Shown here piece after piece: positions 1 through 64,000 of a DNA stretch of 64,000 nt; position 1 is the first letter of the stretch, and each line of letters begins with the position of its first letter. Origin of the DNA: Bacteroidaceae bacterium (GTDB taxonomy: Bacteria; Bacteroidota; Bacteroidia; Bacteroidales; Bacteroidaceae); the NCBI GenBank assembly GCA_017546785.1, contig JAFYRW010000042.1, positions 62,001-126,000 on the forward strand, read 5' to 3'. The notes beneath the pieces were generated by a model. It had not been told where the DNA came from and made no database searches. It was given only the letters and a program-made list of their open reading frames with translations. Both the position numbers and the translations under genes were made by a program.

Positions 1-1
1 G

Positions 2-514
2 GAGTATGATATTCTTATCGACCCCAAAATGGCCTTCGGTACAGGACACCATCAGACTACCTGTCATATGGTACGCTCGATATTGGCCTCTGATATGCAG
101 GGCAAGAGTGTGCTTGATATGGGATGCGGTACGGCGCTGTTGGCTATTCTTGCCTGCAAATGTGGTGCCTCGAGTGCCGTTGCCATCGATATTGACGAGT
201 TTGCCTATGATAATGCTATCGAGAATATCAGTCTGAATGATACAGAGGCTATAGATGTTCGTTTGGGTGGAGTGGAGACTCTGCGCGATGGAGAGTTCTT
301 TGACTTTGTTATTGCAAATATCAACCGCAATATCCTGTTGGCTGATATTAAGCATTATGTGCAGTGTATGCACAAGGGCTCGAAACTCTTTATAAGCGGC
401 TTTTATGTAGAGGATATTCCTCTGTTGCAGGAGGAGGGCGAGACGCAGGGGCTTAAATTCATTGCCTCGGCCGAGGATAACCGTTGGGCAATGATGCAGT
501 TTGTCAAGGAATAA
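2..514 (+). CDS. prmA: Ribosomal protein L11 methyltransferase PrmA, 3' part (5' end outside window)
   Basis: The reading frame is open to the left edge of the window, so this is the C-terminal ~170 residues of a protein normally near 280-300 residues. The fragment carries the class I SAM-dependent methyltransferase core: a KMAFGTGHH stretch, then VLDMGCGTALLAI, the glycine-rich SAM-binding loop. An acidic AIDID follows at the end of strand beta-2, and VIANINRNIL matches the post-I 'NI' motif of PrmA. PrmA trimethylates ribosomal protein L11 in the cytoplasm. An ATG at 29 falls inside the conserved domain and is not the start. A strong bidirectional hairpin follows the stop codon. Identification is firm because the FGTGHH signature is typical of PrmA. 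Confidence 0.93.
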   Translation, partial: EYDILIDPKMAFGTGHHQTTCHMVRSILASDMQGKSVLDMGCGTALLAILACKCGASSAVAIDIDEFAYDNAIENISLNDTEAIDVRLGGVETLRDGEFFDFVIANINRNILLADIKHYVQCMHKGSKLFISGFYVEDIPLLQEEGETQGLKFIASAEDNRWAMMQFVKE

Positions 515-544
515 GCATACTTTTTGCTATAGACAACAATAAAA

Positions 545-570
545 ACAGGGAGAGCAATTGCTCTCCCTGT
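545..570. terminator. Bidirectional rho-independent terminator
   Basis: A perfect 26-base palindrome (ACAGGGAGAGCAA and its complement) is flanked by an A-run on the left and a T-run on the right. It sits between the convergent prmA and GH130 genes, so it can end transcripts from both sides. Confidence 0.9.
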
Positions 571-590
571 TTTTATTGTGTGTGAATGTG

Positions 591-1547
591 TTACTGTTTC
601 TTCAACCACTCGATAATCTCGCTTATCTTACCGAATGCCAAGCAAACGTGTGTATCGGCAGCACCGTAGTATACGGTAACCTTGTCGCCCTCACGCAATG
701 CAGCACAGGGGAATACTACGTCGGGTACATCGCCAACCAATTCATAGGGAGCGGCAGGAGCCAACAGATACTCCATACTGCGGTAAAGAACCTTTGTGGG
801 GTCCTCTTTGTCTAACAATACAGCGCCCATAGAGTAGCGGAAACCGTTACAGGTAGTGATTACTCCGTGGTAGAACATCAACCAACCCTCGTCGGTAAGA
901 ATGGGCACACTGCCGGCTCCAATCTTAGTGCACTGCCAAGCACTATCCTCGAAGGGAGTAACTTTCATAACGCAACGATGCTCACCCCAATATTTCATAT
1001 CAGGGCTGAAGCTGAGGTAGATATCACCAAAAGGAGTGTGTCCGTTGTCGCTGGGACGTGAAAGCATAGCATACTTGCCGTTAATCTTCTCGGGGAACAA
1101 TACGCCGTTACGGTTGAAGGGCAAGAATGCATTCTCGCACTGGAAGAATTCTTTAAAGTCGAATGTGTATCCAATGCCGATGGTGGGTCCGTGGTAACCG
1201 TTGCACCAAGTAATCCAATAGCGGTCCTCAATCCAAGTAACGCGAGGGTCGTATTTGTAATCACTCTCAATCATTTCGGTATTTCCGGCCTTGAATACAA
1301 TAGGCTCGTGGTTAATCTCCCAATTGATACCATCTTTTGAGAAACCGGCGAAGATATTCATCTGAACGCGTTTGTTGTCGCAACGGAATACTCCTGCGAA
1401 TCCATCCTCAAAGGGAACAACAGCGCTGTTGAAAATACTATTTGACGAAGGAATGCTGTAGCGGTCAATTACAGGATTCTCGCTGTAGCGCCACATAACG
1501 TCATTGCAACCTTCGGGACGCTCTTGCCAAGGAATGTTTTTTGCCAT
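591..1547 (-). CDS. GH130 beta-mannoside phosphorylase (GH130_2 / UhgbMP-like)
   Basis: This 318-residue protein has no signal peptide, so it acts in the cytoplasm. From memory of the family, it closely resembles the gut metagenomic mannoside phosphorylase UhgbMP (GH130_2), with shared blocks such as [33 protein letters not shown] and [15 protein letters not shown]. The catalytic aspartate lies in YDPR, at Asp100, matching Asp104 of UhgbMP. Such enzymes use phosphate to cleave beta-1,4-mannosides, releasing mannose-1-phosphate. Known substrates include mannosyl-GlcNAc from the N-glycan core and beta-mannan oligosaccharides. The gene lies 41 bases after an MFS transporter gene on the same strand, which implies import followed by phosphorolysis. 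The exact acceptor (GlcNAc, glucose or mannose) cannot be read from sequence. Confidence 0.9.
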
Positions 1548-1588
1548 AATCTTCAGTTTTTATAAATTGTTTCTAATTCTTATATTAT

Positions 1589-2926
1589 TTAATTTGTTTC
1601 TACGTCGGCAGTCTCCTCTCTGAAAGGAACGAACCAAGTGATAAGGAATGCGGGGATTGTTGCAAAAAGAACAAAGATGAAGAAGGGCTCAAAGCCGCCG
1701 GGCTTGTTGAACCACGACTCGAAATTCTCACACAACCATCCGCTGAGCATACCGGGGAGCATTACACCGAGGTTCATAATACCCGATGCAAAAGCATAGT
1801 GGGCCATCTGACTCTTTCCGGGTGCTACCTGCTGCATCATAAACAGTGTAAGACCAACGAATCCAAAGCCATAGCCAAAATATTCGAATACAATACCGCT
1901 GCAGATGAGCCATCCTTGAGTGGGCTGGTATATTGCGAACAGAGTATATACAAGGAAAGGAATATTGAATATGCAGCACAAATGGAAGAGTGCGCGGCGT
2001 AGGCCTATTCCCTTAATGTAATATCCGGCGAGAATTGAACCAAGAACGAACGCGATGGCTCCGTATGTGCCGTAGTATAGTCCGATGGTATCAACGTCGA
2101 GGCCTAATCCTCCGTCTGCTCGTTGAGCCTTGAGGAACAATGGTACAATCTTCATTACGAATCCCTCGGCGAAGCGATAGAGAATAATAAAGGTAATGTA
2201 GTACCAAATGTTCTTTTTGCGGAAAAAGTCGAGTAATACATCGGCAAGCTCGTTCATAACCTCTTTGCCGCTACGGTTGCTGCTCTTGCTCTTCTTGCTC
2301 GAGGGGAGCATAAATAGGTGGTACAATGCAAGAATGACCATAATGGCGCCAAGAAGACCTATTATTATCATCCACGCCTTTTCGTTTGCGGCAAGGTCGC
2401 TGTTTCCTTTGTCTGTGAAATGTTTGATTAGCTGTCCGGCAAGATAAACAAGGCCGCCGGTAGCTACAATCTTTGCGATATTATAGAAAGCACCCTGCCA
2501 ACCTATATATTGTGCCTGCTGCTTTTCGTCAAGCTCGCTCATATACACGCCGTCACAGGCAATGTCGTGGGTGGCTCCGCTGAATCCAACGATAGCCAGC
2601 AGTGCAATGGCAATGCTGAAAAAGTTGGGAAGGCCTAGCGAGAAGGCCACAAGGCCGAATGTGATACCTGTTACGAACTGTGTTGTTATAACCCAGAATT
2701 TCTTTGTCTTGAATAACTCAAGGAAAGGACTCCACAGAGGCTTTAATGTGTATGGGAGAAGAATAAGAGAGGTCCAGAAGGTGATGAGCTTCTTGTCTAC
2801 TCCTAATCCTTCGAACATCAGTACTGTTACCATATTAAGCACTACAAAGGGTAGTCCCATTGCAAAGTAGGCTGTAGGAACCCAAGAGATTGGGTTACGC
2901 GACTTGTTGTTTTTGTTCTGCGACAT
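1589..2926 (-). CDS. MFS transporter, likely mannoside importer partnered with GH130
   Basis: This 445-residue protein has about 12 predicted membrane helices and the layout of the major facilitator superfamily, loosely AmpG-like. The N terminus holds SWVPTAYFAMGLPFVVLNMVTV, followed by ATHDIACDGVYMSELDEKQQAQ in the loop region, which resembles AmpG-type permeases. It is the first gene of a two-gene operon with the GH130 phosphorylase. The inferred job is to carry a beta-mannoside, perhaps mannosyl-GlcNAc left after N-glycan trimming, across the inner membrane. No periplasmic glycosidase or SusCD pair accompanies it here. Transport specificity is inferred only from the neighbour. Confidence 0.85.
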   Translation of the reverse strand: MSQNKNNKSRNPISWVPTAYFAMGLPFVVLNMVTVLMFEGLGVDKKLITFWTSLILLPYTLKPLWSPFLELFKTKKFWVITTQFVTGITFGLVAFSLGLPNFFSIAIALLAIVGFSGATHDIACDGVYMSELDEKQQAQYIGWQGAFYNIAKIVATGGLVYLAGQLIKHFTDKGNSDLAANEKAWMIIIGLLGAIMVILALYHLFMLPSSKKSKSSNRSGKEVMNELADVLLDFFRKKNIWYYITFIILYRFAEGFVMKIVPLFLKAQRADGGLGLDVDTIGLYYGTYGAIAFVLGSILAGYYIKGIGLRRALFHLCCIFNIPFLVYTLFAIYQPTQGWLICSGIVFEYFGYGFGFVGLTLFMMQQVAPGKSQMAHYAFASGIMNLGVMLPGMLSGWLCENFESWFNKPGGFEPFFIFVLFATIPAFLITWFVPFREETADVETN

Positions 2927-2952
2927 TTTGTTGTTTTTTTTATTCTTTCGGG

Positions 2953-2983
2953 CAAATTTAACGTTTGTGTTTTTATATGCAAA
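2953..2983 (-). promoter_or_regulatory. Bacteroides-type promoter of the MFS-GH130 operon
   Basis: Read on the minus strand, the -7 element TAAATTTG (plus-strand 2953-2960) lies 19 bases from a -33 TTTG (2980-2983). Both match the Bacteroides consensus. The leader to the MFS start codon would be about 20 bases. Confidence 0.65.
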
Positions 2984-3065
2984 ATAAATCTGGTTATTTA
3001 TCTCTGTAAATATTACATTTTGTCGTTTTAATGATTTTTTTCGAGAGAGTGTATAAAAATATCAC

Positions 3066-3073
3066 TATCTTCG
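3066..3073 (+). promoter_or_regulatory. Possible -7 element for the cyclophilin-M16 operon
   Basis: TATCTTCG is one base off TAnnTTTG and lies 30 bases before the start codon. The same variant -7 (TATCTTCG) occurs before the recA operon. The matching -33 is poor here (TTTTTTTCG at 3035-3043), so confidence is modest. Confidence 0.4.
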
Positions 3074-3103
3074 CACTATCCAAATGAAATAAATTTTTGC
3101 TTT

Positions 3104-3985
3104 ATGAAAAATATAATTAAGTGTTTCGTGTGGGCGTTGTCCCTGCTTGTGCTCTCGTGTGGCGGTTCCGATGCTCCCGCAGGAGAATTTGGCATCCGTC
3201 AGTTGAACGACAGTTGCCCCGACAGCGACCAATATGTGCTTATAGAGACCAATAAGGGAAACGTCAAACTGCTGCTTTACAGAGAGACTCCTCTTCATCG
3301 TCAGAATTTTGTGAATCTTGTAAAGAACGGATATTACGACGGACAGCTCTTCTTTAGAATAAAAAAGGAGTTTATGATACAGACTGGCGACCCTACTACC
3401 CGCAACGCAAAGCCCGGAGAAAAGTTGGGTACAACGGATGTGAGCTATAAAATTCCAGCCGAGATTGACCCCAAGCGTCATTGGCATAAGTACGGAGCCC
3501 TTTCGGCTGCGAGCCTTAATCCGGGAGTAGAATCGTCGGGCAGCCACTTTTGCATAATCACCGGACGCACGGTGTACGATAAGAATCTGAATGCGCAGGA
3601 GGAAAAGTACAATAAGACTCTTCGCCGTAAAATGTTTGAGGCTCTGCAGGAACCCTATCAGGAGAAGATAGCGCAATTGCACGCCGAGAGCAAGAAGAGT
3701 GCCGAGAAGAAACGTGAATTCAATAAACTCTTTAAATTCTTTGGCGAGAAGACCGACTCGGCAATGGTCGACAAGAAATTCTCCTATTCTCCCGAGCAAC
3801 GCAAGCACTACAAAGAGGTTGGCGGTGCTTTTCATCTTGACGGCTATTACACTGTCTTTGGAGAGGTGCTCGATGGAATGGATGTTGTTGAGGCAATATC
3901 GCGCGAGGCGTACGATGTTTACGACCGCCCTGTGAATGACGTGGTTATAAAGAAAATAACACTTCTCGAAGATGCAGATAAATAG
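3104..3985 (+). CDS. Cyclophilin-type peptidyl-prolyl cis-trans isomerase, lipoprotein
   Basis: The 293-residue product begins with a lipoprotein signal ending in LVLSC (Cys19), so it should be anchored in the envelope and help fold exported proteins. The cyclophilin fold starts at about residue 43 (YVLIETNKGNVKLLLY). It includes the catalytic-loop FFRIKKEFMIQTGDP with Arg85 and ends with the DGYYTVFGEVLDGMDVVE block. A charged, probably helical insert of about 80 residues (roughly 157-237, rich in Lys and Glu) splits the domain between the GSHFCIITG and YYTVFGEV strands. This is longer than in a minimal cyclophilin, though I believe similar inserts occur in Bacteroidales homologues. Its last 14 bases overlap the next gene, suggesting translational coupling. 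Confidence 0.9.
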   Translation: MKNIIKCFVWALSLLVLSCGGSDAPAGEFGIRQLNDSCPDSDQYVLIETNKGNVKLLLYRETPLHRQNFVNLVKNGYYDGQLFFRIKKEFMIQTGDPTTRNAKPGEKLGTTDVSYKIPAEIDPKRHWHKYGALSAASLNPGVESSGSHFCIITGRTVYDKNLNAQEEKYNKTLRRKMFEALQEPYQEKIAQLHAESKKSAEKKREFNKLFKFFGEKTDSAMVDKKFSYSPEQRKHYKEVGGAFHLDGYYTVFGEVLDGMDVVEAISREAYDVYDRPVNDVVIKKITLLEDADK

Positions 3986-5219
3986 GCATAAGCTCGATAA
4001 TGGGCTGCGATTGGTGCATATTCACGATGCGGCCTCACAGATGGTGTATGTGAATATCCTTTATGGTGTAGGAGCAAGAAACGAACAGCCCGAATATACG
4101 GGTATTGCCCATCTTTTTGAGCATCTTATGTTCGAGGGTACTCCCAATGTTCCCTCTTTTGACGAACCGTTGGAGTGTGCCGGCGGCGAGAATAATGCCT
4201 ACACAACAAACGACATTACTAACTACTATATTTCTCTCCCCAAGCAGAATGCCGAGCTTGCCTTCTGGCTGGAGAGTGATAGAATGTGCAATGTGCAGCT
4301 TACCGACGAGAGTGTGTCGGTGCAGCGTCAGGTGGTTATTGAGGAGTTCAAGCAGAGCTATCTTAATTGTCCTTATGGTGACGTGAGCATAATATTACGC
4401 TCTATGGCCTATAAGAAACACCCTTACCGCTGGTCTACCATAGGACGGAAGACGTCGCATATAGCCAATGTGTCGGTTGAGGTGCTGAGCGATTTTTACT
4501 CCAGATATTATGCACCCGACAATGCTGTCCTTTCTGTTGTCGGCAATCTCTCTTTTGAAGATGCCGTTGCTTTTACCGAGAAATGGTTCGCTGATATTCC
4601 TGCAAAGGGTGTTTCTGCTCCTGTCCTGCCGGTAGAGGAGCGTCAGGAGAGGATGCGACGTAAGAGTGTCAGACGCAATGTGCCCGAAAATGCCCTCTAT
4701 ATGGCTTTTCATATGGGTGGCCGCGACGATAAGGATTATTTCCCCTGTGATGTAATATCAGATATTCTTGCCAATGGCTATTCTGGTCGCTTGATGACGC
4801 GTCTGGTTAAACGTAAAAGAATCTTTACAAAAATAGATGCTTATATCGCTGGAAGCGAGGATCCCGGTCTTTTACGCATAAACGGAAGAGTGGCTCCCGG
4901 AGTAACAATGAAACAGGCCGAAGAGGCTTTGTGGAACGAACTTGATGAACTTAAAAACAAGATTGTTCCTGCGGCAGAAATGCGCAAGGTGCGTAACCGC
5001 TTCGAATCGGAGTTTACTTTCCGTAATCTCAATCGCGAGAATCTTGCAAGCAATATTGCCCTTTTTGAGTGGCGAACCTGTGCCGAACATCTTTTCGATG
5101 AGGTGGGGCATTACCGCTCGGTAACGGCCGAGCAGGTACGCAATACTGCGCGCGAACTTTTTCGCAAGGGAAATTGCTCGGTGCTGTATTATCTTAAGAA
5201 AGAGAACTCAAAGGGTTGA
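3972..5219 (+). CDS. M16 family zinc peptidase (pitrilysin/processing-peptidase type)
   Basis: The 415-residue protein has the inverted zinc motif HLFEH at residues 47-51. A further glutamate about 74 residues on, in VVIEEF (Glu124/125), would complete the metal site. The N-terminal half is therefore the active M16 domain, and the C-terminal half the inactive partner domain. No signal peptide is visible, unlike many Bacteroidetes M16 proteins, so it may act in the cytoplasm on small peptides. It overlaps the cyclophilin gene by 14 bases and converges with the RluA gene, overlapping that by 12 bases. A TlpA-like or second M16 partner is not adjacent. Substrate unknown. Confidence 0.88.
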   Translation: MQINRHKLDNGLRLVHIHDAASQMVYVNILYGVGARNEQPEYTGIAHLFEHLMFEGTPNVPSFDEPLECAGGENNAYTTNDITNYYISLPKQNAELAFWLESDRMCNVQLTDESVSVQRQVVIEEFKQSYLNCPYGDVSIILRSMAYKKHPYRWSTIGRKTSHIANVSVEVLSDFYSRYYAPDNAVLSVVGNLSFEDAVAFTEKWFADIPAKGVSAPVLPVEERQERMRRKSVRRNVPENALYMAFHMGGRDDKDYFPCDVISDILANGYSGRLMTRLVKRKRIFTKIDAYIAGSEDPGLLRINGRVAPGVTMKQAEEALWNELDELKNKIVPAAEMRKVRNRFESEFTFRNLNRENLASNIALFEWRTCAEHLFDEVGHYRSVTAEQVRNTARELFRKGNCSVLYYLKKENSKG

Positions 5220-5888
5220 ATTTTCCTCGAAACTACGCCATAGGGCGTCGTTGGGCACGGGTGCTGTTATATTGATAGTCTCCTTTGATACGGGATGTAT
5301 GAATTCTACTCGTCGTGCGTGAAGCGAAATGCTGCCGTCGGGGTTAGAGCGCTTGGCGCCGTATTTGAGGTCTCCTTTTATAGGACATCCTATTGCCGAC
5401 AATTGGCAACGGATTTGATGGTGGCGGCCGGTCTTTAGTTCAACCTCCAAAAGATTGTAATTCTGTGAGGCTGCAATGTGTCTATAGGTTAGAATTGCCT
5501 GCTTGCTCTCTTTGACCTCTTTATTGTAGGCGTAACTTTTGTTCTGCTTCTCGTTTCTTAGAATCCAATGAGATAGTTGAGCCTCGCTCCGCGCGGGGCG
5601 CTCTTTTGTTATTGCCCAGTAAATTTTCTTTACTGAGTTGTTTCGGAACATTGCATTCAGCCTTTCGAGGGCCTTGCTTGTCTTTGCAAAAATGACAATT
5701 CCGCTTACGGGACGGTCGAGTCGGTGAGGAAGGCCTATAAAGACATTGCCCGGCTTGTTGTATTTCTCTTTAAGATATCTTTTGAGAGTATCGCACAGGC
5801 ATTCGTCGCCGCTTTTGTCTCCTTGTACAATTTCGCCGGCGGCCTTGTTTATGACTATTATGTGGTTGTCCTCGTAAAGTACTTTCAT
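5208..5888 (-). CDS. RluA-family pseudouridine synthase
   Basis: The 226-residue enzyme isomerises uridine to pseudouridine in rRNA or tRNA. The family catalytic motif GLPHRLDRPVSG is present, with Asp58 as the nucleophile. The ELKTGRHHQIRCQLSAIGCPI block typical of the RluA clade follows near residue 155. It lacks the N-terminal S4 domain of RluC/RluD, so it is nearer to the small RluA/TruC-type enzymes. It sits 11 bases downstream of a TetR regulator gene on the same strand, so the two are probably cotranscribed. Its 3' end overlaps the M16 gene on the other strand by 12 bases. The exact target uridine is not predictable. Confidence 0.88.
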   Translation of the reverse strand: MKVLYEDNHIIVINKAAGEIVQGDKSGDECLCDTLKRYLKEKYNKPGNVFIGLPHRLDRPVSGIVIFAKTSKALERLNAMFRNNSVKKIYWAITKERPARSEAQLSHWILRNEKQNKSYAYNKEVKESKQAILTYRHIAASQNYNLLEVELKTGRHHQIRCQLSAIGCPIKGDLKYGAKRSNPDGSISLHARRVEFIHPVSKETINITAPVPNDALWRSFEENSTL

Positions 5889-5899
5889 CTTCTTTGGGA

Positions 5900-6484
5900 T
5901 TATGCTTTTGCGCCTAAGGCGTTGAGGATTACTCGCTCGGTGAATGCCTCTACGAATTTGTCGTCGTTGTGCTTGCTTACAATGCCGTTGATGTAGGGAA
6001 TCTCAATTCCTTTTAGGCAAAAATGCAGGAAACGTGCGGCAAGTTCGGGACTCTCAACGTCGAAATATCCTTGCTGTCGGCCGTCTGATATTATTGTGCG
6101 GAATAGTGCTATCTCCTTTGCGTCGAATGTCTTACGAATGTGCTCTACTATCCACATATTGCTGAAGTATTCGGAATTTAATCCTTTGTTGCGTCTTACA
6201 ATATTGCGGGTGGAGCGTAGGCGGACAAAGATTAGCTTTACTATCTTTTTGTCGGGTGTCAGATTCGACATTGCTACTTTGCTTATGGCGCCCGATACCT
6301 TTTGTAGCTCCATTTCTATAGAAGCTTCCAATAGCTCTTCCTTGCTCTGAAAATAGGTGTACACTGTGCGACGGCTCTTTTTTGCTTCTGCAGCAATGTC
6401 GCTCATTGTGATATTGTCTATTCCCTTCTCTGCGAATAGCTTTTGGGCAACTTTTATAATTGTTTCTCTTGTATCGGTGGCCAT
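5900..6484 (-). CDS. TetR/AcrR family transcriptional regulator
   Basis: The 194-residue protein opens with the TetR DNA-binding domain: RETIIKVAQKLFAEKGIDNITMSDIAAEAKKSRRTVYTYF, with the HTH at about residues 26-45. An all-helical ligand-binding C-terminal part follows, with no recognisable specificity. The gene precedes the RluA synthase. Upstream is a promoter in which an inverted repeat lies between the -33 and -7 elements, as expected for autoregulation. No efflux or lipid gene is adjacent, so the effector and other targets are unknown. Confidence 0.9.
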   Translation of the reverse strand: MATDTRETIIKVAQKLFAEKGIDNITMSDIAAEAKKSRRTVYTYFQSKEELLEASIEMELQKVSGAISKVAMSNLTPDKKIVKLIFVRLRSTRNIVRRNKGLNSEYFSNMWIVEHIRKTFDAKEIALFRTIISDGRQQGYFDVESPELAARFLHFCLKGIEIPYINGIVSKHNDDKFVEAFTERVILNALGAKA

Positions 6485-6518
6485 TGTTGCTGCGTATTGT
6501 TTAGCTTATTTTCGGCTG

Positions 6519-6549
6519 CAAAGTTACTCTATCGCACGCTTTTGTGCAA
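6519..6549 (-). promoter_or_regulatory. tetR promoter with candidate TetR operator
   Basis: On the minus strand a canonical -7 TAACTTTG (plus 6519-6526) is 20 bases from a -33 TTG (6547-6549). Between them lies TCGCAC-N6-GTGCAA (6532-6549), an imperfect inverted repeat with 5 of 6 positions symmetric. Its placement would block RNA polymerase if TetR bound it. Confidence 0.55.
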
Positions 6550-6609
6550 TGAATTTGAAATTTTATTTTGTAAAAAAAAGGGCTACTATGATAAATTTGT
6601 GCGAAAATA

Positions 6610-6641
6610 TTTGCACAATTCAAAAATAGTCCTTACCTTTG
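6610..6641 (+). promoter_or_regulatory. Promoter of the tRNA gene
   Basis: A -33 TTTG (6610-6613) and a -7 TACCTTTG (6634-6641) are separated by exactly 20 bases, a full match to the Bacteroides promoter consensus. The mature tRNA begins 22 bases downstream. Confidence 0.8.
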
Positions 6642-6662
6642 CATCAGTTTTGAAAACAGCAT

Positions 6663-6734
6663 CGCGGGGTGGAGCAGTGGTAGCTCGTTGGGCTCATAAC
6701 CCAAAGGCCGGAGGTTCGATCCCTTCCCCCGCTA
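6663..6734 (+). tRNA. tRNA-Met(CAT), initiator type
   Basis: A cloverleaf folds over 72 bases. The acceptor stem CGCGGGG pairs with CCCCGCT, the D stem is GAGC/GCTC, the anticodon stem is TTGGG/CCCAA around loop CTCATAA, and the T stem is GGAGG/CCTTC around TTCGATC. Two initiator hallmarks are visible: three consecutive G-C pairs next to the anticodon loop, and an unpaired first position (C1 opposite T72). The CCA tail is not encoded. It has its own promoter and terminator. Confidence 0.93.
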
Positions 6735-6739
6735 CTATG

Positions 6740-6767
6740 GCGAGAGCAACAGCTCTCGCTTTTTTTT
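6740..6767 (+). terminator. Rho-independent terminator after the tRNA
   Basis: GCGAGAGC and GCTCTCGC form an 8-bp stem with a 4-base loop, followed by eight T residues, starting 6 bases after the tRNA. Confidence 0.9.
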
Positions 6768-6857
6768 GTTTCATTCCTCTTGGAGCGCTTTTTCTGACTT
6801 TTTGCGCAATTTTCTCTCATTTTTTTCGCTTTTTCTGTGTTAATGCTACAAAAAATG

Positions 6858-6888
6858 TTGATTATATAATAATATTCTTGTATTTTTG
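6858..6888 (+). promoter_or_regulatory. Promoter of the TlpA-SusCD gene cluster
   Basis: A -33 TTG (6858-6860) and a -7 TATTTTTG (6881-6888) are 20 bases apart, and the start codon is 17 bases further on. No other comparable promoter is seen before the downstream susC, so the five genes to 15200 may share it. Confidence 0.6.
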
Positions 6889-6905
6889 CAAAAAAATAAA
6901 AAACT

Positions 6906-8237
6906 ATGAAAAAAATTGCAACAACAATATTCGCTCTTCTCTTTGCGCTTGTAGCCTTTGCTGACGGTAAGGTGGTGAATGTCTCGCTCGATACTACTGT
7001 CAGTAGCGACAGTCTCAAACTTTATTTCTCGGTGCTTGGAGATAGCTATGACAATATTGTGGAAATGCAGCGTAAGGGTGATGCGTATTCTGCAAAAGTC
7101 AGAAATTCTGCCGACGGATTCTATCAATTGACCGTCGTAAAGGGTTATTTGCAGTCTTTCCTTTATCTCTATTTGCCTGCAGCCGATGGTGAGGAGAATT
7201 TTCAGGTGAAATTCGAGAATAAAACTTTGTCGGCCAATTTTAATGCCGATAATAATGCTCTATCGCAGTTTATGGCGGCAAAGCTTGCTCTAGACCGCAA
7301 AGTGTGGAGCGATGGAGTGAATAATTATGCATATTACGATGCTCTTCTCGATGAGTATATTTTGGAGTGTGACAAGGCTGTTGCATTGGCTGCTACTGCC
7401 GAGACAAAGGAGTTCATCACCTTGTGGAGCCGTATCTCGTCATACGATGCTTGTTATCCTATGCGTCGCAATGCAAAACTCTCTCGTGAGGAATTTGCTT
7501 CTATTATAGCAAAGCGCTTGAGCGCGGCAATGGAAATTCTTGACTCTGATTATTCTATATATTTCCCTGCTACACAGTCTATTATAAAAGAGTCAGCTCC
7601 TCGCGATGCTAATCTTGCCGAGAAATTCGAGATATTGTACACTAAGTTTAGCAACGAGAGGATTCGCGATTATATAAAAGTGATGCTTGTCGATGGCTTT
7701 ATAAATTCTCACGATTACAATAAAGAGTTTGAGAGTGGCCTCGAGATGTTGTCGGCTGTTGTCGAGAAATACTCATTGAACAAAAAATGCATAAAAGAGT
7801 ATGAGAGCCGCCGTGCAACGGTAAAGGGTGCCGATTTTCCAGATGTGGTGCTACGCGATGCCAACGGCAACACAATGGATTTTTCCTCTTTCCGCGGAAA
7901 ATATGTCTATATTGATATGTGGGCGTCGTGGTGTATGCCTTGCGTAAAAGAGATTCCTTATTTGAAACAGCTCGAGCAGGAGCTCGAGAATGAGGATGTT
8001 GTATTCCTCTCAATATCTATCGACAAAAAGGTCGAGCCGTGGTTGAATAAGATGAACGCATTGGACGTGCACGGCAACCAGTGGATAAACAGCGATAATA
8101 AGTTCGCCGAGGTTTTGAATGTAAAAGGAATTCCTTTCTTCCTTATATACGACAAAGAGGGTAAATTGTACATATACAATGCTCCTCGTCCAAGCTCGGG
8201 TGATGTGCTTAAACTATTGCTAGAGAATCTTAAGTAA
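6906..8237 (+). CDS. TlpA-like thioredoxin-fold protein with DUF4369-like N-terminal region
   Basis: The 443-residue protein starts with a signal peptide (about residues 1-19, ending ALVAFA). An N-terminal beta-rich region resembling DUF4369 of Bacteroidetes disulfide proteins comes next, then a helical middle. A TlpA/AhpC-TSA thioredoxin domain covers about residues 310-443. The redox motif is WASWCMPC, with Cys343 and Cys346, followed by KEIPYLKQLE, and a cis-Pro loop in KGIPFFLIYD. It is expected in the periplasm as a thiol-disulfide reductase. The gene lies 46 bases before susC and probably belongs to the same transcript. The partner protein needing reduction is unknown. One possibility is an envelope protein of this uptake system. 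Confidence 0.85.
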   Translation: MKKIATTIFALLFALVAFADGKVVNVSLDTTVSSDSLKLYFSVLGDSYDNIVEMQRKGDAYSAKVRNSADGFYQLTVVKGYLQSFLYLYLPAADGEENFQVKFENKTLSANFNADNNALSQFMAAKLALDRKVWSDGVNNYAYYDALLDEYILECDKAVALAATAETKEFITLWSRISSYDACYPMRRNAKLSREEFASIIAKRLSAAMEILDSDYSIYFPATQSIIKESAPRDANLAEKFEILYTKFSNERIRDYIKVMLVDGFINSHDYNKEFESGLEMLSAVVEKYSLNKKCIKEYESRRATVKGADFPDVVLRDANGNTMDFSSFRGKYVYIDMWASWCMPCVKEIPYLKQLEQELENEDVVFLSISIDKKVEPWLNKMNALDVHGNQWINSDNKFAEVLNVKGIPFFLIYDKEGKLYIYNAPRPSSGDVLKLLLENLK

Positions 8238-8283
8238 AAACAATTTGTGCGCAGAAATAAATAAAAAAAATAGATATTTACAG

Positions 8284-11200
8284 ATGAACGAAAAAAACAG
8301 AAAAACAACGTTCGTAGTCAGAATGTTGCAGTGCCTGCTTGTTGCAATGCTGGCACTGCCTGTTGATGTTCTTGCGAACGTATCTTATTCTAACGAATAT
8401 GAACAACAGGGAGATGAGACTACCTTAGTGTATGGTACTGTCGTTGATAAAAAGAGCGGAGAGCCTCTTTTGGGTGCGGCGGTTGCTATTTGGAACGATG
8501 GTAGTATGATCACAGGTACATCTACCGATATTGAGGGAAATTTTCGCATAATATCTCCTGTGAAGGATTTTGAGGTGCAGGTATCGTTTGTGGGATATCA
8601 GCTGCTTAAATTCAGATCTACTTCTCGTAATTTGGAGAATATGACCATTGAATTGCAGGAGGATGCACACACTCTTAACGACGTGGTTGTCACCGGTTTT
8701 GTTACAAAGAACAAACAGACATTTACCGGTTCAGTAACACAGATGAGCGGCGTTGAACTGAAGCAGGTATCGGGTACCAACCTTATCTCTGCTCTTGCGG
8801 CCCTTACTCCTGGTATGTCGTTGGTACAGAACAATAGTCAAGGTTCTAACCCTAACCGCGTGCCCGAGCTTGTGCTTCGCGGTATGAGTTCTTTCTCTAA
8901 CGAGGGACAGGCGGTGAATCAGCCGACAATCATCCTCGATGGTACCGAGATTTCTATGCAGGAGCTTTACGACCTTGATATGAATGAGATTGAGAATATC
9001 ACAGTCCTCAAGGATGCTTCTGCTACTGCGCTCTACGGTTCAAAGGCTGCCAATGGTGTCATTGTAATTACCCGTAAGCCTATTAAGGAGGGTACAGTGC
9101 GTGTGCAGTATAACTTTACAGGAAACGTGCAGTTCCCTATGCTCAGCGACTATAGTGTGCTCGATGCTTCTCAGAAGCTCGAATATGAGCGTAGAGCGGG
9201 ACTTTACGACGGTAATGGTGCTATAGACGCTACTACAGGTCTTCCCGTGCAGTATGAATTGGACGAACTTTACAATCAGCGATACAAGGCAATTGCTGCC
9301 GGACAGAATTCTGACTGGTTGTCGCAGCCTGCGCGTACAGCATTCTCTCACGACCACTCATTGCGCGTCTATGGCGGTGCTTCTAATCTGCGCTATGAAT
9401 TGACCGGTCGTTTCGGCGATACAAAGGGTGTAATGAAGGGCGACTATCGTAAGCGCTACAGCCTCGGCTTTAAATTGGACTATTTCATAAATAACGCGTT
9501 CCAAATTTCGAACCGCACCACATATACCGAGATTAAGACTCAGGATTCTCCCTATGGCTCATTCTCGCAATATGTAAATATGAACCCCTATGACAGAATG
9601 TTCAACAGCGACGGTACTCCCAATATAGACCTCTCGTGGGACCTCAACAATCCACTTTACGAGGCTACTCTCGGCAGCTACTCTCGCGACGGTTCATCGA
9701 ATCTTACCAATAGCACCGATTTTCGTTGGGATATAAACAAGATGTTCCTTTTGACCGGACGTTTCAACCTTTCTACTGACTTAGGATGGAGCGACAATTT
9801 CCTCTCTCCTAACTCTTTGCAGTTCAAGAATGAAACAGAACTTACCAAAAAGGGACAATTGACAAAGTCGGACACTCGCGGTATAAGCTACAATGGTAAC
9901 GTTGTCGGTACATTCAACAAAATGTTCAAGGACGAGTCGTTGATAAGCCTCTCGGCCGGTTGGGAGATAAATTATGCCGACAGCCGCAGCGCAACGACAC
10001 AGACTATAGGATTCTTTAACGACAATCTCTCTTTCATCGGTAATGCAGCTGGTTATCCTACTGACCGTCAGCCTTATGGCTCGCAGGAGAAAATGGCCGA
10101 CGTCGGTGTGTTTACCACTGGAAACTTCTCTTTCCGTAACCGCTATTTTGTCGATGGAACGTGGCGTATGACCGGTTCTTCTCAGTTTGGAGAGAACAAC
10201 CGTTACGGACATTTCTGGTCGGCTGGATTGGGATGGAATATCATCAACGAGAACTTTATGAAGAGCGTTAAGGATAAATTCGACATCTTTAAAGTACGTG
10301 CGAGTATGGGTTACACCGGAAAGGTTAGCTTTAATCCTTTCCAGGCGATGACAATGTATGAGTACAAGAATATCTATGAGTACAAGAACGGTATCGGTGC
10401 AATCCCCGTTACGATTGGTAATGTGGACCTTACTTGGGAGCGCACAATGAACTACAATATTGGATTGGACTTTAGTATGTTCAACCGCCGTTTGAACTTT
10501 GTGATCGACGCATATATCCGCAATACAACCGACCTTTTGCTCGACAAGGCTAAGGCTCCTTCTACCGGTGTTACAACAGCAAAGTCTAACCTCGGTGAAA
10601 TGCAGAACAGAGGTATTGAGTTCCAATTGGATGGATATATTTTCCGTACAAACGATTTTTACTGGCGCTTGGGAACAATGGGTTATCTTAACCGAAACAA
10701 GATTACAAAGATTAACGATGCGTTGAAGGAGATTAACAAGGAGAATCAGGAGAATTCTTACTCTTCACTTACTCCGCTGCCTCAGTATGCTGAGGGTGAG
10801 AGCGTTACAGCGCTTAAGCTTGTACGCTCGGCTGGTATCGACCCCGCTACAGGTAAAGAGGTATACATCAAACGCAACGGCGAGAAAACATTTGAGTACG
10901 ACCCCAACGATCGAGTATACATTGGCGATACAGAGCCTCTCTACACAGGTTCAGTCAGCACAAATGTATTCTGGAAGGGCTTCAGCGTATATGCTCTCTT
11001 TAACTATCGTTTAGGCGCTTGGTTGTACAATACAACCCGTGTATCAAAGGTGGAGGGTTCCGATCCTAAATATAATGCCGACCAGCGTGTGTTGAACGAC
11101 CGTTGGAAAGAGCCCGGAGACTATGCCCTTTACAAGGATATTGCCGATAGCTCACGTCCGGAGCAGACTGACCGTTTCGCCGAGCAGGAGAACACACTCA

Positions 11201-11385
11201 CTTTGGGCTCATTGAACGTAAGCTATGAGTTTGATGAAAAAGTTTGCAATAAACTCCGCCTGCGCAATTTGCGTACAGGTATAAACTTTACAGATATTCT
11301 GCGTTTCTCGACAGTGAAGATTGAACGAGGAACCGATTATCTCTACAGTCAGGGCTTTGAGTTTTATTTGAGTCTGACATTCTAA
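8284..11385 (+). CDS. SusC/RagA family TonB-linked outer membrane protein
   Basis: The product (1,033 residues from the chosen ATG) is an outer-membrane TonB-dependent importer of the SusC class. After the signal peptide it has the carboxypeptidase-regulatory-like domain (VYGTVVDKKSGEPLLGAAV and DIEGNFRI). A TonB box-like DVVVTGFV comes next, then the plug with LRGMSSFSNEG and VLKDASATALYGSKAANGVIVI, and finally a long beta-barrel ending in the aromatic FYLSLTF. An in-frame ATG at 8245 would add 13 polar residues before the signal peptide, so 8284 is preferred. The susD partner starts 29 bases after the stop codon. Cargo is not recognisable. The neighbouring DUF4843-like and PKD-like lipoproteins and the lack of any glycosidase make a polysaccharide less certain than for a typical PUL. 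Confidence 0.93.
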   Translation: MNEKNRKTTFVVRMLQCLLVAMLALPVDVLANVSYSNEYEQQGDETTLVYGTVVDKKSGEPLLGAAVAIWNDGSMITGTSTDIEGNFRIISPVKDFEVQVSFVGYQLLKFRSTSRNLENMTIELQEDAHTLNDVVVTGFVTKNKQTFTGSVTQMSGVELKQVSGTNLISALAALTPGMSLVQNNSQGSNPNRVPELVLRGMSSFSNEGQAVNQPTIILDGTEISMQELYDLDMNEIENITVLKDASATALYGSKAANGVIVITRKPIKEGTVRVQYNFTGNVQFPMLSDYSVLDASQKLEYERRAGLYDGNGAIDATTGLPVQYELDELYNQRYKAIAAGQNSDWLSQPARTAFSHDHSLRVYGGASNLRYELTGRFGDTKGVMKGDYRKRYSLGFKLDYFINNAFQISNRTTYTEIKTQDSPYGSFSQYVNMNPYDRMFNSDGTPNIDLSWDLNNPLYEATLGSYSRDGSSNLTNSTDFRWDINKMFLLTGRFNLSTDLGWSDNFLSPNSLQFKNETELTKKGQLTKSDTRGISYNGNVVGTFNKMFKDESLISLSAGWEINYADSRSATTQTIGFFNDNLSFIGNAAGYPTDRQPYGSQEKMADVGVFTTGNFSFRNRYFVDGTWRMTGSSQFGENNRYGHFWSAGLGWNIINENFMKSVKDKFDIFKVRASMGYTGKVSFNPFQAMTMYEYKNIYEYKNGIGAIPVTIGNVDLTWERTMNYNIGLDFSMFNRRLNFVIDAYIRNTTDLLLDKAKAPSTGVTTAKSNLGEMQNRGIEFQLDGYIFRTNDFYWRLGTMGYLNRNKITKINDALKEINKENQENSYSSLTPLPQYAEGESVTALKLVRSAGIDPATGKEVYIKRNGEKTFEYDPNDRVYIGDTEPLYTGSVSTNVFWKGFSVYALFNYRLGAWLYNTTRVSKVEGSDPKYNADQRVLNDRWKEPGDYALYKDIADSSRPEQTDRFAEQENTLTLGSLNVSYEFDEKVCNKLRLRNLRTGINFTDILRFSTVKIERGTDYLYSQGFEFYLSLTF

Positions 11386-11414
11386 TGCTGTCGAACATTA
11401 AACAAAGGAAAAAA

Positions 11415-12845
11415 ATGAAAGCAATAAAATATATTATAATATGTTTAAGTGCGCTCACTATCACAACATCGTGTGATGACTTTTTGAACATTACACCCGA
11501 TGGTCAGGTGAAGCGCGACCCTCAGTTGTCTTATCCCGAGGGAATAGAGGATGCTCTCTACGGAGCATATTCTCAGCTGCGTTCAACATCTTTGTATGGT
11601 CAGGAGCTGCATTTCTCTACATTGGAGCTTCTTGCCAACGACTTATGGTGTAAGGACAACGATGCTACCGACGCAATGTGCAGCTACAATTATGCCGATT
11701 CTCGCGTTCAGGATGTCTTTGAGGCTATGTGGACCGAAATGTATAAGAATATCTCCAATGTGAACAGTATATTGGACGCTCCTCTTGTGAAGAATGCCGA
11801 CAAGGACGATTATCCTTATAATATATATAAGGGCGAGGCGTTGGGCTTGCGTGCCTTTATGCATTTTGACCTTGTGCGTCTGTTTGCCGAGCAGATAACA
11901 GTGAATCCCGATGCTGCGGGTATTCCCTACCAGAAGGAGTTCTCTTTGAATACTCCCACCTTTGAGTCGTTGCAGAAGAACTACGAACATATTCTCGACG
12001 ACCTTTTGACTGCCGAGACTATGCTTGCCAACGAGGGCGAATATGTGAATACTACGAACTTTATGAAGGACCGTCAGATTCATATTAACCTCTATGCAGT
12101 AAAGGCATTGCTTGCGCGTGTATACTTTACAATGGGCAACTACACCGAGGCTCTTAAATATGCCAAGGATGTAATTGAGAATAGCGGCCGCACATTGACT
12201 ACAAAGACAAAGGTCAATGGCGATCTTGCAGGAGTCCTCTCTTCTACAGAGTCTCTCTTTGGAGTATATTTCTCGGGCTTCTACACACAGGCTCACGCTA
12301 AATTGTATCTTACAACCTCTTACTATTCATACGACCTTCGCGAGGGCTTTATGGATATATTCGAGGAGAATCTCGTAGGACAGGATTACCGCACAATATC
12401 ATATTTTACATATGTTGAATACGGTAAGGAGCAAAAGCCCCGTCTAAGCAAGCTTGTCGATCCTTATGAGCTCAACAACAACGTTTCGAGCCGCCCCGCT
12501 GAGCTTATTCTTGGAATAAATATGATACGTCTGCCCGAAATGTACTATATTGTTTCGGAGATTCTGCTCGAGAGTGACTATGACAAGGCTCTATACTATT
12601 TTGACGAGGTTATAAAGAACCGTGGTCTCGATCCTTTCTCTTCTCGCTCAACAAATAACACTCTTACACAGGAGGTCCTTAATAAGGAGCGTTTCAAGGA
12701 GTATCTTGGTGAGGGACAGACATTCTTCAATATGAAGCGTCAGAATCTGCCTATCGTATCGTACGATGGAAAGACCACATATCAGCCGAGCAAGGAAATG
12801 TACGTGGTTCCTGTTCCCGATATAGAGTCTGAGAATCGCAACTAA
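11415..12845 (+). CDS. RagB/SusD family nutrient-uptake lipoprotein
   Basis: This is the surface-exposed lipoprotein lid that binds cargo above the SusC barrel. From the ATG at 11415 the 476-residue product has a lipobox ending TITTSC, followed by DDFLNITPDGQ, a typical SusD N terminus. TPR-like helical segments appear around LGLRAFMHFDLVRLFA and AVKALLARVYFTMGNYTEALKYA. The C terminus has EVLNKERFKEYLGEGQTFFNMKR and ends PVPDIESENRN, both standard for the family. An in-frame ATG at 11385 overlaps the susC stop, but the ATG at 11415 follows an AAAGGA stretch and directly starts the signal peptide. Ligand unknown. Confidence 0.93.
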   Translation: MKAIKYIIICLSALTITTSCDDFLNITPDGQVKRDPQLSYPEGIEDALYGAYSQLRSTSLYGQELHFSTLELLANDLWCKDNDATDAMCSYNYADSRVQDVFEAMWTEMYKNISNVNSILDAPLVKNADKDDYPYNIYKGEALGLRAFMHFDLVRLFAEQITVNPDAAGIPYQKEFSLNTPTFESLQKNYEHILDDLLTAETMLANEGEYVNTTNFMKDRQIHINLYAVKALLARVYFTMGNYTEALKYAKDVIENSGRTLTTKTKVNGDLAGVLSSTESLFGVYFSGFYTQAHAKLYLTTSYYSYDLREGFMDIFEENLVGQDYRTISYFTYVEYGKEQKPRLSKLVDPYELNNNVSSRPAELILGINMIRLPEMYYIVSEILLESDYDKALYYFDEVIKNRGLDPFSSRSTNNTLTQEVLNKERFKEYLGEGQTFFNMKRQNLPIVSYDGKTTYQPSKEMYVVPVPDIESENRN

Positions 12846-12869
12846 TAATAATTGAACAGAGGAATAATT

Positions 12870-13697
12870 ATGAATATGAATAATATATATAAGCATTTTA
12901 CGGCATTATCGGTATTATTTGCCATTTTGTTCTTGTCGTCTTGTGGCGAGGGCGATTATATGAGATTCGATCCTACCCATAATGGTATCTATTTTACAAA
13001 GGATACATTGAATTATTCGTTCAGTGTAACACCCGCCGAAATCAGAAACTACGATTACAAGATTCCTGTGCGTGTGATGGGTGGATTGGACAATGAATCT
13101 CGTCCCGTGAAATATCGTATAATACCCGAATTGACAACTGCAGAGGCCGATGTTCACTATCGTATAAAGGAGGCGTGTATACTTCCCGACTCTATCGATG
13201 GACATATATTGGTTGAGATTCTGCGCGACAATCTCGAGGGTACATACACTACAGGCTATACAACCTATCAGCTGGCTGTAGAACTTCAGTCTAACGACTA
13301 TTTTACTCCTACACTTGACTCTACACGTCACGTACGTATATTGCGCTTCGACAATTCTGTATCACAGCCCGAATGGTATAAAGAGGGCGGTACCGAGAAG
13401 GTGTGGAGTACAACCTATTATGGAGAGTGGCACCCCTATAAATACATAAAATTGGTGGAGTATTTCAATGAATACGAAAAGGTGAACCGTGAAATGTATA
13501 AGAAGATTCGCGCGCAGTATGGCGAGTATCTCGAAAAAATACCTTATGGCGACCCTCACGAGTATCGTACAATATTCGTAAAGTATATATATGCTCCAAT
13601 GTATGAGTATTTTAGCAACGAAGATAATTGGGACTATATCCTCTCTTTATACCCCGATTTTCCTTTTGATTTCCCCGATCCTTACGCATCTAAATAA
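12870..13697 (+). CDS. DUF4843-like surface lipoprotein of the SusCD cluster
   Basis: The 275-residue product has a lipoprotein signal (FLSSCGEG) and then a beta-rich region (MRFDPTHNGIYFTKDTLNYSFSVTP, RVMGGLDNESRPVKYRI) of the kind called DUF4843. The C-terminal third is rich in aromatic residues, and no enzyme motif is visible. A TTG at 12852 in the same frame was rejected in favour of the ATG at 12870, which is preceded by AGAGGA. It sits between susD and a PKD-like lipoprotein with only 6 bases to the next gene. I infer an accessory surface protein of the importer, perhaps a ligand-binding auxiliary like SusE/F. The family function is not known to me. Confidence 0.8.
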   Translation: MNMNNIYKHFTALSVLFAILFLSSCGEGDYMRFDPTHNGIYFTKDTLNYSFSVTPAEIRNYDYKIPVRVMGGLDNESRPVKYRIIPELTTAEADVHYRIKEACILPDSIDGHILVEILRDNLEGTYTTGYTTYQLAVELQSNDYFTPTLDSTRHVRILRFDNSVSQPEWYKEGGTEKVWSTTYYGEWHPYKYIKLVEYFNEYEKVNREMYKKIRAQYGEYLEKIPYGDPHEYRTIFVKYIYAPMYEYFSNEDNWDYILSLYPDFPFDFPDPYASK

Positions 13698-13703
13698 TAA
13701 AAT

Positions 13704-15200
13704 ATGAAGAATAGCATATTAAAGACCTTATTGGTGCTGCTCGTAGCTCCATTGTGCATCTCTTGTTTCAGCGATAAGACAACCGAAGGTGTCAATCCTA
13801 TAGCCGAGATACTGGTTACAGGAATAAAAGAGGTGTATAATATTGGTAAGAATGATACATTGAAGATTACCCCTATTATAACTCAGACTAATGGCGGTAA
13901 GCCTATCACCTATTATAATTGGGAGATGAATCTCGAGTGTGAATCATCGGAGTCTGTCTTTGAATTTGTAGGTAAGGAGTTAGGAAAATATAATTGCCGT
14001 TTCATCGTAGGTAACGAGGATGGAAAGACCTTTGTGCCTTTTACTCTCTATGTGAACTCACCCTACGAGGAGGGTATCACAATCCTCAGCAAGGACAAGG
14101 ATGGACGCTCTATGCTCTCATTTATGCAGGTTCCTCTGGAGCCGGGTGATGTTGCGAAATTTGCCGACGGCGACTGTTTCGCTCCCAATAACCCTGATGA
14201 AATATTGGCATCTAATCCTACAGACCTTGTGCAGAGTAGTGGCAAGCTCATAATCTCTTGTAAAGGTAAAGGGGAGGGAGAGGACATTCCTTCAATCTAT
14301 TATATGGATGAGAAGACTCTTGAGCTCGAGAATAAGCTCGTAGCACCCGAGTATGCCGACTTTGTGCCTACAATCTTGGGAATCCTCTCAAACACCAATC
14401 AGGGCTCATCCTATCCTATCTTGTGCGAGAATGGTAAAATATACGAATTTTCTCCTTCGGAGGGTACTGTGGCTTCTCCTCGTATGATGCAGTCTGAGTA
14501 TGAGCAAAGCTGTGTGATGCATTCGGGTACCTATCCCAATATAATCTTCTGGGACAAGGCTGTGCAGAATCTTGTTCTCATCTACAATTATAATGGTCCA
14601 TACTATTGCAGTACAAAGTATCACGCAACATTGCAGGATTGTAAGGATGGACTCTCTTTCTTTCAGGACCGAGAGTTTGTCGCAATGGCTATGATTAATC
14701 AGCCTGTAGGTGCTTCTAAGAATATAGAGCCTCAGTTCATAATCATTACAAAGACTGACGCTTTGTATCATAGTCAGATTTTGGCATCGGCATTCTGGGT
14801 GTACAATTGGGATCTTTTGGAGAATTATCTTGTATATAACGGTGAGCCCAAGATTGTAGGTCTTTTATCTCCTATAACACAGAATACTCCTTTGATTGCC
14901 AATGGTACATACAACTCAATGCTTTTTGCCGACGGTAATAAGGTGCGTTGTTGGTACTATACCACCAGTCAGCATATTATGGAGGCCGGTACAATCTGTG
15001 AGGTAGGAAGCAGTGATGCTGTCATTACAGCTTTTGCTCTAAGCAACGACAATACACGCACCTACGTTGCCTTCTCAGAGCCTTCGAAAGAGGGATTGAA
15101 CGGTTCAATGTGGGTTATTGATAGCGACACCGGAGAGGTTCTCGAAAAGTTTGAAGGAATCTCTTATGATGCTGTTAAGATGATATATAAGCAGAGATAA
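13704..15200 (+). CDS. PKD-like family lipoprotein of the SusCD cluster
   Basis: The 498-residue protein has a lipoprotein signal (APLCISCFSD, Cys21). Next is a PKD-like immunoglobulin-fold domain over about residues 30-115 (LKITPIITQTNGGKPITYYNWEM, GKYNCRFIVGNEDGKTFVPFTLYV). The remainder, about residues 120-498, is beta-rich with repeated blade-like segments such as GITILSKDKDGRSMLSF and SMWVIDSDTGEVLEKFEGI, so a beta-propeller is plausible. No catalytic signature is seen. It is the last gene of the cluster, followed by a strong hairpin. The gene order SusC, SusD, DUF4843, PKD-like is one I associate with other Bacteroidales genomes. The transported substrate remains unknown. Confidence 0.8.
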   Translation: MKNSILKTLLVLLVAPLCISCFSDKTTEGVNPIAEILVTGIKEVYNIGKNDTLKITPIITQTNGGKPITYYNWEMNLECESSESVFEFVGKELGKYNCRFIVGNEDGKTFVPFTLYVNSPYEEGITILSKDKDGRSMLSFMQVPLEPGDVAKFADGDCFAPNNPDEILASNPTDLVQSSGKLIISCKGKGEGEDIPSIYYMDEKTLELENKLVAPEYADFVPTILGILSNTNQGSSYPILCENGKIYEFSPSEGTVASPRMMQSEYEQSCVMHSGTYPNIIFWDKAVQNLVLIYNYNGPYYCSTKYHATLQDCKDGLSFFQDREFVAMAMINQPVGASKNIEPQFIIITKTDALYHSQILASAFWVYNWDLLENYLVYNGEPKIVGLLSPITQNTPLIANGTYNSMLFADGNKVRCWYYTTSQHIMEAGTICEVGSSDAVITAFALSNDNTRTYVAFSEPSKEGLNGSMWVIDSDTGEVLEKFEGISYDAVKMIYKQR

Positions 15201-15223
15201 TAGGATTAAATAAGAGCCTTAAT

Positions 15224-15267
15224 AAATACTCATAATGAATGGCTGTTGCTGTTCATTATGAGTATTT
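15224..15267 (+). terminator. Terminator hairpin of the SusCD cluster
   Basis: A perfect 16-bp inverted repeat (AAATACTCATAATGAA and its complement) with a 12-base loop begins 23 bases after the last stop codon of the cluster. The right arm ends TATTTGTTG, a weak T-tract. Confidence 0.75.
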
Positions 15268-15446
15268 GTTGAATAGGTACCTATGTCACGCTGCTTTTCA
15301 ATAAATAGAAATAGAGCTTATATCCCATCCCAACAACCTTAATATCACTCTCTTTGAGAGGATAATAATGTTTTTAAGGGAATTCTCTTCTTTGAATGTA
15401 TCATCCTTTTAAGGCTCTCGATTATGGCAAAATTCAGTGAGTCGGA

Positions 15447-15482
15447 TAAAAAAAGCTCCGCTATTATAGCGGAGCTTTTTTA
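15447..15482 (-). terminator. Terminator of the fimbrillin-like gene
   Basis: AGCTCCGCTAT and its complement form a tight stem flanked by A7 on the left and T7 on the right. It lies just past the 3' end of the minus-strand fimbrillin-like gene and works in either direction. The stretch 15268-15446 between this and the previous hairpin holds no gene that I can support. Confidence 0.85.
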
Positions 15483-15498
15483 TTGCTTAAAGTATTTA

Positions 15499-16503
15499 TT
15501 ATTTATCTTGGATATTTTCAAGATAGTCGTTTGTGAATTTTGCATCAACTACAAGGTTGAATGTCGCAGGGTTAGTGATAATCTTACCGATGATGTTTGT
15601 ACGGTAGTTGCGCTGTGTGCGGATGTTGGGGAAATTGCTGGTAGGATCGTTTGTCTTACCATCTGCTGTTGCCCATACGAACTCAACGTTTGTCAAACTC
15701 TTCTCTGAATTGAGGTCACCAACGAGCAAGTAGTTCATTGCAAGATAGGTGAACTTCTCGTCATCCTCTATTTGGCCGTTGTTGTTAAGGTCAATCTCGA
15801 GTTCCTCTGTAGGAATAGCGTTGAGCTTGAATGTCATAGGAGCAGATACATCGGTCTTTGCTACAGCATTGTGATAAGCGCTGAAAACTCTGTAAACGTT
15901 GCTTACAGTAATCTGACTCTCTGAGATAACGACACCAGACTTCTTGGCAGCCTCGAGCTCAGCAGCATCGATACCAAAGTTAAGTTGTGCAAAAGGACGC
16001 TTCAATTCGATGGGCTCCTCGTTGTTGATGTTGTTCATACTCATCTCTTTGGTAACGTCGAACTTTGCAGTGAAAGCATCGCGCTCCTCGATGTTAGAGA
16101 GCTGGTCATCGATAATCTCGATGTTCTTAAGGTCGTCAATTTTGTAGTATTTGCTGTTGCCATTCTCGTCGCCATAGTAAGCGAAGAAAGCTACGCGGTA
16201 AGCCTGACCTTTAGCCAAACGAACGTTGTAGGTAGCTGTTTTGTCAGCATTAACGTTTACAATCTGATACAAGTCCAACTCATTGCCTTTAGCGTCGTAA
16301 ACGGTACAAGCTACCTTGTTGGCCTTTGTGCCTTTACCGATAATGGCACGGGTAGTGATTCCGTCGGCAGTAGATACGGTGAATGTCGCATCGATATAAT
16401 TATCTGCAGACTCTCCACCTACGAAGTCATCCTGTGAACAAGATGCTACAGAGAGCATACCTGCAAAAGCAAGCATACCAAAGAATAAATTCTTAATTTT
16501 CAT
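15499..16503 (-). CDS. Fimbrillin-like (DUF6562-type) lipoprotein
   Basis: The 334-residue product has a lipobox (LSVASC, Cys22). A fimbrillin-type beta-sandwich region follows with blocks I associate with DUF6562/FimA-like proteins of Bacteroidales: TVSTADGITTRAIIGKG, ELKRPFAQLNFGIDAAE and RTQRNYRTNIIGKI near the C terminus. Arg in the TTRA segment could be the gingipain-like maturation cleavage site used by FimA-type pilins. It stands alone between the SusCD cluster and the S9 peptidase, without anchor or tip genes, so it may be a solitary surface pilin or adhesin. It is not closely similar to the Mfa1-type subunit at 45236-46801. Upstream are short direct repeats and a long-looped inverted repeat in the leader. 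Confidence 0.78.
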   Translation of the reverse strand: MKIKNLFFGMLAFAGMLSVASCSQDDFVGGESADNYIDATFTVSTADGITTRAIIGKGTKANKVACTVYDAKGNELDLYQIVNVNADKTATYNVRLAKGQAYRVAFFAYYGDENGNSKYYKIDDLKNIEIIDDQLSNIEERDAFTAKFDVTKEMSMNNINNEEPIELKRPFAQLNFGIDAAELEAAKKSGVVISESQITVSNVYRVFSAYHNAVAKTDVSAPMTFKLNAIPTEELEIDLNNNGQIEDDEKFTYLAMNYLLVGDLNSEKSLTNVEFVWATADGKTNDPTSNFPNIRTQRNYRTNIIGKIITNPATFNLVVDAKFTNDYLENIQDK

Positions 16504-16919
16504 AGGTTAATAAATAAATAGGTTAATAAGTATTTCGTTATTTTTTATCGCAACATCTGTGGCTTTTTATACTAATTTGTTGATGTACAGTGTCTTATTC
16601 TGTAAAAAGCCACGGTACTTCGGTTAGAGGGACACTATGCTCCGCAAATTTATGTAAATTATTGTAAAGAATACTATATTTGTTTCGAAAAAAAACTCAA
16701 TGTGTCTGAAAAGTTTTGCTACTTGAACAAAAAGCACTCCTTTATTGTTATATTGCTAATAATCAGACGATTATCTTTGTCTACGCTCTCCAGCCAATAT
16801 TCTTATGCCGATGGGTTATGCTTTACAATAAAATTTGTATTGCCATCGTTTCTCTGCATTCTTAACGCAAGAATATCGACAGCAATACAAATGCATTTTA
16901 TATGTAACGGGCAGCGCCG
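16504..16919. other. 416-base intergenic region with two inverted repeats
   Basis: No credible coding frame is seen. Right before the fimbrillin-like start codon, ATAGGTTAATAA occurs twice (16502-16513 and 16518-16529). An 11-bp inverted repeat (GTGGCTTTTTA / TAAAAAGCCAC, 16559-16569 and 16603-16613) encloses 33 bases. A minus-strand -7 candidate TAAATTTG lies at 16645-16652 without a good -33. A nested stem-loop at 16833-16892 follows the S9 peptidase gene. Confidence 0.6.
16833..16892 (-). terminator. Nested stem-loop downstream of the S9 peptidase gene
   Basis: Outer arms ATTTGTATTGC and GCAATACAAAT (11 bp, perfect) enclose an inner hairpin ATTCTT/AAGAAT. It starts 28 bases past the peptidase stop codon. 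The T-tract after it on the minus strand is weak, so it may terminate or protect the mRNA. Confidence 0.45.
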
Positions 16920-19415
16920 CTATTTGTCGTTGTTTATCTCCTTAATGTCAATCTCCTCTTTTGCTTCTCCCAAAAGATGGCGGCTGAAAAAGTCGGCCAT
17001 ACGCCAGAAGAAATATTCGTCCATATCATTGAAACTGTGTCTCTGTCCAGGTAGTACTAACATTTCGAAGCGTTTGTTGGCGCGTATGAGTGCATCTACT
17101 ACTCGTGTCGTATTTGCCGGGTGTACGTTGTTGTCCATATCTCCGGTGACAAGCATCAGGTGGCCTTTCAGACGCTTCGCAAGCTCTTGGTTTGTGCTTA
17201 TATTGAACGCGAATGTGGTGTCATTTTCCAATATGTTCTGCTTCTCTGTTATATTCTCCTTTACTCCGTGATGCTTCTCGCCCCACCAAGTATTGTATAT
17301 GCGGTTATCGTGGTTGCCGGCACAAGATACGGCTACCTTAAAGAAGTCGTTGTATGTGAGCAGTGCGGCTGTAGACATAAATCCTCCGCCCGAGTGTCCG
17401 TGTATTCCTACACGTTCCCCGTCTATGAATGAGTGGCGCGCAATGAGCTGCTGTGCCGCCGCCTTTTTGTCGGCAAGGCCATAGTCGCGCAGATTACCGT
17501 AGCCGAAATTGTGATACCATTTCGAACGGTTGGGGTGTCCTCCTCTGTTTCCTACGGTAACGACGATGAATCCCATCTGGGCGAGGCGGTCTATGCGGTT
17601 CATCCCCAATGACCAGCTCTCATTTACATCCTCGGTCTGAGGGCCGGGGTATACATACTCGATAAGAGGATAGCATTTTGTCGAGTCGAAGTCGTAGGGC
17701 TTGTACATTACTCCGTAAAGGTCGGTGATTCCGTCAGCAGCCTTTACCTTGAAGCGCTCGGGGAATTTGTATCCAGCCTCGAACAGCAACGAAAGATCGG
17801 CGCGCTCAAGCTCCATCACCTTCTTGCCGTTTTTCTTGTAGAGCACACTCACAGGGGCTGTATCTACTCTTGAACCCATTGCAACGAATGCCTCGCCATT
17901 TTCGGCAGGCGAGAATTCGTTGTTTATGTCACCCTCGTCGAGCTGCTTGAGGCCTGTGCCGTCGTAGTTTACACTGAATAGATGCTTGTAATAGGGATTC
18001 TCGTCTTTGTTGTAGCCGTGCGCGGTGAAATAGACTTTTTTCTCCTTGTCGTTTACGGCAAGAACATCCTCGACGTGGAACGAACCGTCGGTGAGCACAT
18101 TCTTCATTGTGCCGTCGGCATTGTACATATAGAGCATTGCCCAACCGGTGCGCTCCGACCAATGTATAAAGTTTTTTCCGTTGTTCACAATGCGTATCTG
18201 CTTACTCTCTATCGAGGTATTCATTTCCTCGCGAAGCAATGCTGTAGCGCTGTCGCACTCCACATTCACATAACATACCTCCATACGCTTCATATCACGA
18301 GAGGTGCGCTCAAAGTAGAATCCTTTGCTGTCGCCCAGCCATATATTCTTGCGGGGTGTATGATGGCGCTCGGCGTATGTGCGGGGGGTGCGGTACACCT
18401 TTACGCTCTGCTGCTTGAATTGTGATATATTTATCTTCTTGCTTACCTTGTTCTCAAAATCGAACAGCTGCATAGTCGTTACGGGAGTCTCCTCGCCGGG
18501 CATCTGGTAGTAGTAGCTCTCCAACGAAGGACGAGGGTTGCTGAGAGAGTTTATGACCCACATTTTCGACAGGATAGAGTCGGCGCGGTGGGTGCTGACG
18601 AAATAACGTGAGTCGGGCGACCACAAAAGATTGGGGTAGAATCGTTTGCTACTGTCGGGCTTCTCGCTTAGCGAGTGGTAGGAGTAGCAACGGTTCACTG
18701 TTCCGCCGAATGTCAATTGATGCTCTACAATAGTGGTATCCTTGTCCCACAGACGCAATTTCTCGAGGTCCTCGCGAGACATATACCACAGATTGTAGTT
18801 CTTCTCGTACACTGCATATTTGCCGTCGGGCGATACATTGGCCCAATTGGGATATTCGGGATACATATCCTCAATTTCGTCTTTTGTGCGTTCGAAAAGC
18901 TTTCCTGTCTCAATGTCATATTCGAAGCGGAATGTCTTATTCTGCTTCTTTCCTTTGTTGTTCTTTATCTTTGTGCTGTCGTTGCGCTCGTGACGGGGCA
19001 GTTCACGAGGAACCTCCAATTTTGAGGCAACGTCGAATCGCAGGTATCTGTTGTCGCGCACTCCCTTCAGCTGAATGGGAACGTGCTGTGCGTCGTATGG
19101 GTCTTTTGTGCGCAGGGTAATCTCCTTTGCCATATTCTCCATATTCCATAGTTTCTCTTTTGTTCCTTTCACTGCATCGACAATGTAGAATTCTGTCCCA
19201 TTGCTGCTTGTCCACGAGTAGATGAAACGCTTGCCGTCGGGCAACCAATAGGGGTTTACTGTTGTTGATTTTACCAGACGGTAAACTTTTGTGGGGGAGA
19301 AACGCTCGGCAAGGGCGTAGTTGGGGCGTACTCTGTTGTCATCGTCGGCTTTTACGGTGCGAGAGGGTAGTGCGAGTAGTGCTGTTAATGCTAAAAGTAT
19401 AACTGCTTTCTTCAT
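16920..19415 (-). CDS. Secreted S9 family peptidase (dipeptidyl-peptidase IV-like)
   Basis: The 831-residue protein has a signal peptide (residues 1-23, ending SRTVKA), so it acts in the periplasm or outside the cell. Residues ~40-550 form the DPP-IV-type beta-propeller (repeated SPDGKY and SPDSRY blades). Residues ~555-820 form the alpha/beta hydrolase domain. The triad is visible: Ser675 in GHSGGG, Asp761 in TGDMDNNVH and His793 in GQRHSF. Families of this type remove dipeptides from the N terminus of peptides, often after proline, but the exact specificity is not clear here. It is 92 bases downstream of the serine ammonia-lyase gene on the same strand. Together they could link peptide breakdown with serine catabolism, though that is only inference. 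Confidence 0.9.
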   Translation of the reverse strand: MKKAVILLALTALLALPSRTVKADDDNRVRPNYALAERFSPTKVYRLVKSTTVNPYWLPDGKRFIYSWTSSNGTEFYIVDAVKGTKEKLWNMENMAKEITLRTKDPYDAQHVPIQLKGVRDNRYLRFDVASKLEVPRELPRHERNDSTKIKNNKGKKQNKTFRFEYDIETGKLFERTKDEIEDMYPEYPNWANVSPDGKYAVYEKNYNLWYMSREDLEKLRLWDKDTTIVEHQLTFGGTVNRCYSYHSLSEKPDSSKRFYPNLLWSPDSRYFVSTHRADSILSKMWVINSLSNPRPSLESYYYQMPGEETPVTTMQLFDFENKVSKKINISQFKQQSVKVYRTPRTYAERHHTPRKNIWLGDSKGFYFERTSRDMKRMEVCYVNVECDSATALLREEMNTSIESKQIRIVNNGKNFIHWSERTGWAMLYMYNADGTMKNVLTDGSFHVEDVLAVNDKEKKVYFTAHGYNKDENPYYKHLFSVNYDGTGLKQLDEGDINNEFSPAENGEAFVAMGSRVDTAPVSVLYKKNGKKVMELERADLSLLFEAGYKFPERFKVKAADGITDLYGVMYKPYDFDSTKCYPLIEYVYPGPQTEDVNESWSLGMNRIDRLAQMGFIVVTVGNRGGHPNRSKWYHNFGYGNLRDYGLADKKAAAQQLIARHSFIDGERVGIHGHSGGGFMSTAALLTYNDFFKVAVSCAGNHDNRIYNTWWGEKHHGVKENITEKQNILENDTTFAFNISTNQELAKRLKGHLMLVTGDMDNNVHPANTTRVVDALIRANKRFEMLVLPGQRHSFNDMDEYFFWRMADFFSRHLLGEAKEEIDIKEINNDK

Positions 19416-19507
19416 TTTTTTCTGTTTTTTATTAATGCAGCCTTATAGACTCCTCTTTTACGGGAAGGATATAAATGCCGGGGGTAATATTGGCTTGATA
19501 ATGTCTG

Positions 19508-20713
19508 TTATTTTCTTTTGTTGTGCGCAATTTTGGCAATACCTCCGGTAGAGGTCTCTTTGTATAGACTCGGTAGGTCGTGTCCTGTTTCGCGCATAAC
19601 CTCCACGATGCGGTCGTAATCTATCTTGTGCTTGCCGTCGGACAGCGCTGCGTATGTGCAGGCGTCGAGCGCACGTGATGCAGCAATGGCATTGCGCTCT
19701 ATACAGGGTACCTGAACAAGGCCACACATAGGGTCGCAGGTGAGTCCAAGATGGTGTTCTAATCCCATTTCTGCAGCATACTCTATCTGTGTGATTGTTC
19801 CGCCGAACAATTGGCAGGCTGCGGCTGCTGCCATAGCGCAGGCAACGCCAACCTCTCCCTGGCAACCAACGTCGGCACCCGATATTGATGCATTCTCCTT
19901 TGCAATGTTTCCGAATAGTCCGGCGGTGGCGAGGGCTCGCAATATGCGCGGCTCACTGCTTACGTGCTCCTGATAAAGATGGTAGAGTACCGCGGGCAAT
20001 ACTCCGCACGAACCACAGGTTGGGGCTGTTACAACCTCTGTTCCGCTGGCATTCTCCTCGGATGTTGCGAGGGCATAGGCATATACTTTTGCTTTGCTCT
20101 TTACCGATGCGCTATACGATGCTGCTTTTAGAAGATAAGTGCAGGCCTTACGCTGAATGCCTAATCCTCCAGGGAGCACTCCCTCGTGCTCTAAGCCTCG
20201 GGCAATGGTCCTTTTCATTGTATTCCACACGTTGGCCAGAAAATCCCAAATTTCGGGGCCTTCGTACTTCTCGACATACTCCCAATAGCTGCAGCCTGTC
20301 TCGTCGCACCACTGCATAATCTCGTGCAGGGTGGTGAGCGGGTAAATGTCCTCTTCGCACTTTACTGTATCCTCGTTGGCAAGCTCTCCTCCTCCGACGC
20401 TGTATATTATCCACTCGTCAATACATTTTCCGTCCTTTATGCCTTCGAATTTCATTCCGTTTGGGTGGAACGGCAGGAATGTGGTAGGCTCCCATATTAG
20501 TTCAACCTTTGTTATTGGTTCAAGAACCTCTAGGATTGCCTTGTCGGTCATATGTCCTTCACCTGTAGCAGCCAGACTGCCGTAGAGTGTCACTTTGTAT
20601 AAGTCGGGGTTGGGACAGCGCTGTGCAAATATCTTTGCGGCTCTGTTGGGACCCATCGTGTGGCTGCTCGATGGTCCTAATCCAATTCTGAATAACGAAC
20701 GAAGAGATTTCAT
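19508..20713 (-). CDS. sdaA: L-serine ammonia-lyase, single-chain iron-sulfur type
   Basis: The 401-residue cytoplasmic enzyme converts L-serine to pyruvate and ammonia using a [4Fe-4S] cluster. The N-terminal beta domain begins SLFRIGLGPSSSHTMGP, the family signature. The cluster ligands are Cys284 (GCQGEVG), Cys326 (LTCDPMCG) and Cys337 (VQVPC). Their spacing of 42 and 11 residues matches the Legionella enzyme. TAPTCGSCGVLPA marks the substrate domain. It is about 50 residues shorter than E. coli SdaA. The promoter is visible upstream. It stands divergent from the beta-propeller operon and upstream of the S9 peptidase. Confidence 0.95.
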   Translation of the reverse strand: MKSLRSLFRIGLGPSSSHTMGPNRAAKIFAQRCPNPDLYKVTLYGSLAATGEGHMTDKAILEVLEPITKVELIWEPTTFLPFHPNGMKFEGIKDGKCIDEWIIYSVGGGELANEDTVKCEEDIYPLTTLHEIMQWCDETGCSYWEYVEKYEGPEIWDFLANVWNTMKRTIARGLEHEGVLPGGLGIQRKACTYLLKAASYSASVKSKAKVYAYALATSEENASGTEVVTAPTCGSCGVLPAVLYHLYQEHVSSEPRILRALATAGLFGNIAKENASISGADVGCQGEVGVACAMAAAAACQLFGGTITQIEYAAEMGLEHHLGLTCDPMCGLVQVPCIERNAIAASRALDACTYAALSDGKHKIDYDRIVEVMRETGHDLPSLYKETSTGGIAKIAHNKRK

Positions 20714-20754
20714 TATATAAAATTTGTTGTATTAAAATTATGTTTGCTAAAATA

Positions 20755-20785
20755 CAACTTTATTATGATTTTCAGTGCTATCCAA
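20755..20785 (-). promoter_or_regulatory. Promoter of the serine ammonia-lyase gene
   Basis: On the minus strand a -7 TAAAGTTG (one mismatch to TAnnTTTG) lies 20 bases from a -33 TTG, and the leader is about 35 bases. Confidence 0.5.
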
Positions 20786-20862
20786 TGTTTTTTTTCTTGT
20801 TGATACCATTATCTCATTAACTTATAGTTAATGTATAAAATATGTAAAAATTACATATATGT

Positions 20863-20870
20863 TAAATTTG
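20863..20870 (+). promoter_or_regulatory. -7 element for the beta-propeller/TonB receptor operon
   Basis: TAAATTTG matches the -7 consensus exactly, 72 bases before the start codon. No clear -33 is found in the AT-rich sequence before it, so an activator or an alternative start may be involved. Confidence 0.4.
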
Positions 20871-20942
20871 TTTTGTATTATTGCAAACATTTGTGAATTT
20901 TATTCCTAATTATACATTATTAAACTAACTAAGAAAATTAAA

Positions 20943-23900
20943 ATGAGAAACTGTCTATTTACGCTATTAGGCCTTTTCGCTTGTGCTAATCTGTTTGCGG
21001 TTCATAATGCTGTTGAGCCTGCTGTGCAGCGTGATTCTGTTGCTGTACAATATTACGACCCTTATATGACGGAACCGCTCCCCGCATCGGCTCCCTCTTG
21101 GATGAAGGAGATTGAGGCTAACCCTGCGGGGGTGAACTTTCATCTTATGCAGCAGCGCTTCAGAGAGTGGACTGCCAATAATGTCGATGCTCGAGTAAAG
21201 ACTGTGGACAATAAGGCTGCGGTGAACTACTATCGCCGTTGGATGAGTGCCTACAGGGATTATGTTACTGCCGATGGTACTATTGCGCTGCCTACAATAA
21301 AAGAGTATGCCGATTATGTCGATGCAATGAACAGCGCAACAGTCTCTGTCAATACACGCGCTGCAGGTTATGCGAATATATGGCGTAATATCGGCCCTAA
21401 CCGCACCTATGGACAAAAGGATGGCCAGTTGAAGGAGAAAGACTCTCAGGTATGTGTCTTCCGCATAGCAGTAAGTCACAGCGACAGTGCCACACTCTAT
21501 TGCGGCACAGAGTCGGGAGTGGTATTTAAAACAACTGACAAAGGAGTGAACTGGTATCCTTGCGCTCCGCAGCATAATTTCGGTGGCTCAATATTCAGTA
21601 TTGCCATAGACCGCGACGACGATAATATCGTTTACGTTGGTGGCGGCCCGTGGCTATGGAAGAGTATCGACGGAGGAGAAAGTTGGACACGTTGCGAGGG
21701 AATAACCAGCCGAGTAAACTCAATAAGAATAGACCCTACAAATAAGAAACACGTTACCGTAGCTGCCGGAAACAGACACGATGGAAAATCGGGCAATGGA
21801 TTTTTTGTATCGACCGATGGCGGAGAATCCTTTTTCTGTACACACTATGGCATAAGCTTTGACCACGAATTGCAGCCGGGCAATCCTTCTAAAATTTACC
21901 TTATAGCCCGTGAGTCGGCCGGAGCGTGGGCCTATTTCTATACATCAGAGGATGGTGGACTCAATTGGGCAAAGAGTGAGTTTCCCGTATACGACGTTAT
22001 TTGCGGTCGTCTGTCGGTGAGTGAGGCTCCCGGCGGCGAGAATTATCTCTATGCGTTGGTAACCAGCGACGGTTGGGGTTATGATGCAGGTCCGATAGGT
22101 GGAAAGGGTACCCCTTATATCTTATGCTCAAAGGATGCCGGAGTAAATTGGGAAAATCAGACTGATAAGGGTGGAAAGTATTACGATATAACATTCTCGC
22201 CCATAATGGATGCTGCCGGCGGTCAAGGATTCTTTGATATGATGATTGGTGCATCGGCCGAGGACCCTAAGAAGGTGCTCTTTGGTCTTACATCACTCTA
22301 TCGCTCTACAAACGAGGGAGTATGCAACTATCGCGATAATGCAATAGGAGGCTATCAGAGAAACGACTGGATGCACTGCGATATTCAGGATATTGCAATT
22401 CATCCTTGCGGTGATACGTGGATATGTAACGATGGCGGTGTAAAATATTCGGCCGACTTTTTCGAGACAAAAGGCGAGGATAGATACAACGGAATATATG
22501 CTTCCGATTATCAAGGCCTTGGAGTCGGATGGAACGAGGATGTAATGGCGTCGGGACGTTGGCACAATGGCGATGTTGTACACGCTGCATCGTATGGCGA
22601 GGGTAATTCTCTACACGTTGGAGGAGTAGAGATTGCAACGGGTTATGTGATGAAGAGCAACCCATGGAAGGTCTATTTTACCGATGCTGCTACCCGCATA
22701 ATGCCCCGAGAAATGGATGGAACCATAGGCGAGGATTTTCAAACGTGGTTCAGAGATATAAAACCTTATGAGGCGCTGAGAATATGTGGTAATATTGCTA
22801 CTGACCCCCGATACGCTCTAAAGGTCTTTGTACAGGATATGACAAACTACGGCGAGGGTTATCTCTCGTACGACGAGGGCGCTTCGTTCCAAAAGATTTT
22901 CGACAGCGAGGGTGAGGATTACTATAGCTACGACTTTTCGCGCAGTAACCCCGATAGAATGTATATCTCGGGAACATTCTCTCTGTGGCGCTCCGACGAT
23001 GGCGGTCACACATTCTACTACACCGAGCAACCCTTTGATGATATGGACTTTAATATGCACTTTACACGCGTGGTAATCGACCCCAACGACGAGGATCACG
23101 TTATTGTGATATGCAACGACCTTGTCGGCAAGGTTCGCGAGAGTTTCGATGGTGGTGCTTCGTGGGCCCCATTCAATTTAGGCTCTCTTTCCGACAAGAG
23201 AATCCATCAGATTATTCTTGTGGGCGATGAATATAACAGCTGTTACATAACCTCTTACGACGGCGCTTATGTGTGGTTCAAGGATAATACAATGGATGAT
23301 TTTATAGATTATTCTTCGGGATTGAATCCGGGTGCGCGTATCTCAAAGGTCGTTCCTTTCTACAAGGGTGGAGTATTGCGTATGGCTACCGATCAGGGAT
23401 TGTGGGAGGCTCCTCTCTATCATCAGGACTTTACTCCTGTGGCACAGCCTATGGCTCTTAATCTTGGTAGCGGCGACCTTACCTCTAACCCCTATAAAGA
23501 GGTTCAGTTCGATAGCTACAGCATTGTAAAGCAGGATGAGAATACAAAATGGCACTGGAGTTTCTCGCCCCAGCCAAAATATGTGAGCGATGCAAATGTG
23601 CGCAATCCTAAGGTTGTATTTGCCTATGGCGGAAACTACGATGTAACGCTCACAGTAACAACACCCGCGGGTAGTAGTAGCCGTACAATAAAGAATATGA
23701 TTGTGATAGATTCTCCCTACACAGGCCTGAAGGATAATGCAAAGGTCGGCGAGGTAGGGGTAAAGAATCTTGTTCTTGCTGCCGGTGAAAGGTTGCAGAT
23801 TGTAACATCGGGCCTTGTCGATGATGCTATCTTTACCGTACATACGCCCAAAGGACAGCTGTTGCTCTCCGAGACAATTCCTGCTTCGGCAGACAGCTAC

Positions 23901-23996
23901 GAGGTTTCGTCCTCTTTGCAATTGCCTTTGGGAACATATATTTACTCAATAGAGTCTCCTACACAGAAATTCTTTGGAAAATTTATTAAGAAATAA
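20943..23996 (+). CDS. Secreted Asp-box beta-propeller protein with PKD domain and T9SS-type C-terminal domain
   Basis: The 1,017-residue product has a signal peptide (about residues 1-20, CANLFA). A family-specific N-terminal segment follows. A long beta-propeller region then shows at least seven Asp-box (BNR) motifs, including KTTDKGVNWYPC, KSIDGGESWTRC, STDGGESF, TSEDGGLNW, SKDAGVNWE, SDDGGHTFY and SFDGGASWAP. This repeat type occurs in sialidases, sortilin/VPS10 and GH74 proteins, and no sialidase FRIP/arginine triad could be assigned. A PKD domain sits at about residues 870-925 (VVFAYGGNYDVTLTV). The last ~80 residues look like a type A T9SS sorting domain (LPLGTYIYSIES, ending KFFGKFIKK). 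It is paralogous to the next gene. Function unknown; surface binding or hydrolysis of a glycoconjugate are both possible. Confidence 0.85.
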   Translation: MRNCLFTLLGLFACANLFAVHNAVEPAVQRDSVAVQYYDPYMTEPLPASAPSWMKEIEANPAGVNFHLMQQRFREWTANNVDARVKTVDNKAAVNYYRRWMSAYRDYVTADGTIALPTIKEYADYVDAMNSATVSVNTRAAGYANIWRNIGPNRTYGQKDGQLKEKDSQVCVFRIAVSHSDSATLYCGTESGVVFKTTDKGVNWYPCAPQHNFGGSIFSIAIDRDDDNIVYVGGGPWLWKSIDGGESWTRCEGITSRVNSIRIDPTNKKHVTVAAGNRHDGKSGNGFFVSTDGGESFFCTHYGISFDHELQPGNPSKIYLIARESAGAWAYFYTSEDGGLNWAKSEFPVYDVICGRLSVSEAPGGENYLYALVTSDGWGYDAGPIGGKGTPYILCSKDAGVNWENQTDKGGKYYDITFSPIMDAAGGQGFFDMMIGASAEDPKKVLFGLTSLYRSTNEGVCNYRDNAIGGYQRNDWMHCDIQDIAIHPCGDTWICNDGGVKYSADFFETKGEDRYNGIYASDYQGLGVGWNEDVMASGRWHNGDVVHAASYGEGNSLHVGGVEIATGYVMKSNPWKVYFTDAATRIMPREMDGTIGEDFQTWFRDIKPYEALRICGNIATDPRYALKVFVQDMTNYGEGYLSYDEGASFQKIFDSEGEDYYSYDFSRSNPDRMYISGTFSLWRSDDGGHTFYYTEQPFDDMDFNMHFTRVVIDPNDEDHVIVICNDLVGKVRESFDGGASWAPFNLGSLSDKRIHQIILVGDEYNSCYITSYDGAYVWFKDNTMDDFIDYSSGLNPGARISKVVPFYKGGVLRMATDQGLWEAPLYHQDFTPVAQPMALNLGSGDLTSNPYKEVQFDSYSIVKQDENTKWHWSFSPQPKYVSDANVRNPKVVFAYGGNYDVTLTVTTPAGSSSRTIKNMIVIDSPYTGLKDNAKVGEVGVKNLVLAAGERLQIVTSGLVDDAIFTVHTPKGQLLLSETIPASADSYEVSSSLQLPLGTYIYSIESPTQKFFGKFIKK

Positions 23997-24003
23997 GCGT
24001 GAT

Positions 24004-27000
24004 ATGAAATTTATAAATACAATAGCATTGCTCTTTGGTGCGCTGTCGGTGGTACAGGCACAGCCTGTGGAGCCGTTGGATTCGCTTTATACTCCCTATC
24101 TTTTAAACTATCTGCCGGCAAATTCTCCTGAGTGGATGGCGCAATTGGCTACTCCCCATAAGACAAACTATAATGCGCTGGTCGATAGCTTCAATGCCTA
24201 TCTTATGAAGACTCCGGGTGCTCGTCGCAAAAGCCCCGATACTAAGCAGGTAGTGAATCATTTCCGTCGTTTCCAAAAGGCTTATGCTCAATTTGTGCAG
24301 CTCGACGGCACAATCTCTCTGCCGAAGGCAAGCGATTATCATCGCGAAATTGATGATGTGAACAGAGAGGCTCTGTATGCTCGTAGAATGCGTGCAAAGA
24401 GTCGTGGAGAGGCCTCTGCCGCCAATCAGTGGCGTGTGCTGTCGCCTGTGCTCACATACGATATTGAACATAAGAATCTGTCGCCGGCGCAAGCTAATAT
24501 ACAGCGTATGCGAGCTTCGGTATCTAATCCCAATATCCTCTATTGCGGCTCTGAAACAGGAATGATATTCCGCTCCGACGACAAGGGAGAGACGTGGACA
24601 CCCTGCGCTGGTGGAGAGTGGCTGTCGGGTGAGGTAACGGCTGTCGATATAAGCTCAACCAATCACGATAGGGTAGTTATTGGTGCGGGCGGTGTCTTTT
24701 GGCTATCTGACGATGGTGGCGACAATTGGCGTAATATCACTCCCGTAAAGGCGCAGTATGCGCGAACAAGCGCAGCAATGTTCCATCCTGCCGACGATAA
24801 TATTATTCTTGCGGGCGACCGTTCGCAATTGTGGCTTAGTACCGACGGCGGAAACAGTTGGGAACTTAAACTCTCGGGAATGGTGTTTGATATAAGATAT
24901 TCCAAGCAGAATCCCAATGTATGCTATGTGGCAATAGAACAGGATGTTACCGTTAAATTGTATAAGAGTATCGACGGCGGTAGGAATTGGAATCTTCTTA
25001 CGCTCGATTCACAGCCGTTGATAAGCGCCCGAATAGGACTCAGCGACGCACCCAACGGCGCCGATTATGTCTATCTGTGGGCTTGTCGCCGAAACAGCCT
25101 GTCGCAGCCCGGCCCTCTCTATTTTAGTGGCCCTCCTCTCTTGTACAAGAGCGTAGATGCGGGTAATTCGTTCGTGGTAATGGACCCTGTATCGCAAATG
25201 GAGTCGGTAGATAAGAATGGCGGTCAGGGATACTACGACCTTGTGTGTGTGGCCTCTGCTACCGACCCCGAAACAATTCTCGTTGGTATAATACAGCTTT
25301 ATCGCTCTACTGACGGAGGAAAGAATCTCTCCAATGTGGGAGGCTATTATGGAAAATTTGACCTTCATTGTGATATGCAGAGCATACAGACCAATGGAGG
25401 GGATACGTGGCTATCGACCGACGGCGGCGTAATATATAGCAACGACTTTTTCAATAACGATGCGCAGCCTAAAATTCGCGGAATATATGCTTCGGAAATG
25501 TGGGGCTTTGATCAAGGATGGAACGAGGATGTTATGGTAGGCGGACGTAACCATAATGGCAATATGTCGCAACTTGACCGTTACAACGGAGCATCTATAT
25601 ATATGCGCGGATCCGAACGTCCCACAGGCTATGTGTTCCTGTCGAACCCGCGTAAAGTGTTATATAGCGATGCGAGCGGTGCCGTTCTTATGCCCGATGA
25701 TTGGCGCGATGAGTTTGTGCCTCTTCTTGAGTATTGGTTCTATCCCAAAGAGTCTTCACAATTTGGTATAGGATTGGAGTTTGATCCTCGTTACGCACAA
25801 TGTTTCTATGTTGTGCGTGGAATGGGCGATGATGACCATAAGACACTCTGGCGCACTCGCGACGATGGTTACTCCTTTAACGCCGTACACACATTCAATA
25901 AGCCTATAACAGCGCTTGTGGTGTCGCGCTCTAATCCCGACAAGATTGTTGTCAGCACGTGGGGACGTATATTCTACTCATTGGATGCGGGAGAGAGCTT
26001 CCAGGAATATGATATTCCCGAAGAGATGACAAACAGCATTGGCTATAAGATTGCTATCCATCCTAAGAACGAGAATGAAATATGGGTGGGCGACGGTAAT
26101 CCTGCCGGATTCTGGCGTACAAAAGACAATGGTCAAAGTTGGGAGAAGATTGACGATGGACTTACTTTCTTTAACTGGGAGGATAAGATGGAGAAACACT
26201 CTATAGGACGTTTCTTCCTTACCGGCAACGAGAAGAATGCGGCCTATGCTATAGCATTTACTATGGGTTATTTGAATGAGTCGTATACAACTACCCGCGG
26301 CAGGGTGCTTTATCGCGATGATACAACCGACGGATGGATTGATTTTAGCGAGGGCTTGCCTAAGGTAATAAATCTCAACCGTATGCTGCCTTTCTATAAG
26401 AATGGCGTTATTCGTCTGGCAACAAGCAATGGAATATGGGAGCGTCCTTTGGTTGATAGTGATTTTGCTCCTATTGCCCAGCCGTTGATACTCAATGTGG
26501 GCTCGGGCGACAATTCCAATGCCAACTATCCGAGAGTAATTCAGCTCGATAGCTATAGTATAGTCAATCAGGAGAATGCAGAGTGGCAGTGGGAGATTAC
26601 TCCGGCTCCACTTTCCATTACATCGTACAATGTGCGTAACCCGCAGATGACTATTGCGCCCAATCAGACATACGATATTTCCTTGACAATAAAGACACCT
26701 TATGGCGAGGATACCAAAAAGATCGAAGGAATGATTTTTGGCGGAAAATCTGTCGAGGAGGGTGAAGAGGAATCGGGCGGCTCAGAATCCGGTGGCAATG
26801 GTGAGTCGGGCTCTGACAATGAGAATGAATCGGAATCTCAGCCTACCGGCGTTGATAATAGTTCGGCGAATGTGAGAGACTTGTTGTTGCCCTCGGGATA
26901 TTTTGTAAAGGTGGGCGATAATATTACTTTTGTGCCTCATAAACTTACAGGAAAAGTTAATATAAAGCTCTATACTGCGCGAGGAGAATTGCTCTACAGC

Positions 27001-27120
27001 GAAGCTGATGAGGCTGCGCAGATAGTCTCAACTGCGGGCTTTGCTCAAGGAGTATATTTCTACATCGCAACGGACGAGGCGGGCTTTAAAGAGGCCGGTA
27101 AGCTTGTGATTACCAAATAG
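24004..27120 (+). CDS. Second secreted Asp-box beta-propeller/PKD/T9SS-CTD protein (paralogue)
   Basis: This 1,038-residue protein starts at the ATG at 24004, whose signal peptide ends SVVQAQ; the longer frame from 23974 overlaps the previous gene and is not preferred. It shares order and motifs with the upstream paralogue: FRSDDKGETWTPC, STDGGNSWE, SIDGGRNWN, STDGGKN, STDGGVIYSNDFF, TRDDGYSF and TKDNGQSWEK, and the shared block GWNEDVM. A PKD domain (NQTYDISLTIKTP) is followed by an acidic Ser/Gly/Glu/Asn-rich linker near residues 917-955 that the paralogue lacks. A T9SS-type C-terminal domain (FAQGVYFYIATD, ending GKLVITK) closes the protein. Only 7 bases separate it from the upstream stop, and 17 from the TonB receptor. 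Confidence 0.85.
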   Translation: MKFINTIALLFGALSVVQAQPVEPLDSLYTPYLLNYLPANSPEWMAQLATPHKTNYNALVDSFNAYLMKTPGARRKSPDTKQVVNHFRRFQKAYAQFVQLDGTISLPKASDYHREIDDVNREALYARRMRAKSRGEASAANQWRVLSPVLTYDIEHKNLSPAQANIQRMRASVSNPNILYCGSETGMIFRSDDKGETWTPCAGGEWLSGEVTAVDISSTNHDRVVIGAGGVFWLSDDGGDNWRNITPVKAQYARTSAAMFHPADDNIILAGDRSQLWLSTDGGNSWELKLSGMVFDIRYSKQNPNVCYVAIEQDVTVKLYKSIDGGRNWNLLTLDSQPLISARIGLSDAPNGADYVYLWACRRNSLSQPGPLYFSGPPLLYKSVDAGNSFVVMDPVSQMESVDKNGGQGYYDLVCVASATDPETILVGIIQLYRSTDGGKNLSNVGGYYGKFDLHCDMQSIQTNGGDTWLSTDGGVIYSNDFFNNDAQPKIRGIYASEMWGFDQGWNEDVMVGGRNHNGNMSQLDRYNGASIYMRGSERPTGYVFLSNPRKVLYSDASGAVLMPDDWRDEFVPLLEYWFYPKESSQFGIGLEFDPRYAQCFYVVRGMGDDDHKTLWRTRDDGYSFNAVHTFNKPITALVVSRSNPDKIVVSTWGRIFYSLDAGESFQEYDIPEEMTNSIGYKIAIHPKNENEIWVGDGNPAGFWRTKDNGQSWEKIDDGLTFFNWEDKMEKHSIGRFFLTGNEKNAAYAIAFTMGYLNESYTTTRGRVLYRDDTTDGWIDFSEGLPKVINLNRMLPFYKNGVIRLATSNGIWERPLVDSDFAPIAQPLILNVGSGDNSNANYPRVIQLDSYSIVNQENAEWQWEITPAPLSITSYNVRNPQMTIAPNQTYDISLTIKTPYGEDTKKIEGMIFGGKSVEEGEEESGGSESGGNGESGSDNENESESQPTGVDNSSANVRDLLLPSGYFVKVGDNITFVPHKLTGKVNIKLYTARGELLYSEADEAAQIVSTAGFAQGVYFYIATDEAGFKEAGKLVITK

Positions 27121-27137
27121 TACCCTCGTTTACTGCT

Positions 27138-29345
27138 ATGAGAAAGCTTTTTGTGCTGATACTCTCGCTCTCGATATTCGCGGTGTCGGGTGCGCAGGAG
27201 ATTGGGGAGCAGCATCTGCAGGAGATTACTATCTCGAGTAGCCGTTGGAGCGAGAGGAACGAACTGTTGCCTGTGAAAATATCGCATATAAATTTTGAGG
27301 ATGCCAATCAGTATAATCTGCAGACGGCAGCCGACCTTTTGGGAGTGTCGGGCGAGGTATTTATACAAAAGAGCCAATATGGTGGCGGTAGCCCTATGAT
27401 AAGGGGCTTTGCCACCAACAGATTGGTGTATAGTGTCGATGGGGTGCGTATGAATAATGCAATCTTCCGTTCGGGCAATTTGCAGAATGTCATATCACTC
27501 GACCCTTTTGCCATTGGCCGCACCGAGGTTCTTTTCGGTCCGGGTGCCGTAAGCTATGGCAGCGATGCCATCGGCGGTGCTATGGTATTCAATACATTGC
27601 AGGCAAGGCTCTCGGGCTCAAACGAAAAGCCGCTCTTCTATGGTTCGGCAACAGTGCGTACCGCAACAGCCTCGGACGAACTTACAGGACACATTCATTT
27701 TGGAGTAGGTTTTAAAAGATTGGCTTTTCTCACAAGCTTGACATACTCCGATTATAAAGACCTTAAGCAGGGAAAGTATGGCCCCGAGGAGTATATAATG
27801 CCTTATGTGGTTATTCCCGAGTATTGCCGCGAGGGGGTAAGCGACTGTGTTACTCTCAACAACGATATTCGCAAGCAGAGCCCCAGCGGCTATTCCCAGC
27901 TTAATTTTATGCAGAAGGTGCGCTATTCGGTAAACGATGATTGGAATATAGAGTATGCCTTTCATCTTAGCGGAACGTCGGAGTATGCCCGTTACGACAG
28001 GCATCAGCGTATGCGCAACGACCTTCCTCGTTATGCCGAATGGAACTACGGCCCTCAAAAATGGATGATGAACCATATAAAGGTTGATAATTCAAACGGT
28101 AATCTCCTTTACGACTCGTTGAGACTTAATATCGCCCTACAGAATTTTGCCGAGAGCCGCATAAGCCGCGATTTTAATAAGCCCAACCGCGAGACACAGA
28201 GCGAAAAGGTTGATGCCTATAGTGTGAATGTGGATTTTCGTAAAGCTCTCGCCCATAATATGCAGCTTTTTTATGGCGCAGAGTATGTGCAGAATAATGT
28301 GCGCTCGACAGCATTCGGCACAGACGTTACTACCGGCGAGACAACAAAAATAGCGTCGCGCTACCCAAAGGCCGAGTGGTACAGCGCGGGCATCTACTCG
28401 CAATTCGAATGGCAACTGAACAATTGGGTGAATATTGCTGCGGGCGTACGTTACAATCACTATATCATAGATTCAGACTTTTCTACTGTCGGATACGCTG
28501 TTCCTTTCGGGAATATGCAGCACTCCGACAAAGGTAGCATCAGCGGAAATATAGGTGTCAATTGGCGACCATCGAACAGCTGGCTCGTGAGGGCTAACTA
28601 TGCTCGTGGCTTCCGCGCTCCTAATGTCGATGATATGGGCAAGCTCTTTGATAGTGCCGACGGTTGCGTGACAGTGCCTAATCCTCAGCTTGAGCCTGAG
28701 TATGCCGATAATATAGAGGCGGGTGTGGTAAAACATTTCGGACGCTATCTTAAAATGGATATTACAGCATATTACACTCATTTGAGCAATGCCATTGTGT
28801 GTCGCAACTACACATTCGCAGGAAGCGAATATATGCAATATGGTGGCGAGGAGTGTCGCGTGCAGGCTCTGCAGAATGCCGCTGTTGCCAATGTGTGCGG
28901 AGTGCAGGTTAGTGTTGAGTCGCGCTTCGCAAAATGGTTCTATGCTGCGGCATATGCCAATTGGCAGTATGGCCGCGAGGAACTTGACAATGGCGATGTT
29001 TCCCCATCGCGTCACGCTGCGCCATTTTTTGGACGTGCCGCTGTCGGCTTTTCCAATGCCCGTTTGACGGCAGAGATTTTTACGCAGTTTCAGGCGGAAC
29101 GCAAGGCCGATGATATGCCCGAGGAGGAGAAGGATAAGAAAGAATTCTATGCTCTTGACGAGTCGGGTAATGTCTATTCTCCCGGATGGATGACTCTCAA
29201 TGCCCGTATGTCGTATCGCATAATGGAGGGCTTTTATTTGAATACCACATTGGAGAATATTCTAGATAAAAGATATAGGCCGTATAGCTGCGGAATAAGC
29301 GCCCCCGGACGCAATTTCACTCTCAGCCTGACCTATACTCTCTAA
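27138..29345 (+). CDS. TonB-dependent outer-membrane receptor (haem/siderophore-receptor-like)
   Basis: The 735-residue receptor has a signal peptide (residues 1-19) and a short N terminus with TonB box-like LQEITISSS, and no carboxypeptidase-like domain, so it is not SusC class. The plug contains GGGSPMIRGFATNRLVYSVD and GAVSYGSDAIGGAM, and the C terminus is the barrel ending LSLTYTL. In the barrel GFRAPNVDD followed by VPNPQLEPEY resembles the FRAP and NPDL boxes of haem and siderophore receptors, but the histidine often found between them in haem receptors is absent. It follows the second beta-propeller gene by 17 bases, so all three genes are probably one operon. Cargo unknown, with haem or an iron complex a reasonable guess. 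Confidence 0.88.
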   Translation: MRKLFVLILSLSIFAVSGAQEIGEQHLQEITISSSRWSERNELLPVKISHINFEDANQYNLQTAADLLGVSGEVFIQKSQYGGGSPMIRGFATNRLVYSVDGVRMNNAIFRSGNLQNVISLDPFAIGRTEVLFGPGAVSYGSDAIGGAMVFNTLQARLSGSNEKPLFYGSATVRTATASDELTGHIHFGVGFKRLAFLTSLTYSDYKDLKQGKYGPEEYIMPYVVIPEYCREGVSDCVTLNNDIRKQSPSGYSQLNFMQKVRYSVNDDWNIEYAFHLSGTSEYARYDRHQRMRNDLPRYAEWNYGPQKWMMNHIKVDNSNGNLLYDSLRLNIALQNFAESRISRDFNKPNRETQSEKVDAYSVNVDFRKALAHNMQLFYGAEYVQNNVRSTAFGTDVTTGETTKIASRYPKAEWYSAGIYSQFEWQLNNWVNIAAGVRYNHYIIDSDFSTVGYAVPFGNMQHSDKGSISGNIGVNWRPSNSWLVRANYARGFRAPNVDDMGKLFDSADGCVTVPNPQLEPEYADNIEAGVVKHFGRYLKMDITAYYTHLSNAIVCRNYTFAGSEYMQYGGEECRVQALQNAAVANVCGVQVSVESRFAKWFYAAAYANWQYGREELDNGDVSPSRHAAPFFGRAAVGFSNARLTAEIFTQFQAERKADDMPEEEKDKKEFYALDESGNVYSPGWMTLNARMSYRIMEGFYLNTTLENILDKRYRPYSCGISAPGRNFTLSLTYTL

Positions 29346-29371
29346 ATGCTGTCTGATAAAATAAATAATTG

Positions 29372-29379
29372 TATCTTTG
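29372..29379 (+). promoter_or_regulatory. -7 element directly abutting a start codon
   Basis: TATCTTTG fits TAnnTTTG exactly and ends 4 bases before the ATG at 29384, so transcription should begin at or next to the start codon. The -33 region is weak (TCTG at 29352-29355). Confidence 0.5.
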
Positions 29380-29383
29380 CACT

Positions 29384-30244
29384 ATGCATACAATTCTTAT
29401 AACAGGAGCAAGCGGCTTTGTCGGCAGCCGCTTTGTTTGTCGATGGGGAGGAGCCTACCGACTGCTCACTCCTACACACGCCGAGCTTGATATTACAGAC
29501 GCTGATTCTGTAAACAGTTTTTTTGTGAATAATCGTCCCGATGCAGTGCTTCATCTTGCAGCAATATCAAATACGGGCTATTGCGAAGAGCACCCCGAGG
29601 AGAGTCTGCTGGTGAATGTGCAGGGCGCTGTAAACGTTGCACGTGCCGCAGCCTCGTGTGGAGCAAAGCTGGTCTTTTTCTCGAGCGATCAGGTATATAA
29701 TGGAAATTGGGAGAGTGGATTGCTCAAGGAGGATGTTCATCTGTCGCCCGAGACTGTATATGCGCGCCATAAATTACAGGCTGAGCAATTGGTTGCCGCC
29801 GCTTGTCCCGGCTCCGTTATACTGCGTGCTACGTGGATGTACGACAAGGATGTTGAAGGCCTACCTACACACAATAATTTTGTGCTTAACATACGCCGTG
29901 CGGTAGCAGAAAAGAGCCTGCTTATGCTGCCTATGCGCGAATATCGCGGAATAACGTGGGTGCGCGAGGCTGTAGAAATGTTGCCATATGCCTTTAATTT
30001 GTGTGGCGGTGTCTATAATTATGGCTCCGAGAACCGCTTGAATACCTACGAGACAGGCTGCTGCTTCCTTGAAATGTTGGCTACCGGCGTTAAAGCCGAG
30101 ACTATTCTGCAGCCCGATATTGAGCGCTATCCTCTGCACGAGCGCAATATATCAATCTCGACCGAAAAGGTTGTACGTGCCTCGGCCTATAATATCTGCT
30201 TCTGCGATACTCTAGGTGGATTAAGAATGTTCTTAGAGCAGTAA
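29384..30244 (+). CDS. SDR-type NAD(P)-dependent sugar-nucleotide reductase (RmlD-like)
   Basis: The 286-residue protein has an N-terminal Rossmann fold (TILITGASGFVGSRF, GxxGxxG nucleotide motif at about residues 8-14). A Ser-Asp pair in FFSSDQVYNG and the active-site Tyr-x-x-x-Lys in VYARHKLQAEQ follow. Together with VLHLAAISNTGYCEEHPEESLLVNVQGAVNVA this resembles dTDP-4-dehydrorhamnose reductase (RmlD) and related epimerases. The rest of the rml pathway is not adjacent, so the exact substrate is unknown. The start at 29384 is preferred because an upstream in-frame TTG/ATG at 29369 lies within the promoter. The mRNA may be leaderless. Confidence 0.8.
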   Translation: MHTILITGASGFVGSRFVCRWGGAYRLLTPTHAELDITDADSVNSFFVNNRPDAVLHLAAISNTGYCEEHPEESLLVNVQGAVNVARAAASCGAKLVFFSSDQVYNGNWESGLLKEDVHLSPETVYARHKLQAEQLVAAACPGSVILRATWMYDKDVEGLPTHNNFVLNIRRAVAEKSLLMLPMREYRGITWVREAVEMLPYAFNLCGGVYNYGSENRLNTYETGCCFLEMLATGVKAETILQPDIERYPLHERNISISTEKVVRASAYNICFCDTLGGLRMFLEQ

Positions 30245-30267
30245 TTCTCTGATGACTTTAGACAAAT

Positions 30268-30299
30268 AAAAAACGGCTGTAATTTTACAGCCGTTTTTT
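30268..30299. terminator. Bidirectional terminator between convergent genes
   Basis: CGGCTGTAA and TTACAGCCG with a two-base loop, flanked by A6 and T6, lie between the convergent SDR and C1 peptidase genes. Confidence 0.9.
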
Positions 30300-30319
30300 A
30301 TTGTATCGAATGCTCTTGC

Positions 30320-31504
30320 TTATTTAAGACCTAGCTTCTTTGCAATGTGTTTGGGAAGAGCATCCTTGTGAACAACGATATTCATTGTCTTGTAGCGTGC
30401 AAAAGCCTTTGACGCATACCATATACCTTCGTATTTACCGCTCTTGCCCCAAGAGTTCTTGACCATATAATATTCGTTACCCTCCTGGTCCTTTGCGATA
30501 CCATAAATCTGCATACCGTGGTCGTCTGTAGTCTCCCAATTGTCATAAGCCTGCTGACGCTCCTCCTGTGTGCACCATTTCTGGGGCTGAGGCTTAGTTG
30601 TAAGCTTCTTCTCTGCGGGAGAGAGCTTCAACCAACGTGCCATATCAGAGCCGCTGAGCTCCTGAGCCTTCTCGTTATCGGGGAGAACAGCAACACCGTC
30701 GCGTGTGAATCCATTTTCGCTGACGTCGCTACCCCAAGCAATTGTGTAACCGTTCATAATGGCATTGTCGAATACCTCCATCAACTCGTCGATAGGAAGG
30801 TTGTAAGACTGGCCCCAACGCCAGTTATCCTGAATCTCGAGAGCAAAAGAGCTGTAGAAAGGATGGTGTGTGTAAGAGGTCAAAGATACATAATCCGAAG
30901 CCTTCAAGCCTGTTGATTTGTAGAACGATGCGGGAGTGTACTCCTTGCCGTTGTATGTGAACTTCTCGGGACGCTCACCAAGATAAATGTCGTGAACAGC
31001 CTGAATAGCCTTCTTCCAAAGAGGCTTGCCGTCGTTGCCTTTCTGAAGGCTCTGGTGCTTGCCTTTTGCAATTGCTGCAACAATAGCATCGCTGACTGCA
31101 GAAAGCTCATTGTGGTTGCTGAGTGTGTCGCCGTACATTACACCGGGGCGCATCTCAGACTCGGGAACGAGACCAAAAGCCTCCATACCATAAATTACAT
31201 CGTAGAATGAACCACCCTGAGAGAATGAAGCGTCGCCGTGTGTGCGGACAGCCTTGTCGGCACGGTCAAGATAGGTGTTGTGCACAATGTACATCTCAGA
31301 AAAGTCATACTCGCCTTTGCCCATACGCAACAACTCCGACTCGATGAATGCGAGTGAAGAGTAGCACCAGCAGGTTCCTGCGCGGTTCTGATTCTTGATA
31401 CTTGTGATGGGATTCTCCTTTACAACAGTAAATTCAAAGCCATCTTGTGCAAAAAGGTTTATGCCTGCAAAAGCCAAGGCAATAAAAAGAATAGTCTTTC
31501 TCAT
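30320..31504 (-). CDS. Secreted C1 family cysteine peptidase (bleomycin hydrolase/PepC-like)
   Basis: The 394-residue protein has a signal peptide (about residues 1-19, INLFA), so it works outside the cytoplasm, unlike classical PepC. The papain-fold catalytic residues are visible. Cys45 lies in NRAGTCWCYSS, His329 in DDHGMQIYG and Asn350 in VKNSWGKSG. Family members of the aminopeptidase C type trim N-terminal residues of peptides. The gene lies 23 bases after recA and probably shares its transcript, though a functional link is not obvious. The terminator follows the stop codon. Confidence 0.9.
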   Translation of the reverse strand: MRKTILFIALAFAGINLFAQDGFEFTVVKENPITSIKNQNRAGTCWCYSSLAFIESELLRMGKGEYDFSEMYIVHNTYLDRADKAVRTHGDASFSQGGSFYDVIYGMEAFGLVPESEMRPGVMYGDTLSNHNELSAVSDAIVAAIAKGKHQSLQKGNDGKPLWKKAIQAVHDIYLGERPEKFTYNGKEYTPASFYKSTGLKASDYVSLTSYTHHPFYSSFALEIQDNWRWGQSYNLPIDELMEVFDNAIMNGYTIAWGSDVSENGFTRDGVAVLPDNEKAQELSGSDMARWLKLSPAEKKLTTKPQPQKWCTQEERQQAYDNWETTDDHGMQIYGIAKDQEGNEYYMVKNSWGKSGKYEGIWYASKAFARYKTMNIVVHKDALPKHIAKKLGLK

Positions 31505-31527
31505 AATATTTTTTTCGTATTTGTTAT

Positions 31528-32571
31528 TTATTCGGCAGACTCGGGCGTAACCTCTACGCCTTTTATCGCGTCTGCAATTTTAGCCTCTAATTCTTCGGCA
31601 AGCTCGGGGTTGTCGGCAATAATAGCCTTTGTGCGGTCGCGTCCCTGCGCCAATTTTGTGTCGTTGTAGCTGAAGAATGAACCGCTCTTCTTAATTACTC
31701 CATAGGCAACGCCAAGGTCTACAATCTCGCCTACACGAGAGATTCCCTCGCCGAACATAATGTCGAATTCTGCTTTGCGGAAGGGGGGAGCAACCTTGTT
31801 CTTTACAACCTTTACACGTACAGAGTTACCGATGGCCTCTTCGCCCTCTTTGAGCTGGCTTACACGACGAATGTCGAGACGTACTGATGCGTAGAATTTG
31901 AGTGCGTTGCCTCCGGTTGTTGTCTCGGGATTGCCGAACATTACACCAATCTTCTCGCGTAACTGGTTGATGAAGATACAAGTGGTCTTTGTCTTGCTTA
32001 TTGCCGATGTCAGCTTACGCAATGCCTGAGACATAAGACGTGCCTGCAATCCAACTTTATTGTCGCCCATTTCACCTTCAATCTCTGCTTTGGGAGTAAG
32101 TGCTGCAACAGAGTCGATGACAATAATATCGATAGCCGATGAGCGGATAAGCTGCTCGGCAATTTCAAGAGCCTGCTCTCCGCAGTCGGGCTGTGAGATT
32201 AGCAGATTGTCTGTGTCTACTCCCAATTTCTGAGCATAGAAACGGTCGAATGCGTGCTCCGCGTCGATGATGGCTGCAATGCCGCCCATACGCTGAGCCT
32301 CGGCAATGGCGTGAATAGCCAATGTTGTCTTACCCGAAGACTCGGGACCGTAAATCTCAATTATACGGCCGCGAGGATAACCGCCTACGCCCAATGCCGC
32401 ATTAAGACCGACAGAACCCGAAGGAATTACATCAACATCCTCGTAGCTGTCGTCGCCCAGCTTCATAATAGAACCTTTTCCAAAGTTCTTCTCTATCTTA
32501 TCCATTGCAGCCTGGAGAGCTTTAAGCTTCTCCGATGCTGCAACATTTTCCAATTCCTCTTTTTTTGCCAT
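31528..32571 (-). CDS. recA: Recombinase RecA
   Basis: The 347-residue RecA binds single-stranded DNA, drives homologous recombination and promotes LexA-type cleavage. Walker [10 protein letters not shown] is at residues 75-83, Walker B in [10 protein letters not shown], and the L2 loop region in [17 protein letters not shown]. The start is the ATG at 32571; an upstream in-frame TTG at 32580 is rejected because RecA proteins begin near MAKKEE. It follows the dehydrogenase gene by 17 bases and precedes the C1 peptidase by 23, so it seems to be in a three-gene operon. No LexA box was identified. Confidence 0.97.
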
Positions 32572-32588
32572 TTTAATCAATTAAGGTA

Positions 32589-32987
32589 TTAAAGTTCCAA
32601 ATCCTGGTCAAACTCCTCGTGCCAAGGAAGACCCTGAATGTTCAACTGCTCCATAAATGGATCGGGATCGAACTGCTCTACGTTCCATACACCGGGCTTG
32701 CGCCATAGGCCTTTGATGAACATCATTGCTCCAATCATTGCGGGTACGCCGGTTGTGTAGCTTACGCCCTGCATTCCTGTCTCTTTGTATGCCTCCTGAT
32801 GGCTGCAGTTGTTGTAAACGTAGTATGTGCGCTCCTTGCCATCTTTGATACCACGGATACGGCAACCGATAGAGGTCTCACCCTCGTAATTCTCGCCGAG
32901 GTCCTGAGGATTGGGAAGAACAGCCTTAAGGAACTGCAAGGGAACGATTTTCTGACCGTTGTAGTCAATCTCGTCGATACGTGCCAT
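32589..32987 (-). CDS. C-terminal part of a split saccharopine-dehydrogenase-family gene
   Basis: The 132-residue frame from ATG 32987 encodes the C-terminal domain of the same protein whose N-terminal part ends at 33006. It is in the same frame, and translation without the TGA at 33006-33008 would continue directly into VIQNIGMARIDE. Conserved blocks NPQDLGENYEGETSIGCRIRG and NNCSHQEAYKETG are intact, so the loss is recent. If translated separately it would need reinitiation at the ATG 18 bases below the stop. It lacks the nucleotide-binding domain and is not expected to act alone. Confidence 0.75.
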   Translation of the reverse strand: MARIDEIDYNGQKIVPLQFLKAVLPNPQDLGENYEGETSIGCRIRGIKDGKERTYYVYNNCSHQEAYKETGMQGVSYTTGVPAMIGAMMFIKGLWRKPGVWNVEQFDPDPFMEQLNIQGLPWHEEFDQDLEL

Positions 32988-33005
32988 ACCGATATTCTGA
33001 ATTAC

Positions 33006-33782
33006 TCACAAGTGAGTAAGATATTCCTGACCGAATGTCATCCAGAAGCGTGCACGCTTGATTGTGGGATAGTTCTTTGTCAAAGACTCCAACTCTTCGT
33101 GGAAGAGAAGATAAGACTCGCGAGGACCGATGTTGGGGTATGTCAAAGGTTTGTGAATCTCCAACGCTCCTGTCTCAACCCATTTGCCATCCTCGTAGTA
33201 ACGTCCCTTCTGAGTAATCTCGCGGATGTTGATCTCTGGGTTGAAGTTTGTTGCAAATGCTTTGTGGTGGTTACCGGCGTTGCAGTCTACAATGTCAAGA
33301 TAGTGAATCTCGTCGAAATAGTGCTTTGCAGCATAGGCTGTGTACACACCGCTTACTCCCGGGTCGAATCCGCAACCGAGGATAGCTGTTAGGCCGGCCT
33401 CTTTGAAGCGGTCGTGGTAAGCCCACTGCCAGCTATACTCAAAGTGAGCCTCGTCTTTGGGCTCGTAGTTGGCTGTGTCGAGATAGTTTACGCCGCACTG
33501 CAAGCAAGCCTCCATAATTGTAAGGTCCTGATAGGGTAGGGCCACGTTGATAACAATCTCGGGCTTGAACTCGTTGAACAACGCTACAAGCGCCTCAACG
33601 CTGTCTGCATCCACTGCGGCAGTCTTTATGTTGGGATTGCCAATTGCCTTAACTATTGCGTCGCACTTTGAACGTGTGCGGCTCGCAATCATAATTTCGG
33701 TAAACACTTCGCTGTTCTGAGCGACCTTAAAAGCGGCTACGGTACCTACTCCTCCCGCGCCGATGATTAAAACTTTTGCCAT
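33006..33782 (-). CDS. N-terminal part of carboxynorspermidine/saccharopine dehydrogenase, ended by in-frame TGA
   Basis: The 258-residue fragment has the Rossmann motif VLIIGAGGVGTVA and the catalytic-domain segments GCGFDPGVSGVYTAYA and DCNAGNHHKAFATNFNPEIN. Bacteroidales homologues of about 397 residues annotated as saccharopine dehydrogenase are best understood as carboxy(nor)spermidine dehydrogenase, which joins aspartate semialdehyde to a polyamine. Here the frame stops after FGQEYLTHL where homologues, from memory, carry Arg, so CGA to TGA is the simplest change. The two frames together give 397 codons. It is the first gene of the recA operon. Either a pseudogene, a sequencing or assembly error, or readthrough. 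Confidence 0.8.
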   Translation of the reverse strand: MAKVLIIGAGGVGTVAAFKVAQNSEVFTEIMIASRTRSKCDAIVKAIGNPNIKTAAVDADSVEALVALFNEFKPEIVINVALPYQDLTIMEACLQCGVNYLDTANYEPKDEAHFEYSWQWAYHDRFKEAGLTAILGCGFDPGVSGVYTAYAAKHYFDEIHYLDIVDCNAGNHHKAFATNFNPEINIREITQKGRYYEDGKWVETGALEIHKPLTYPNIGPRESYLLFHEELESLTKNYPTIKRARFWMTFGQEYLTHL

Positions 33783-33889
33783 TTTCTTTTAAGTTTGTTT
33801 ATGAATAAATCGTTTGTTGTTGTTCTATTGTCTTTATGGTATAAAGTGTGGATAATTATGATAAATGCACACGTTACCATTATAAGATG

Positions 33890-33921
33890 CGAAGATAGCA
33901 TAAAAGATGTGCAAAAGCAAA
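33890..33921 (-). promoter_or_regulatory. Promoter of the dehydrogenase-recA operon
   Basis: On the minus strand -33 TTTG (plus 33918-33921) and -7 TATCTTCG (plus 33890-33897) are 20 bases apart. The leader is roughly 100 bases, and no ribosome-binding site or riboswitch structure is obvious in it. Confidence 0.55.
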
Positions 33922-33983
33922 TTTTCAATTCCTATTTTTTAGTGTAGCATAAATATTGCTTCAAAGAGGCATAAATAGGGCTC

Positions 33984-34053
33984 TGTGTCATATTTTACTG
34001 ACACATTGTCATATTTTCTTTCGTGTGGATAGTGTCAAATTGTGAGTATGACA
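33984..34053 (+). promoter_or_regulatory. Cluster of TGTCA/TGACA repeats upstream of dnaK
   Basis: A perfect 7-bp inverted repeat TGTGTCA-N8-TGACACA (33984-34005) is followed by a TGTCA at 34007-34011. A looser pair, TGTCA at 34033-34037 and TGACA at 34049-34053, comes next. TGTCATATTTT is directly repeated at 33986 and 34007. The array ends 23 bases before a sigma-54-like promoter, the distance expected of a proximal activator site array. Confidence 0.5.
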
Positions 34054-34076
34054 AAATTTACATTGCAAAATAGCGG

Positions 34077-34093
34077 TTGGCACAAACTTTGTA
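34077..34093 (+). promoter_or_regulatory. Sigma-54-like -24/-12 promoter of dnaK
   Basis: TTGGCACA and TTTGTA fit the -24 (TGGCAC) and -12 (TTGCA) elements. The GG at 34079-34080 is 10 bases before G34091, so only the C of the -12 GC is replaced by T. Transcription should start near 34104, giving a ~60-base leader. That leader includes CGAACAAAAGTTCG (34110-34123), a small hairpin. Confidence 0.45.
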
Positions 34094-34163
34094 TAAAAGA
34101 CTGTGACGGCGAACAAAAGTTCGTTCTTTAAAGTTGAAATAACAAATAAAAAATATTAAGATT

Positions 34164-36062
34164 ATGGGAAAAATTATTGGAATTGACTTAGGTACTACAA
34201 ACTCTTGTGTTGCAGTTTTTGAGGGTAACGAGCCCGTGGTAATAACCAACAGCGAGGGTAAACGCACAACTCCTTCTATCGTATCGTTCGACAACAACGG
34301 AGAGCGTAAGGTCGGTGACCCTGCAAAGCGTCAGGCAATCACAAACCCCAAACGTACAATCTTCTCTATCAAACGTTTTATGGGAGAGAATTGGGCACAG
34401 GTACAGAAAGAGATTACTCGCGTACCTTATACAGTAGTAAACGAGAATAATATGCCTCGTGTAGACATCGACGGCCGCCTTTACACTCCTCAGGAGATTT
34501 CGGCTATGGTGCTTCAGAAGATGAAAAAGACTGCCGAGGATTATCTTGGTCAGGAGGTAACAGAGGCTGTTATCACAGTGCCCGCATACTTCTCTGATTC
34601 ACAGCGTCAGGCTACAAAAGAGGCTGGACAGATTGCCGGTCTTGAGGTTAAGCGTATCGTGAATGAGCCTACAGCCGCAGCTCTTGCATACGGTGTAGAC
34701 AAGGCAAACAAGGACATGAAGATTGCAGTGTTCGACCTTGGTGGCGGTACATTCGATATTTCAATCCTTGAGTTTGGTGGCGGTGTATTCGAGGTTCTCT
34801 CTACAAACGGTGACACTCACCTCGGAGGTGATGACTTTGACCAGGTAATTATCGACTGGTTGGCCGATGAGTTCAAGGCCGAGGAGGGAATGGATCTTAA
34901 GAGCGATCCTATGGCATTGCAGCGCCTTAAGGAGGCTGCCGAGAAGGCTAAGATTGAGTTGTCTTCTACTACATCTACCGAGATTAACCTCCCCTATATT
35001 ACAGCGACAGCAACAGGTCCTAAGCACCTTGTAAGAACATTGACACGCGCAAAATTCGAGTCTTTGGCACACAGCCTCATTCAGGCTTGTCTTGAGCCCT
35101 GTAAGAAGGCTATGAGCGACGCAGGATTGAGCAATTCTGAGATTGACGAGGTAATCCTAGTGGGTGGTTCAAGCCGTATCCCTGCTGTTCAGAAACTGGT
35201 TGAGGATTACTTTGGCAAGGCTCCTTCAAAGGGTGTGAATCCCGACGAGGTAGTAGCTGTAGGTGCTGCTATTCAGGGTGCTATCCTCAACAACGAGGGT
35301 GGAGTAGGTGACATTGTATTGCTCGACGTTACTCCCCTTTCAATGGGTATCGAGACTCTCGGCGGTGTAATGACAAAACTAATCGAGGCAAACACCACAA
35401 TCCCCTGCAAGAAGAGCGAGACATTCTCTACTGCTGCTGACAACCAGACAGAGGTAACAATCCACGTACTACAGGGTGAGCGTCCTATGGCTGCACAGAA
35501 TAAGTCAATCGGACAGTTCAACCTTACAGGAATTGCTCCCGCACGCCGCGGCGTTCCTCAGATTGAGGTAACATTCGACATTGACGCTAACGGTATCCTC
35601 AAGGTGTCGGCAAAGGATAAGGCTACCGGTAAGGAGCAGGCTATTCGCATCGAGGCATCTTCGGGTCTTAGCAAGGAGGAGATTGAGCGTATGAAGGCCG
35701 AGGCAGAGGCAAATGCTGATGCAGACAAGAAGGAGCGCGAGAAAATCGATAAATTGAATCAGGCCGACTCAATGGTATTCCAGACAGAGAATCAGTTGAA
35801 GGAGTTGGGCGACAAGCTTCCCGCCGACAAGAAGGGTGCTATTGAGGCTGCTGTACAGAAGCTTAAGGATGCTCACAAGGCACAGGATATTGCAGCTATC
35901 GATGCAGCAATAGAGGAACTTAACAATGCTTGGCAGGCTGCCAGCGCCGAGATGTACGCACAGAGCGGTGCACAGGGTGCAGGCGCTCAGGGTGCCGACA
36001 ATCAGAGCAGCCAGAATTCTAACGACAATGTTCAGGATGCTGAGTTCGAAGAAGTCAAGTAA
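34164..36062 (+). CDS. dnaK: Chaperone DnaK (Hsp70)
   Basis: The 632-residue cytoplasmic Hsp70 begins [18 protein letters not shown]. The ATPase domain includes [15 protein letters not shown] and [14 protein letters not shown]. The interdomain linker is in [18 protein letters not shown], and the peptide-binding domain follows. The C-terminal lid ends in a Gly/Gln/Ser-rich tail and DAEFEEVK, the conserved DnaK terminus. DnaJ and GrpE are not adjacent. No CIRCE operator (TTAGCACTC-type) was found upstream; instead there is a sigma-54-like promoter with inverted repeats. A clear terminator follows. Confidence 0.97.
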
Positions 36063-36081
36063 TATAAACCCCATTATAAAG

Positions 36082-36114
36082 AAAGAGCAACTGTCAAATA
36101 GGCAGTTGCTCTTT
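36082..36114 (+). terminator. Terminator of dnaK
   Basis: AAAGAGCAACTG and CAGTTGCTCTTT form a 12-bp stem with a 9-base loop, followed by TTTATTTTTT. It can also serve the convergent DUF5106-like gene. Confidence 0.9.
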
Positions 36115-36133
36115 TTATTTTTTCGGTTATTTA

Positions 36134-37015
36134 TCAGAGAGAGGATAAGAATCTGAAAATTTGCTGATGGTGGACATCCTTCATCATAATGCGGTGCTCT
36201 TTGTCAAGAAGGTAGAGCACCGGCAGTCCGGGAAGGTCGTAAAGCTGTTTGTCGTAGATGAGTCCTTTCTTGTCGCAGGCATCAATCCATCCTTTGCCCT
36301 GTGTAGGACTGTTTTTCCAAGCTTTTGTCTCGCCTTCGACACATACATACAGTATCTTTAATTTGCCGTTGCTCAACTGCTTGTTTACTATGGGCGAGGC
36401 GAGCAATTCTTTCTTAGTGTCGTTGCATACATCACATTCGGGGTCTCCAAAGAACAGCAGCAGATAGTCGCTCTCTACGTTTGACAGACGGCTGTGCTTG
36501 CCGTTGCGCATAAGAAACTCAAAATCGGTGGCTGTTGTTCCTATACGGTTCTTTTTCGCCATCTTAAGGTCGAATGTGTAGTTGCTGCGGTCCTTCTCCT
36601 GAATGTTGGGCAGGGCTATTATCTTTTCGAGCATCAGTATATAGAGATTCTCGTCATATACGGGGGATTGTGGTGCCGAGAGGTACTTTTCGCCTAATCC
36701 TGCAAAGTAGCGTAGCATTCTTGCGTTTTTCTCGAGATTGGCGGCCAACTGCCCGAATGCCTCCTCTTTTTTTGTTACATACGGCATTATGCTTATAAAA
36801 TTGGAGAATCCCTGCTCCGAAATATCTTCGTCGCCAATGAGGCTGGTGTCGTTAAAGTCGTATATGTCCCAATAGTGCAATGCCAGATAATTGGCGCGCT
36901 CCTCGGGGGTAGTGAGTATTTTAGGTACCTCGGGCAGAGGGAATGTCTTTTGTGCATTGACGGCACAAGAGAGTAGCAATGCTATTGAAAAGAATAGAAT
37001 GCGTATGTTTTTCAT
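36134..37015 (-). CDS. DUF5106/thioredoxin-like exported protein
   Basis: The 293-residue product starts at the ATG at 37015, where a signal peptide (ending CAVNAQ) directly follows; the upstream in-frame extension to 37108 contains the promoter and a terminator hairpin. An N-terminal helical region I associate with DUF5106 comes first. A thioredoxin-like domain follows at about residues 165-290, with LLLFFGDPECDVCNDTKKEL carrying a CxxC motif (C-D-V-C) and LPVLYLLDKEHRIMMKD at the cis-Pro position. It should act in the periplasm as a thiol oxidoreductase or a redox-inert relative. It lies between dnaK and the fimbrial operon on its own transcript. Confidence 0.8.
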   Translation of the reverse strand: MKNIRILFFSIALLLSCAVNAQKTFPLPEVPKILTTPEERANYLALHYWDIYDFNDTSLIGDEDISEQGFSNFISIMPYVTKKEEAFGQLAANLEKNARMLRYFAGLGEKYLSAPQSPVYDENLYILMLEKIIALPNIQEKDRSNYTFDLKMAKKNRIGTTATDFEFLMRNGKHSRLSNVESDYLLLFFGDPECDVCNDTKKELLASPIVNKQLSNGKLKILYVCVEGETKAWKNSPTQGKGWIDACDKKGLIYDKQLYDLPGLPVLYLLDKEHRIMMKDVHHQQIFRFLSSL

Positions 37016-37037
37016 AGTAATATCTTTTACGAATTTC

Positions 37038-37045
37038 AAAGTTAG
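37038..37045 (-). promoter_or_regulatory. -7 element of the DUF5106-like gene
   Basis: On the minus strand TAACTTTG fits TAnnTTTG exactly. It fixes the start of the gene at 37015 because the longer reading frame would begin upstream of it. No good -33 is seen. Confidence 0.5.
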
Positions 37046-37074
37046 TAAAAAAAATGAATATTCCATATAAAATG

Positions 37075-37108
37075 TTGGCGGTATGCCGAAATTTAGACAC
37101 ACCGCCAA
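37075..37108 (-). terminator. Likely terminator of the fimbrial operon
   Basis: TTGGCGGT and ACCGCCAA (8 bp, extendable to 11 with a G-T pair) lie 40 bases past the last fimbrial stop codon and are followed on the minus strand by CATTTTATAT, a weak T-tract. Confidence 0.6.
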
Positions 37109-37148
37109 TCGAATAATAACATTTAAAAATATAGTTTATTATCTGTTT

Positions 37149-40100
37149 TTATTCTGTTACCTCGCTCAATACAATGTTACGTGAACCGTAAAGCTCGGCA
37201 AGGCTCGATACGCTTGCTGCATATACCTTGTTGTCGGGAGCAATGTAGTCAAACTCTATCTCTTCGGTGTTCCAGTTGAAGCTGTATTCCGAACGTAGGT
37301 TGAGTGAATATTTGCCATCCTCGGCAATTGTCAATGCTCCAATGCGCACTCCGTCGCTTGTGCGTGCAAAGGCTACGAAAGAGTTCTTCTCTACGGGTGT
37401 ATTTACGCCATTTACATTGTAGTGTATAGTGCCTATTATAGGCTCGTTGCTTATTCTGAACTTCTTCTCGTAGAAGAGAATAGTTGAGTTGTCGGCACTG
37501 AATGTAATCTCTCCAGCTGTTGTTGCGCGACGTTTCTTGAACGGCAGGCTCTTGCGCTCGCCGCTGTGGTCGTAACCGTCGTTAAGAATGACGTTGCCCT
37601 TGCCGAATGTACGCTCAGTGTCGCGGTTCTTGTCTACTACATATACGAATCGTCCTTCGATTGTTGGGTGAGCGTAGAACTTCTCGCTTGTGAGGTTCGA
37701 TGGGCGGCGTGCCTCGTCAATCTCAAGCATCGGGGCGTCGATATAAATCTCAAACTCTGTACCGAACGGGTCTACTTCCTTGTTGTCCGAACCGCGGAAG
37801 CTTGTTACCTCGAATGATAGATCTACAGCATCGCTAGGCTCATATGGAATGACAATATTGCTGACACTCTCCTCGACCTGTCCTATGGAATTCTCTCCGA
37901 ATACCTTGCCTGCGGTCTCTACGCGTGCCGCGAAGCGGAAGGGACGATAGGTGGCAAACTCAAAGATTATAGAACGGTAGGTGTCTCCATTGTAATTGAC
38001 ACCGCTGTTGAATGCCGATAATTCGCCATTCTGGTTCGAGGTGATACGAATAACGTCGTCGCTGTATGCTCTGTTTGTGGTAAAGTTCAACTTATAGAGG
38101 CCTTTGCGGCTGTCGTTTCTCGACTCGGTACCTGCTGTGGGCTTGAATGCCATCATACGTCCGTTGGTCGATTGTGACCAATAGCTCTCGTCGATATTTG
38201 TGAATGTTACATCGCTGCTGTTATTCACAAAGTCAAGAGACTTTGAGTAGAACAGGAACTCATCGCTTGCCTTTGCATTCATATAGGCTCCTGCAACGGT
38301 TGAGCTATCGACAAGCAGCATATCAAACGACACTGGTGCATATTTCTTTGCCGGAACAAGGTAGTAGTAGATGGTCTCGTCCTTAGCAAAGAGTCCATTT
38401 GAGTTCTTGCCGTCGAGTTTCTCCAATCCACTGACATTTATCACATAATTGTCGCTGTGATATTTGAATGTCTTTTTGAGTGTGGTAAAGTGAGGTGCTT
38501 CGATGAAAAGCGAGTCTGTAGCATTATCCTCGTGTGTGAGAATATTCTTGAAATAGATGCGGTGTACTCCGGGGCCATCGATGGTATATTTGTATTTATA
38601 CTCTGTTCCCAAAAGTTCCTCGCCGTACCACTCGTCGGAGCCTTTGCGTATAACCGGCAGCGACATTCCCGAACCGTAGCGTACATCAAGAGAGTTTACC
38701 GATATATATGCGTCGAAGGGGTAGATAATATCGGGGCACTCTTCAGGTACTGTGAATTTGAATGTTACATATTCACCAGTTTTGTTACCGTAAATGTGAG
38801 TGTCAATCCAAGAGGGTGTGAAGCGCTGCTTGCTTACAAGAGCAATGTCTATCGTGCGGTGCAGGCGGCCTTTCTTTATGAGCAACGAACCTTGATGAAC
38901 GGGCTTGTCGTTCAATGGGTTAAGAGTGATTATGATGTTTCCCTCTCCTGTTCTTGTGTCGAATGTATGGCTGTCGAATGTGTGCTTTGCCACATTGTTG
39001 CCGTCGAGCCAGCTAATCTCAGGCCTGTCGGCATTTGTGAGCGAGCCATTCTTGCTGCTGAGTCTGTAGTTTATGGTATACTGCTTGTTGGCATATATGT
39101 CGTCGAGCACAATACCGGTCTTTTCTACAGAGAGACGATAGTCGTTGTCCTCAACCTCTGTCACCCAATTTTCGATGGTGAACCAGATGTTGTTTGTGAA
39201 GGGGGCTTCCAATGCCTCGGCAAAAGTCTTGCTACCATTGCTCAGTCTTCCACCAATGTTCAGTATATAAGCGTGGTTACGCTGTATCATTATGGGGTCG
39301 CTGTTCTCGTCGATGATGGCTATACGGTAGTACAGGTCCTCGCTCTCGCCTGGGTGTCGGCCTTTGACAATAACGCTTATAGGATTGTTTATTGAGTTCT
39401 CGTGCTCAAAGATATAATCTTCGGGCTTTGTGTTGATTTCGGTAATATCACTCATTATGGCTCTGTTGCTGGGCAGAGTGATGAATGGCTCGTTGTCCTT
39501 TGCTTTCCACACAAAGCCATCGCTAGGATGCAACGGAGCAACTGTTCCGAACGCGTGGATATTTGTTGTGATGAAGCCTACAACATCGAAATAGTTGTTC
39601 TTCTCTGAGCTCCACTCGGCAATGGATACCTGCGCCTGATTGCGTATCATCTCAATCTCGCCCACACGCTGCAATTGTGCAGCAAGATTGGTATCACCGG
39701 GGTTGGTCGATTGCAATTCGGGCTTATATTCGAAGCGCGACCAATAGATGAGCATTCCCGATGCTCCCTCCATATTGGCAAGTACCTGCTCCTCGGGCTG
39801 TCCCAAGAAATCCTTAGGATTGTAGATGTTGTTATTCTGGTTGGCAAGGAAATGTATGATGTGTGTCTCCTCGGGTATTGTTGCCTTGAAAGTGCCTGTG
39901 TGGCTCGCCTTGTCTATTGATGTCATTTCGGCCGATACTGTTGTAATGTATAGTCCGAGGCTGTTGAAACAGAATAGGTCGATATTCTGAATGTCTATTC
40001 CGTCGGGGTCTACGGCGCGTACCATCACAGTCTGCATTTCGGGAATATTGGCATTGAATACAATTGTTGTATAACCGTTGCTGTTACCCTCGATGTCCAT

Positions 40101-40184
40101 CCCTAGATTGTCGGGCTGACAAGAGCTTAGAAACGATACCAATGCAATTGCTGCAGTTGTTATCTTGTTGAATATAGTTCTCAT
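37149..40184 (-). CDS. Large fimbrial tip-type lipoprotein (DUF4906-like), last gene of fimbrial operon
   Basis: The 1,011-residue product has a lipobox (SFLSSC, Cys22). The N-terminal part resembles Mfa/FimB-like fimbrial proteins (GYTTIVFNANIPEM, IQNIDLFCFNSLGLYITTV, HIIHFLANQN), and DUF4906 covers much of the middle. The rest is a chain of beta-rich segments of Ig-like character (RLHRTIDIALVSKQRFTPSWID, VTFKFTVPEECPDIIYPFD) with no enzyme motif. The C terminus resembles a carboxypeptidase-regulatory or Big-type beta-sandwich (RIGALTIAEDGKYSLNL). It is the largest of three tip-like proteins and likely projects from the fimbria as an adhesin. The gap to the preceding gene is 21 bases. Confidence 0.8.
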   Translation of the reverse strand: MRTIFNKITTAAIALVSFLSSCQPDNLGMDIEGNSNGYTTIVFNANIPEMQTVMVRAVDPDGIDIQNIDLFCFNSLGLYITTVSAEMTSIDKASHTGTFKATIPEETHIIHFLANQNNNIYNPKDFLGQPEEQVLANMEGASGMLIYWSRFEYKPELQSTNPGDTNLAAQLQRVGEIEMIRNQAQVSIAEWSSEKNNYFDVVGFITTNIHAFGTVAPLHPSDGFVWKAKDNEPFITLPSNRAIMSDITEINTKPEDYIFEHENSINNPISVIVKGRHPGESEDLYYRIAIIDENSDPIMIQRNHAYILNIGGRLSNGSKTFAEALEAPFTNNIWFTIENWVTEVEDNDYRLSVEKTGIVLDDIYANKQYTINYRLSSKNGSLTNADRPEISWLDGNNVAKHTFDSHTFDTRTGEGNIIITLNPLNDKPVHQGSLLIKKGRLHRTIDIALVSKQRFTPSWIDTHIYGNKTGEYVTFKFTVPEECPDIIYPFDAYISVNSLDVRYGSGMSLPVIRKGSDEWYGEELLGTEYKYKYTIDGPGVHRIYFKNILTHEDNATDSLFIEAPHFTTLKKTFKYHSDNYVINVSGLEKLDGKNSNGLFAKDETIYYYLVPAKKYAPVSFDMLLVDSSTVAGAYMNAKASDEFLFYSKSLDFVNNSSDVTFTNIDESYWSQSTNGRMMAFKPTAGTESRNDSRKGLYKLNFTTNRAYSDDVIRITSNQNGELSAFNSGVNYNGDTYRSIIFEFATYRPFRFAARVETAGKVFGENSIGQVEESVSNIVIPYEPSDAVDLSFEVTSFRGSDNKEVDPFGTEFEIYIDAPMLEIDEARRPSNLTSEKFYAHPTIEGRFVYVVDKNRDTERTFGKGNVILNDGYDHSGERKSLPFKKRRATTAGEITFSADNSTILFYEKKFRISNEPIIGTIHYNVNGVNTPVEKNSFVAFARTSDGVRIGALTIAEDGKYSLNLRSEYSFNWNTEEIEFDYIAPDNKVYAASVSSLAELYGSRNIVLSEVTE

Positions 40185-40205
40185 AGTATAATCGGTTGTA
40201 GTAGG

Positions 40206-42464
40206 TTATTTATTGTCGTAAGCATCGCGAACGCAACGTACCGCACAGTGCGAAGATGAGTTGTAGCTGCTATCGTGGTTGTTGTTCTTTACCATTCCAT
40301 TCGAGCACATATACCAGTATCCGTTGAGAAGGTAGTCAATAGCGTCGGGGTTACTTTGCTTTGTACCCTGCAACTGCTCGATAATCTGCAATTCGGCCTG
40401 TGTGGGTACGCGCCAGTTGTCGTAAACTACAGCTTTGCCATTCTCATCCTGATAAACCTCGACGTAGTTGGCGCAGTGGTAGTTGAATATCTCTCTACGG
40501 TCTACGATGCCATTGTTGTTTGTATCGTCGTCGTTGTCAATGCCGTCTAAATTGCCGGAGCCGTTTCTGATTGTTCCTAAACGTGATGCAATCATAAACG
40601 AGGGAGAAACAAGCTGTGCATTATCTTCCGATGTCTCGGTATATCCGTTTCTGTCGATACGCGGGTGACCAATATGATATTCATCAGAGGTTGATGTAAT
40701 ACGAATGTGGTATATGCGTGTATTTGCGCTTGACTCATTTACATAGCTGTTGGACTTATAGCCGATTGCTTCGTTGGAGTTACTGTCGTATACGTATCTG
40801 TAGGTCGTATTATACGCAGCTGTAGATTTTGGATCGGTTACTTTTGATACAAAGAACGGAGAACTAGGATTGTAAATATAATTTCCGGTCCAATATCTTC
40901 TGTTGTTGCTTCGTGCAGTCTCAATGTCGATTGATGTTTTTTTGTCGCCTGCCTTCTGGTATGTACAGTTGAAGTCACTGCGGTAAGAGTACCAACTCTG
41001 TCGGTTCGTTACATACACCAATGGATACTGCTCAACATATACATTGCGCGAGATACCCTCCTTATTGGTAACTACAAACTTAATGTAGCGCACTGTGTTA
41101 TTGACAGGAATAGGAGACTCTATCTTTATGCTGCCATTGTTTCCAGCGTCGGGGGTAAGGTTAATCTGGCTTCTTATTCTTGCGTCTACAGTAATGTATT
41201 GGTTGAACTTATTGTAGAAATAGGTGCTGTCGGCAACAAGCTGCACATTGATAGGCGAAGATGATGAGAACTTAAGCTCTCCCTCGCTTATATCCTTGTT
41301 GAATATTTTCAGAGTATCGTGGCTCACCTGCAAGAACTGCGGTCCATTGTCGCTGTTAATAGACACATTTACCTTGTTCCAATCGACAACCTTGAACTTA
41401 AGGTCCTGAATATTGACAGGCTCGCTGGGATCCTGTGCTCCGGGAGCGTTGATGGTAGCCTCAATCTCGTAGTGAGTGTTGCGGTCGAATCCATTGTCGC
41501 GGCTCAACAATATCTGATAGAAACTGTTGGGATGCTCTACCGACTGATACTCTATTGGGATATTTATAATTAATGATGTTCCGTACTCAAAGAAGCTCTT
41601 GTTCTCCCAAGAGTGGCTGTAAAGATATCCTACAATAGTTACTACATCATTGTTGCTGCCCGATGTATAGGTAGAGTAGGGTGTAGCCGATTTATATGTG
41701 CTCTTGAGCTTCTCGGTGTTCCACTCGGGGCGCTCGTTGCCTATTATGCTATTAGCAATGGTATATGTGTAGTAGGGGATATTCTTGAAATAATATCCGA
41801 AGCGGTCGGTGTAATTATCTATGCAATATTTTACATCGCTTCCCTCCTTTAGTCTGATTGTAACCTTGCTTGCCGCACGGTGTAATTTAACGCTGAGATT
41901 GGTGTCGTTGCCGTCGTTGCCATCGTAAAGGACAACGGGGGCGAGAGTTGTAGCCTCGCTTGCTCCTTTTATGTAAGCAACGCCGTCCATAAGGAAATGA
42001 GAAGGAGTATCAACGTTTGTGATGCTTATTCCTGTGAGATGAATGTTCTCATCGGACTGCTGCAACTGCCTCAAATCATTCAGCGTAGCAATGTTGCTCA
42101 GTGTGCTTGTCGCAACTTTGCTGTTGGCTACGACAATTACATAGTAGGGGGCATCCTTTACATAATCGTTACGGCGTGTAGATAGTTGTATTTTACCCGA
42201 GGGCTCCGATACAGCCTTGCGCTCGTAGTGCTCGATGCTGTTGCTGCTCGCGTCGAAAATGAAAATATCAAGGTGCGATATTGCATTCTCTTCGGCGGTG
42301 GACGCAGTTACAGCAGCCTTTGTTACCGACAGATTCTGCGGTATCTCAATTGTAATATATCCATCGTTAGAACCCTGGATGTCGAGTATATCCTCGTTTG
42401 TACACGATGTAATACTCAATATTACAATCATAAGATATGTAAATATGTTTATTGCGTATTTCAT
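40206..42464 (-). CDS. Fimbrial tip-type lipoprotein with FISUMP-like C-terminal domain
   Basis: The 752-residue protein has a lipobox (LSITSC, Cys21) and an Mfa-like N-terminal segment (DGYITIEIPQNLSVTKAAV, AISHLDIFIFD). A long beta-rich middle region resembles DUF4906. The C-terminal ~120 residues have WRVPTQAELQIIEQLQ and WYMCSNGM, ending in CAVRCVRDAYDNK. These look like the FISUMP/fibrobacter-succinogenes-type domain found in surface proteins, possibly a lectin-like adhesin fold. Gaps of 21 and 13 bases to its neighbours place it within the operon. A ligand cannot be predicted. Confidence 0.78.
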   Translation of the reverse strand: MKYAINIFTYLMIVILSITSCTNEDILDIQGSNDGYITIEIPQNLSVTKAAVTASTAEENAISHLDIFIFDASSNSIEHYERKAVSEPSGKIQLSTRRNDYVKDAPYYVIVVANSKVATSTLSNIATLNDLRQLQQSDENIHLTGISITNVDTPSHFLMDGVAYIKGASEATTLAPVVLYDGNDGNDTNLSVKLHRAASKVTIRLKEGSDVKYCIDNYTDRFGYYFKNIPYYTYTIANSIIGNERPEWNTEKLKSTYKSATPYSTYTSGSNNDVVTIVGYLYSHSWENKSFFEYGTSLIINIPIEYQSVEHPNSFYQILLSRDNGFDRNTHYEIEATINAPGAQDPSEPVNIQDLKFKVVDWNKVNVSINSDNGPQFLQVSHDTLKIFNKDISEGELKFSSSSPINVQLVADSTYFYNKFNQYITVDARIRSQINLTPDAGNNGSIKIESPIPVNNTVRYIKFVVTNKEGISRNVYVEQYPLVYVTNRQSWYSYRSDFNCTYQKAGDKKTSIDIETARSNNRRYWTGNYIYNPSSPFFVSKVTDPKSTAAYNTTYRYVYDSNSNEAIGYKSNSYVNESSANTRIYHIRITSTSDEYHIGHPRIDRNGYTETSEDNAQLVSPSFMIASRLGTIRNGSGNLDGIDNDDDTNNNGIVDRREIFNYHCANYVEVYQDENGKAVVYDNWRVPTQAELQIIEQLQGTKQSNPDAIDYLLNGYWYMCSNGMVKNNNHDSSYNSSSHCAVRCVRDAYDNK

Positions 42465-42477
42465 AGGTCCTATTCTC

Positions 42478-44034
42478 TTAGTCGTTTATTTGTTTAATCT
42501 CAATCAATTGAGGGCTGTTGCCACTCTCGGGCCAAGCAATATTGTTCTGCTCGCCGTTTATTAGAAGGTATACCGAACTGTTTACGCCGGGTGACCAATC
42601 GGTTGTACAGGTAATACCAAATTCAAACTTCTCGCCATCGAGAGCCGGATTCTTGGGAATAACCTTGATATTATACCAGTATTCCGAAGCTACATAGTCG
42701 TTGGCATCTGTTATTCTTGTCATAATGCCATTGTAGTCGCGGTATACGACAATGTCAAAATCCTCCTTGTGTCCTTTGATTGTGGGCACCCATTTCTGTC
42801 CGATGGGGTTTGTCATATTGAACCACACCGAGAATGCGTTGCTCTCTTTTAATGTCTCGTCGCTTGTGTATCGCATAACAGGAGACTCCTGAATCTTCTG
42901 CATACGGTCGCTGCTGCTGTAGATGTAGTCGGGAAGCACCGGATTGTGATAGGTGGGGTAACCTATTGTTCCGCGGTCCCATACGTCGCCATTCTTCCAC
43001 TCTGCAACCTCATACTCAAGGGTGAGGCCGTGTGATATTCCTGTTATTGTGTAGCTGTAAATGTGGTTGCGTACAATGTCGTAATAGCTGTTGGGGATTA
43101 GTATTCCGTCGGAGTCGTATGAACCGAATGCTATTGCCTGAGGGAACGATAGTTCCGCTGTTCCTACGCCATTGTCGAGTACAACGGCAATCTTTGGCAT
43201 ACTCTCAGCAACGTAGCGTGTGGTATTGTATTCAGGGTAGTAGAGCATAAAGGATTTATTGCTATCCTGTACAGCAAAAGGTAGTCCTTTGGAACTCTCC
43301 TTATGGTCGCTGTTGTAGTTGAAGCAATTGTCGCGATGAAGCTCCTTTGTGTTTGTAACATCTCTCCAACCGTTAGGCATAAGGTTGCCTGTCCCGTTGT
43401 ACTGGTCTATTGTTACTGATGTCAGTCGGTATCCCTGATTGACAAGATTCCCGTCTATGGCAACCTCTATCTTGGCAACCGAACGCAAAAGGTCGATGGT
43501 GCCAATCTCCTGATTCTCCTCGGCTGTAAATGTGTGGCTTTTTATGCCTGCCATAGGGATAAAGCCGTTGGGGTAGGTAATATAGTCGAGGCTGAATGTC
43601 ATATTGTCAATGTCGCTATTGTATGATTGTGCATTCACAATAACAATGAACTTATAGGCTGTATTGACATTCAGAGAAAGGTGGCTGATGTCTCCGAGCA
43701 CATTGTAAGAGTGGGGAGCCTGTGAGCTGCTGTCTAGCCACCACATAAGGCTGTTTACTGTTCCTATGAGTTGATTGTTTGTGTTGCGTACCTCAACAAC
43801 AATGCCTTCGGGTCTAATGTGGTTGTCATACTGAATGCCACTGTTGGAGTCGTATGCTCCGCCCCAGCTCTCGGCTCTGGTCTCGTTGATTGGTGTCTGC
43901 ATCGACAATTTGAATCTTACCATCTTGGGAACGCCACCCGATACGTCGCACTGCGCATCGTCCATTATGGCGCCACACGATGAAAAGAGGTACATCGTCA
44001 GTAGGACCAATATATATGAATATCTCTTTAACAT
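42478..44034 (-). CDS. Fimbrial accessory/tip-type lipoprotein (DUF4906-like)
   Basis: The 518-residue product has a lipobox (LFSSC, Cys20) followed by a segment typical of fimbrial accessory proteins (VRFKLSMQTPINETRAESWGG). Arg in the ETRAE segment could be a proteolytic maturation site. Beta-sandwich blocks include DLLRSVAKIEVAIDGNL and NHIYSYTITGISHGLTLEYEVAEWKNGD, the 'H-Y-Y/TIT' pattern seen in Bacteroidales fimbrillins. It starts only 4 bases after the Mfa2-type gene ends, so the two are closely coupled. Likely a tip or shaft-to-tip connector. Confidence 0.78.
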   Translation of the reverse strand: MLKRYSYILVLLTMYLFSSCGAIMDDAQCDVSGGVPKMVRFKLSMQTPINETRAESWGGAYDSNSGIQYDNHIRPEGIVVEVRNTNNQLIGTVNSLMWWLDSSSQAPHSYNVLGDISHLSLNVNTAYKFIVIVNAQSYNSDIDNMTFSLDYITYPNGFIPMAGIKSHTFTAEENQEIGTIDLLRSVAKIEVAIDGNLVNQGYRLTSVTIDQYNGTGNLMPNGWRDVTNTKELHRDNCFNYNSDHKESSKGLPFAVQDSNKSFMLYYPEYNTTRYVAESMPKIAVVLDNGVGTAELSFPQAIAFGSYDSDGILIPNSYYDIVRNHIYSYTITGISHGLTLEYEVAEWKNGDVWDRGTIGYPTYHNPVLPDYIYSSSDRMQKIQESPVMRYTSDETLKESNAFSVWFNMTNPIGQKWVPTIKGHKEDFDIVVYRDYNGIMTRITDANDYVASEYWYNIKVIPKNPALDGEKFEFGITCTTDWSPGVNSSVYLLINGEQNNIAWPESGNSPQLIEIKQIND

Positions 44035-44038
44035 AATC

Positions 44039-45055
44039 TTACTGAATTACTTGGTTTTTCAATACAACTCTCCACGAGTTAATTATGATGCTGCTTGAGA
44101 TCCACTCACCCGATTCGTCGAGGAAGAATGTGAGATTGTACTCATCTTGACGGTCGAGATACTCCTGAGCGCTCATATTGCGGTTGTAATTACCTTTGAC
44201 GAGCAGTGCATAGTCGACGAGGGGAATAGAAAGTACCACCTTATCCTCGGCCATATTCTTTACAACCAATAGGGGATTCTCTCCCTCCACGAGTCGTGCT
44301 GTTGTAAGCTCTGCTACGGCAACGCCTACTGTCGATGCTGCGCGGCTGTGTAGCTCGGCATTTACGTCGGCTGTGCCTGTGCTTAGGCTCCAGGGCTTGT
44401 ATGTGATAAGCTCATCCTCGAGAAGGGTGTTGTCGTGAGCCATATAGCCGTTGTAATCCTGAATCTCGAATGAGAAGAGCGAGGGGTCAACGTCGTCACC
44501 CGATAATTGCTGAAGAACGACGCGTACAGTGTTTGTATTCTTAGTCAAAGAGATTGTCTCGTAGTGTATGCCGGGCTCCTCGCCGATGGTAATCTCCTGC
44601 TGTCCGTGGAAAAGAGGTGCAAGCTCCTTGTCCGAAATACCGTTGTTGCGGTTTAACTTGCATTTTAGCTCGTCGATGCTTGTCACGCCAATCTCGGCCT
44701 GAGGGACCGTGAAATATTCGCCGTTACCTACTCCGCACCAAGCAAGCATATTGTATTTGCCCGGATTAAGCTCTATGGGCATAGAGTAATTCTCGTCGGC
44801 GAGTGTGCTGCCTGTCTCGTTACCCTGATACACCAATACACCGTTAGTGTCGAATATGTATAGAGACACTGAGCTAACCTCCTTTGCGAATGCATCGGCA
44901 TATTTCATATTCTTGTCGTACGCGAACTTTATTTTGTAGTGAACAGAACAATCTCCTTCGCCATCAAAGATGATGTTGTTCTCGCACGATGTGAATAGAA
45001 CTGCGAATATTGCGACGAGCAGTCCTATTTTGCTTGTTAATAGAGTTTTATTCAT
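44039..45055 (-). CDS. mfa2: FimB/Mfa2 family fimbrial anchor lipoprotein
   Basis: From the ATG at 45055 the 338-residue product has a lipobox (VLFTSC, Cys24) and the Mfa2-family pattern, with GEGDCSVHYKIKFAYDKNMKYADAFAKEVSSVSLYIFD at the N terminus, a middle beta-sandwich (ETISLTKNTNTVRVVLQQLSG) and an end DYNLTFFLDESGEWISSSIIINSWRVVL. The longer frame to 45220 runs through a hairpin and was rejected. In Porphyromonas Mfa2 anchors the minor fimbria to the outer membrane and limits its length. Here it follows the major subunit by 180 bases holding a strong hairpin. The symbol is given by homology. Confidence 0.85.
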   Translation of the reverse strand: MNKTLLTSKIGLLVAIFAVLFTSCENNIIFDGEGDCSVHYKIKFAYDKNMKYADAFAKEVSSVSLYIFDTNGVLVYQGNETGSTLADENYSMPIELNPGKYNMLAWCGVGNGEYFTVPQAEIGVTSIDELKCKLNRNNGISDKELAPLFHGQQEITIGEEPGIHYETISLTKNTNTVRVVLQQLSGDDVDPSLFSFEIQDYNGYMAHDNTLLEDELITYKPWSLSTGTADVNAELHSRAASTVGVAVAELTTARLVEGENPLLVVKNMAEDKVVLSIPLVDYALLVKGNYNRNMSAQEYLDRQDEYNLTFFLDESGEWISSSIIINSWRVVLKNQVIQ

Positions 45056-45188
45056 AGTTGTTAGTATTATATATTTTGTCCGTACTATCTGCACAGTGGA
45101 ATTATCTATTTTGGTGGAAGCCTGATATTGCGGCTTCTGTTGCGCCCTCTCTTTGCACTGGTACGCTGAGTGCTTTTTTGTTTTTTTT

Positions 45189-45225
45189 ATTCTATGCAGT
45201 GTGAATGGTTCACACTGCATAGAAT
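45189..45225 (-). promoter_or_regulatory. 17-bp hairpin between fimbrial subunit and anchor genes
   Basis: ATTCTATGCAGTGTGAA, a 3-base loop and its exact complement form a very stable stem 10 bases after the major fimbrillin stop codon. On the minus strand an A-run, not a T-run, follows, so it is unlikely to be a simple terminator. Lowering readthrough into the anchor genes or protecting the fimbrillin mRNA are the likely roles. Confidence 0.65.
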
Positions 45226-45235
45226 CGTCTGTTTA

Positions 45236-46801
45236 TTAGTTAAGAGTTACATTCTGTTTTACTATCTGCCAAGAGAGTACGTTTACACGTGCTGCAATGA
45301 AAGATTCGTCGTCTGTGGGTCTTACAGGGTTGGGGATAACAACGTTGCCGTCGTATACGGGAGTACCAAGACCTTTGATATCCTCTACTGTAATCTGGTA
45401 GCTGTGGTTACGTACAACACCTGCGAGGCCATCCTTAAGATGCTCTACGTTTACAAAGTAGTATCCGCCATCCTTCCAGATTTTAGCTGCGTGGAATGTA
45501 GCCATATAGTCGTTGATGTTAGCTGCTGTCTCGGCTACGAAACTATGGCCATTATCGTTTGATTTATGCCAGTTGAGGCTCTCGGCAGCGTCGGTCAGTC
45601 TGTAGTTCATCTCGTAGCTGTTTTTTGTCGATGCAACAAGCTGAATGTGCTCGGGAGCGAGCTTGACCTTGTTGTTGCCATCCTCGTAGTAATATGCCGA
45701 TAGTGAGTTTGCTATACTGTTCTTAAGGCCATCGATTGTCATATAGTCGCCAAGAAGCTGTACAATCTCAACGGGTGTATTCTCGTCTACCACAAATTTT
45801 GCAGCTACAAGAACCTTTGTGTTGTTGCTGTTGTCTACTCCAGCATCGGCTGTATTCTCTAAGCAGTAGCGTGATGCTCCAACGTTAGCATTTACATCAA
45901 CCAATTTGAATGATTTGCTGAGAGTTACTGTTGAACTTGTAGGGATAGACTTTGTCCAATATGAGCGACGGTTAGCCTCGTCGTTCCAAACAAAGCCGGG
46001 AGTTGTTGTGTTGCTCCAGCTTGTCTCGATATTCTTAATCAAAGAGCTGTGGCTCATTGTAGTATTCAAAGACCAACCCGATACAACAGCGTAAACATCC
46101 TTGCCGTTAAAATCGACACCAGTGTCGAACTTTGTATTATCGGCCAAGAGAGACACCTTTGCAGCTACACGCTCAACGTATACCTCTACGGGCTTTGTCA
46201 ATGCTGTCTCCTGATTGGTGGCAATATTCTCGAGAGAAATAGGAGTAGCGCTTACAACCTCGCCGTTGCTCAAATAAATCGAATTGCTCATTACAAAGTT
46301 ATTGTCAGTCGATGCGTCAGCCGCTACTACAAGCTCGTCCTGAAGCTGTGAAAGGCTCAACGACCCACCTGAATAGTCCCAGTTTACTACTGCTACCAAT
46401 TTCTCGGGGAGCTTACCCTTTGCATTCTGTAATACAATTACAGTCTCGCTGATAGCCTCTACATTGCCCGTAGAACTTGATGTGGTGATGTTCTTTACAT
46501 AATAGTTCTTGTCGGTTTCCTCTCCGGGCTTCAATGTTCCGGCGTTGATGGGAAATGCCGAACCGTCGGCAGCAAAGAAGAAGAAGTGTACCGATGCAAC
46601 GTTGCTCTCTTTTGTCGAGCCCTTATCGAAGCCTCCATTCTCGGCGCGTGTTACGCTGTGGTTGCTCTTTACGTTTACTGCAATGTATGACTTCTCAACC
46701 TCTGTGGGGAACGATACATTGTTGTTCTCTGTGTCATCGTTTGCACAGCTTGCGAACATTCCTGCGCAAAGAATACCTAATAAAACTCTGTTAAATTTCA
46801 T
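45236..46801 (-). CDS. mfa1: Mfa1-type major fimbrillin
   Basis: The 521-residue lipoprotein precursor has a lipobox (GMFASC, Cys19). Next is a Thr/Arg-Ala region (SNHSVTRAENGG) in which the Arg would be the protease-maturation site used by FimA/Mfa1-type pilins. N-terminal and C-terminal transthyretin-like domains follow. The C-terminal fimbrillin-C block is visible in VRNHSYQITVEDIKGLGTPV and IAARVNVLSWQIVKQNVTLN, where the last strand is expected to be donated to the next subunit. It lies 26 bases after the DUF3868 gene and would form the fimbrial shaft. A three-gene tip set follows, as in the Porphyromonas mfa cluster. Confidence 0.88.
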   Translation of the reverse strand: MKFNRVLLGILCAGMFASCANDDTENNNVSFPTEVEKSYIAVNVKSNHSVTRAENGGFDKGSTKESNVASVHFFFFAADGSAFPINAGTLKPGEETDKNYYVKNITTSSSTGNVEAISETVIVLQNAKGKLPEKLVAVVNWDYSGGSLSLSQLQDELVVAADASTDNNFVMSNSIYLSNGEVVSATPISLENIATNQETALTKPVEVYVERVAAKVSLLADNTKFDTGVDFNGKDVYAVVSGWSLNTTMSHSSLIKNIETSWSNTTTPGFVWNDEANRRSYWTKSIPTSSTVTLSKSFKLVDVNANVGASRYCLENTADAGVDNSNNTKVLVAAKFVVDENTPVEIVQLLGDYMTIDGLKNSIANSLSAYYYEDGNNKVKLAPEHIQLVASTKNSYEMNYRLTDAAESLNWHKSNDNGHSFVAETAANINDYMATFHAAKIWKDGGYYFVNVEHLKDGLAGVVRNHSYQITVEDIKGLGTPVYDGNVVIPNPVRPTDDESFIAARVNVLSWQIVKQNVTLN

Positions 46802-46827
46802 AGTGTCTTTTTTTAGTTGTTTGTAAT

Positions 46828-48234
46828 TTATTTAATTTCTTCTATTTGTGCTATTGCATCTGCAGCCTCGGGAACGCCAAGCTCTTTAGCCTTGCCAAGC
46901 AGCTCCAATGCCTTGTCGTAATCCTTTGTCAATCCTGCATATATTCCGCGTGCGTAAATCGCTTCGGCTGAATCGCCGGCCTTGTTCAAATGAGGCTCTG
47001 CGCTCTTGTAGTCGCCATTCTGCATCTCTGATATTGCTGCGTTCAAGTTTGCAATGGGGTCTTTGGGATACATACGTACGGCTGTCTCGAAAATGTCGTT
47101 AAGCTCGCGTGAATTGTTCTCGTACTCCTCCGAAAGGATGAAGAACTCCTCGAGACAGAGCTTCTGGGGATTCTCTTCGAAAATACGTTTGATATCCTCG
47201 GGTTCGTTGTAGAATCGTATGGTATATTCTACCTTATAGTCGGAACGGCGTAGTGCAGGGTAGCAGTTCTTGTAAAGCTCGTCGTATGCTCCTACGAATG
47301 TCGATTTTAGATTCCACTCTTTGTTGTCGGGCTCAAGGCTGCTGTCGATAAGTTGAAGGATATTCTCTTTCTCCACAATCTCCGATGCCGATACATAGGC
47401 TCTCAGTCCTGCCCAATCCTCGGGCTCGTATGATGTTGAGATGAAATTCTCCTCGAAATTGTAGAGCTTCTCTACATATTTTCTTAAAGCCTCGGTACGC
47501 TCTCTCGCCAAACGCTCATTATTCTCGTATGAACCCTCGGGCGAAGCAAAGCCTTTAATTGTTATAGCGGTGATTGTCATATCCTCGTCGTTCTTTACTG
47601 AATCGATGGTACCCTCTATTTTAGCAATCTCGGCCTTGTTGTTTCTGTAGTTGGGGTTGATGACTGTCCTGTTTACCACAAAGTCAATGTATGCTGAGCC
47701 GCTTAGTGAACGTGATTTCTCAATCTCTGCAGCGGGGCGCATATAGCGATAAATAGGTGAGAATATCTTTTCGTTAAATGTTCCCAGATTCGACTGTTGC
47801 TCGGCAACAACCTTGTTGCAACAGCCATAGTCGTTGCGCTGAAGAAGGAGCTGTGCGCCGTTCATCCAGGGCTCGTAGGGCAATAATGTATGATAGACAA
47901 TGCTGTCGGGTCTTTCCGATGCGCGGAAGCTTCTTTCATCGTTGCGCTCAAGAATGCTCTTGTTGTTACGCTCGTAGTAGTAGTGACGACGGCGACCGTA
48001 AAAACTTACCGATGCAAGCTCTGCGCTGTCGTTGCCATTGACGAGGATCGGGGTGAATAGCACTGCACGGTTCGACGATACCTCGAGATTCGAAAAATCG
48101 ACATTCATATTCACTGCAAGGTATTCGCCGTTGCGTTTCATCTTGAGGTTGTCTACCTCTACACCATCGATGTTCTGAGCGGCAACAACAAAAATGTTGA
48201 TGAGCAGTGTCGTTAGAAATATTATGCGTTTCAT
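46828..48234 (-). CDS. DUF3868-like exported protein with OmpA-like domain
   Basis: The 468-residue product has a signal peptide (about residues 1-19) and an N-terminal domain I associate with DUF3868. An OmpA-like peptidoglycan-associating region lies near residues 181-290, including TITAITIKGFASPEGSYENNERLARER. The C terminus (~370-468) has TPR-like repeats (NLNAAISEMQNGDYKSAEPHL, DYKALELLGKA type). In Bacteroidales fimbrial loci such proteins often come just before the major pilin, so it probably ties the assembly machinery to the cell envelope. It is 12 bases after the DUF3575 gene. Confidence 0.82.
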   Translation of the reverse strand: MKRIIFLTTLLINIFVVAAQNIDGVEVDNLKMKRNGEYLAVNMNVDFSNLEVSSNRAVLFTPILVNGNDSAELASVSFYGRRRHYYYERNNKSILERNDERSFRASERPDSIVYHTLLPYEPWMNGAQLLLQRNDYGCCNKVVAEQQSNLGTFNEKIFSPIYRYMRPAAEIEKSRSLSGSAYIDFVVNRTVINPNYRNNKAEIAKIEGTIDSVKNDEDMTITAITIKGFASPEGSYENNERLARERTEALRKYVEKLYNFEENFISTSYEPEDWAGLRAYVSASEIVEKENILQLIDSSLEPDNKEWNLKSTFVGAYDELYKNCYPALRRSDYKVEYTIRFYNEPEDIKRIFEENPQKLCLEEFFILSEEYENNSRELNDIFETAVRMYPKDPIANLNAAISEMQNGDYKSAEPHLNKAGDSAEAIYARGIYAGLTKDYDKALELLGKAKELGVPEAADAIAQIEEIK

Positions 48235-48246
48235 TGTTGTTCGGTT

Positions 48247-48843
48247 TTAAAAAATGTACACTAAGTTTAATGCAGCTTTTGTGGGGCCTACATAATGTTG
48301 CTCCTTGTTCTCCTCGACTTTTCTTCCGCAACCTTCGCATTCGAATTTGTCGTAGCGGCTGTAGTTGTATCCCACGCCAATTTCGGCCTCAAGGTTCCAA
48401 TGTTTGCCAAGAATCCAGGTATATCCGTATCCTACACCGGCGCCGGCGAACCAGCCCTGGAAACGATGCTCGCTGAGTTTAGAAAAATCTGTTCCCAAGA
48501 AATTGATGTTGTTTCTAAGGCCGCCAATGTTGTATTGCCCTCCTTGTATGTGGAATCCTAAGAAATGGCCGGCGAAACGGTCGCAGAACCAATATCTTGC
48601 TTCGGGCTGTGCCATCCAGTGTTTCCATTTGCGTCCCTCGGGCATATTCCAAGCGTTAAAGTTTCCCGAAACATCGAGAGTCCATCGGGGAGCAAGGCCA
48701 AATTCTGCTCCGGCGTTTATTGTTGCCGCTACATCATAAATAATATTAGTCTTTATGGCTGCACGCTGGCTCTTTACCTCCTGTACAAAGAATAGTGTCA
48801 TTGCCAGAATAAGTAAATAACTTAATTTTTTACACTCACTCAT
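48247..48843 (-). CDS. DUF3575-like outer-membrane protein
   Basis: The 198-residue product has a signal peptide (about residues 1-25, ending EVKSQ) and beta-barrel-like sequence with alternating aromatic residues (AAIKTNIIYDVAATINAGAEFGLAPRWTLDVSGNF, ending ALNLVYIF with a C-terminal Phe). It resembles DUF3575 proteins, found with DUF3868 and Mfa genes in Bacteroidales. A cysteine pair in FECEGCGRK is unusual for a barrel loop and might bind metal or form a disulfide. It is the first gene of the fimbrial operon and, with DUF3868, may form the outer-membrane base. Confidence 0.82.
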   Translation of the reverse strand: MSECKKLSYLLILAMTLFFVQEVKSQRAAIKTNIIYDVAATINAGAEFGLAPRWTLDVSGNFNAWNMPEGRKWKHWMAQPEARYWFCDRFAGHFLGFHIQGGQYNIGGLRNNINFLGTDFSKLSEHRFQGWFAGAGVGYGYTWILGKHWNLEAEIGVGYNYSRYDKFECEGCGRKVEENKEQHYVGPTKAALNLVYIF

Positions 48844-49103
48844 ATTCCTTTTAATTTAGGTTTTAATAATATTAGTTTTTCTTTAGTTTTTTTCTTTGCG
48901 TTGTTTGAATAAATGGGACAGTGTGTCTCCTTTTCGTGATTCCTGCTGCAAAGGAATCTCTTAGTTGCTTTTTATAGTTTTCTTTCGAATGAAAAGAATT
49001 TCTACAATGTTGAATATGCTTTTCGCTGCGTTTATAATGTTTCTAATTTGTTGACAATTGTTTCCCGTGCGTGTATCGAATGTGTCCTGTGGCTATCTGT
49101 GGG
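48844..49103. other. 260-base leader region of the fimbrial operon, no gene seen
   Basis: AT-rich with many T-runs. The best minus-strand -7 candidate is TTCCTTTG at plus 48949-48956, one base off TAnnTTTG, with no matching -33. No invertible-promoter repeats flanking this stretch were recognised. Confidence 0.4.
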
Positions 49104-49505
49104 TTATATTTTTGTTGAAAGTAACTTTTTTTCGTAATCCGATACTGTTGCCAATTGCGATACGATGAATTTTCCCGGTTCGCTGTTGATGTCGGTGTCG
49201 TATATAAAGGCGTTCCAGCAACAGATCATCAGTTCTTTGTATATTGTGTTCAATTTTGAACAGACTGCCTCTATGCTGTCGAATGAGCAATCCTCCTCTT
49301 CTATATAATTCTTAAGTTCGTCAGCCAAATATTGGAATCGTAGAAAGGTGTCTTTCTCTATTTGTAATTGGTATGGCGAGAATGCAAATAGATTGGAGCA
49401 GGTATCTTCGCACAATTCAGAAAACATTCTGGCAGTCGCAATGTCCTTTACCGAACTTGTTTCGGGGATAAGGCTGTTGGTGATTGTCTTTAGTTTTTCA
49501 TTCAT
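49104..49505 (-). CDS. Small hypothetical protein upstream of the fimbrial operon
   Basis: The 133-residue protein has no signal peptide and no membrane segment, and it appears mostly alpha-helical and acidic, with a cluster of cysteines (LCEDTCSN, EEDCSFDSIEAVCSK, LMICCW). I do not recognise a family. It shares strand with the fimbrial operon and with the AraC gene, lying between them, and could be a regulator or accessory factor for fimbriation. A TTACTTTG -7-like element lies 36 bases upstream (49541-49548). The frame is clearly coding in base composition but it might also be strain-specific. Confidence 0.7.
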   Translation of the reverse strand: MNEKLKTITNSLIPETSSVKDIATARMFSELCEDTCSNLFAFSPYQLQIEKDTFLRFQYLADELKNYIEEEDCSFDSIEAVCSKLNTIYKELMICCWNAFIYDTDINSEPGKFIVSQLATVSDYEKKLLSTKI

Positions 49506-49693
49506 AATATCTACTATATTCTCTGTGTTTTTGTTTTTGGCAAAGTAAATTTAGCGGCTGCGATAATTGTTGTTCGCAAATTGAAAGAGATTGTATTTTT
49601 GTTGAAAAGGCTTTTCTATTGATGGAATATTTTCCTTAAATGTGAAAAAGGATATTGGAATGACATTTTTTTTGCAGGATGAGACTGCCGTAG

Positions 49694-49745
49694 GGCACAC
49701 AAAAAAGCCTGCACTCTACTTGAGCGCAGGCTTTTTTTGTGTGCC
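49694..49745 (-). terminator. Terminator between the AraC-type gene and the small gene
   Basis: AAAAAAGCCTGC and GCAGGCTTTTTTT arms, extended by GGCACAC/GTGTGCC, make a long stem with T-runs on both sides. It ends the araC transcript, so the small gene needs its own promoter. Confidence 0.85.
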
Positions 49746-49781
49746 TATAGTTTGTAAATTCTAATGTTGCTTGCCGGTTGC

Positions 49782-50894
49782 TTAGGCGTTTGTTCCGCGA
49801 TGCTGTGACGGGGTTGGCAATCCTTGCTGTGTAAATGCCTTGTTCATAGATGCTGCCGACGAGAATCCGCATCTGTAGGCAATGTCGAGCATCTTTGAGT
49901 CGGGCTCCTCCTTAATGAGCTTTATGGCATATTTTACACGGTAGCTGTTTACCATATCATAGAAGGATTTATATCCGCAGCGGGCAATAGTCTCGCATAG
50001 ATAGTTCCTGTTCGTGGAGAGATTCTTGCGAAGAACCTCGAGCGTGATGTGAGGAGTAAGGTAAATTTGCTTGTCGTCGAACAGACTAAGAAGGTTGCCC
50101 TTTAGCTGCTCGAATCGTGAATCCGATATTCTGTGCTTTGACTTTGATTCGGTAATTTCGCATATTTCCTCGTATATGAGTTCCTCTTTTGCGAACTGAA
50201 CAACCTTTGCCGGGTTAAGCGTAAACAGCACAAAGCAGATGGTTATGATAGAATAGACAATGTCTACCGCGAATTTAACCCATTGGTCGTCGAATATAAA
50301 ATTCACAATAGATATTACGCTCACAATCAAAGGCAACCACTGTATATAGTCGCCGTATGTGCGTGGCTTGTCCTCAATCTCGGAATATTCGAACAATTCA
50401 ATATTTGTGATTTTACGGCCTACTCGGAATGTCTTGCGTATGGTGAAGAAAAGCACGCAGATAGCAATAGCCGTGCAGGTATAGAATATGGCCTGTCGTC
50501 CATCCCACGTAATTTTTACCAATCCAATGGCTCTTAGCAGAATGATTATAAGCAGCAGTATCGATGGGATAAATAGCGCTAATTCGCTCTTGGGGTATTT
50601 TTTCTTTGGGAAGAAGAACTTTCTGAAGATTATAAGCAGCAACGGAGGGTTCAACAGCATCGACAGGGCATTGCAGTAGAATAGTGTGGGACGGCTGCCG
50701 ATATTAAAAAGATAGGGAATTTCGAATGTCTGTATAAGAAACAACAGGCCGGTGTATATCTGTCCCGGATAGATGAGCTCTTTGTACTCTCTAGTGCTTT
50801 CGGGATGATAGGTCAGTTTAATTATCGCTGCAAAAAAACTTATTGTGATAAGTATAAGGTTGGCTGTGTAGAATAATAAATGTGTCGTTTCCAT
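49782..50894 (-). CDS. Membrane-associated AraC-family transcriptional regulator
   Basis: The 370-residue protein starts at the ATG at 50894; the longer frame starts at a TTG inside the -7 element and is excluded. The N-terminal ~220 residues form about seven hydrophobic helices (HLLFYTANLILITISFFAAIIKL and others). The C-terminal ~90 residues carry a double HTH AraC domain (VLRKNLSTNRNYLCETIARCGYKSFYDMVN and DIAYRCGFSSAASMNKAFTQQ). It is a membrane-tethered DNA-binding protein, a layout I know from several Bacteroidetes regulators. It lies just upstream of the small gene and the fimbrial operon on the same strand, so control of fimbriae is plausible but not shown. Confidence 0.83.
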   Translation of the reverse strand: METTHLLFYTANLILITISFFAAIIKLTYHPESTREYKELIYPGQIYTGLLFLIQTFEIPYLFNIGSRPTLFYCNALSMLLNPPLLLIIFRKFFFPKKKYPKSELALFIPSILLLIIILLRAIGLVKITWDGRQAIFYTCTAIAICVLFFTIRKTFRVGRKITNIELFEYSEIEDKPRTYGDYIQWLPLIVSVISIVNFIFDDQWVKFAVDIVYSIITICFVLFTLNPAKVVQFAKEELIYEEICEITESKSKHRISDSRFEQLKGNLLSLFDDKQIYLTPHITLEVLRKNLSTNRNYLCETIARCGYKSFYDMVNSYRVKYAIKLIKEEPDSKMLDIAYRCGFSSAASMNKAFTQQGLPTPSQHRGTNA

Positions 50895-51252
50895 TTTTAC
50901 CGGTTTTCCCAGATGCGATAGCAGGCGGGCTTGTGTTTTTCTAATTTCGGACAAAGTTACTTATTTTTTGTAAAAAATAACATATGGCGGTTTTTTATTT
51001 GACCCTTAAAAAAGTTTAAAAATATCGTCGCCTATGCGTGCCCCTGATTTTGTAATAAAAAAAGATAAAATATTTTATTAAAGGTGGCATTTTTTCGCTC
51101 TTTTCCATTAACTTTACACGTTGAATGAATCTCTTGCACGAATGGGGTCTTTTTCGACTCTCTTTTTGCCTGATGACATTCGCTGTCGGGGAACCGCTTT
51201 TGTGCTATGGGCATACAGTTTCCCTTGTTGTACACGCAAAAAAAATAGATAA
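50895..51252. other. Divergent promoter region between araC-type gene and recJ
   Basis: On the minus strand the -7 TAACTTTG at plus 50952-50959 drives the regulator gene. Toward recJ, TAACTTTA (51109-51116) is a possible -7 with one mismatch. A palindrome TAAAATATTTTA lies at 51066-51077. I see no gene in this 358-base stretch. Confidence 0.5.
50952..50959 (-). promoter_or_regulatory. -7 element of the AraC-type regulator gene
   Basis: TAACTTTG fits the consensus exactly. Because the only longer in-frame start (TTG at 50954) lies within it, it decides the start at 50894. The -33 is weak (TATGTTA area). Confidence 0.55.
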
Positions 51253-52977
51253 ATGAGTGAGAAATGGAAATATGAACCTCCGACAAGTAGGCAGATAGAA
51301 GATGCTGAAAGGCTCGCGCGCGAATTGGACATTAGTCCTATTCTGTGCGGACTGCTTATTAAACGTGGGGTGACAACAGCTGCTGCCGCCAAGCAGTTTT
51401 TCCGCCCTCGCCTCACCAGTCTGCACAACCCCTTCCTGATGAATGATATGGATGTGGCTGTGAAGCGTCTGAACAAGGCGTTGGGAGGCAAAGAGCGCAT
51501 ACTCGTTTATGGCGACTATGATGTGGACGGTACAACAGCAGTGGCTCTTGTCTATAAGTTCCTGCAGCAGTTCTCTTCGAATATCGACTACTATATTCCC
51601 GACAGAAACGAGGATGGATACGGTATTTCCAAGCGTGGTGTCGATTATGCCTATTCTACCGACGTAAAGCTTATCATTGTCCTCGATTGCGGAATAAAGG
51701 CTGTCGAGGAGATTGCCTACGCAAAGTCTTTGGGCATAGACTTTATCGTCTGCGACCATCACGTGCCAGACGAGGAACTTCCTTGTGCTGTGGCTATCCT
51801 TAATCCTAAGCGTGCCGACTCAACCTATCCTTATGCTCATTTGTCGGGCTGTGGCGTAGGATTCAAATTTATGCAGGCTTTTGCTATGGATAATGGCATT
51901 CCTGCCGAGCAGCTATACTCTTTGCTCGACCTTGTAGCCGTGAGCATCGCCTCGGACCTTGTGCCCATAATGGGCGAGAATCGTATTCTTGCCTATCACG
52001 GAATAAAGCAGCTTAATCACGGGGCAAGCACAGGTCTTAGAGCAATTATACAGGTATGCGGCCTTGGCGAAAAGGAGATAAATATAAACGATATCATATT
52101 CAAGATTGGTCCGCGAATAAATGCTTCTGGACGTATACAGCAAGGAAAGGTTGCTGTAGACCTTCTTATCGAGAATAATCTGCGTGCGGCTCTCGAAATG
52201 AGCGAACAGATAAATATGTTCAACGAGGCTCGTAAGGATCTTGACAAGAATATGACCGAGGAGGCTAACCGCATAGTTGAGCAACTCGAGAATTTCGAGG
52301 AAAAACGTGCTATTGTTATCTTCAACGAAGATTGGCATCGTGGAGTGATTGGTATCGTGGCGTCGCGACTGACCGAGGTTTATCATCGTCCGGCGGTGGT
52401 AATAACCTGTTCGGGCGACATTGCGACTGGCTCGGCACGTTCGGTAACAGGATTCGACGTCTACAAAGCGATAGAGAGCTGTCGTGCCCTGCTCGAGAAT
52501 TTCGGCGGTCACACCTATGCGGCAGGATTCTCGCTTAAGGTTGAGAATATAGACAAATTCGCAAAATGCTTCGAGGAGTATGTAAGCGGAAATATCCTAC
52601 CCGAACAGACTGACCCGATAATAGAAATAGAGGCTGAACTCGATTTTAAAGATATTACACGTCGTTTCTTCAACGACCTTAAGAAATTCAATCCTCACGG
52701 TCCCGACAATCCAAAGCCTATATTCTGCACCCATAATGTATACGATTATGGTACAAGCAAGGTGGTTGGCCGTCGTCAGGAGCATATAAAATTGGAGCTT
52801 GTGGACAATAAGACAAGCAATGTGCTCAATGGAATAGCTTTTGGACAGAGTGAGCAGGCAAAATATATAAAGTCGAAGCAGTCTTTTGATATTTGTTACA
52901 CTCTCGAGGATAATACCTACAAGCACGGCGAGGTACAGTTGCAGATAGAGAGTATCAAGGTTAAGAAGGATAAGTGA
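51253..52977 (+). CDS. recJ: Single-stranded-DNA-specific exonuclease RecJ
   Basis: The 574-residue enzyme degrades single-stranded DNA 5' to 3' in recombination and mismatch repair. The DHH-family metal-binding motifs are present: DYDVDG at residues 88-93, D145 in VLDCG, and DHH at 168-170. DHHA1 and OB-type regions follow (SARSVTGFDVYKAI and NFGGHTYAAGFSL). The length fits the family. It is followed by recQ in the same direction after 124 bases, a gene pair consistent with a repair role in concert. Confidence 0.95.
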   Translation: MSEKWKYEPPTSRQIEDAERLARELDISPILCGLLIKRGVTTAAAAKQFFRPRLTSLHNPFLMNDMDVAVKRLNKALGGKERILVYGDYDVDGTTAVALVYKFLQQFSSNIDYYIPDRNEDGYGISKRGVDYAYSTDVKLIIVLDCGIKAVEEIAYAKSLGIDFIVCDHHVPDEELPCAVAILNPKRADSTYPYAHLSGCGVGFKFMQAFAMDNGIPAEQLYSLLDLVAVSIASDLVPIMGENRILAYHGIKQLNHGASTGLRAIIQVCGLGEKEININDIIFKIGPRINASGRIQQGKVAVDLLIENNLRAALEMSEQINMFNEARKDLDKNMTEEANRIVEQLENFEEKRAIVIFNEDWHRGVIGIVASRLTEVYHRPAVVITCSGDIATGSARSVTGFDVYKAIESCRALLENFGGHTYAAGFSLKVENIDKFAKCFEEYVSGNILPEQTDPIIEIEAELDFKDITRRFFNDLKKFNPHGPDNPKPIFCTHNVYDYGTSKVVGRRQEHIKLELVDNKTSNVLNGIAFGQSEQAKYIKSKQSFDICYTLEDNTYKHGEVQLQIESIKVKKDK

Positions 52978-53101
52978 CAATAGCCTGCTGCCGGTGCGGC
53001 GGCCATTGCACGCAATCTTTCTTGCGATACAATCCTTATTACAAGTTCTTTCTGCAATAGAATCCTTCTATCTTTTTTGTGTAATATTAGTTTGTTTATT
53101 T
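52978..53101 (+). repeat. Imperfect 22-base direct repeats between recJ and recQ
   Basis: TCTTTCTTGCGATACAATCC (53016-53035) is matched by TTCTTTCTGCAATAGAATCC (53046-53065), each followed by TT. They lie within the recQ leader. No hairpin or promoter clearly explains them. Confidence 0.35.
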
Positions 53102-54997
53102 TTGGATTATAGGGCAATTCTTAAAGAGTATTGGGGCTACGATGATTTTCGCGGTATACAGCGCGAGATTATCGAGAGCATTGGCGAGGGACGCGACACA
53201 TTGGGATTGATGCCTACCGGTGGCGGTAAGAGTATCACTTTTCAGGTGCCTACTCTTGCTCACGAGGGATTGTGCCTTGTAATAACGCCTCTCATAGCAT
53301 TGATGAAGGATCAGGTAGCCAATCTTCGCAGTCGCGGGATAAAGGCTGCTACCATCTATTCGGGAATGAAGAGCCGTGAGGTAATAACTGTACTCGAGAA
53401 TTGTATCTTCGGTGATTACAAATTTCTTTATATATCTCCCGAGAGGCTTACCTCCGATATTTTTCTGAATAAGGTACGCAGGATTCCAGTAGCGCTGATA
53501 ACCGTCGATGAGGCTCATTGTATTTCGCAGTGGGGACACGATTTCCGCCCCTCTTATCGTCGTTTGGCCGAACTGCGTACTCTCTTTCCCGGTGTTCCTG
53601 TTCTTGCTCTTACGGCAACGGCTACTCCGGCAGTAGCTGCCGATATTCAGCAGCAGCTGCTCTTTAAGCAGGAGAATTGCTATGCTATGAGTTTCGAGCG
53701 CAAGAATCTTGTTTATGTGGTCCGTAATACCGAAAATAAGTCTCAGGAGCTTCTTCATATTCTCAACCGCATACAGGGCTCGGCAATTGTATACACTCTC
53801 AACCGCAAGCGCACCAAAGAGGTGTGCGAGTTTCTCCTGTCGCAAGGAATAACTGCCGAATATTATCACGCCGGGCTTACTGCCGAGAGTAAGGACGAAA
53901 AGGAGGTGCGTTGGAAAAGTGGCGAGTCGAGGGTGATGGTTGCTACGAATGCCTTTGGTATGGGCATCGATAAGCCTAATGTGCGTCTGGTGATACACGT
54001 TGATATTCCCGGCTCAATAGAGGCCTACTTTCAGGAGGCGGGACGTGCGGGACGCGACGGCAACAGCGCATACGCTGTGATGCTGTATAGCCGTAACGAC
54101 CATTCGGTAGTGTCGCGCCGCGTAGCCGAGAATTATCCTCCAAAGGAGTATATACGCAATGTGTACGACAATCTATGCTACTATTATAGTATGGCGCTGG
54201 GCGATGGTCTTAATTGTACCTTTGAATTCTCGCTTGTCGATTTTTGTCGCAAATATCATCTGCAGACACTGCAGACAGACAGCGCGCTGCGCATCCTTAC
54301 CCGTATGGGCTATATAGAATATGTCGAAGAGATGGAATATGCCTCGCGCGTACATTTTATAATAAACAGGGACGAACTTTATAAACTGCGTAATTTGCCG
54401 CAGGAGTACGAGACTCTTATAACAGCGCTCTTGCGTAATTACAGCGCCATTTTTACCGACTATGCTTTTATCGACGAGCGTTATCTTGCGCGAATAACAA
54501 AGCTTACGCGCCACAGAATGTATGAGATTCTAGTCTCTCTCTCTCAGAAACGCATAATACAATATACGCCCTCCAAGCGTTGCCCTATTGTAACATTCTC
54601 GCGTCACAGGGTGTTAGGCGAGGAGCTGCGCTTTGCTCCCGAGGTCTACGAGGAGCGTAGAGAGGCGTTCGAGGAGAGGATAGGCTCAATACTTAAATAT
54701 GCAACATCGTCGGCAGTGTGCAGGAGCCGTCTGTTGCTCGAATATTTCGGCGAGAAGAATGTTGCCGATTGCGGTGCGTGCGACGTCTGTATTGCCCGCA
54801 AGGGTGGCAGTGTCTCTGCAAAAAAGATGAACGACAATAGTGAGAAACTCTTTGTGCTGCTTGCCGACGGCAAGGCACACGCCCCCTCCGAGATATTGTC
54901 GTTGGGATTCACCGATAGGCAGATGACAGAATTGTTGCGTCATCTGTGCGACGAAGGGAAAATATCCGTTGTTGATGGTAAGATAGTAAAGAAATAG
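53102..54997 (+). CDS. recQ: ATP-dependent DNA helicase RecQ
   Basis: The TTG at 53102 gives a 631-residue helicase that starts MDYRAILKEYWGYDDFRGIQ, as in family members; an upstream ATG at 52994 would add a hydrophobic 36-residue leader not expected of RecQ. Walker A MPTGGGKS and the DEAH box in TVDEAHCISQWGHDFRPSY are clear. Motif VI lies in QEAGRAGRDG, and the RecQ-C zinc-type cysteines in DCGACDVC. The C-terminal ~60 residues (HAPSEILSLGF, VDGKIVKK) look like a winged-helix tail and not a full HRDC domain. Convergent with the GH109-like gene at only 4 bases, without a terminator. Confidence 0.92.
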   Translation: MDYRAILKEYWGYDDFRGIQREIIESIGEGRDTLGLMPTGGGKSITFQVPTLAHEGLCLVITPLIALMKDQVANLRSRGIKAATIYSGMKSREVITVLENCIFGDYKFLYISPERLTSDIFLNKVRRIPVALITVDEAHCISQWGHDFRPSYRRLAELRTLFPGVPVLALTATATPAVAADIQQQLLFKQENCYAMSFERKNLVYVVRNTENKSQELLHILNRIQGSAIVYTLNRKRTKEVCEFLLSQGITAEYYHAGLTAESKDEKEVRWKSGESRVMVATNAFGMGIDKPNVRLVIHVDIPGSIEAYFQEAGRAGRDGNSAYAVMLYSRNDHSVVSRRVAENYPPKEYIRNVYDNLCYYYSMALGDGLNCTFEFSLVDFCRKYHLQTLQTDSALRILTRMGYIEYVEEMEYASRVHFIINRDELYKLRNLPQEYETLITALLRNYSAIFTDYAFIDERYLARITKLTRHRMYEILVSLSQKRIIQYTPSKRCPIVTFSRHRVLGEELRFAPEVYEERREAFEERIGSILKYATSSAVCRSRLLLEYFGEKNVADCGACDVCIARKGGSVSAKKMNDNSEKLFVLLADGKAHAPSEILSLGFTDRQMTELLRHLCDEGKISVVDGKIVKK

Positions 54998-55001
54998 TCC
55001 T

Positions 55002-56237
55002 TTATTCGGCAAAAGAGACTCCGTTTATTCTGTTCCAGTCGCCGCGAGTAAAGTCAGGGAACTCAATTGGCGCTCCTCCCTGTTGCGATGAACGTTCGGT
55101 AAGCTCGACAAGGCAGCTCCACTCGGCAGCATCGTAAACATCCATATCCAATGGCAGTCCGTTACGCAAACAATATATCAGGCGGCTGTCCATAGCATAA
55201 TCTATCCAGCGGCGTCCGCATAGTCTCTCGCCAAAATCCTTGTAGGTCTTTACGAACGGATGGCAATATTCGCCGAGAATATTATTGAGTTCTTCTCCTG
55301 TTATTGCCCTCTCTCCGTCGGGATCTATGGCAATATGAGGCTGAGGGTATTTCTGTGCGAATCCCTTTGTTCCGCTCAGTAGGAACGAACGGCTGTATGG
55401 GTGAGGCAACGATACACAATGCTGTACAACAATGGTGTGTCCCTTTTCTGTTGTTATTATAGATGTATTCATATTGCCGCTAAGGGCATTGCAATCATCG
55501 CCGCAGCTTACTCTCTTTGACGAAACGGAGACGATGGAATTCATACGGTCGCCACGGTGTATTCCCATAGCAAGGGCTATCGGTCCGAGTCCGTGCGTAG
55601 GGTAGGGGTTACCATTGTGTCCTTTCAGAAAGTCTGTCTGCCAATTGGTCCAGCGGCGCCCTCCTTGGTCGTTCGAGGCTATACGCTCGCGAAGGTCGTG
55701 TAGATAAGAGCCCTCGGCGTGAATTATCTCGCCAAGCACTCCCAACTGTGCCATATTCAAAAGGGTAAGCTCAAACTCGTCGTAGCAACAATTCTCTAGC
55801 ATTATGCAGTGGCGGCGATGCTTCTCGGCTGTATCTACAAGACTCCAGCATTCATCTATTGTCATTGCAGCGGGAACCTCAAGAGCTACGTGCTTGCCGC
55901 AGTTCATTGCGTGTACCGCTATTTTTGCGTGGCTCAGCCAGTCGGTGCAAATGTAAACAAGGTCAATGTCGGGCGATTCGCACACGCGCATCCACCCCTC
56001 GCTGTCGCAATATGTGGCGGCAGGCTCCTTTCCGCTTGATGTTATTATACTCTGTGCCTCCTCGATATTCAATTCTACAAGGTCGCAGATGGCTGTAACG
56101 ACGGCTCCCTCAATGTGCATCATACGCTCAATGGCGCGCTTAGCCCTTACGCCTAGCCCAATGAATCCTATGCGGACCCTCTCTAAGGGCTCGCAGCGCA
56201 GCTGTAATACATTCTGTTGTTCTTTTGGGCGAATCAT
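55002..56237 (-). CDS. Gfo/Idh/MocA oxidoreductase, GH109-like
   Basis: The 411-residue protein has an N-terminal Rossmann fold (IGFIGLGVRAKRA) and a C-terminal oxidoreductase domain. The GH109 signature blocks are present: GNPYPTHGLGPIALAM with the family histidine at about residue 215, then HRGDRMNSIVSVSS. GH109 enzymes, such as alpha-N-acetylgalactosaminidases, use NAD+ in a retained-NAD mechanism. Unlike most Bacteroidales GH109 proteins, no signal peptide precedes the Rossmann domain, so it would be cytoplasmic. An upstream in-frame TTG at 56258 is not used because the ATG at 56237 sits 38 bases after the cstA stop, giving a clean operon. Substrate uncertain. Confidence 0.83.
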   Translation of the reverse strand: MIRPKEQQNVLQLRCEPLERVRIGFIGLGVRAKRAIERMMHIEGAVVTAICDLVELNIEEAQSIITSSGKEPAATYCDSEGWMRVCESPDIDLVYICTDWLSHAKIAVHAMNCGKHVALEVPAAMTIDECWSLVDTAEKHRRHCIMLENCCYDEFELTLLNMAQLGVLGEIIHAEGSYLHDLRERIASNDQGGRRWTNWQTDFLKGHNGNPYPTHGLGPIALAMGIHRGDRMNSIVSVSSKRVSCGDDCNALSGNMNTSIITTEKGHTIVVQHCVSLPHPYSRSFLLSGTKGFAQKYPQPHIAIDPDGERAITGEELNNILGEYCHPFVKTYKDFGERLCGRRWIDYAMDSRLIYCLRNGLPLDMDVYDAAEWSCLVELTERSSQQGGAPIEFPDFTRGDWNRINGVSFAE

Positions 56238-56275
56238 AAAATCTGAATATACGGACAAAATGACAAAAAAATAGT

Positions 56276-57754
56276 TTATTTGTCAAGAGCCTTTTGGCGT
56301 ACCTTATATATTTTTATTCCTATGATGGAAATTATTGCTGCAGAGACTATTCCGCCTAAAATGTATGCCAATGTGTGGTTGCTCATTCCCAACATTGTGT
56401 AGGAAATGAAAATGTATGAGGAGCATACATAAGTCATTATTATTGCGGGAATAAGTCCTATTATTATAGGCTTTCTCTTTTCGGCAAGATAGACGGTGAT
56501 GCACCATAGGGTGATAGCCGCAAGAGTCTGGTTCATCCAAGCAAAATAGCTCCATATTGTCTGGAACGGTAGGGCGAATATTATGAAAAGTCCCATAACA
56601 AACAGAGGAAACGATACTACTATTCGTTTGGATAGGTTCTGTTGCGCTACTCCCAGCATATCGGCAACAATGAGTCGTGCACAGCGGTAGGCTGTGTCGC
56701 CCGATGTTATTGCGCAAACAATGACTCCTAATATAACGAACAACGAAACGGTGTGTCCTAATGTCTGCTCCGATATAATATTAACCAATCGTGCTGCGCT
56801 GCCGCCATATTCGGCAATAGCTGCGTTAAGGCCATCGACACCACCCCAGAATGCCATTGCTATTGCTGCCCATATAAGAGCAATGATGCTCTCCGATATC
56901 ATTGCGCCGTAGAATATGCTGCGGCTCTGCTTCTCCGATGTTATGCAGCGTGCCATCATTGGCGACTGTGTAGCGTGGAATCCCGATATTGCACCGCAGG
57001 CTATTGTGGTGAATAGCATAGGTATAATGGGCATCTTTTCGGCGTCGGCAATGCAGTTGCGCAGCGACGTAAGCTCGGGGATTGTATATTTGTCGCTGTG
57101 GAATAGCAGTACAAACAATATTCCTGCTGCCATAATCAGTAGCGTAAGGCCGAATACAGGATAGATGCGTCCTATAATCTTGTTGATGGGCAATATTGTT
57201 GCAAGAATGTAGTATGCGAGTATAATAAAAAGTATAATGAATACCTCTATGCTCATTCCATTGAAGAGCGGAATCTCGAGCGATGGAAGGTTGATGTTCG
57301 AGGCAATAAGCTCCGCCGGTTGCGACATAAATACTGCTCCTACAAGCACCATAAGAAGTACCGATGCTATGCGCATAAAGTGCTTTGTGCTTTCTCCCAA
57401 ATATTTGCCTATAATCTCGGGGAGACTCAATCCATTGTTCTTAAGAGATATTGCTCCTGCGATAAAGTCGTGCATAGCACCCATAAATATACCGCCTAAT
57501 GTTATCCATAAGAAGGCTACCGGGCCGTATGCCGCACCGAGAATGGCACCGAAAATGGGTCCGAGGCCCGCAATATTCAAAAGCTGAATGAGGAATATCT
57601 TCCAACGGGGCATAGGAATATAATCTACTCCGTCGTAAAGTGTCTTTGAGGGAACGGGGTTCTTCTCGTCAATATCACATACTCTCTCAAGATATTTCCC
57701 GTATGTGAAATAGGCTGCTATCAGCGCTGTCAGGCATATTATAAAGGTAATCAT
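56276..57754 (-). CDS. cstA: CstA family carbon-starvation/peptide or pyruvate transporter
   Basis: The 492-residue integral membrane protein has about 12-14 hydrophobic segments. The CstA core pattern is present (PSKTLYDGVDYIPMPRWKIFLIQLLNIAGLGPIFGAILGA, GAISGFHATQSPMMARCITSE). CstA proteins import peptides or pyruvate under carbon stress. The start is the ATG at 57754, as the longer frame starts at a TTG at the -7 element. It precedes the GH109-like gene by 38 bases, and the link between them is unclear. Confidence 0.9.
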   Translation of the reverse strand: MITFIICLTALIAAYFTYGKYLERVCDIDEKNPVPSKTLYDGVDYIPMPRWKIFLIQLLNIAGLGPIFGAILGAAYGPVAFLWITLGGIFMGAMHDFIAGAISLKNNGLSLPEIIGKYLGESTKHFMRIASVLLMVLVGAVFMSQPAELIASNINLPSLEIPLFNGMSIEVFIILFIILAYYILATILPINKIIGRIYPVFGLTLLIMAAGILFVLLFHSDKYTIPELTSLRNCIADAEKMPIIPMLFTTIACGAISGFHATQSPMMARCITSEKQSRSIFYGAMISESIIALIWAAIAMAFWGGVDGLNAAIAEYGGSAARLVNIISEQTLGHTVSLFVILGVIVCAITSGDTAYRCARLIVADMLGVAQQNLSKRIVVSFPLFVMGLFIIFALPFQTIWSYFAWMNQTLAAITLWCITVYLAEKRKPIIIGLIPAIIMTYVCSSYIFISYTMLGMSNHTLAYILGGIVSAAIISIIGIKIYKVRQKALDK

Positions 57755-57802
57755 CTGTCGTGTGGTTGAATGTTTGTAATTAATCCTTTTTGTTTGGGAG
57801 TG

Positions 57803-57810
57803 CAAAATTA
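57803..57810 (-). promoter_or_regulatory. -7 element of the cstA operon
   Basis: On the minus strand TAATTTTG fits TAnnTTTG, about 50 bases before the cstA ATG. A TTTG occurs at plus 57822-57825 but with only an 11-base gap, so the -33 is not settled. Confidence 0.5.
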
Positions 57811-57867
57811 CAATTATTATTCAAAATGAAAAACCATCGCAAGCGAAATTGAACTTTCGGGGTATAA

Positions 57868-57897
57868 AAAAGTGTGTCAATTGCTTGACACACTTTT
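57868..57897 (-). terminator. Terminator of the GH2 beta-galactosidase gene
   Basis: AAAAGTGTGTCAA and TTGACACACTTTT form a 13-bp stem with a 4-base loop, 24 bases after the stop codon, continuing into a T-rich minus strand. Confidence 0.85.
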
Positions 57898-57920
57898 AAA
57901 AAGGTTATAATCGTACACTG

Positions 57921-61910
<3,990 letters not shown>

Positions 61911-61989
61911 TTATTTTTAGTTAATGTTTTTTCTGTTAAAAGCAGCTCTTACGAACAGCTTGTTATTGTGTGCAGTAGCCGTAATTCTG

Positions 61990-62006
61990 CTATTTTGCGA
62001 AAATAG
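61990..62006 (-). promoter_or_regulatory. Palindromic element upstream of the beta-galactosidase gene
   Basis: CTATTTT-GCG-AAAATAG is a perfect 7-bp inverted repeat; its minus strand contains TATTTTCG, a -7-like element. A repressor or activator site overlapping the promoter is possible. No -33 is clear. Confidence 0.35.
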
Positions 62007-62087
62007 TAAAAATAAATGAATAATAAGGAGAAAGAGTTAAATTCTTTTTCTGTTCATTGCTTCACTGCACAAAAGAGAGCAAAAAAA

Positions 62088-62113
62088 CAATGCAGGCCGC
62101 AAAGCCTGCATTG
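62088..62113 (-). terminator. Terminator of ddl
   Basis: CAATGCAGGC and GCCTGCATTG (10 bp, 6-base loop) are followed on the minus strand by TTTTTTT, 24 bases after the ddl stop codon. Confidence 0.9.
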
Positions 62114-62137
62114 TCCCGACAGTATGTCCTATTATAT

Positions 62138-63328
62138 TTATTTTTTGAATTTTGCACCCATCTTTGCTCCGCCTGCGCTTTTGGTAGCAAAAATGTTCTC
62201 TCCGTAGTTTACAGCCTTGAAGCTTGAATCCTGCTTGCGACGCAATGCAATTTCGATAAGGCGGTCTATGAGCGCACCGAAATTTATGCCGCTGTACTCC
62301 CATAGATAGAACGACAGTGAACCGGGGATAGTGTTAATCTCGTTCACGAAAATATTACCGGTCGATTCGTCAATTATAAAGTCGATGCGGGCAACACCGT
62401 CGCAGTCGAGTGCGCGGAATGTGTCGCAAGCTGCCTTCTGAATGAACTGTGTGCTAGCCTCGGGGAGGTTGGCAGGAATCTCACGTACGGTAGACTGCAT
62501 TCCCTGCGATTGCTTGCCTCCGCCGTTCATATATTTATCCTGATACGAAAGAATCTCTCCGCTGCGTACTGGAACTTCGCACACCGAGGGCTGACACTCG
62601 TAGTAGTTGCCAAGAACGGCGCAGTTTACCTCTTTGAGCTTCTGTACATACTTCTCAATGATTACACGGCTGGTAAACGATATTGCATAGTCTATGGCAT
62701 CGATAAGCTCCTCGCGGTTGTGTGCTGCGCGTATACCTACGCTCGAACCGCTGTTAGCGGGCTTTATGATAACAGGATAACCCAATTTTTCTTCGATATT
62801 CTCTATTGTGCTCTCCTTTTTGTCGTCCCACTCCTTGTCGCTGAACCAATAGTAGTCTACTACAGGAATACCGCACTCTTTTAGAATCATCTTCATTGTG
62901 ATTTTATCCATTCCATTGGCCGATGCAAGAGTGTTGCATCCTGTGTAGGGTACTCCGCAGAACTCCATTATACCCTGGAATGTTCCATCCTCGCAATTTG
63001 TGCCGTGCAATGCAGGCAGGATAACATCGAGCTTTGCCACTACATCCTTCTTGAATATACCGCATTTTGTACGGTAGAGGTTGCTGTCGCCGTATGTCGG
63101 ACGCATATAAACCTCTTCGCACATTGCGATAAGTTTCTTAGTGTTGCGGTAATTTTCAACGTTGCGCAATGCCTCGCCACTGTACCATTTTCCCTCTTTT
63201 GTGATGTATATGGGGATAATGTTATATTTCTCACTATCCATTGCAGCCATTGCCTGATTGGCTGTTACTACCGATATTTCGTTCTCTACGGAGCGGCCTC
63301 CGAATACAACTCCTACGTTAATTTTCAT
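62138..63328 (-). CDS. ddl: D-alanine--D-alanine ligase
   Basis: The 396-residue cytoplasmic enzyme joins two D-alanines with ATP for peptidoglycan. It shows the family's VGVVFGGRSVENEISVVTA start, the HGTNCEDGTFQG loop, and the ATP-grasp blocks VIIKPANSGSSVGI and VARIDFIIDESTGNIFVNEINTIPGSL with the metal-binding Asp/Glu/Asn. It follows murF by 29 bases, so both belong to one cell-wall operon. A longer central insertion than in small Ddl enzymes is present, as in the DdlB/VanA-like size class. Confidence 0.95.
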   Translation of the reverse strand: MKINVGVVFGGRSVENEISVVTANQAMAAMDSEKYNIIPIYITKEGKWYSGEALRNVENYRNTKKLIAMCEEVYMRPTYGDSNLYRTKCGIFKKDVVAKLDVILPALHGTNCEDGTFQGIMEFCGVPYTGCNTLASANGMDKITMKMILKECGIPVVDYYWFSDKEWDDKKESTIENIEEKLGYPVIIKPANSGSSVGIRAAHNREELIDAIDYAISFTSRVIIEKYVQKLKEVNCAVLGNYYECQPSVCEVPVRSGEILSYQDKYMNGGGKQSQGMQSTVREIPANLPEASTQFIQKAACDTFRALDCDGVARIDFIIDESTGNIFVNEINTIPGSLSFYLWEYSGINFGALIDRLIEIALRRKQDSSFKAVNYGENIFATKSAGGAKMGAKFKK

Positions 63329-63357
63329 CTTGTATATGCTTTTTATTTTGTTTCTGT

Positions 63358-64000
63358 CTATTTGAAATTGTCGGGTAGGTCATTCTCGTATAGAACAACA
63401 TCGCCGGCCTTTATTATTGTTGCCAAATGTGCGTGCGCCTCGTTAAGCGATGCTGCAAGGAACAGCTTGTCACTGGGGAATCCATTTTCTTCTATTCCGC
63501 TTGCAATGGCTTTGCGGTTGGTTTCATTTACCACTATTGCATAGTCGCAACAGCGTGCAATGTCGCCACCGAGTTCTCTGTTCGCCTCGTACTGACGGCT
63601 ACCCATTTCTACGAATCCCGGGGTGATGACAATACGCTGGTTGCCATCGCTTATTGAGAAATTCTTAAGTACCTCGAGCGCCATTCTTGCTCCTTGAGGA
63701 TTGGAATTATATGCATCATCAAGAATGGTGATACCATTGTTGCGACGCATTGACAATCGATGCTCGACCGGTTGTAGGCGTGCAATGGCACTCTTCTGCT
63801 TGTGTACAGGAACGCTCAAATGGTCCGATACGATAATTGCCGCAAGCATATTCAGCAAGTTCCCTGTTCCCAATAGGCGGCTCTCGTAACGCTCGCCGTT
63901 TGTCGAAAGGGTGAATGCAATGCCGTTGGCTCCATATTCGACATTCTGTGCCGTTGTTGCCGATGGCTGCTCAATTGAATATGTGGCAATATTGCATTTG
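63358..64000 (-). CDS. murF: MurF (UDP-MurNAc-tripeptide--D-Ala-D-Ala ligase), C-terminal part; 5' end outside window
   Basis: The reading frame is open to the right window edge; the ATG/TTG at 63873 is internal. The visible ~213 residues cover the end of the central Mur ligase domain (LLGTGNLLNMLAA) and the C-terminal Mur ligase domain, with QPVEHRLSMRRNNGITILDDAYNSNPQGARMAL, a signature of MurF. VITPGFVEMGSRQYEANRELG follows. It adds D-Ala-D-Ala, made by the adjacent ddl, to the UDP-MurNAc-tripeptide. Gene order murF-ddl on the same transcript supports the call. Confidence 0.93.
   Translation of the reverse strand, partial: KCNIATYSIEQPSATTAQNVEYGANGIAFTLSTNGERYESRLLGTGNLLNMLAAIIVSDHLSVPVHKQKSAIARLQPVEHRLSMRRNNGITILDDAYNSNPQGARMALEVLKNFSISDGNQRIVITPGFVEMGSRQYEANRELGGDIARCCDYAIVVNETNRKAIASGIEENGFPSDKLFLAASLNEAHAHLATIIKAGDVVLYENDLPDNFK

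Follow-up and report, generated by a model that had tools for sequence, protein, structure and literature searches.

Three adjacent genes, named A, B and C here in 5' to 3' order, are present or absent as a unit across genomes of two genera, and we consider it somewhat probable (roughly 0.55) that they form an uptake cassette, in which the predicted beta-propeller proteins A and B, paralogues of each other, would capture a nutrient at the cell surface and hand it off to the TonB-dependent receptor C for import. Table 1 lists the features by their positions within the window, that is, the whole 64,000-nt stretch of DNA that was analysed. The gene coordinates of the original prediction, as well as its spacings of 7 nt between A and B and of 17 nt between B and C, proved exact; the start of B was taken to be the ATG at 24004, the mechanical ORF start being a TTG at 23974. 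Its overall proposal of a three-gene module is supported in part, namely by conserved gene order and all-or-none presence, but its hint of haem as the cargo is weak.

Table 1. Features of the A-B-C unit and its upstream region (positions within the window)
Feature	Positions	Strand	Details
Presumed promoter region, intergenic, between A and the divergently oriented gene for L-serine dehydratase	20714..20942	.	Rfam scan: no match
Gene A: predicted beta-propeller protein with Asp-boxes (Vps10/BNR-like), a PKD domain and a C-terminal domain of T9SS type	20943..23996	+	1017 aa
Asp-box propeller region of A, residues 197-741	21531..23165	+	8 strict Asp-boxes; Sortilin-Vps10 match
GWNEDVM motif of A, residues 529-535	22527..22547	+	Invariant in 43/43 aligned homologues
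PKD_4 domain of A, residues 844-918	23472..23696	+	28.8 bits, cut-off 27
T9SS sorting-domain-like C-terminus of A, residues 952-1017	23796..23993	+	TIGR04183, 17.8 bits, cut-off 23
Gene B: paralogue of A, 35% identical	24004..27120	+	1038 aa
Asp-box propeller region of B, residues 191-713	24574..26142	+	8 strict Asp-boxes
T9SS sorting-domain-like C-terminus of B, residues 973-1036	26920..27111	+	TIGR04183, 21.0 bits, cut-off 23
Gene C: TonB-dependent receptor (Plug and barrel), lacking the N-terminal extension seen in nearly all its relatives	27138..29345	+	735 aa
FRAP...NPQL stretch of C, residues 492-518, without histidine	28611..28691	+	Boxes read in C

Results

To be a functional module, the three genes were predicted to keep their order and to co-occur, and the homologues behave in this way. 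Gene C lies directly 3' of B, at a distance of 21 nt or less, in all 23 loci in which the contig continues, and the order and close spacing are kept among copies whose identity to the window proteins is only about 60-74% and which occupy at least two unrelated genomic contexts. A and B are at most 40 nt apart in 20 of 24 loci and 132-413 nt apart in the remaining four, which weakens the case for cotranscription. Among 21 genomes of the two genera, 13 carry A and B, and the same 13 carry C (13/13 carriers with all three), while none has only one or two of the genes intact; C is absent from the other eight, one of which retains a remnant of A. In three module-free genomes (L147, L148, L149), the two genes flanking the unit in the window, that for serine dehydratase and the one after C, are direct neighbours. 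A clean empty site was found in three of the five module-free genomes of the window's genus, one of the others having a different neighbour and one ending at a contig edge. At the site used by the other genus, the unit is missing in two loci (L156, L157). In L072, only a fragment of A is left. Presence or absence of the unit as a whole suggests joint capture and import of a scarce nutrient.

Alternatively, A and B could be adhesins or surface-layer proteins and C could serve a different nutrient, the genes being linked without a joint function. That the unit acts as a cassette at two sites would fit such an arrangement, as would the common occurrence of A/B homologues on their own: such a receptor was found in 0 of 40 fetched loci of lone A/B homologues. 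'Lone' and 'single copy' are provisional terms, as scoring in the order and class searches was confined to the top first-look candidates of each genome, two for A/B and three for C. Relatives of C likewise exist without A/B, usually preceded by another small gene, and thus neither part needs the other in general. However, the order and close spacing persist at the above level of divergence and in different contexts, and none of the 21 genomes holds an incomplete set of intact genes, which makes mere linkage rather improbable.

Pairwise distances in 20 loci are correlated between the three proteins (r = 0.88 for A-B, 0.83 for A-C and 0.77 for B-C). They also track the neighbouring serine dehydratase in 14 loci (r = 0.75 for A, 0.79 for B and 0.69 for C), so the congruence partly reflects common ancestry. 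With regard to transfer between the two genera versus vertical descent, the tree places the copies from the second context (L071, L033, L031, L036) next to all the rest in its B part and gives them no resolved position in its A part.

As to the proteins themselves, A and B align end to end with 35% identity and have GWNEDVM in common, as anticipated for paralogues that arose by duplication. The strict Asp-boxes, eight in each protein, compare with a mean of less than 0.1 and a maximum of 2 in 1000 shuffles. Sortilin-Vps10 exceeds its Pfam cut-off in both proteins, BNR and PKD_4 exceed theirs in A only, and PSII_BNR does so in B. Thus, of the Asp-box propeller and PKD domain foreseen for both paralogues, the Asp-box repeats are confirmed in A and B and the PKD domain in A, but no PKD model passes the Pfam cut-off in B.

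Asp-box propellers also occur in GH74 xyloglucanases and sortilin/Vps10 proteins, which resemble A and B in profile matches and repeats, and it is conceivable that A and B act as hydrolases, either GH74-like or Asp-box glycosidases of another sort, which at the surface cut a polymer or glycoprotein, C importing a released product or a cofactor. Among solved structures, the A/B profile finds its best relatives in xyloglucan hydrolases, which we take to belong to family GH74. The column in which the two top chains differ (Asp versus Ala), presumably the catalytic Asp70 and its mutant, holds a glutamate in A (E190) that is invariant in 43 of 43 homologues. GH74 enzymes use two catalytic aspartates in the cleft between their propellers; in A, the putative first position of this pair holds Glu rather than Asp, and the second catalytic residue is not alignable. 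Added features relative to both GH74 enzymes and sortilins are PKD and a T9SS-like tail. Moreover, sortilins match the same A/B profile, the glycosylhydrolase equivalog F510_1955 stays far under its cut-off (55.2 and 88.6 versus 175 bits), and C has no SusC-type match, so that a hydrolytic role appears unlikely. Asp-boxes are furthermore considered structural and unlikely to bind ligands in the abstract of PMC2716378.

Judging from their sequences, A and B are probably cargo of the type IX secretion system. TIGR04183 matches all 43 scanned A/B homologues at a threshold of E<=0.01, which is not the curated cut-off, and SprA (TIGR04189) is found over cut-off in 21 of 21 genomes of the two genera and in 0 of 14 controls. 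C-terminal domains of this type had been predicted for A and B, but the window's own two proteins score below the TIGR04183 cut-off, and the Pfam sorting domain PF18962 matches two other genes of the same genome but neither A nor B. By eye, no lipobox was seen in either protein.

C was expected to be a TonB-dependent receptor of a non-SusC type, and indeed its Plug (PF07715, 58.3 bits) and barrel (PF00593, 132.1 bits) exceed their cut-offs, as does OMP_b-brl_3, with no SusC-type match at E<=1. Its two best NCBIfam models are the haem/haemoglobin receptors TIGR01785 and TIGR01786, which match all 19 copies at E<=1e-20. Among solved structures, phmmer ranks PhuR, a haem/haemoglobin receptor and ShuA first for C, with the pesticin and colicin I receptors next. 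These matches favour a special case of the uptake model, in which A and B would be sortilin-like protein binders that catch haemoglobin or a different haem carrier, C taking the haem. Another point on this side is that the known Bacteroidota haemophore HmuY is over cut-off in 0 of 21 genomes, a search in which the control genomes likewise gave 0 and which therefore had no positive control; the sole match (21.2 bits, cut-off 27) lies at window positions 16138-16407, in another gene. On the other hand, C itself scores only 211.8 and 218.7 bits, under the TIGR01785 and TIGR01786 cut-offs of 316.85 and 323.75. The FRAP- and NPDL-like boxes without the intervening histidine were correctly recognized, C having FRAP and NPQL, and none of the 19 module copies has this histidine, nor does any of the 18 relatives possessing the boxes. 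Four other histidines of C (His 185, 276, 289 and 626) are conserved in module copies and relatives alike and hence are not specific to the A-B-C unit. The suggestion of haem or metal-complex cargo thus has the ranking of receptor models on its side, but neither their cut-offs nor the histidine, and haem capture in particular is doubtful.

A vitamin B12 system of the BtuB-BtuG kind would share the layout of propeller and TonB transporter, and five of the 19 C copies match the B12 receptor model TIGR01779 at E<=1e-20. However, the haem models match all 19 with far lower E-values, and we regard a B12 system as very improbable. Across the whole window, the only Rfam match over the gathering score is a tRNA at 6663-6734, with no riboswitch, whereas the btu loci of B. 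theta are under the control of B12 riboswitches (PMC10404256). Upstream of A, the 9-mer TTATGTTAA/TTAACATAA is present in 9 of 25 upstream regions, that of the window not being among them. Inverted repeats similar to the ones found there in the window arose in 77 of 200 shuffles.

Discussion

The uptake model rests on computed evidence for a conserved gene order, for presence or absence as a whole and for SprA, T9SS-like tails, propeller repeats and receptor domains; the surface placement of A and B, their contact with C, the hand-off direction and the identity of the cargo are inferences. A and B would leave the cell through the type IX secretion system and stay attached to its surface, where a nutrient or its carrier may be bound by their Asp-box propellers. 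They would then pass the cargo to C, a receptor of the haem/haemoglobin-receptor-like clade, for import. For this cargo, the leading, albeit weak, guess is a scarce metal complex, for instance haem.

SusC-SusD systems of glycan uptake pair a surface protein with a TonB receptor, and the layout of A-B-C had been likened to them and yet called distinct. The distinction stands, as A and B lack a SusD match and C lacks a SusC match at E<=1, but BtuB-BtuG and XusA-XusB are the closer precedents. XusA-XusB is a siderophore piracy system of Bacteroides, in which a surface seven-bladed beta-propeller is encoded beside a TonB transporter and is proposed to hand cargo to it (PMC13142918). The propeller gene thus adjoins the receptor gene, as in A-B-C; XusB, however, is described there as a single-propeller DUF4374 lipoprotein, whereas A and B form a pair of Asp-box proteins, each about 1,000 aa long and ending in a T9SS-like tail. 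Similarly, BtuB and BtuG, which mediate vitamin B12 uptake in Bacteroides, are a TonB transporter and a propeller that are encoded adjacently in one operon and form a stable complex (PMC10404256). BtuG is a lipoprotein and the btu loci have riboswitches, unlike A-B-C. No DUF4374 or BtuG-type Pfam match was detected in A or B at E<=1. In our best model, A-B-C differs from both systems in that T9SS-type cargo replaces the lipoproteins. In the haem systems HmuR-HmuY and HfpR-HfpY, a dedicated extracellular protein that binds haem accompanies a TonB receptor (PMC9331221); A and B are without a HmuY match at E<=1.

C appears to have swapped partners, the N-terminal extension found in nearly all of its relatives and the small gene that precedes most of them both being absent at the A-B-C unit. 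It may be, although we would sooner bet against it, that a widespread receptor lineage lost extension and upstream gene and recruited the duplicated, T9SS-exported propeller pair for capture. BfpR of Flavobacterium psychrophilum is like C in its FRAP/NxxL boxes, but its N-terminal extension and small upstream gene resemble the relatives of C outside the unit rather than C, and it is reported to have the loop histidine, whereas C has neither this histidine nor the extension. BfpR was also considered as the characterized orthologue of these relatives and dropped, as the loop histidine differs and an asd neighbour was found in 0 of 20 class loci by a crude motif test.

Bacteroidota feed via TonB transporters with surface helpers, and the propeller helpers BtuG and XusB are lipoproteins. 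If partner exchange took place, A-B-C would represent a form of TonB uptake in which type IX secretion brings the capture proteins to the surface, in place of the lipoprotein route. If T9SS cargo can serve as a helper, many lone T9SS-type propeller proteins of the phylum would gain a testable function, and a group of ruminant gut bacteria would gain a candidate nutrient-scavenging trait, in some species only. The carriers of the unit are some gut bacteria, mostly recovered from ruminants.

Organization and conservation of the A-B-C cassette

The unit formed by A and B, which encode paralogous Asp-box propeller proteins, and C, the gene of a non-SusC TonB-dependent receptor, is a genuine, conserved, all-or-none cassette. 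The three open reading frames were found in the window at the positions originally predicted, with gaps of 7 nt between A and B and 17 nt between B and C.

Open reading frames of the unit in the window
Gene	Start	End	Strand	Type
A		23996	+	ORF
B	24004 (ATG)	27120	+	ORF
C	27138		+	ORF

Upstream of A, 229 nt of AT-rich sequence separate the unit from a divergent L-serine dehydratase gene, and C is followed by a sugar-nucleotide-reductase-like gene starting at TTG 29369, with an in-frame ATG at 29384 (both names by inspection). A and B both passed the cut-off for Sortilin-Vps10, A additionally those for BNR and PKD_4, and B that for PSII_BNR. Each contains eight strict Asp-boxes, as compared to at most two in shuffled sequences. 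C exceeded the cut-offs for Plug and the TonB barrel.

A scan of named genomes yielded 28 loci, comprising 26 close ones with 66–73% identity to A and two distant ones (L049, 29%; L050, 28%). The recorded sample source of the close loci is ruminant gut in 23 cases, none being named for SIG121, SIG122 and SIG125; two of these loci, L037 and L042, stem from one assembly. Both A and B are present in 24 of the 26, L042 and L044 ending inside A. Gap lengths are approximate because start codons were assigned mechanically: A and B lie at most 40 nt apart in 20/24 loci and 132 (L027), 229 (L032), 273 (L039) or 413 nt (L037) apart in the others, and C follows B within 21 nt in all 23 loci with a continuing contig, leaving out L027, whose contig stops 137 nt past B. 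Several C copies are truncated by a contig end, and that of L039 is split into two ORFs. The long A-B gaps (L037:12932-13344, L032:12932-13160, L039:13007-13279, L027:2876-3007) hold repetitive-looking sequence; L037 contains three copies of a 21-mer of which L032 has a single copy, and a further piece is common to L037 and L039.

A serine dehydratase gene lies 5' of the unit in 17/26 loci, in some with other genes in between. By inspection, a MarR-like regulator and a pyridine-nucleotide-disulphide-reductase-like gene occupy this interval in L032, L035, L037, L039, L042 and L048. Elsewhere, the unit has lpx-type genes on its 5' side (L031, L033, L036, L038), and the first three of these loci also have a kbl-like gene 3' of C (names by inspection). 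Of 25 loci inspected, 11 (L023, L026, L031, L032, L037, L038, L039, L040, L045, L046, L048) have a short element around GTTAACATA 5' of A, in most of them ~87–136 nt before the ORF start. It may be a promoter or operator that these loci share, and it was not found 5' of A in the window or in L071.

Presence, absence and descent

Of the 201 genomes in the family sample, 13 belong to the window's genus, and eight of these have full-length A; it was not detected in the other 188, seven of which have short partial matches. In the order sample (344 genomes), G000 and G511 carry the A-B pair and G341 a remnant of A; among the eight genomes of G511's genus, five have an intact pair, one has a remnant and two have nothing. 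Several of these sampled genomes overlap with the locus records, and the two sets are not independent. Across the 21 genomes of both genera, C (E≤1e-10; split over two contigs in G541) is present in the 13 with A and B and in no other; the earlier module idea withstands this comparison of co-occurrence.

Five sampled genomes from the window's genus lack the unit. In three of them (L147–L149), serine dehydratase directly adjoins the gene found 3' of C in the window; L151 has a different neighbour, and L150, whose only match to A is a stray one (61 residues, 25% identity), stops at a contig edge. L156 and L157, which belong to the other genus, show the lpx-kbl site without the unit; in G228, a single stop lies inside the lpxD match. 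An N-terminal fragment of A lies between lpxD and the kbl-like gene at L072:5837-6412, with B and C gone; we regard it as a decaying copy of the unit.

A and B align over their full length with 35% identity, in line with the predicted origin by duplication. In a tree of 17 A copies, 17 B copies and 12 lone homologues, the three groups separate with full support; the duplication therefore predates divergence of the module copies. Pairwise distances correlate within the unit (A-B 0.88, A-C 0.83, B-C 0.77; 20 loci) and with serine dehydratase (A 0.75, B 0.79, C 0.69; 14 loci); the excess within the unit is modest and much of it is explained by shared descent.

Secretion and ligand clues

A and B are probably type IX-exported. 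The TIGR04183 sorting domain scored 17.8 and 21.0 in the two window proteins, under the cut-off of 23, and reached E≤0.01 in 43/43 scanned homologues. A PF18962 search of the own genome placed two other genes over the cut-off and did not find A or B. SprA, by which alone the secretion machinery was judged, exceeded its cut-off in all 21 genomes from both genera, whether or not they carry the unit, and in 0/14 controls.

The layout is close to BtuB-BtuG (PMC10404256) and XusA-XusB (PMC13142918), known pairs of surface propeller lipoprotein and TonB transporter; A-B-C consists of different, probably type IX-exported parts. Comparisons with haem uptake systems and BfpR drew on PMC9331221, those of Asp-boxes on PMC2716378. 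Among the papers listed by literature searches with few subscription papers in their scope, none describes a TonB receptor together with T9SS propellers. That A-B-C would serve in capture and uptake is a sound functional hypothesis.

The suggested haem or metal cargo fared less clearly. Haem/haemoglobin receptors are the best models in 19/19 copies of C, but the window copy stays under their cut-offs, and the histidine between FRAP and NPxL, already noted as missing, is absent from all 19. It is equally absent from the 18 order relatives with boxes (20 examined) and from the 13 class relatives with boxes found (20 examined; stretches read by eye). Four other histidines are conserved in module copies and relatives alike. 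HmuY exceeded its cut-off in 0/21 genomes in a search without a positive control; a sub-threshold match (21.2 bits, cut-off 27) lies at 16138-16407 on the minus strand of the window, inside a 334-aa ORF (15499-16503) that is lipoprotein-like by eye. No riboswitch was found in the window.

Relatives outside the unit

Beyond the carriers, long A/B matches occur in 24 genomes of the order and 42 of the class, from which 18 and 20 loci, respectively, were fetched. At these fetched loci and the distant L049 and L050, 40 in total and each with a lone A/B homologue, no receptor matched the C profile (E≤1e-5) in the fetched DNA, which is short in some cases (e.g. 3974 bases in L062); in control loci, the profile recovers both C and C relatives. 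C relatives, carriers included, are found in 152/344 order genomes (E≤1e-80) and 164/295 class genomes (E≤1e-100).

We aligned the 34 of 40 fetched C relatives that scored over 850 bits with the 19 module copies. An N-terminal extension (64-residue block) is present in 33/34 relatives and absent from the module copies, and a ~176-codon gene directly precedes the relatives in 18/20 order and 15/20 class loci fetched. Between the two groups, 162 positions are invariant in both, only four are fixed differently, and the consensus is common to about half of all positions, falling to a quarter in stretches such as 401-425 and 451-475. Thus, the core is kept, loops drift and partners differ. On these grounds, we tentatively consider a partner exchange, somewhat short of an even chance, in which the C lineage would have lost the extension and the small upstream gene and recruited the A/B propellers. 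Pfam gave nothing over cut-off for four of the ~176-aa products, and NCBIfam no match at E≤0.001 for two; in this family (L120-L139, L191-L210), the C-terminus is often proline-rich.
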